Source of the DNA: Candidatus Zixiibacteriota bacterium
Lineage (GTDB): Bacteria; SM23-81
Reading direction: 5' to 3'
Assembly: GCA_030628225.1 (NCBI GenBank)
Contig: DAOVRJ010000042.1
Span: 1-13,013 of the forward strand
Length of the DNA stretch: 13,013 nucleotides
Within the stretch, counting starts at the first letter, position 1, and each line of letters opens with the position of its first letter. A program made the position numbers and the translations under genes. Of the stretch, positions 1 to 13,013 are shown piece after piece. The notes beneath the pieces were generated by a model. The model saw only the letters and a list, made by a program, of their open reading frames with translations. It was not told the DNA's origin and searched no databases.

Positions 1-8
1 GGACTCAT
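1..8 (-). CDS. possible start of the gene after selA (selB expected), cut by window edge
   Basis: An ATG at 8-6 overlaps the selA stop codon TGA (7-5) in an ATGA arrangement, the same coupling seen elsewhere in this window. Only two full codons are visible (Met-Ser), so nothing in the sequence identifies the product. selB, the Sec-specific elongation factor, commonly follows selA in bacteria and would be needed to read the proposed Sec codon at 2483-2481. The identity is therefore inference from gene order only. Confidence 0.3.
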
Positions 9-1453
9 CGCCCCTTTCGCCTCGATACGCGCCCCTCACTTCGGTTTTGGTGAATCTGCTCACACAACCGGGCCAGGGCTCGCCGCAAACCGCTCAACTC
101 CCGGGAAGAGACCGTCCTCAGATCCAACAACAGCCGGTTGCCGGCCACCCTCCCCACCACCGGGGGTGAACCTGTTCGCAGACTGCGGGCCAACTGGGCC
201 GGCGAAAAGCGCGCGGCGCGCAATCCAATTAAACAGGTGGGCATGCGGACACCGGGACAGGAACCACCACCTACCTCCGAGAACCCACTCAGCAGCTCGG
301 CTTCCAGATCATCCCCCAACACAGGCCTGAGCTTTCCCAGCAGACGCCTGGCCCGGCGCCGCACAGAGACAGCAGGTCGGAGGATCATCCGGAGATGAGA
401 CAGCTGTTCGGCGGGCCGATCGGCATATGCGTAAAGACGCAGAACTGCTTCCAGGGCGGCGAGAGTGAGCTTGCCGGGCCGGATGGCCCGGGAGAGCGGG
501 TTTTTTCGCAATTGGCTGGTAAGACGCTGGCGACCCAAGATGATGCCGCACTGAGGCCCACCCAGAAGCTTGTCGCCGCTGAAGGTGGTCAGGTCCATCC
601 CGGATTTCACCATCTCCACCACCGTGGGCTCGTCGGTCAGGGCGCTTCCTTCCGGATGCGCCAGAAGACCGCTGCCCAGATCCTCAACGACCAGCAGGCG
701 CCGTCTTCTGCCCAGCCGTGCCAGATCCTGAAGGGACGGGCGATGTGTAAAACCCACCAGTTGGTAGTTGGATGTATGGCTGCGGAACAACAGGGCGGTT
801 TTCCCGGTGATAGCTTTCTTGTAGTCCTCCAGATATGTCCTGTTGGTAGTGCCTACCTCCACCAGATGCGCCCCGCTGCTGGCCATCACCTCGGGAAGAC
901 GAAAAGACCCCCCTATCTCGATGAGCTCACCCCGGGAGACGATCACCTCTCTTCCCTTGGCGAAGGTGTTCAAGACAAGCAGAACGGCTGCGGCGTTATT
1001 GTTGACCACCATGGCGGATGGCGCCCCGGTCAGCCTGGTGAGTAAACCCTCCACATGGACGCCTCTATGTCCCCGTTTGCCCGACGGCAGCTCCATCTCC
1101 AGGTTGCAATACCCGGAGGCGACGCGGCTCAGGGCCTGAACGGCCTCGTCGGGCAGGGGAACCCGTCCCAGATTGGTATTCAGAACTACCCCTGTGGCGT
1201 TGATCACCGGCTGCAAACTGGGCCTGGCCATGTTGACCAACTCCTGTTCAACCTGATCCAGAAAGTCATCCCGGGAAACTCCACGGGGCGGATCTTCTCC
1301 CCGGCGGATGAGCCCTCGCCACTGGGCTGCTACCCGGCGCATAGCTCCCACGATCATTTTCCGGGGAAATTGACAAAAACGCTCTCTCACCGACCCATCG
1401 TCCAGCAAGGCCCCGATGGATGGCAGATCCCGAAGGGAAATGGAAGGGGACAC
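5..1453 (-). CDS. selA: L-seryl-tRNA(Sec) selenium transferase (selenocysteine synthase)
   Basis: SelA is the cytoplasmic PLP enzyme that converts Ser-tRNA(Sec) to Sec-tRNA(Sec) using selenophosphate. The 482-residue product is close to the usual length for the family. Family hallmarks are visible: INATGVVLNTNLGR (84-97), the SRGELIEIGGSFRLPEVM stretch (173-190), VEVGTTNRT (198-206), and the PLP-lysine motif SGDKLLGGPQCG, which places the Schiff-base lysine at residue 295, matching the position I recall for the E. coli enzyme. The start is a GTG at 1453 preceded by AGGAG (1464-1460) with a six-base spacer. The gene follows the proposed selenoprotein gene by 190 bases that contain a terminator-like hairpin, so its expression may be separate or attenuated. 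The stop overlaps a possible next start codon (ATGA). Confidence 0.97.
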   Translation of the reverse strand: MSPSISLRDLPSIGALLDDGSVRERFCQFPRKMIVGAMRRVAAQWRGLIRRGEDPPRGVSRDDFLDQVEQELVNMARPSLQPVINATGVVLNTNLGRVPLPDEAVQALSRVASGYCNLEMELPSGKRGHRGVHVEGLLTRLTGAPSAMVVNNNAAAVLLVLNTFAKGREVIVSRGELIEIGGSFRLPEVMASSGAHLVEVGTTNRTYLEDYKKAITGKTALLFRSHTSNYQLVGFTHRPSLQDLARLGRRRRLLVVEDLGSGLLAHPEGSALTDEPTVVEMVKSGMDLTTFSGDKLLGGPQCGIILGRQRLTSQLRKNPLSRAIRPGKLTLAALEAVLRLYAYADRPAEQLSHLRMILRPAVSVRRRARRLLGKLRPVLGDDLEAELLSGFSEVGGGSCPGVRMPTCLIGLRAARFSPAQLARSLRTGSPPVVGRVAGNRLLLDLRTVSSRELSGLRRALARLCEQIHQNRSEGRVSRRKGR

Positions 1454-1521
1454 GGCTCACTCCTGTTCTCAGAGACAGCGCCAAACCCTGGACAAAGGAA
1501 ATCGCCAAAGGCGCCATCCAT

Positions 1522-1566
1522 AAAAAACGTTCCCGCAAGAAACGGGCTCGTCTCCTCCGGGAACGT
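1522..1566 (-). terminator. Rho-independent terminator or attenuator upstream of selA
   Basis: On the minus strand a nine-base arm (1566-1558, ACGTTCCCG) pairs perfectly with 1535-1527 (CGGGAACGT) and runs straight into six T residues (1527-1522). The intervening 22 bases can fold further: GAGACG pairs with CGTTTC (one G-U) around an AGCC tetraloop, leaving a 3x3 internal loop. This is the form of an intrinsic terminator at the end of the korDABC-selenoprotein transcript. No convincing promoter is visible between it and selA, so selA may depend on readthrough, with the hairpin acting as an attenuator. Confidence 0.72.
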
Positions 1567-1591
1567 CTGAAAGAAGGGTCGAAAACCTCTC

Positions 1592-1609
1592 CCCGGGCAG
1601 ACGCCCGGG
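1592..1609 (-). other. GC-rich hairpin with GUCU loop in the selA leader
   Basis: Minus-strand bases 1609-1603 (CCCGGGC) and 1598-1592 (GCCCGGG) form a perfect seven-pair stem around the tetraloop GTCT. It lies 34 to 52 bases after the selenoprotein stop codon and about 140 bases before the selA start. It is not followed by a T-run, so it is not an obvious terminator. The loop resembles part of the GGUCU loop of the E. coli fdhF SECIS, and in E. coli a SECIS-like structure upstream of selA is reported to bind SelB. A regulatory role here is speculative. Confidence 0.4.
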
Positions 1610-1643
1610 CGGCAGATCTCGTCTTTCGCAGAGCCGACAGGGA

Positions 1644-2636
1644 TCATTTCTTTCCGGCGCTCTGCGACGACTGTCGCGGCGCCACACGCCTGGCATTGTA
1701 CTCGGCCATCAATTGGACCATTTCCTCATCGTCGGCCACGCTCTTGTCCAAAAGGGTCCACTGTATCTCAAAAGATTTAACCGAGTTGTGATCATCAAGA
1801 ATCAGCTCGACATCGCCCAGCTCATTGCCAGCGGTCGCCGGAATCACAAAAATGGTCTCGTTAACTTTCTTAGCATACTTCCTCTCGGCTCCCTTAGCGA
1901 TAAAAAAGAGGTCTATGCCGCCCACCTCTCGGGCTAACCGGGTGGCCTCTCTGAGGTCCAGATCGGAGAGGACGATCACCACATCGCAGTGCTTCTTCAA
2001 CTTCTGCACAGTGTTCTGCAGCACCACCTCGGGCTTGGGGACATAAAACTCCATGGGAATCTCCCGGGCCATTTTGTCCCGGACCACCTCGCTGGTCAGT
2101 CCCATGATGGCCACCTTTATGCCTCCATACTGAAACCCCAGAAAACTGGACCAGCCCAGCCTCTTGATCACATAGGGATGGACCAACAATCGATCGCTGT
2201 TCCGCCGGTATAAGTTGCTGGAAACCAAGGGCAGACGCTCTTTATCCCTCAGCTCCAGAATCCGGCGCGAGCCAAGAATGATCTCCTCTCTGGCCAAGTT
2301 GATGGCATCGTAGCCCATAAGGGACATAGCTCTTACCAGGGTCTCCGTCTTGCGCTCGCTGGCCTGTCCTCTGGCCCGGCAGAAATTGCCGCTGTCCACG
2401 ATCAGGTGTGCGGATTCTCTCTCCAATTTCTCATTAATTACCGTGGCTCTCCGAGCCACGCCGCCGTGGCGGCAGCCCCGTCACCCGCTGGGTTCCAGCC
2501 GGCCGTTGACGTCGCCGGTAAACAGCACGTGCAGACTCATCTGACCTCGGGCCTGGGCAGCCGATGAACCTAAAAACAGCAAACCGCCAATAAAAAATAG
2601 CAGCAAATTCTTTCGCCCAAGCAACTTACCTAACAT
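1644..2636 (-). CDS. exported UshA-like metallophosphoesterase-fold selenoprotein (Sec at codon 52, TGA)
   Basis: A 330-residue protein is read from ATG 2636 if the in-frame TGA at 2483-2481 is translated as selenocysteine (U52). AGGAGG (2649-2644) lies seven bases before the ATG, and the gene overlaps the end of korC by 11 bases. Residues 1-29 form a Sec signal peptide: K/R-rich start, hydrophobic LLLFFIGGLLFL, and an AQA cleavage site after residue 29. After it comes LHVLFTGDVNGRLEP, the first motif of UshA/5'-nucleotidase-like phosphoesterases, then S-G-U-R-G-C, then GGVARRATVI, which is also typical of this family. Later blocks (LIVDSGNFC, MGYDAINL, VIVLSDLD, VELILDD) follow the fold, but most metal ligands are replaced. 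Without recoding, only a 51-residue secreted stub or a 271-residue fragment from a GTG at 2459 with no ribosome binding site would result. Substrate unknown; a redox role through the U-x-x-C motif is inferred. A sequencing error or pseudogene is the alternative. Confidence 0.85.
2442..2460 (-). promoter_or_regulatory. candidate bacterial SECIS element (upper stem-loop)
   Basis: Twenty bases after the TGA, CGTGGCTC (2460-2453) pairs perfectly with GAGCCACG (2449-2442) around a GGA loop (2452-2450). The loop begins 28 bases after the TGA and starts with two G residues. As I recall the general description of bacterial SECIS elements, a short stem within the coding region roughly 16-37 bases after the UGA with G in the first two loop positions fits. 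SelB would bind this hairpin to deliver Sec-tRNA. Two other, mutually exclusive hairpins overlap it: 2470-2465 with 2460-2455 (loop GCGG, starting 16 bases after the TGA, closest to the E. coli fdhF spacing) and 2473-2469 with 2464-2460 (loop CACG). Which one acts cannot be decided by eye. Confidence 0.65.
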
Positions 2637-3222
2637 GGTAGTTCCTCCTCTTCAGTGGCGACTTCGTCTTCTCGGCCTTCTCCCCGGCTAATACATCCTG
2701 GCCGTATGCGTATCCCCGGTCAAAAGCTTTGAGGTTCATCTCCAAAAATCCCGGGGGCACCAAGCTGGGGATGGTCTTCTTCATCGCCTCCAGGGACACC
2801 ACCCCGGTTACGGCAGTGAAAAAACCCAGCATGGCCACGTTGGCGATGATGCGATTGCCCAGCTCTTCTGCAAAGCGGGTGGCCGGCACTGTGTAGAGCC
2901 TGATTTTTGCCCCGGTGGATCTTGGGCGAACCAGGTCGGCATCGATGATCAGAATTCCCCCCTCACCCAGCTCCGATTCATACGTGGTGTATGCTTCCTG
3001 GGACATAGCCACCAGGATGTCGGGGACAGTCACATAGGGATAGAGTACCTGTTCGTCGGAGAGGACAATCTGAGCGCTACAGGCACCACCCCTCGCCTCG
3101 GGGCCAAAAGACTGGTTCATCGTAGCAAATTTTTCATCGAAGATGGAGACGGCTTTGCCAATGATAATGCCCGATCGAATGATCCCCTGTCCTCCAAACC
3201 CGGCAAATCGAATCTCCGTCAT
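2626..3222 (-). CDS. korC: 2-oxoglutarate:ferredoxin oxidoreductase, gamma subunit
   Basis: The 198-residue product is the gamma subunit of a multi-subunit 2-oxoacid:ferredoxin oxidoreductase, cytoplasmic, working with KorA, KorB and KorD. It starts with the family signature RFAGFGGQGIIRSGIIIGKA and contains SFGPEARGGACSAQIVLSD and YPYVTVPDILVAMSQEAY, which are standard gamma-subunit blocks. The length is normal. The ATG at 3222 overlaps the korB TGA stop (ATGA), indicating translational coupling. Its last bases (TAA at 2628-2626) overlap the start of the selenoprotein gene, which places that gene on the same transcript. Substrate assignment to 2-oxoglutarate rests on the nearby sucC and sucD; other 2-oxoacids remain possible. 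Confidence 0.9.
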   Translation of the reverse strand: MTEIRFAGFGGQGIIRSGIIIGKAVSIFDEKFATMNQSFGPEARGGACSAQIVLSDEQVLYPYVTVPDILVAMSQEAYTTYESELGEGGILIIDADLVRPRSTGAKIRLYTVPATRFAEELGNRIIANVAMLGFFTAVTGVVSLEAMKKTIPSLVPPGFLEMNLKAFDRGYAYGQDVLAGEKAEKTKSPLKRRNYHVR

Positions 3223-4112
3223 GCCTCTCCTCCATAAGGCTTGAATTTGTCGCCCAGCCTCTCGGCGAGTCTCTTGTTGTAGGCCTCGAGATATGTGGGC
3301 CTCTCCCGGTCCACGAACTTGCCCACCACGATGGGCTTTTGGAATTCGATGCCCAGATTACGGGTATCCTCGCCGTGCTTGATCACCGAGTTCTGGTGAT
3401 AGAATTTCATCAAATCGAGGCCCACTCCCAGTTTGTTGATCCGCCCCCAGTAATTGGCACAGGGAGTGATCACCTCCACCAAAGAGAAACCCGGTTTCTG
3501 CAACGCCTCCATGATAGCCTCGGTTAATCGTCGAATATGAAGGGCCGTCCAGCGGGCTACATAAACCGCTCCGCAGGATTCAGCCAGGTGGGGGATGTTA
3601 AAAGGCATTTCGAAACTCCCATAGGGCGACGTGGTAGCGTATCCCTTTGGAGGAGTGGTCGGCGCCATCTGACCTCCGGTCATGGCATAGATAAAATTGT
3701 TCACGCAGATTACCGTTAAATCAATATTCCGCCTGGCCGCGTGGATGAAATGGTTTCCACCGATAGCGATGAGATCGCCATCTCCGGAAAAAACGATCAC
3801 CTTGAGCTTGGGATTGCCCAGCTTAATACCGGTGGCATAGGGAATGGCTCGCCCGTGAGTGGTATGAAAGGAGTCCAGCCTCATGTATCCCGCCACCCTT
3901 CCAGTACAGCCGATACCCGATACGATGCAGACGTTATCGAGATCCCATTCCAACTTCTCCAGGGCCGCCGCAAAGGCGGTGACGGTGGTGCCAATCCCGC
4001 AGCCTGGACACCAGATATGGGGAATACGCTCCATGCGCAGGATAGATTCCATGGGATGGGGCTCTTCCGCCACTTCGGGGCGTGGTTTCTCAGCAATTTT
4101 TTGTGCACACAT
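3219..4112 (-). CDS. korB: 2-oxoglutarate:ferredoxin oxidoreductase, beta (TPP-binding) subunit
   Basis: KorB carries thiamine pyrophosphate and an Fe-S cluster in the enzyme that oxidatively decarboxylates 2-oxoglutarate to succinyl-CoA with reduction of ferredoxin, or runs in reverse to fix CO2. The 297-residue product has WCPGCGIG (C35, C38), GIGCTGR (C69) and TPCANYWG (C218), a likely cysteine set for the cluster. The TPP motif is SGDGDLIAIGG (109-119) through ICVNNFIYAMTGGQ. The ATG at 4112 is chosen because GAGG lies six to seven bases upstream and the codon falls two bases after the korA stop. A longer frame reaching 4220 would add 36 low-complexity residues lying wholly over korA. Coupled to korC by ATGA. 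Confidence 0.94.
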   Translation of the reverse strand: MCAQKIAEKPRPEVAEEPHPMESILRMERIPHIWCPGCGIGTTVTAFAAALEKLEWDLDNVCIVSGIGCTGRVAGYMRLDSFHTTHGRAIPYATGIKLGNPKLKVIVFSGDGDLIAIGGNHFIHAARRNIDLTVICVNNFIYAMTGGQMAPTTPPKGYATTSPYGSFEMPFNIPHLAESCGAVYVARWTALHIRRLTEAIMEALQKPGFSLVEVITPCANYWGRINKLGVGLDLMKFYHQNSVIKHGEDTRNLGIEFQKPIVVGKFVDRERPTYLEAYNKRLAERLGDKFKPYGGEA

Positions 4113-4114
4113 GC

Positions 4115-5323
4115 TCAGCCTCTTTTTTTCCGATGATACTCGACGATCCCCTCCCCCACCCTCTTCCCCCGTGCCGCCTGTCGGATAGCATAGAGAATAT
4201 CGTCCGGGTCGTGAACCCAACCACCACCGTGGGGCACAAGAACCACCTCAGCCTGACCACAGGCGCATCTATCCAGCTCGAGGACCACCTGGCCATAATT
4301 GATCTCGGGCATCACAAGAGCCTTTACCTGACGGGCCAGCTCCCGAATCCTTTTCTCCGGAAAGGGCCAGACCACTATCAGGCGCAGAATGCCCACCTTA
4401 ATACCCTCTTTTCTGGCCAGCTTTATGGCTCGCAGGGTCACCCGTGAGGTGATACCGTAGGCAACGACCACAACATCCGCTCCCTCAACTCCATCTTCCT
4501 CGAACTCGATGATGTCGTCGGCGTTCTTGCGAATCTTATCCACCAGCCTGCGCACCAACTTCTCCTGACAATCCACGGTCATGTCCGGATATCCCCGCTC
4601 ATCATGGGTGAGCCCGGTAATGTGGAACCTATAACCATCGCCTACCTTCACCATCGGGGGCACCATGTCCTTATCAGGCTTAAATGGCAGATATTTGCCC
4701 TGGGGACCTTTGTAAAATCTCCTGGGCTCGATCTCGATCTCCTCCGCCGCGGGGATGATCACCTTCTCGGTCATATGCCCGACACACTCGTCCATCATCA
4801 GCAACACGGGGACACGGTATTTCTCGGAGAGGTTAAAGGCCTTGATGGTGAAATCGAAGGTCTCCTGCGGGGAATTCGGCGACAGGGCGATGATCTCGTA
4901 GTCCCCGTGAGAGCCCCACCGGGCCTGCATCATGTCCGCCTGACCAGTGGTGGTGGGCAAACCGGTGGATGGACCACCCCTCTGCACATCGGCTAACACC
5001 AACGGCGTCTCGGTCATTACCGCCAGGCCCACGTGTTCCATCATCAGGGAAAAACCCGGGCCCGAGGTCACGGTCATGGATTTCAATCCCGACCACGAGG
5101 CCCCGATAACGGACGCCAGAGAGGCCAGCTCGTCTTCCATCTGGATAAAGATCGCTCCCACAAGGGGGCACCTCTGGGCGAACCTCTCGGCTACCTCCGT
5201 CGATGGGGTGATGGGGTATCCCCCAAAAAAACGGCAACCCGCGGCCAGGGCACCTTCGGCACAGGCATGGTCACCGTCCAGATAGTGGGATCCGGTTAGC
5301 ACCCCTTTGGGATCAGCCTTCAA
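4115..5323 (-). CDS. korA: 2-oxoglutarate:ferredoxin oxidoreductase, alpha subunit
   Basis: KorA is the catalytic partner of KorB, providing the pyrimidine-binding and C-terminal transketolase-like domains. Signatures are GGYPITPSTEVAERF (34-48), TSGPGFSLMMEHVGLAVM (86-103) and DVQRGGPSTGLPTTTGQAD (112-130). A second domain near residues 270-390 contains VVVAYGITSRVTLRAIKLA and the segment PEINYGQVVLELDR. The start is TTG at 5323, since AAGGAGG (5336-5330) lies six bases before it and the resulting 402-residue length suits the family. The open frame continues to an ATG at 5476, but those 51 residues lie over korD and are arginine-rich shadow sequence. The TTG overlaps the last codons of korD, implying coupling. 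2-oxoglutarate specificity is inferred from context. Confidence 0.93.
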   Translation of the reverse strand: MKADPKGVLTGSHYLDGDHACAEGALAAGCRFFGGYPITPSTEVAERFAQRCPLVGAIFIQMEDELASLASVIGASWSGLKSMTVTSGPGFSLMMEHVGLAVMTETPLVLADVQRGGPSTGLPTTTGQADMMQARWGSHGDYEIIALSPNSPQETFDFTIKAFNLSEKYRVPVLLMMDECVGHMTEKVIIPAAEEIEIEPRRFYKGPQGKYLPFKPDKDMVPPMVKVGDGYRFHITGLTHDERGYPDMTVDCQEKLVRRLVDKIRKNADDIIEFEEDGVEGADVVVVAYGITSRVTLRAIKLARKEGIKVGILRLIVVWPFPEKRIRELARQVKALVMPEINYGQVVLELDRCACGQAEVVLVPHGGGWVHDPDDILYAIRQAARGKRVGEGIVEYHRKKRG

Positions 5324-5594
5324 CTTTCGCCTCCTTCTCTTCCTTGGAAACGACAAATATGGCAAAATCCGGGCATAACATCTCACAGAGTCCACAGGAA
5401 ACGCAAGCCTCTTCATCCTTGATACGCGGAGTATGGTACCCCTTCGCGTTGTAATCCTCCGACATCTCCAACACATCCTTGGGACAATATTCTACACAGA
5501 AACCGCACCCCTTACAGCGATCCTTGATGATGTGCACCTCTCCATACGGAATCTTGATCTGACCGCTATCCAGAGGCCGTCGCCAGTATTTCAT
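5313..5594 (-). CDS. korD: 2[4Fe-4S] ferredoxin subunit of 2-oxoglutarate:ferredoxin oxidoreductase
   Basis: A 93-residue ferredoxin-type polypeptide with two complete cluster motifs: CKGCGFCVEYCP (C27, C30, C33, C37) and CVSCGLCEMLCP (C64, C67, C70, C74). Such a protein is the delta subunit of four-subunit 2-oxoacid:ferredoxin oxidoreductases and passes electrons from the KorB cluster to free ferredoxin. The ATG at 5594 is preceded by a purine-rich GGGGGAAAGAAG tract. It is the first gene of korDABC, and its end overlaps the korA TTG start. The promoter at 5652-5680 lies about 50 bases upstream, so it probably heads the transcript. Confidence 0.93.
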   Translation of the reverse strand: MKYWRRPLDSGQIKIPYGEVHIIKDRCKGCGFCVEYCPKDVLEMSEDYNAKGYHTPRIKDEEACVSCGLCEMLCPDFAIFVVSKEEKEAKVEG

Positions 5595-5651
5595 CTTCTT
5601 TCCCCCGCCGACAGATACTTTTTGTTAGAAGAAATCTGAAAACCATCTTCT

Positions 5652-5680
5652 ATTGTACCCAATGTCCTGAGTTTTGTCAA
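5652..5680 (-). promoter_or_regulatory. sigma-70-type promoter for korDABC operon
   Basis: On the minus strand a perfect -35 box TTGACA (5680-5675) is followed after exactly 17 bases by TACAAT (5657-5652), five of six matches to the -10 consensus. Transcription would begin near 5645 and give a leader of about 50 bases before korD. It is the strongest promoter-like match I found in the window, and it lies in the one clear gap between sucD and korD. No terminator is evident after sucD, so readthrough from the sucCD side may also feed this operon. Confidence 0.8.
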
Positions 5681-5783
5681 GGCTTTTCTCCCCAAGAACC
5701 AAGCGGAAAGACCGGCAGTTGTCTCAGATGATATCCTTTCCCCAAAATCCTCAAGTTCTCTCATTCCACCCGGCAAGATCATC

Positions 5784-6653
5784 TCATTTAATTGCCTCTT
5801 TTACCAGCCCGACGATGTCCTCCGGCTTGGCCGCTACCGGGATGCCTGCCGCCTCCAGGGCGGCGATCTTCTCCCTGGCCGTCCCCGAGCCACCGCTAAT
5901 GATGGCCCCGGCGTGTCCCATGCGCTTGCCCGGAGGAGCAGTCAGTCCCGCGATGAAGGCCACCACCGGTTTGGTCACATGCTGGGAGATGTATTCGGCG
6001 GCCTCCTCCTCATCCGTGCCGCCGATTTCTCCGATGAGCACCACCACATCCGTCTCCGGATCGGCCTCGAACAGCTCCAGGGTATCCACGAATCTGGTGC
6101 CGATGATGGGATCTCCCCCCAGACCGATGCAGGTGCTCTGGCCAATGCCCGCCAAGGTCAGCTGGTAGACAACCTCGTAGGTGAGGGTGCCGCTGCGCGA
6201 GACCACACCCACACGTCCCGCCTTTACTATCTGGCCTGGCATGATACCCACCTTGGCCTTGCCGGGAGTGATGATCCCCGGGCAATTGGGACCGATAAGC
6301 CGGGCCTGCCCTGCGGACAGATACTGCATCACCCTGACCATCTCCAGAGTGGGGATGCCCTCGGTGATGCAGACAATCAGCTGGCAGCCTGCTTCGGCGG
6401 CCTCGCAGATAGCATCGTCGGCGAAAGAGTGAGGCACATATATCACCGAGGTGTTGGCGCCCTCCTGATCCACCGCCTCCTGGACAAAATTATATATGGG
6501 AATGTCCGCCATGGACTGTCCCCCCTTGCCCGGAGTCACTCCGGCCACAACCTTCGTCCCGTACTGGGCCATCTGCTGCGCATGGAAAGCCCCATCCCTG
6601 CCGGTAATCCCCTGAACCACCACACGGGTCTGATCATCAACGAGTATGCTCAT
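5784..6653 (-). CDS. sucD: succinyl-CoA synthetase, alpha subunit
   Basis: SucD carries the phosphohistidine and CoA site of the enzyme interconverting succinyl-CoA and succinate plus nucleoside triphosphate. The 289-residue product is the standard length. It has the CoA-binding start [18 protein letters not shown] (11-28), [11 protein letters not shown] (121-131) and the active-site loop [14 protein letters not shown], which puts the phosphorylated histidine at residue 247. The start is taken as ATG 6653 because family members begin MSILV and AGGAG lies about ten bases upstream; a TTG at 6662 is possible but sits almost on that site. The gene overlaps the end of the DUF2723 gene by 17 bases, which separates it from its usual neighbour sucC. 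Confidence 0.96.
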
Positions 6654-8925
6654 CGTCGGCAAGCTCCTTTCCTGACGGCCTCAAATTACTGCTTTTATCA
6701 TCTGCCAGTAAAAATTTCACGCGCTGAATCTCGGCCCTGATCATCTCGCCATCAGCATCATCGGGGCACAGGCTCATATACTGTTCCCACAGATCGATGG
6801 CCTGAGGAAAATCCACCCGACAATAGGCGTAGATGACGCCAAGGTTCCGCAGAGGATCCGGATAGCCGGCATCCAACTCTATTGCCCGCCGATACGCCTT
6901 CGCGGCCAGGTCATAATAACCGGCCTGTTTATAGGCCAGCCCCAGATCGTTGTGGGTTTTGGCCGAACAGGGATCCAGAGCGATACCGTGCTGATAAACT
7001 TGGATGGCCCGCTGATGATCTCCCATCCGCAGGCAGGCCAGGGCCAGATTATTCACTATCCCCAACCTCTCCGGTGCCAGGCGGAGGGCTCGTTCGTAGG
7101 CCTCCGCCGCCAGCCGGTAATCGCTCATCTGAAAGTAGACATTCCCCAGGCTGAGGTGAGAACCATAGAAGGAGGAATCCATGGCTACGGCCTGCCGGCC
7201 TTCCTTTATAGCCAGTTGAAACCGGCCCCGCCGGGCCAGCTCCTGGGCCAGGTTACCCCTGGCCACGGCATAGTTCTTAACCAACTCCTGCAGAAAGAAA
7301 TCCTCCCCAGCGCATTTCCCCCCCAAACCTCTCAGGCGGTAGCGATCCCAGATGCTCAGCAGATCGTCCGTCTCCATTCGGTCCCTGCGTAGTTGATAAA
7401 CGATCCCCACCTGATGAGCAGCCCAGCCGGAGATTTTCGGCAGATCTGCCGGTGTAGTGCCGTAGATCGGCCTTCTCTCAGGGTCCAGAGGCCCTCGAGG
7501 AAGGGCGAGATGCCGAAAGATATCCGCTCGACCGGTATGCCGCAAGCTCACATCGAGTCTCTTCCGCTCAATGATCCGGGCATAAGCCAGGGAAAACGTC
7601 GGCGTGTCCATACTGGTGAACAACAACGCCTGCGGCTCCAAAGTGGCCAGGATGTTCTCCCCTAAATCAGCGGCCACAAATTGCCTGCTCCGGTCGTTTG
7701 CCGCAAAGTTACCCCTCAAGGGCAGGATGGCCAGCAGGGATGCCAGACATCCCAGGACCACACCCAGGGGCCGGTACGGTCGACGGCTTAATGGGACCAT
7801 CAGCCGAAGGAGTTTTCCACCCAACCACCCAGCTCCCATCCCCGTCCACAAAGCCACCACGGCAAAGGCGGGGATGAAAAAAACCTGCACCAGATAGAGA
7901 TCTCTGGGAGTGACGGGAAAATTCAGCAGCCAGACCACACCGGGGCCACAGAACAGAAAAAGACACAGGGTGAGTACCGCCCAGTCCCTGCTCCGGCGAA
8001 ACATGAAAATCAGACCCGCTAACCCCAAGCCCCAAAAGACCGGCCCGAATTGTTTTCTGGCAAGGATCACCAGGGCCAGCAACTGGTCTCTTAGCAATTG
8101 CCATGAACGGGGGTTCTTGATCAGACTTCCATACGAGGCCCGGCTGATGTGGGCCAGAACTCCCCTCATGGTCACAGGGTGACCCCAATCCAGAGGTGGG
8201 TTGGCCAGAGCCCGGAGGGGCAGATAAAGATAGACGGATAATCCTACAGCCAGAAAAATCATCGCCAGCAGAGGATCTTTCCAGTTTTCAAAGAGCTCGT
8301 CCCGATGCCAGGTTAAAAAAAACAAAAAAGCGGGCGTCGCCAAAACGGCAGTAGGATGATGCGCCAGACTCAGGCCGAAAACGAAGACAAACAGAAAAAA
8401 GTAGCGACTCTCTCCCTTTTGCTGCCACCAGAACAGCAAGATCATGCAGATCAATAGCAGAAAAAGGTTTAGGGTGTAGACCTCGGCCACCACCGCCTGG
8501 GACCACAGGGTCCGGGAAAAAGCGCACAGCAGCCCGGCCAGCAGGGCGAAAGCGCCGGCCCATAGAGCATCTTGATCTGACCTCTGCTCTCTCTCCCGCG
8601 TCTGTGTCCTGCGGATCAATCCTGCCACCAGCAGGAAGATCAAACCGGCACTCAGGGCGGCACAGAGAGCCGATAACAAGTTAAGCCGATAAGCTACCTC
8701 GCCCACCGGCAAAAGGGCGAACAAGCGCCCCACCAAGCAATAAAGAGGATATCCCGGGGGATGAAGGATACCCAAACTGCCGGACCCGGCCACCAGCTCA
8801 CCACTGTCCCCAACGAAGATGGTCGGGCAAAGAGTACGAAGATAGACGGCCAGGGGAAGGCACACAGCCAAGAAACCCCACATCCAAGGAGATCTATACT
8901 CTCTCCCCTTTCCCCCAGTAAACAT
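6637..8925 (-). CDS. DUF2723 multi-spanning membrane protein with C-terminal TPR repeats
   Basis: A 762-residue integral membrane protein of the DUF2723 group, distantly related to protein O-mannosyltransferase/GT-C glycosyltransferases (TMEM260-like). Hallmarks are [17 protein letters not shown] (37-53, with the acidic residue expected in the first loop), LHPPGYPLY (54-62), [13 protein letters not shown] (141-153), LAHHPTA (188-194) and [17 protein letters not shown] (234-250). Many hydrophobic segments follow up to about residue 420. The last 175 residues hold four TPRs of nearly exact 34-residue period (about 588-724), presumably soluble and for protein contact. Transfer of a lipid-linked sugar to exported proteins is a plausible but unproven role. 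It begins 32 bases after sucC, with only a weak distant AAGGGA as ribosome site, and overlaps sucD. No link to succinyl-CoA chemistry is evident. Confidence 0.85.
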
Positions 8926-8957
8926 CTGTGCACAACTTCCCTTGACAGGTGGCAGAG

Positions 8958-10094
8958 TTACACTTTGGCCATCTGGACCGCTTTCTCAACAACCTCCGCC
9001 ATTGAATCCACGGCCAACAAATTTGCCTTCTTCAAAATCTCTCTGCCCTCCCGGGAAGCGGTCCCGGTGAGCCGGATCACGATGGGCAGATCTACCTTTC
9101 CCATCTCCCCGAGGGCCGTCACCAGACCATTGGCCACATCATCACAGCGCGTGATACCCCCGAAAATGTTGAACAGAATAACTTTGACATTTGTATCTCG
9201 CAACAGAATATGCATGGCCGCCGTAACTTTCTCCGGGCTTGAGCTGCCGCCGATATCCAGAAAATTGGCCGGCTCGCCGCCGCGCTGTTTGATCAGATCC
9301 ATGGTGCCCATGGCCAGGCCGGCACCGTTAACGACACAACCCACGGTCCCATCTAACTTCACGTAACTCAAACCTTTTCCTCGAGCCATCAGCTCCTCAG
9401 GAATCTCGGCCTGCAGATCTCTCATCTCCGCAATCTTCGGTTGCCGATAGAGGGCGTTGTCGTCCACATTGAACTTGGCATCCAGGGCCCAAAGTTTATT
9501 TTGGTCAGAGACGATCAGTGGATTGATCTCCATAAGGCTGGCGTCACACTCCCAGAAGGCACGATAGAGCTGCATAAGAATCTTGGCGGCCTGAGCGGCA
9601 ATTCCAGGGTCCTCATAAATGCTAAAGGTCAGCTCCCTGGCCTGAAAGGGAAGAAGCCCGAACAGGGGATCCACAGCCAACCTGTGGATCTTTTCCGGCG
9701 TCTCCCGGGCAACCTCCTCGATATCCACCCCACCGGCGGCGCTGACCATCACCATGGGAACTTGAGAATGACGGTCCACGACAATGCCCATGTAAGCTTC
9801 GCTCTTGATCTCCAGCGCCCGGTAGATCAAGACTTTTCTCACCTGCAGGCCTTTGATCCGCATCCCCAAAATCTTGCCGGCCAGTTTCTCAGCCTCACCA
9901 AGGGTCTTGGCCATCTTGATGCCGCCCGCTTTCCCACGGCCGCCGACGTGAACTTGCGCTTTGACCATCACCGGGCAGCCGATCCCGGCGGCCAGCTCTC
10001 GAGCTACTCCCGGCGATTGGGCAACGCGGCCCTGGGGAACGGGGATGCCGTATTTGGCGAAAATATCCTTGGCCTGATACTCGTGGACTTTCAT
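8958..10094 (-). CDS. sucC: succinyl-CoA synthetase, beta subunit (probably ADP-forming)
   Basis: SucC is the nucleotide- and succinate-binding partner of SucD. The 378-residue product starts MKVHEYQAKDIFAKYGIPVP, followed by the ATP-grasp domain with VKAQVHVGGRGKAGGIK (44-60) and DASLMEINPLIV. The C-terminal ligase domain has CVVNGAGLAMGTMDLIKQRGGEPANFLDIGG and FNIFGGITRCDDVANG, all highly conserved in the family. The ATG at 10094 overlaps the stop of the COG2403 gene (ATGA), so the two are translationally coupled. sucD is not immediately next; a 2.3 kb membrane-protein gene lies between. With KorDABC encoded downstream, the pair most likely works at the succinyl-CoA step of an oxidative or reductive TCA route. 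Confidence 0.96.
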   Translation of the reverse strand: MKVHEYQAKDIFAKYGIPVPQGRVAQSPGVARELAAGIGCPVMVKAQVHVGGRGKAGGIKMAKTLGEAEKLAGKILGMRIKGLQVRKVLIYRALEIKSEAYMGIVVDRHSQVPMVMVSAAGGVDIEEVARETPEKIHRLAVDPLFGLLPFQARELTFSIYEDPGIAAQAAKILMQLYRAFWECDASLMEINPLIVSDQNKLWALDAKFNVDDNALYRQPKIAEMRDLQAEIPEELMARGKGLSYVKLDGTVGCVVNGAGLAMGTMDLIKQRGGEPANFLDIGGSSSPEKVTAAMHILLRDTNVKVILFNIFGGITRCDDVANGLVTALGEMGKVDLPIVIRLTGTASREGREILKKANLLAVDSMAEVVEKAVQMAKV

Positions 10095-11458
10095 CCTTTT
10101 CCTCGCTTTTTAATATCGTCCCCGTCTTTGTCCTGCTCCATTCGGGCCAAGAATGCAGCTAATATCTCCCGCAGATCGGGCTGGCCGATCTCCTGAAGCT
10201 CATATCGCACCCGCGTGGTGGGCTTGTCGATCTTGGCGATTCGAGTCAGATCGATAGGCGTGCCTATGACCACCGCGTCACAGTCCGCGGCCGCGATGGT
10301 CTGCTCCAGATCTGAAATCTGCTTAGGGCTGTAGCCCATGGCCGGCAACAGAGATCCGATGTCTGGATAGATGCGGAAGGTTTCCTTCAGGGTGCCCACT
10401 ACAAAGGGCCGCGGGTCTACAATCTCGCTGGCTCCGAAGTCTCGGGCCGCCACGGTGCCGGCACCGTATTTCATGCCCCCATGGGTCAGGGTGGGTCCAT
10501 CCTCCACCACCAATACCCGTTTTCCGGCGATGATATCAGGATGGTCGACGAACAGAGGCGAGGCGGCGTTGACAATGGTGGCGGTGGGATTCACCGAACG
10601 GGCGTTATGCTTAACCGTCTCGATGTCATCTAAACTGGCGCTGTTCTGCTTATTCACCAGGATCACGTCCGCCATGCGCAAACAGGTGAGACCTGGATAA
10701 TAGCCCAGCTCATGCCCGGGCCGCAATGGATCCACCAGGACGATAAACAGGTCGGGGCGATAGAAGGGCAAATCGTTATTGCCGCCATCCCAGACGATGA
10801 TATCCGCCTCCTTTTCGGCCTCTTTTAAAATCAGCCCATAGTCCACGCCGGCGTATACCACATTGCCCTGGTCGATATGAGGCTCATATTCCTCTAACTC
10901 CTCAACGGTGCACTGGTGCCGTTTTAGATCCTCATAAGAGGCAAAACGCTGGACCTTCTGCTCGGCCAGATTGCCGTACGGCATGGGGTGCCTGATGACC
11001 ACCATCTTCTTGCCCATCTCCTTGAGAATCTCACACACTTTGCGGGTAGTCTGGCTTTTTCCACATCCGGTGCGCACAGCGCACACGGCGACCACCGGTT
11101 TTGAGCTGGTCAGCATGGTCGACTCGGCTCCCAACAGGCAAAAGTCTGCCCCCCAGCTGATCACCCGGCTGGCCTCATTCATAACGTAGTGCTGGGACAC
11201 ATCGCTGTAGGCGAAGACCACCTGTGTTACGTCGTGCTTTCGAATGAGTTGACTCAGTTCCGTCTCTGCCAAGATGGGAATGCCATCGGGATAGAGAGAC
11301 CCGGCCAACTTCGGCGGATACCTGCGCCCCTCGATGTCCGGGATCTGTGTGGCGGTGAAAGCTACTATCCGGTATCGCTGGTCATCGCGAAAACGGACGT
11401 TGAAGTTGTGAAAATCGCGCCCGGCGGCGCCCATGATGATCACTTTTATCGCGCTCAT
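10091..11458 (-). CDS. COG2403 GTPase/cyclic 2,3-diphosphoglycerate synthetase-like protein
   Basis: A 455-residue protein resembling cyclic 2,3-diphosphoglycerate synthetase of methanogens and the bacterial COG2403 'predicted GTPase' group; about the same length as the archaeal enzyme. An N-terminal Rossmann-like segment (KVIIMGAAGRDFHNFN, residues 5-20) is followed by a P-loop-type motif VRTGCGKSQTTRKV (128-141), then IIVWDGGNNDLPF and VDPLRPGHELGYYPG. The C-terminal part has VLVVEDGPTLTHGGMKYGAG and VIGTPIDLTRI. The ATG at 11458 has GAGG five bases upstream (11467-11464). In bacteria the substrate of this family is not established to my knowledge; coupling to sucC suggests a link to CoA-ester or phosphorylated-acid metabolism. 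I see no strong promoter before it. Confidence 0.82.
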   Translation of the reverse strand: MSAIKVIIMGAAGRDFHNFNVRFRDDQRYRIVAFTATQIPDIEGRRYPPKLAGSLYPDGIPILAETELSQLIRKHDVTQVVFAYSDVSQHYVMNEASRVISWGADFCLLGAESTMLTSSKPVVAVCAVRTGCGKSQTTRKVCEILKEMGKKMVVIRHPMPYGNLAEQKVQRFASYEDLKRHQCTVEELEEYEPHIDQGNVVYAGVDYGLILKEAEKEADIIVWDGGNNDLPFYRPDLFIVLVDPLRPGHELGYYPGLTCLRMADVILVNKQNSASLDDIETVKHNARSVNPTATIVNAASPLFVDHPDIIAGKRVLVVEDGPTLTHGGMKYGAGTVAARDFGASEIVDPRPFVVGTLKETFRIYPDIGSLLPAMGYSPKQISDLEQTIAAADCDAVVIGTPIDLTRIAKIDKPTTRVRYELQEIGQPDLREILAAFLARMEQDKDGDDIKKRGKG

Positions 11459-11668
11459 ATAGACCTCGAGGAAATTGGCGATAAGATGTTCGTTTCTAAG
11501 GATTCAATGCTTCGTCGAGAGAATTGTTGGTCGAGATTCGAGACTCGAGATTCGAAAAAGCAGAGTTCAACAGCCGTTCACATTTTGCATTTTTCACTTT
11601 TCATTTTGCATTTTTCATTTCACTTCCTGCCAACTGCTATTGCCATTACCATTACTACTGCTTACTAC
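11459..11668. repeat. intergenic region with short direct repeats
   Basis: This 210-base gap between the aldehyde dehydrogenase and COG2403 genes holds two direct repeats (given as plus strand). TCGAGATTCG occurs at 11531-11540 and 11545-11554 (14-base period). CATTTTGCATTTTTCA occurs at 11581-11596 and 11602-11617 (21-base period). A trinucleotide-like stretch of CCATTA/CTACT units follows at 11643-11670. Composition is much more A/T-rich than the genes. No clear terminator or good promoter was found; a weak TTGAAT box on the minus strand has no convincing -10 partner. Small frames crossing it on the plus strand are low-complexity and not credible genes. Confidence 0.6.
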
Positions 11669-13013
11669 TCACCCAACAAATTCCGAGATGGACTTGGCCT
11701 GGCTAAACAGTAGCAGGTAATCCCGACCGCCGGCCTTGGAATCAGTTCCGGACATGTTGAAACCGCCAAAAGGGTGCACTCCCACCAGGGCCCCGGTGCA
11801 CTTGCGATTGAGATACAGATTACCACAGTGAAAAACCTTCTTGGCCTTCTCCAGCTTATCCCTGTTATCGGTGTAAACGGCCCCGGTGAGGCCATACTCG
11901 GTGTCATTGGCGATCTGCAGAGCATGCTCGAAATCCCTGGCCCTGATGACCGCCAAGACAGGCCCGAAGATCTCCTCCTGGACGATCCGCGCCTTGGAGT
12001 CCACATCGGCGATCACTGTGGGCTGGAGAAAAAAACCGTTGCCCCCGGCGGGATCACCGCCACAGATAAGCCGTCCCTCTTTTTTGCCGATCTCGATGTA
12101 TTCCAGGATAGAATCCATGGCCCGCTGGTTGATAACCGGGCCCAAGTAATTCGCCTGCTGGCTCACCGGACCTACGGTAATAGCCTCGGCTCTGCTCTTG
12201 AGCAGCTCCAGGAACCGATCGTAGACCTGCTCCACCACAATGGCCCGGGAACAGGCCGAGCATTTCTGCCCCTGAAAACCAAAGGCCGAAGCTGTTACTC
12301 CATCGGCGGCCCGTTCCAGATCCGTCTCGTTGTCCACAATAATGGCATCCTTTCCGCCCATCTCGACCACCACGCGCTTGACCCAGATTTGACCGGGAGC
12401 CGTCCTGGCGGCCAGTTCTACGATCCCCAACCCCACCTCTTTTGAACCGGTGAAGGAGATAAACCGGGTCTTAGGATGTCCCACCAGAGTGTCCCCGATA
12501 GAGGCACCGCTGCCCGTCACAAAATTCACCACTCCGGGGGGCAACCCCACCTCCTCTAAGATCTCCATGAACTTGATCCCCATGGTGGGAGAATCGCTGG
12601 AGGGCTTCAAGACGACGGTGTTGCCGGTCACTAAGGCCGCCGAGGTCATACCCACCATGATGGCCATGGGGAAGTTCCAGGGTGGGATAATCACGCCAAC
12701 TCCCAGGGGGATGTAGACCAGCTCGCTTTTCTCGGTGGGAATCTGCGTCAGGGGCTGCTCCCCGGCCAGACGCAGCATCTCCCGACCATAGAACTCCAGA
12801 AAATCGATGGCCTCGGCCATATCACCATCGGCCTCCGGCCAATTCTTGCCCTCTTCCAGAACCATCCAGGCATCCAGCTCCAGCCTTCGGCGGCGCATCA
12901 CCTCAGCGGCCCGGAACAGATAATCGGCACGCTCGACGGGATCCACCCAGCGCCATGTCTCGAAAACCTTCTGGGCCTCCTGAATAGCCGCCTCGGCCTC
13001 CCGGGGCGTGGCC
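11669..13013 (-). CDS. pruA: L-glutamate gamma-semialdehyde (1-pyrroline-5-carboxylate) dehydrogenase, 5'-truncated by window
   Basis: The last 447 residues of an NAD-dependent aldehyde dehydrogenase that converts glutamate semialdehyde (from proline or arginine/ornithine breakdown) to glutamate. The frame is open to the window edge (first full codon at 13012); about 70 N-terminal residues are missing compared with RocA/PruA-type enzymes of about 515 residues. Typical blocks are GVGVIIPPWNFPMAIM, VLKPSSDSPTMG, FISFTGSKEVG, the catalytic-glutamate motif VEMGGKDAIIVD, the catalytic-cysteine region GFQGQKCSACSRAIV, and EEIFGPVLAVIRA near the end. The C-terminus GGRDYLLLFSQAKSISE is characteristic of the P5C dehydrogenase subgroup. 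Glutamate made here can feed 2-oxoglutarate to the KorDABC complex. The symbol could equally be rocA. Confidence 0.92.
   Translation of the reverse strand, partial: ATPREAEAAIQEAQKVFETWRWVDPVERADYLFRAAEVMRRRRLELDAWMVLEEGKNWPEADGDMAEAIDFLEFYGREMLRLAGEQPLTQIPTEKSELVYIPLGVGVIIPPWNFPMAIMVGMTSAALVTGNTVVLKPSSDSPTMGIKFMEILEEVGLPPGVVNFVTGSGASIGDTLVGHPKTRFISFTGSKEVGLGIVELAARTAPGQIWVKRVVVEMGGKDAIIVDNETDLERAADGVTASAFGFQGQKCSACSRAIVVEQVYDRFLELLKSRAEAITVGPVSQQANYLGPVINQRAMDSILEYIEIGKKEGRLICGGDPAGGNGFFLQPTVIADVDSKARIVQEEIFGPVLAVIRARDFEHALQIANDTEYGLTGAVYTDNRDKLEKAKKVFHCGNLYLNRKCTGALVGVHPFGGFNMSGTDSKAGGRDYLLLFSQAKSISEFVG

Follow-up and report, generated by a model that had tools for sequence, protein, structure and literature searches.

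The locus considered here raises a simple question, namely what a TGA codon is doing in the middle of a gene that otherwise reads as a single intact frame. The window, i.e., the whole stretch of DNA that was analysed, comprises 13,013 nucleotides from a Candidatus Zixiibacteriota bacterium. On its minus strand, at 1644..2636, lies an UshA-like gene that runs from an ATG at 2636 to a terminal TGA at 1644-1646 and whose sole interruption is a second TGA at 2481-2483 (minus strand), which is codon 52. A perfect AGGAGG ribosome-binding site (2644..2649, minus strand) occurs seven bases before the ATG, and 278 residues of UshA-like protein come after the internal TGA; these details, reported in the initial annotation of the sequence, were confirmed. 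When the frame is read through, a protein of 330 residues results, MLGKLLGRKNLLLFFIGGLLFLGSSAAQARGQMSLHVLFTGDVNGRLEPSG-U-RGCRHGGVARRATVI..., in which a signal-peptide-like start is followed by a 5'-nucleotidase-like domain, with residues 21-303 matching the NCBIfam model NF041198. The resemblance of the N-terminus to a signal peptide predicts that the protein is exported. The residues at the site itself (49-56; 2469..2492, minus strand) form the motif P-S-G-Sec-R-G-C-R, in which a Ser takes the place of the family's first Cys and a Cys occurs at +3 relative to the TGA. The initial annotation proposed that codon 52 of this exported protein encodes selenocysteine (Sec), and that proposal is now supported by the host's Sec machinery, the conservation of the TGA, an alternation of Cys and Sec among relatives, and a SECIS-like hairpin. 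We consider this reading very probably correct; SelB would then deliver Sec-tRNA at 2481-2483.

The most general alternative, a change of genetic code, was ruled out, as most genes of the window stop at TGA. As the initial annotation had argued on the same grounds, TGA is still an ordinary stop here and terminates selA, sucD and six other genes, while porC and sucC end in TAA. Between sucD and sucC, the window also carries a gene for a membrane protein of 762 amino acids that combines a TMEM260-like domain with TPR repeats (6637-8925, minus strand).

Clearly, a selenoprotein calls for the means to make one. The gene is accompanied by selA, encoding Sec synthase, at 5..1453 on the minus strand; it has a GTG start and scores 549 bits against TIGR00474, well over the cut-off of 267.9, so the adjacent selA described initially is genuine. 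The source genome (2.34 Mb in 306 contigs, ~92% complete) was also found to possess the other components for which a check had been advised, including selB with a score over cut-off, a tRNA-Sec gene (selC) at 76.6 bits, and selD, likewise over cut-off. The selD gene is interrupted by one in-frame TGA (L043 350-1270) and is probably a selenoprotein gene itself. In G001, a genome from another genus of this family, these genes occur together in the order UshA-like Sec gene, selA, selB, a nuclease-like gene, tRNA-Sec and selD (L042 2105-9481). Three contigs of the source genome, namely that of the window (C237), C88 with selB, and C240 with tRNA-Sec and selD, align to this stretch in the same order. 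The assembly leaves these contigs separate, and their alignment makes it probable that the source genome shares the arrangement. A long hairpin resembling a terminator, with a T tract, was also detected in the window between the Sec gene and selA (1522..1566, minus strand). Its counterpart in G001 lies just upstream of selA, within 8276-8492 of L042, and shows paired changes in the stem together with a common GAGGAGACGAGC segment.

Related genomes bear directly on whether the codon is real. The UshA-like gene of G001 is 63% identical to that of the window and has TGA at the aligned codon. G002, a genome from another family of this phylum, carries two such genes in tandem, and each has TGA at the motif site (VPSG-U-GCNRTGG in one copy, EPCPT-U-GHRHDYGG in the other); no such gene was found in G003, the fourth of only four genomes of the phylum in the collection. 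Comparison of the G001 and window genes gave a dN/dS of ~0.24 before the TGA (dN 0.217, dS 0.909) and ~0.19 after it (dN 0.245, dS 1.264), with 170 of 270 residues identical in the latter part. These ratios point to purifying selection that is strong both before and after the codon. The source assembly is fragmented into its 306 contigs, and this could encourage the view that the TGA arose from faulty sequencing or assembly, or that the gene is a pseudogene. However, the same codon is TGA in an independently assembled genome of another genus, the second family adds two more copies, many further relatives carry it, and the part downstream of the TGA has been held to a dN/dS of ~0.19. The independent genomes have already largely refuted this explanation, and we give it next to no weight.

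The Sec reading gains further from the wider family. When a profile built from the four proteins above (that of the window, that of G001 and both G002 copies) was run against 386 genomes, dozens of relatives were recovered that have a single in-frame TGA, along with others that lack one. Two matches, L134 and L136 (from G084 and G354), carry two TGA codons, of which the second may be the true stop. At the aligned site, 55 motifs have Sec and 21 have Cys, in keeping with the Cys or Sec expected at position 52; beyond G001 and the two G002 copies, about 50 more distant relatives have the in-frame TGA. Most motifs read PCG-U or PCG-C, followed by GG(L/V)ARR. The motif that the initial annotation gave for Cys-containing relatives, P-C-G-C then GG(L/V)xRR, is thus right for the family by alignment. 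Its second Cys does fall at the TGA site, whereas the first is absent from the window protein, which has Ser there. In a quick tree, the branch that holds the protein (SH-aLRT 98) has six rows, all with Sec: the window protein, the G001 protein, both G002 copies and two copies from G105. A search of viral contigs found no relative, and a scan of genome contigs returned only nucleotidases, from Bacteroidota and elsewhere, whose metal sites are complete.

The same alignment bears on two further ways of reading the codon. Since the frame stays open past the TGA whatever the codon specifies, another residue might be inserted, either by near-cognate readthrough or as Trp. Against this, the relatives that lack the TGA have Cys at the aligned position, TGA serves as a normal stop in the window, and selB co-occurs with the TGA form, being over cut-off in all 36 checked genomes with that form compared with five of the 18 that have only non-TGA forms (Fisher p 7.7e-9). 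Insertion of another residue is accordingly very improbable. Alternatively, the TGA could end translation, with a second protein starting at GTG 2459, from which the list of open reading frames includes a frame of 271 residues. No ribosome-binding site was seen upstream of that GTG, however, and a protein begun there would be without its signal peptide and first strand, both conserved in one frame with the remainder; moreover, the Cys homologues are single continuous proteins. We regard a restart as just as improbable as the insertion of another residue, and selenocysteine remains the preferred reading of codon 52.

Hairpins of the SECIS type downstream of the TGA formed part of the original proposal. 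The better candidate, CGUGGCUC-GGA-GAGCCACG, has a stem of 7-8 bp and a GGA loop that starts 28 nt after the TGA (2442..2460, minus strand), and a hairpin occurs at the same position in many Sec relatives. In fact, a loop that contains G lies 28, 25 or 18-19 nt after the TGA in most Sec members. A second, TGA-proximal hairpin, GCUGCCG-CCA-CGGCGGC (2460..2476, minus strand), is less like a bacterial SECIS because its loop is without G. Compared with synonymous shuffles, the window hairpin alone is borderline (p 0.048 in a position-specific test, 0.057 by folding energy). The signal is stronger across the family, where the position-specific test gave a mean z of 1.43 in Sec members vs 0.20 in Cys members (p 2.5e-7), although this pooled comparison takes in related sequences that are not independent; plain folding energy gave a weaker pooled result (p 0.04). 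An Rfam search of the window returned no match.

What kind of protein would carry this residue? The initial annotation knew of no described selenoprotein family of this type, but one exists. UshA-like selenoproteins of COG0737 have been known since 2008, when a survey of the Global Ocean Sampling data reported 76 Sec members with a CxU motif (PMC2398784); they also appear in PMC9312934 and PMC13188914, and two NCBIfam models, NF041198 (UshA_like_PCGU) and NF049981 (UshA-like (seleno)protein family 2), represent them. Nevertheless, the window protein falls short of both, scoring 146.1 bits (E 1.3e-42) against a cut-off of 275 for the former and 56.4 bits against 140 for the latter. It also scores below cut-off with the SoxB model TIGR04486 (63.3 bits vs 550), and no Pfam match was found at E up to 1.

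With NF041198 members the protein has in common the N-terminal domain, the place of the Sec, the GGxARR that follows it, export, and the distance to the hairpin. It differs in its length of 330 amino acids, in the absence of a C-terminal tetraheme domain, and in having S-G-U-R-G-C instead of C-G-U. The members over cut-off that were checked (L082, L088 and L114) all carry that domain, Cytochrome_C554 (PF13435), and its absence, along with the altered motif, helps to explain the low score. Since a close relative with the heme domain (L138, 3090-4550) still scores only 251, the shortfall reflects divergence as well. NF049981 describes a Sec form of this superfamily that is likewise short and without heme, but its motif is different (CxxU), and its member in G026 sits on a long separate branch. 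The COG0737 selenoproteins of the 2008 survey belong to this superfamily too, with CxU as the motif reported there, and the portion of that survey consulted contains no mention of the Ser/Cys+3 form.

The UshA-like label holds for fold and ancestry. A Foldseek search with an AlphaFold model retrieved 5'-nucleotidases (3ivd at 4.4e-17 and 1ush at 2.3e-15), and the likeness to E. coli UshA and its kin amounts to a TM-score of ~0.6-0.66 by query length plus weak sequence similarity. The model has a modest mean pLDDT of 66.5 and is weak exactly at residues 51-57, making the Sec loop unreliable. The label fails for the chemistry. Nine UshA residues, from the metal site and the dyad, were read from an alignment against a canonical relative; the window protein keeps one of the nine, Sec members keep from none to five, and ordinary nucleotidases keep all nine. 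By this alignment, the two-metal site and His/Asp dyad of 5'-nucleotidases are lost from the window protein. It also has no second nucleotidase domain. The fold, together with UshA and SoxB profiles that match weakly, might still suggest an active metallophosphoesterase, either nucleotidase or SoxB-like, with its Sec near the metals; with a single site residue of nine retained, such an activity is unlikely.

What the Sec members do have is a Cys near the Sec. Exactly one Cys is present within four residues of Sec in all 55 Sec motifs, at -2 in 50 of them, -3 in two, +2 in one and +3 in two, the last being the window protein and its G001 relative. In the window protein, the partners would be Sec52 and Cys55, joined as a selenenylsulfide redox pair within the loop that follows the first strand of the degenerate 5'-nucleotidase fold. 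Since the metal site is lost, the most likely activity would be that of an extracytoplasmic thiol/selenol oxidoreductase or reductase, whose Sec/Cys redox centre would be built on what was once a nucleotidase fold.

Fusions and a neighbouring gene tie the family to tetraheme cytochromes and to thioredoxin/DsbD-like modules. In the longer relatives, four CxxCH motifs and a Cytochrome_C554 domain are fused to the UshA-like Sec domain, and the CxxU copy of G002 is followed by a gene for a Trx/CcdA-like protein of 520 amino acids (L045 4378-5940), for which the only Pfam match is a weak one to thioredoxin and the CcdA likeness was judged by inspection. A Cys relative with the CPTC form (L056) is itself fused to a homologue of this protein (34% identity, E 1.6e-32). 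Because of these ties, the window protein is probably an extracytoplasmic redox protein with a Sec/Cys pair. It contains no CxxCH motif, and a separate electron donor, either thioredoxin/DsbD-like or a cytochrome, would replace the tetraheme domain built into its longer relatives. The neighbouring genes in the window name no electron donor or substrate, and those of the more distant Sec members revealed no shared partner by inspection.

The superfamily is therefore a known one, and the window protein is an uncatalogued short form with a relocated partner Cys, outside the current NCBIfam models. Whether it typifies a distinct, unmodelled branch is a more evenly balanced matter. Such a branch would have kept its Sec fixed while the resolving Cys moved (from CxU to UxxC, UxC or CxxU), and would have dispensed with the built-in tetraheme cytochrome, leaving an exported Sec/Cys oxidoreductase that stands alone on a defunct nucleotidase fold and is encoded at the head of a complete selenocysteine gene cluster. 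As the subtype is missed by the curated models, such genes would probably be cut short at the TGA when annotated. The pattern seen across the family, in which the metal site is lost, one Cys is always near the Sec, and tetraheme cytochrome or Trx/CcdA modules are fused to the domain, makes a redox role for the family directly testable.
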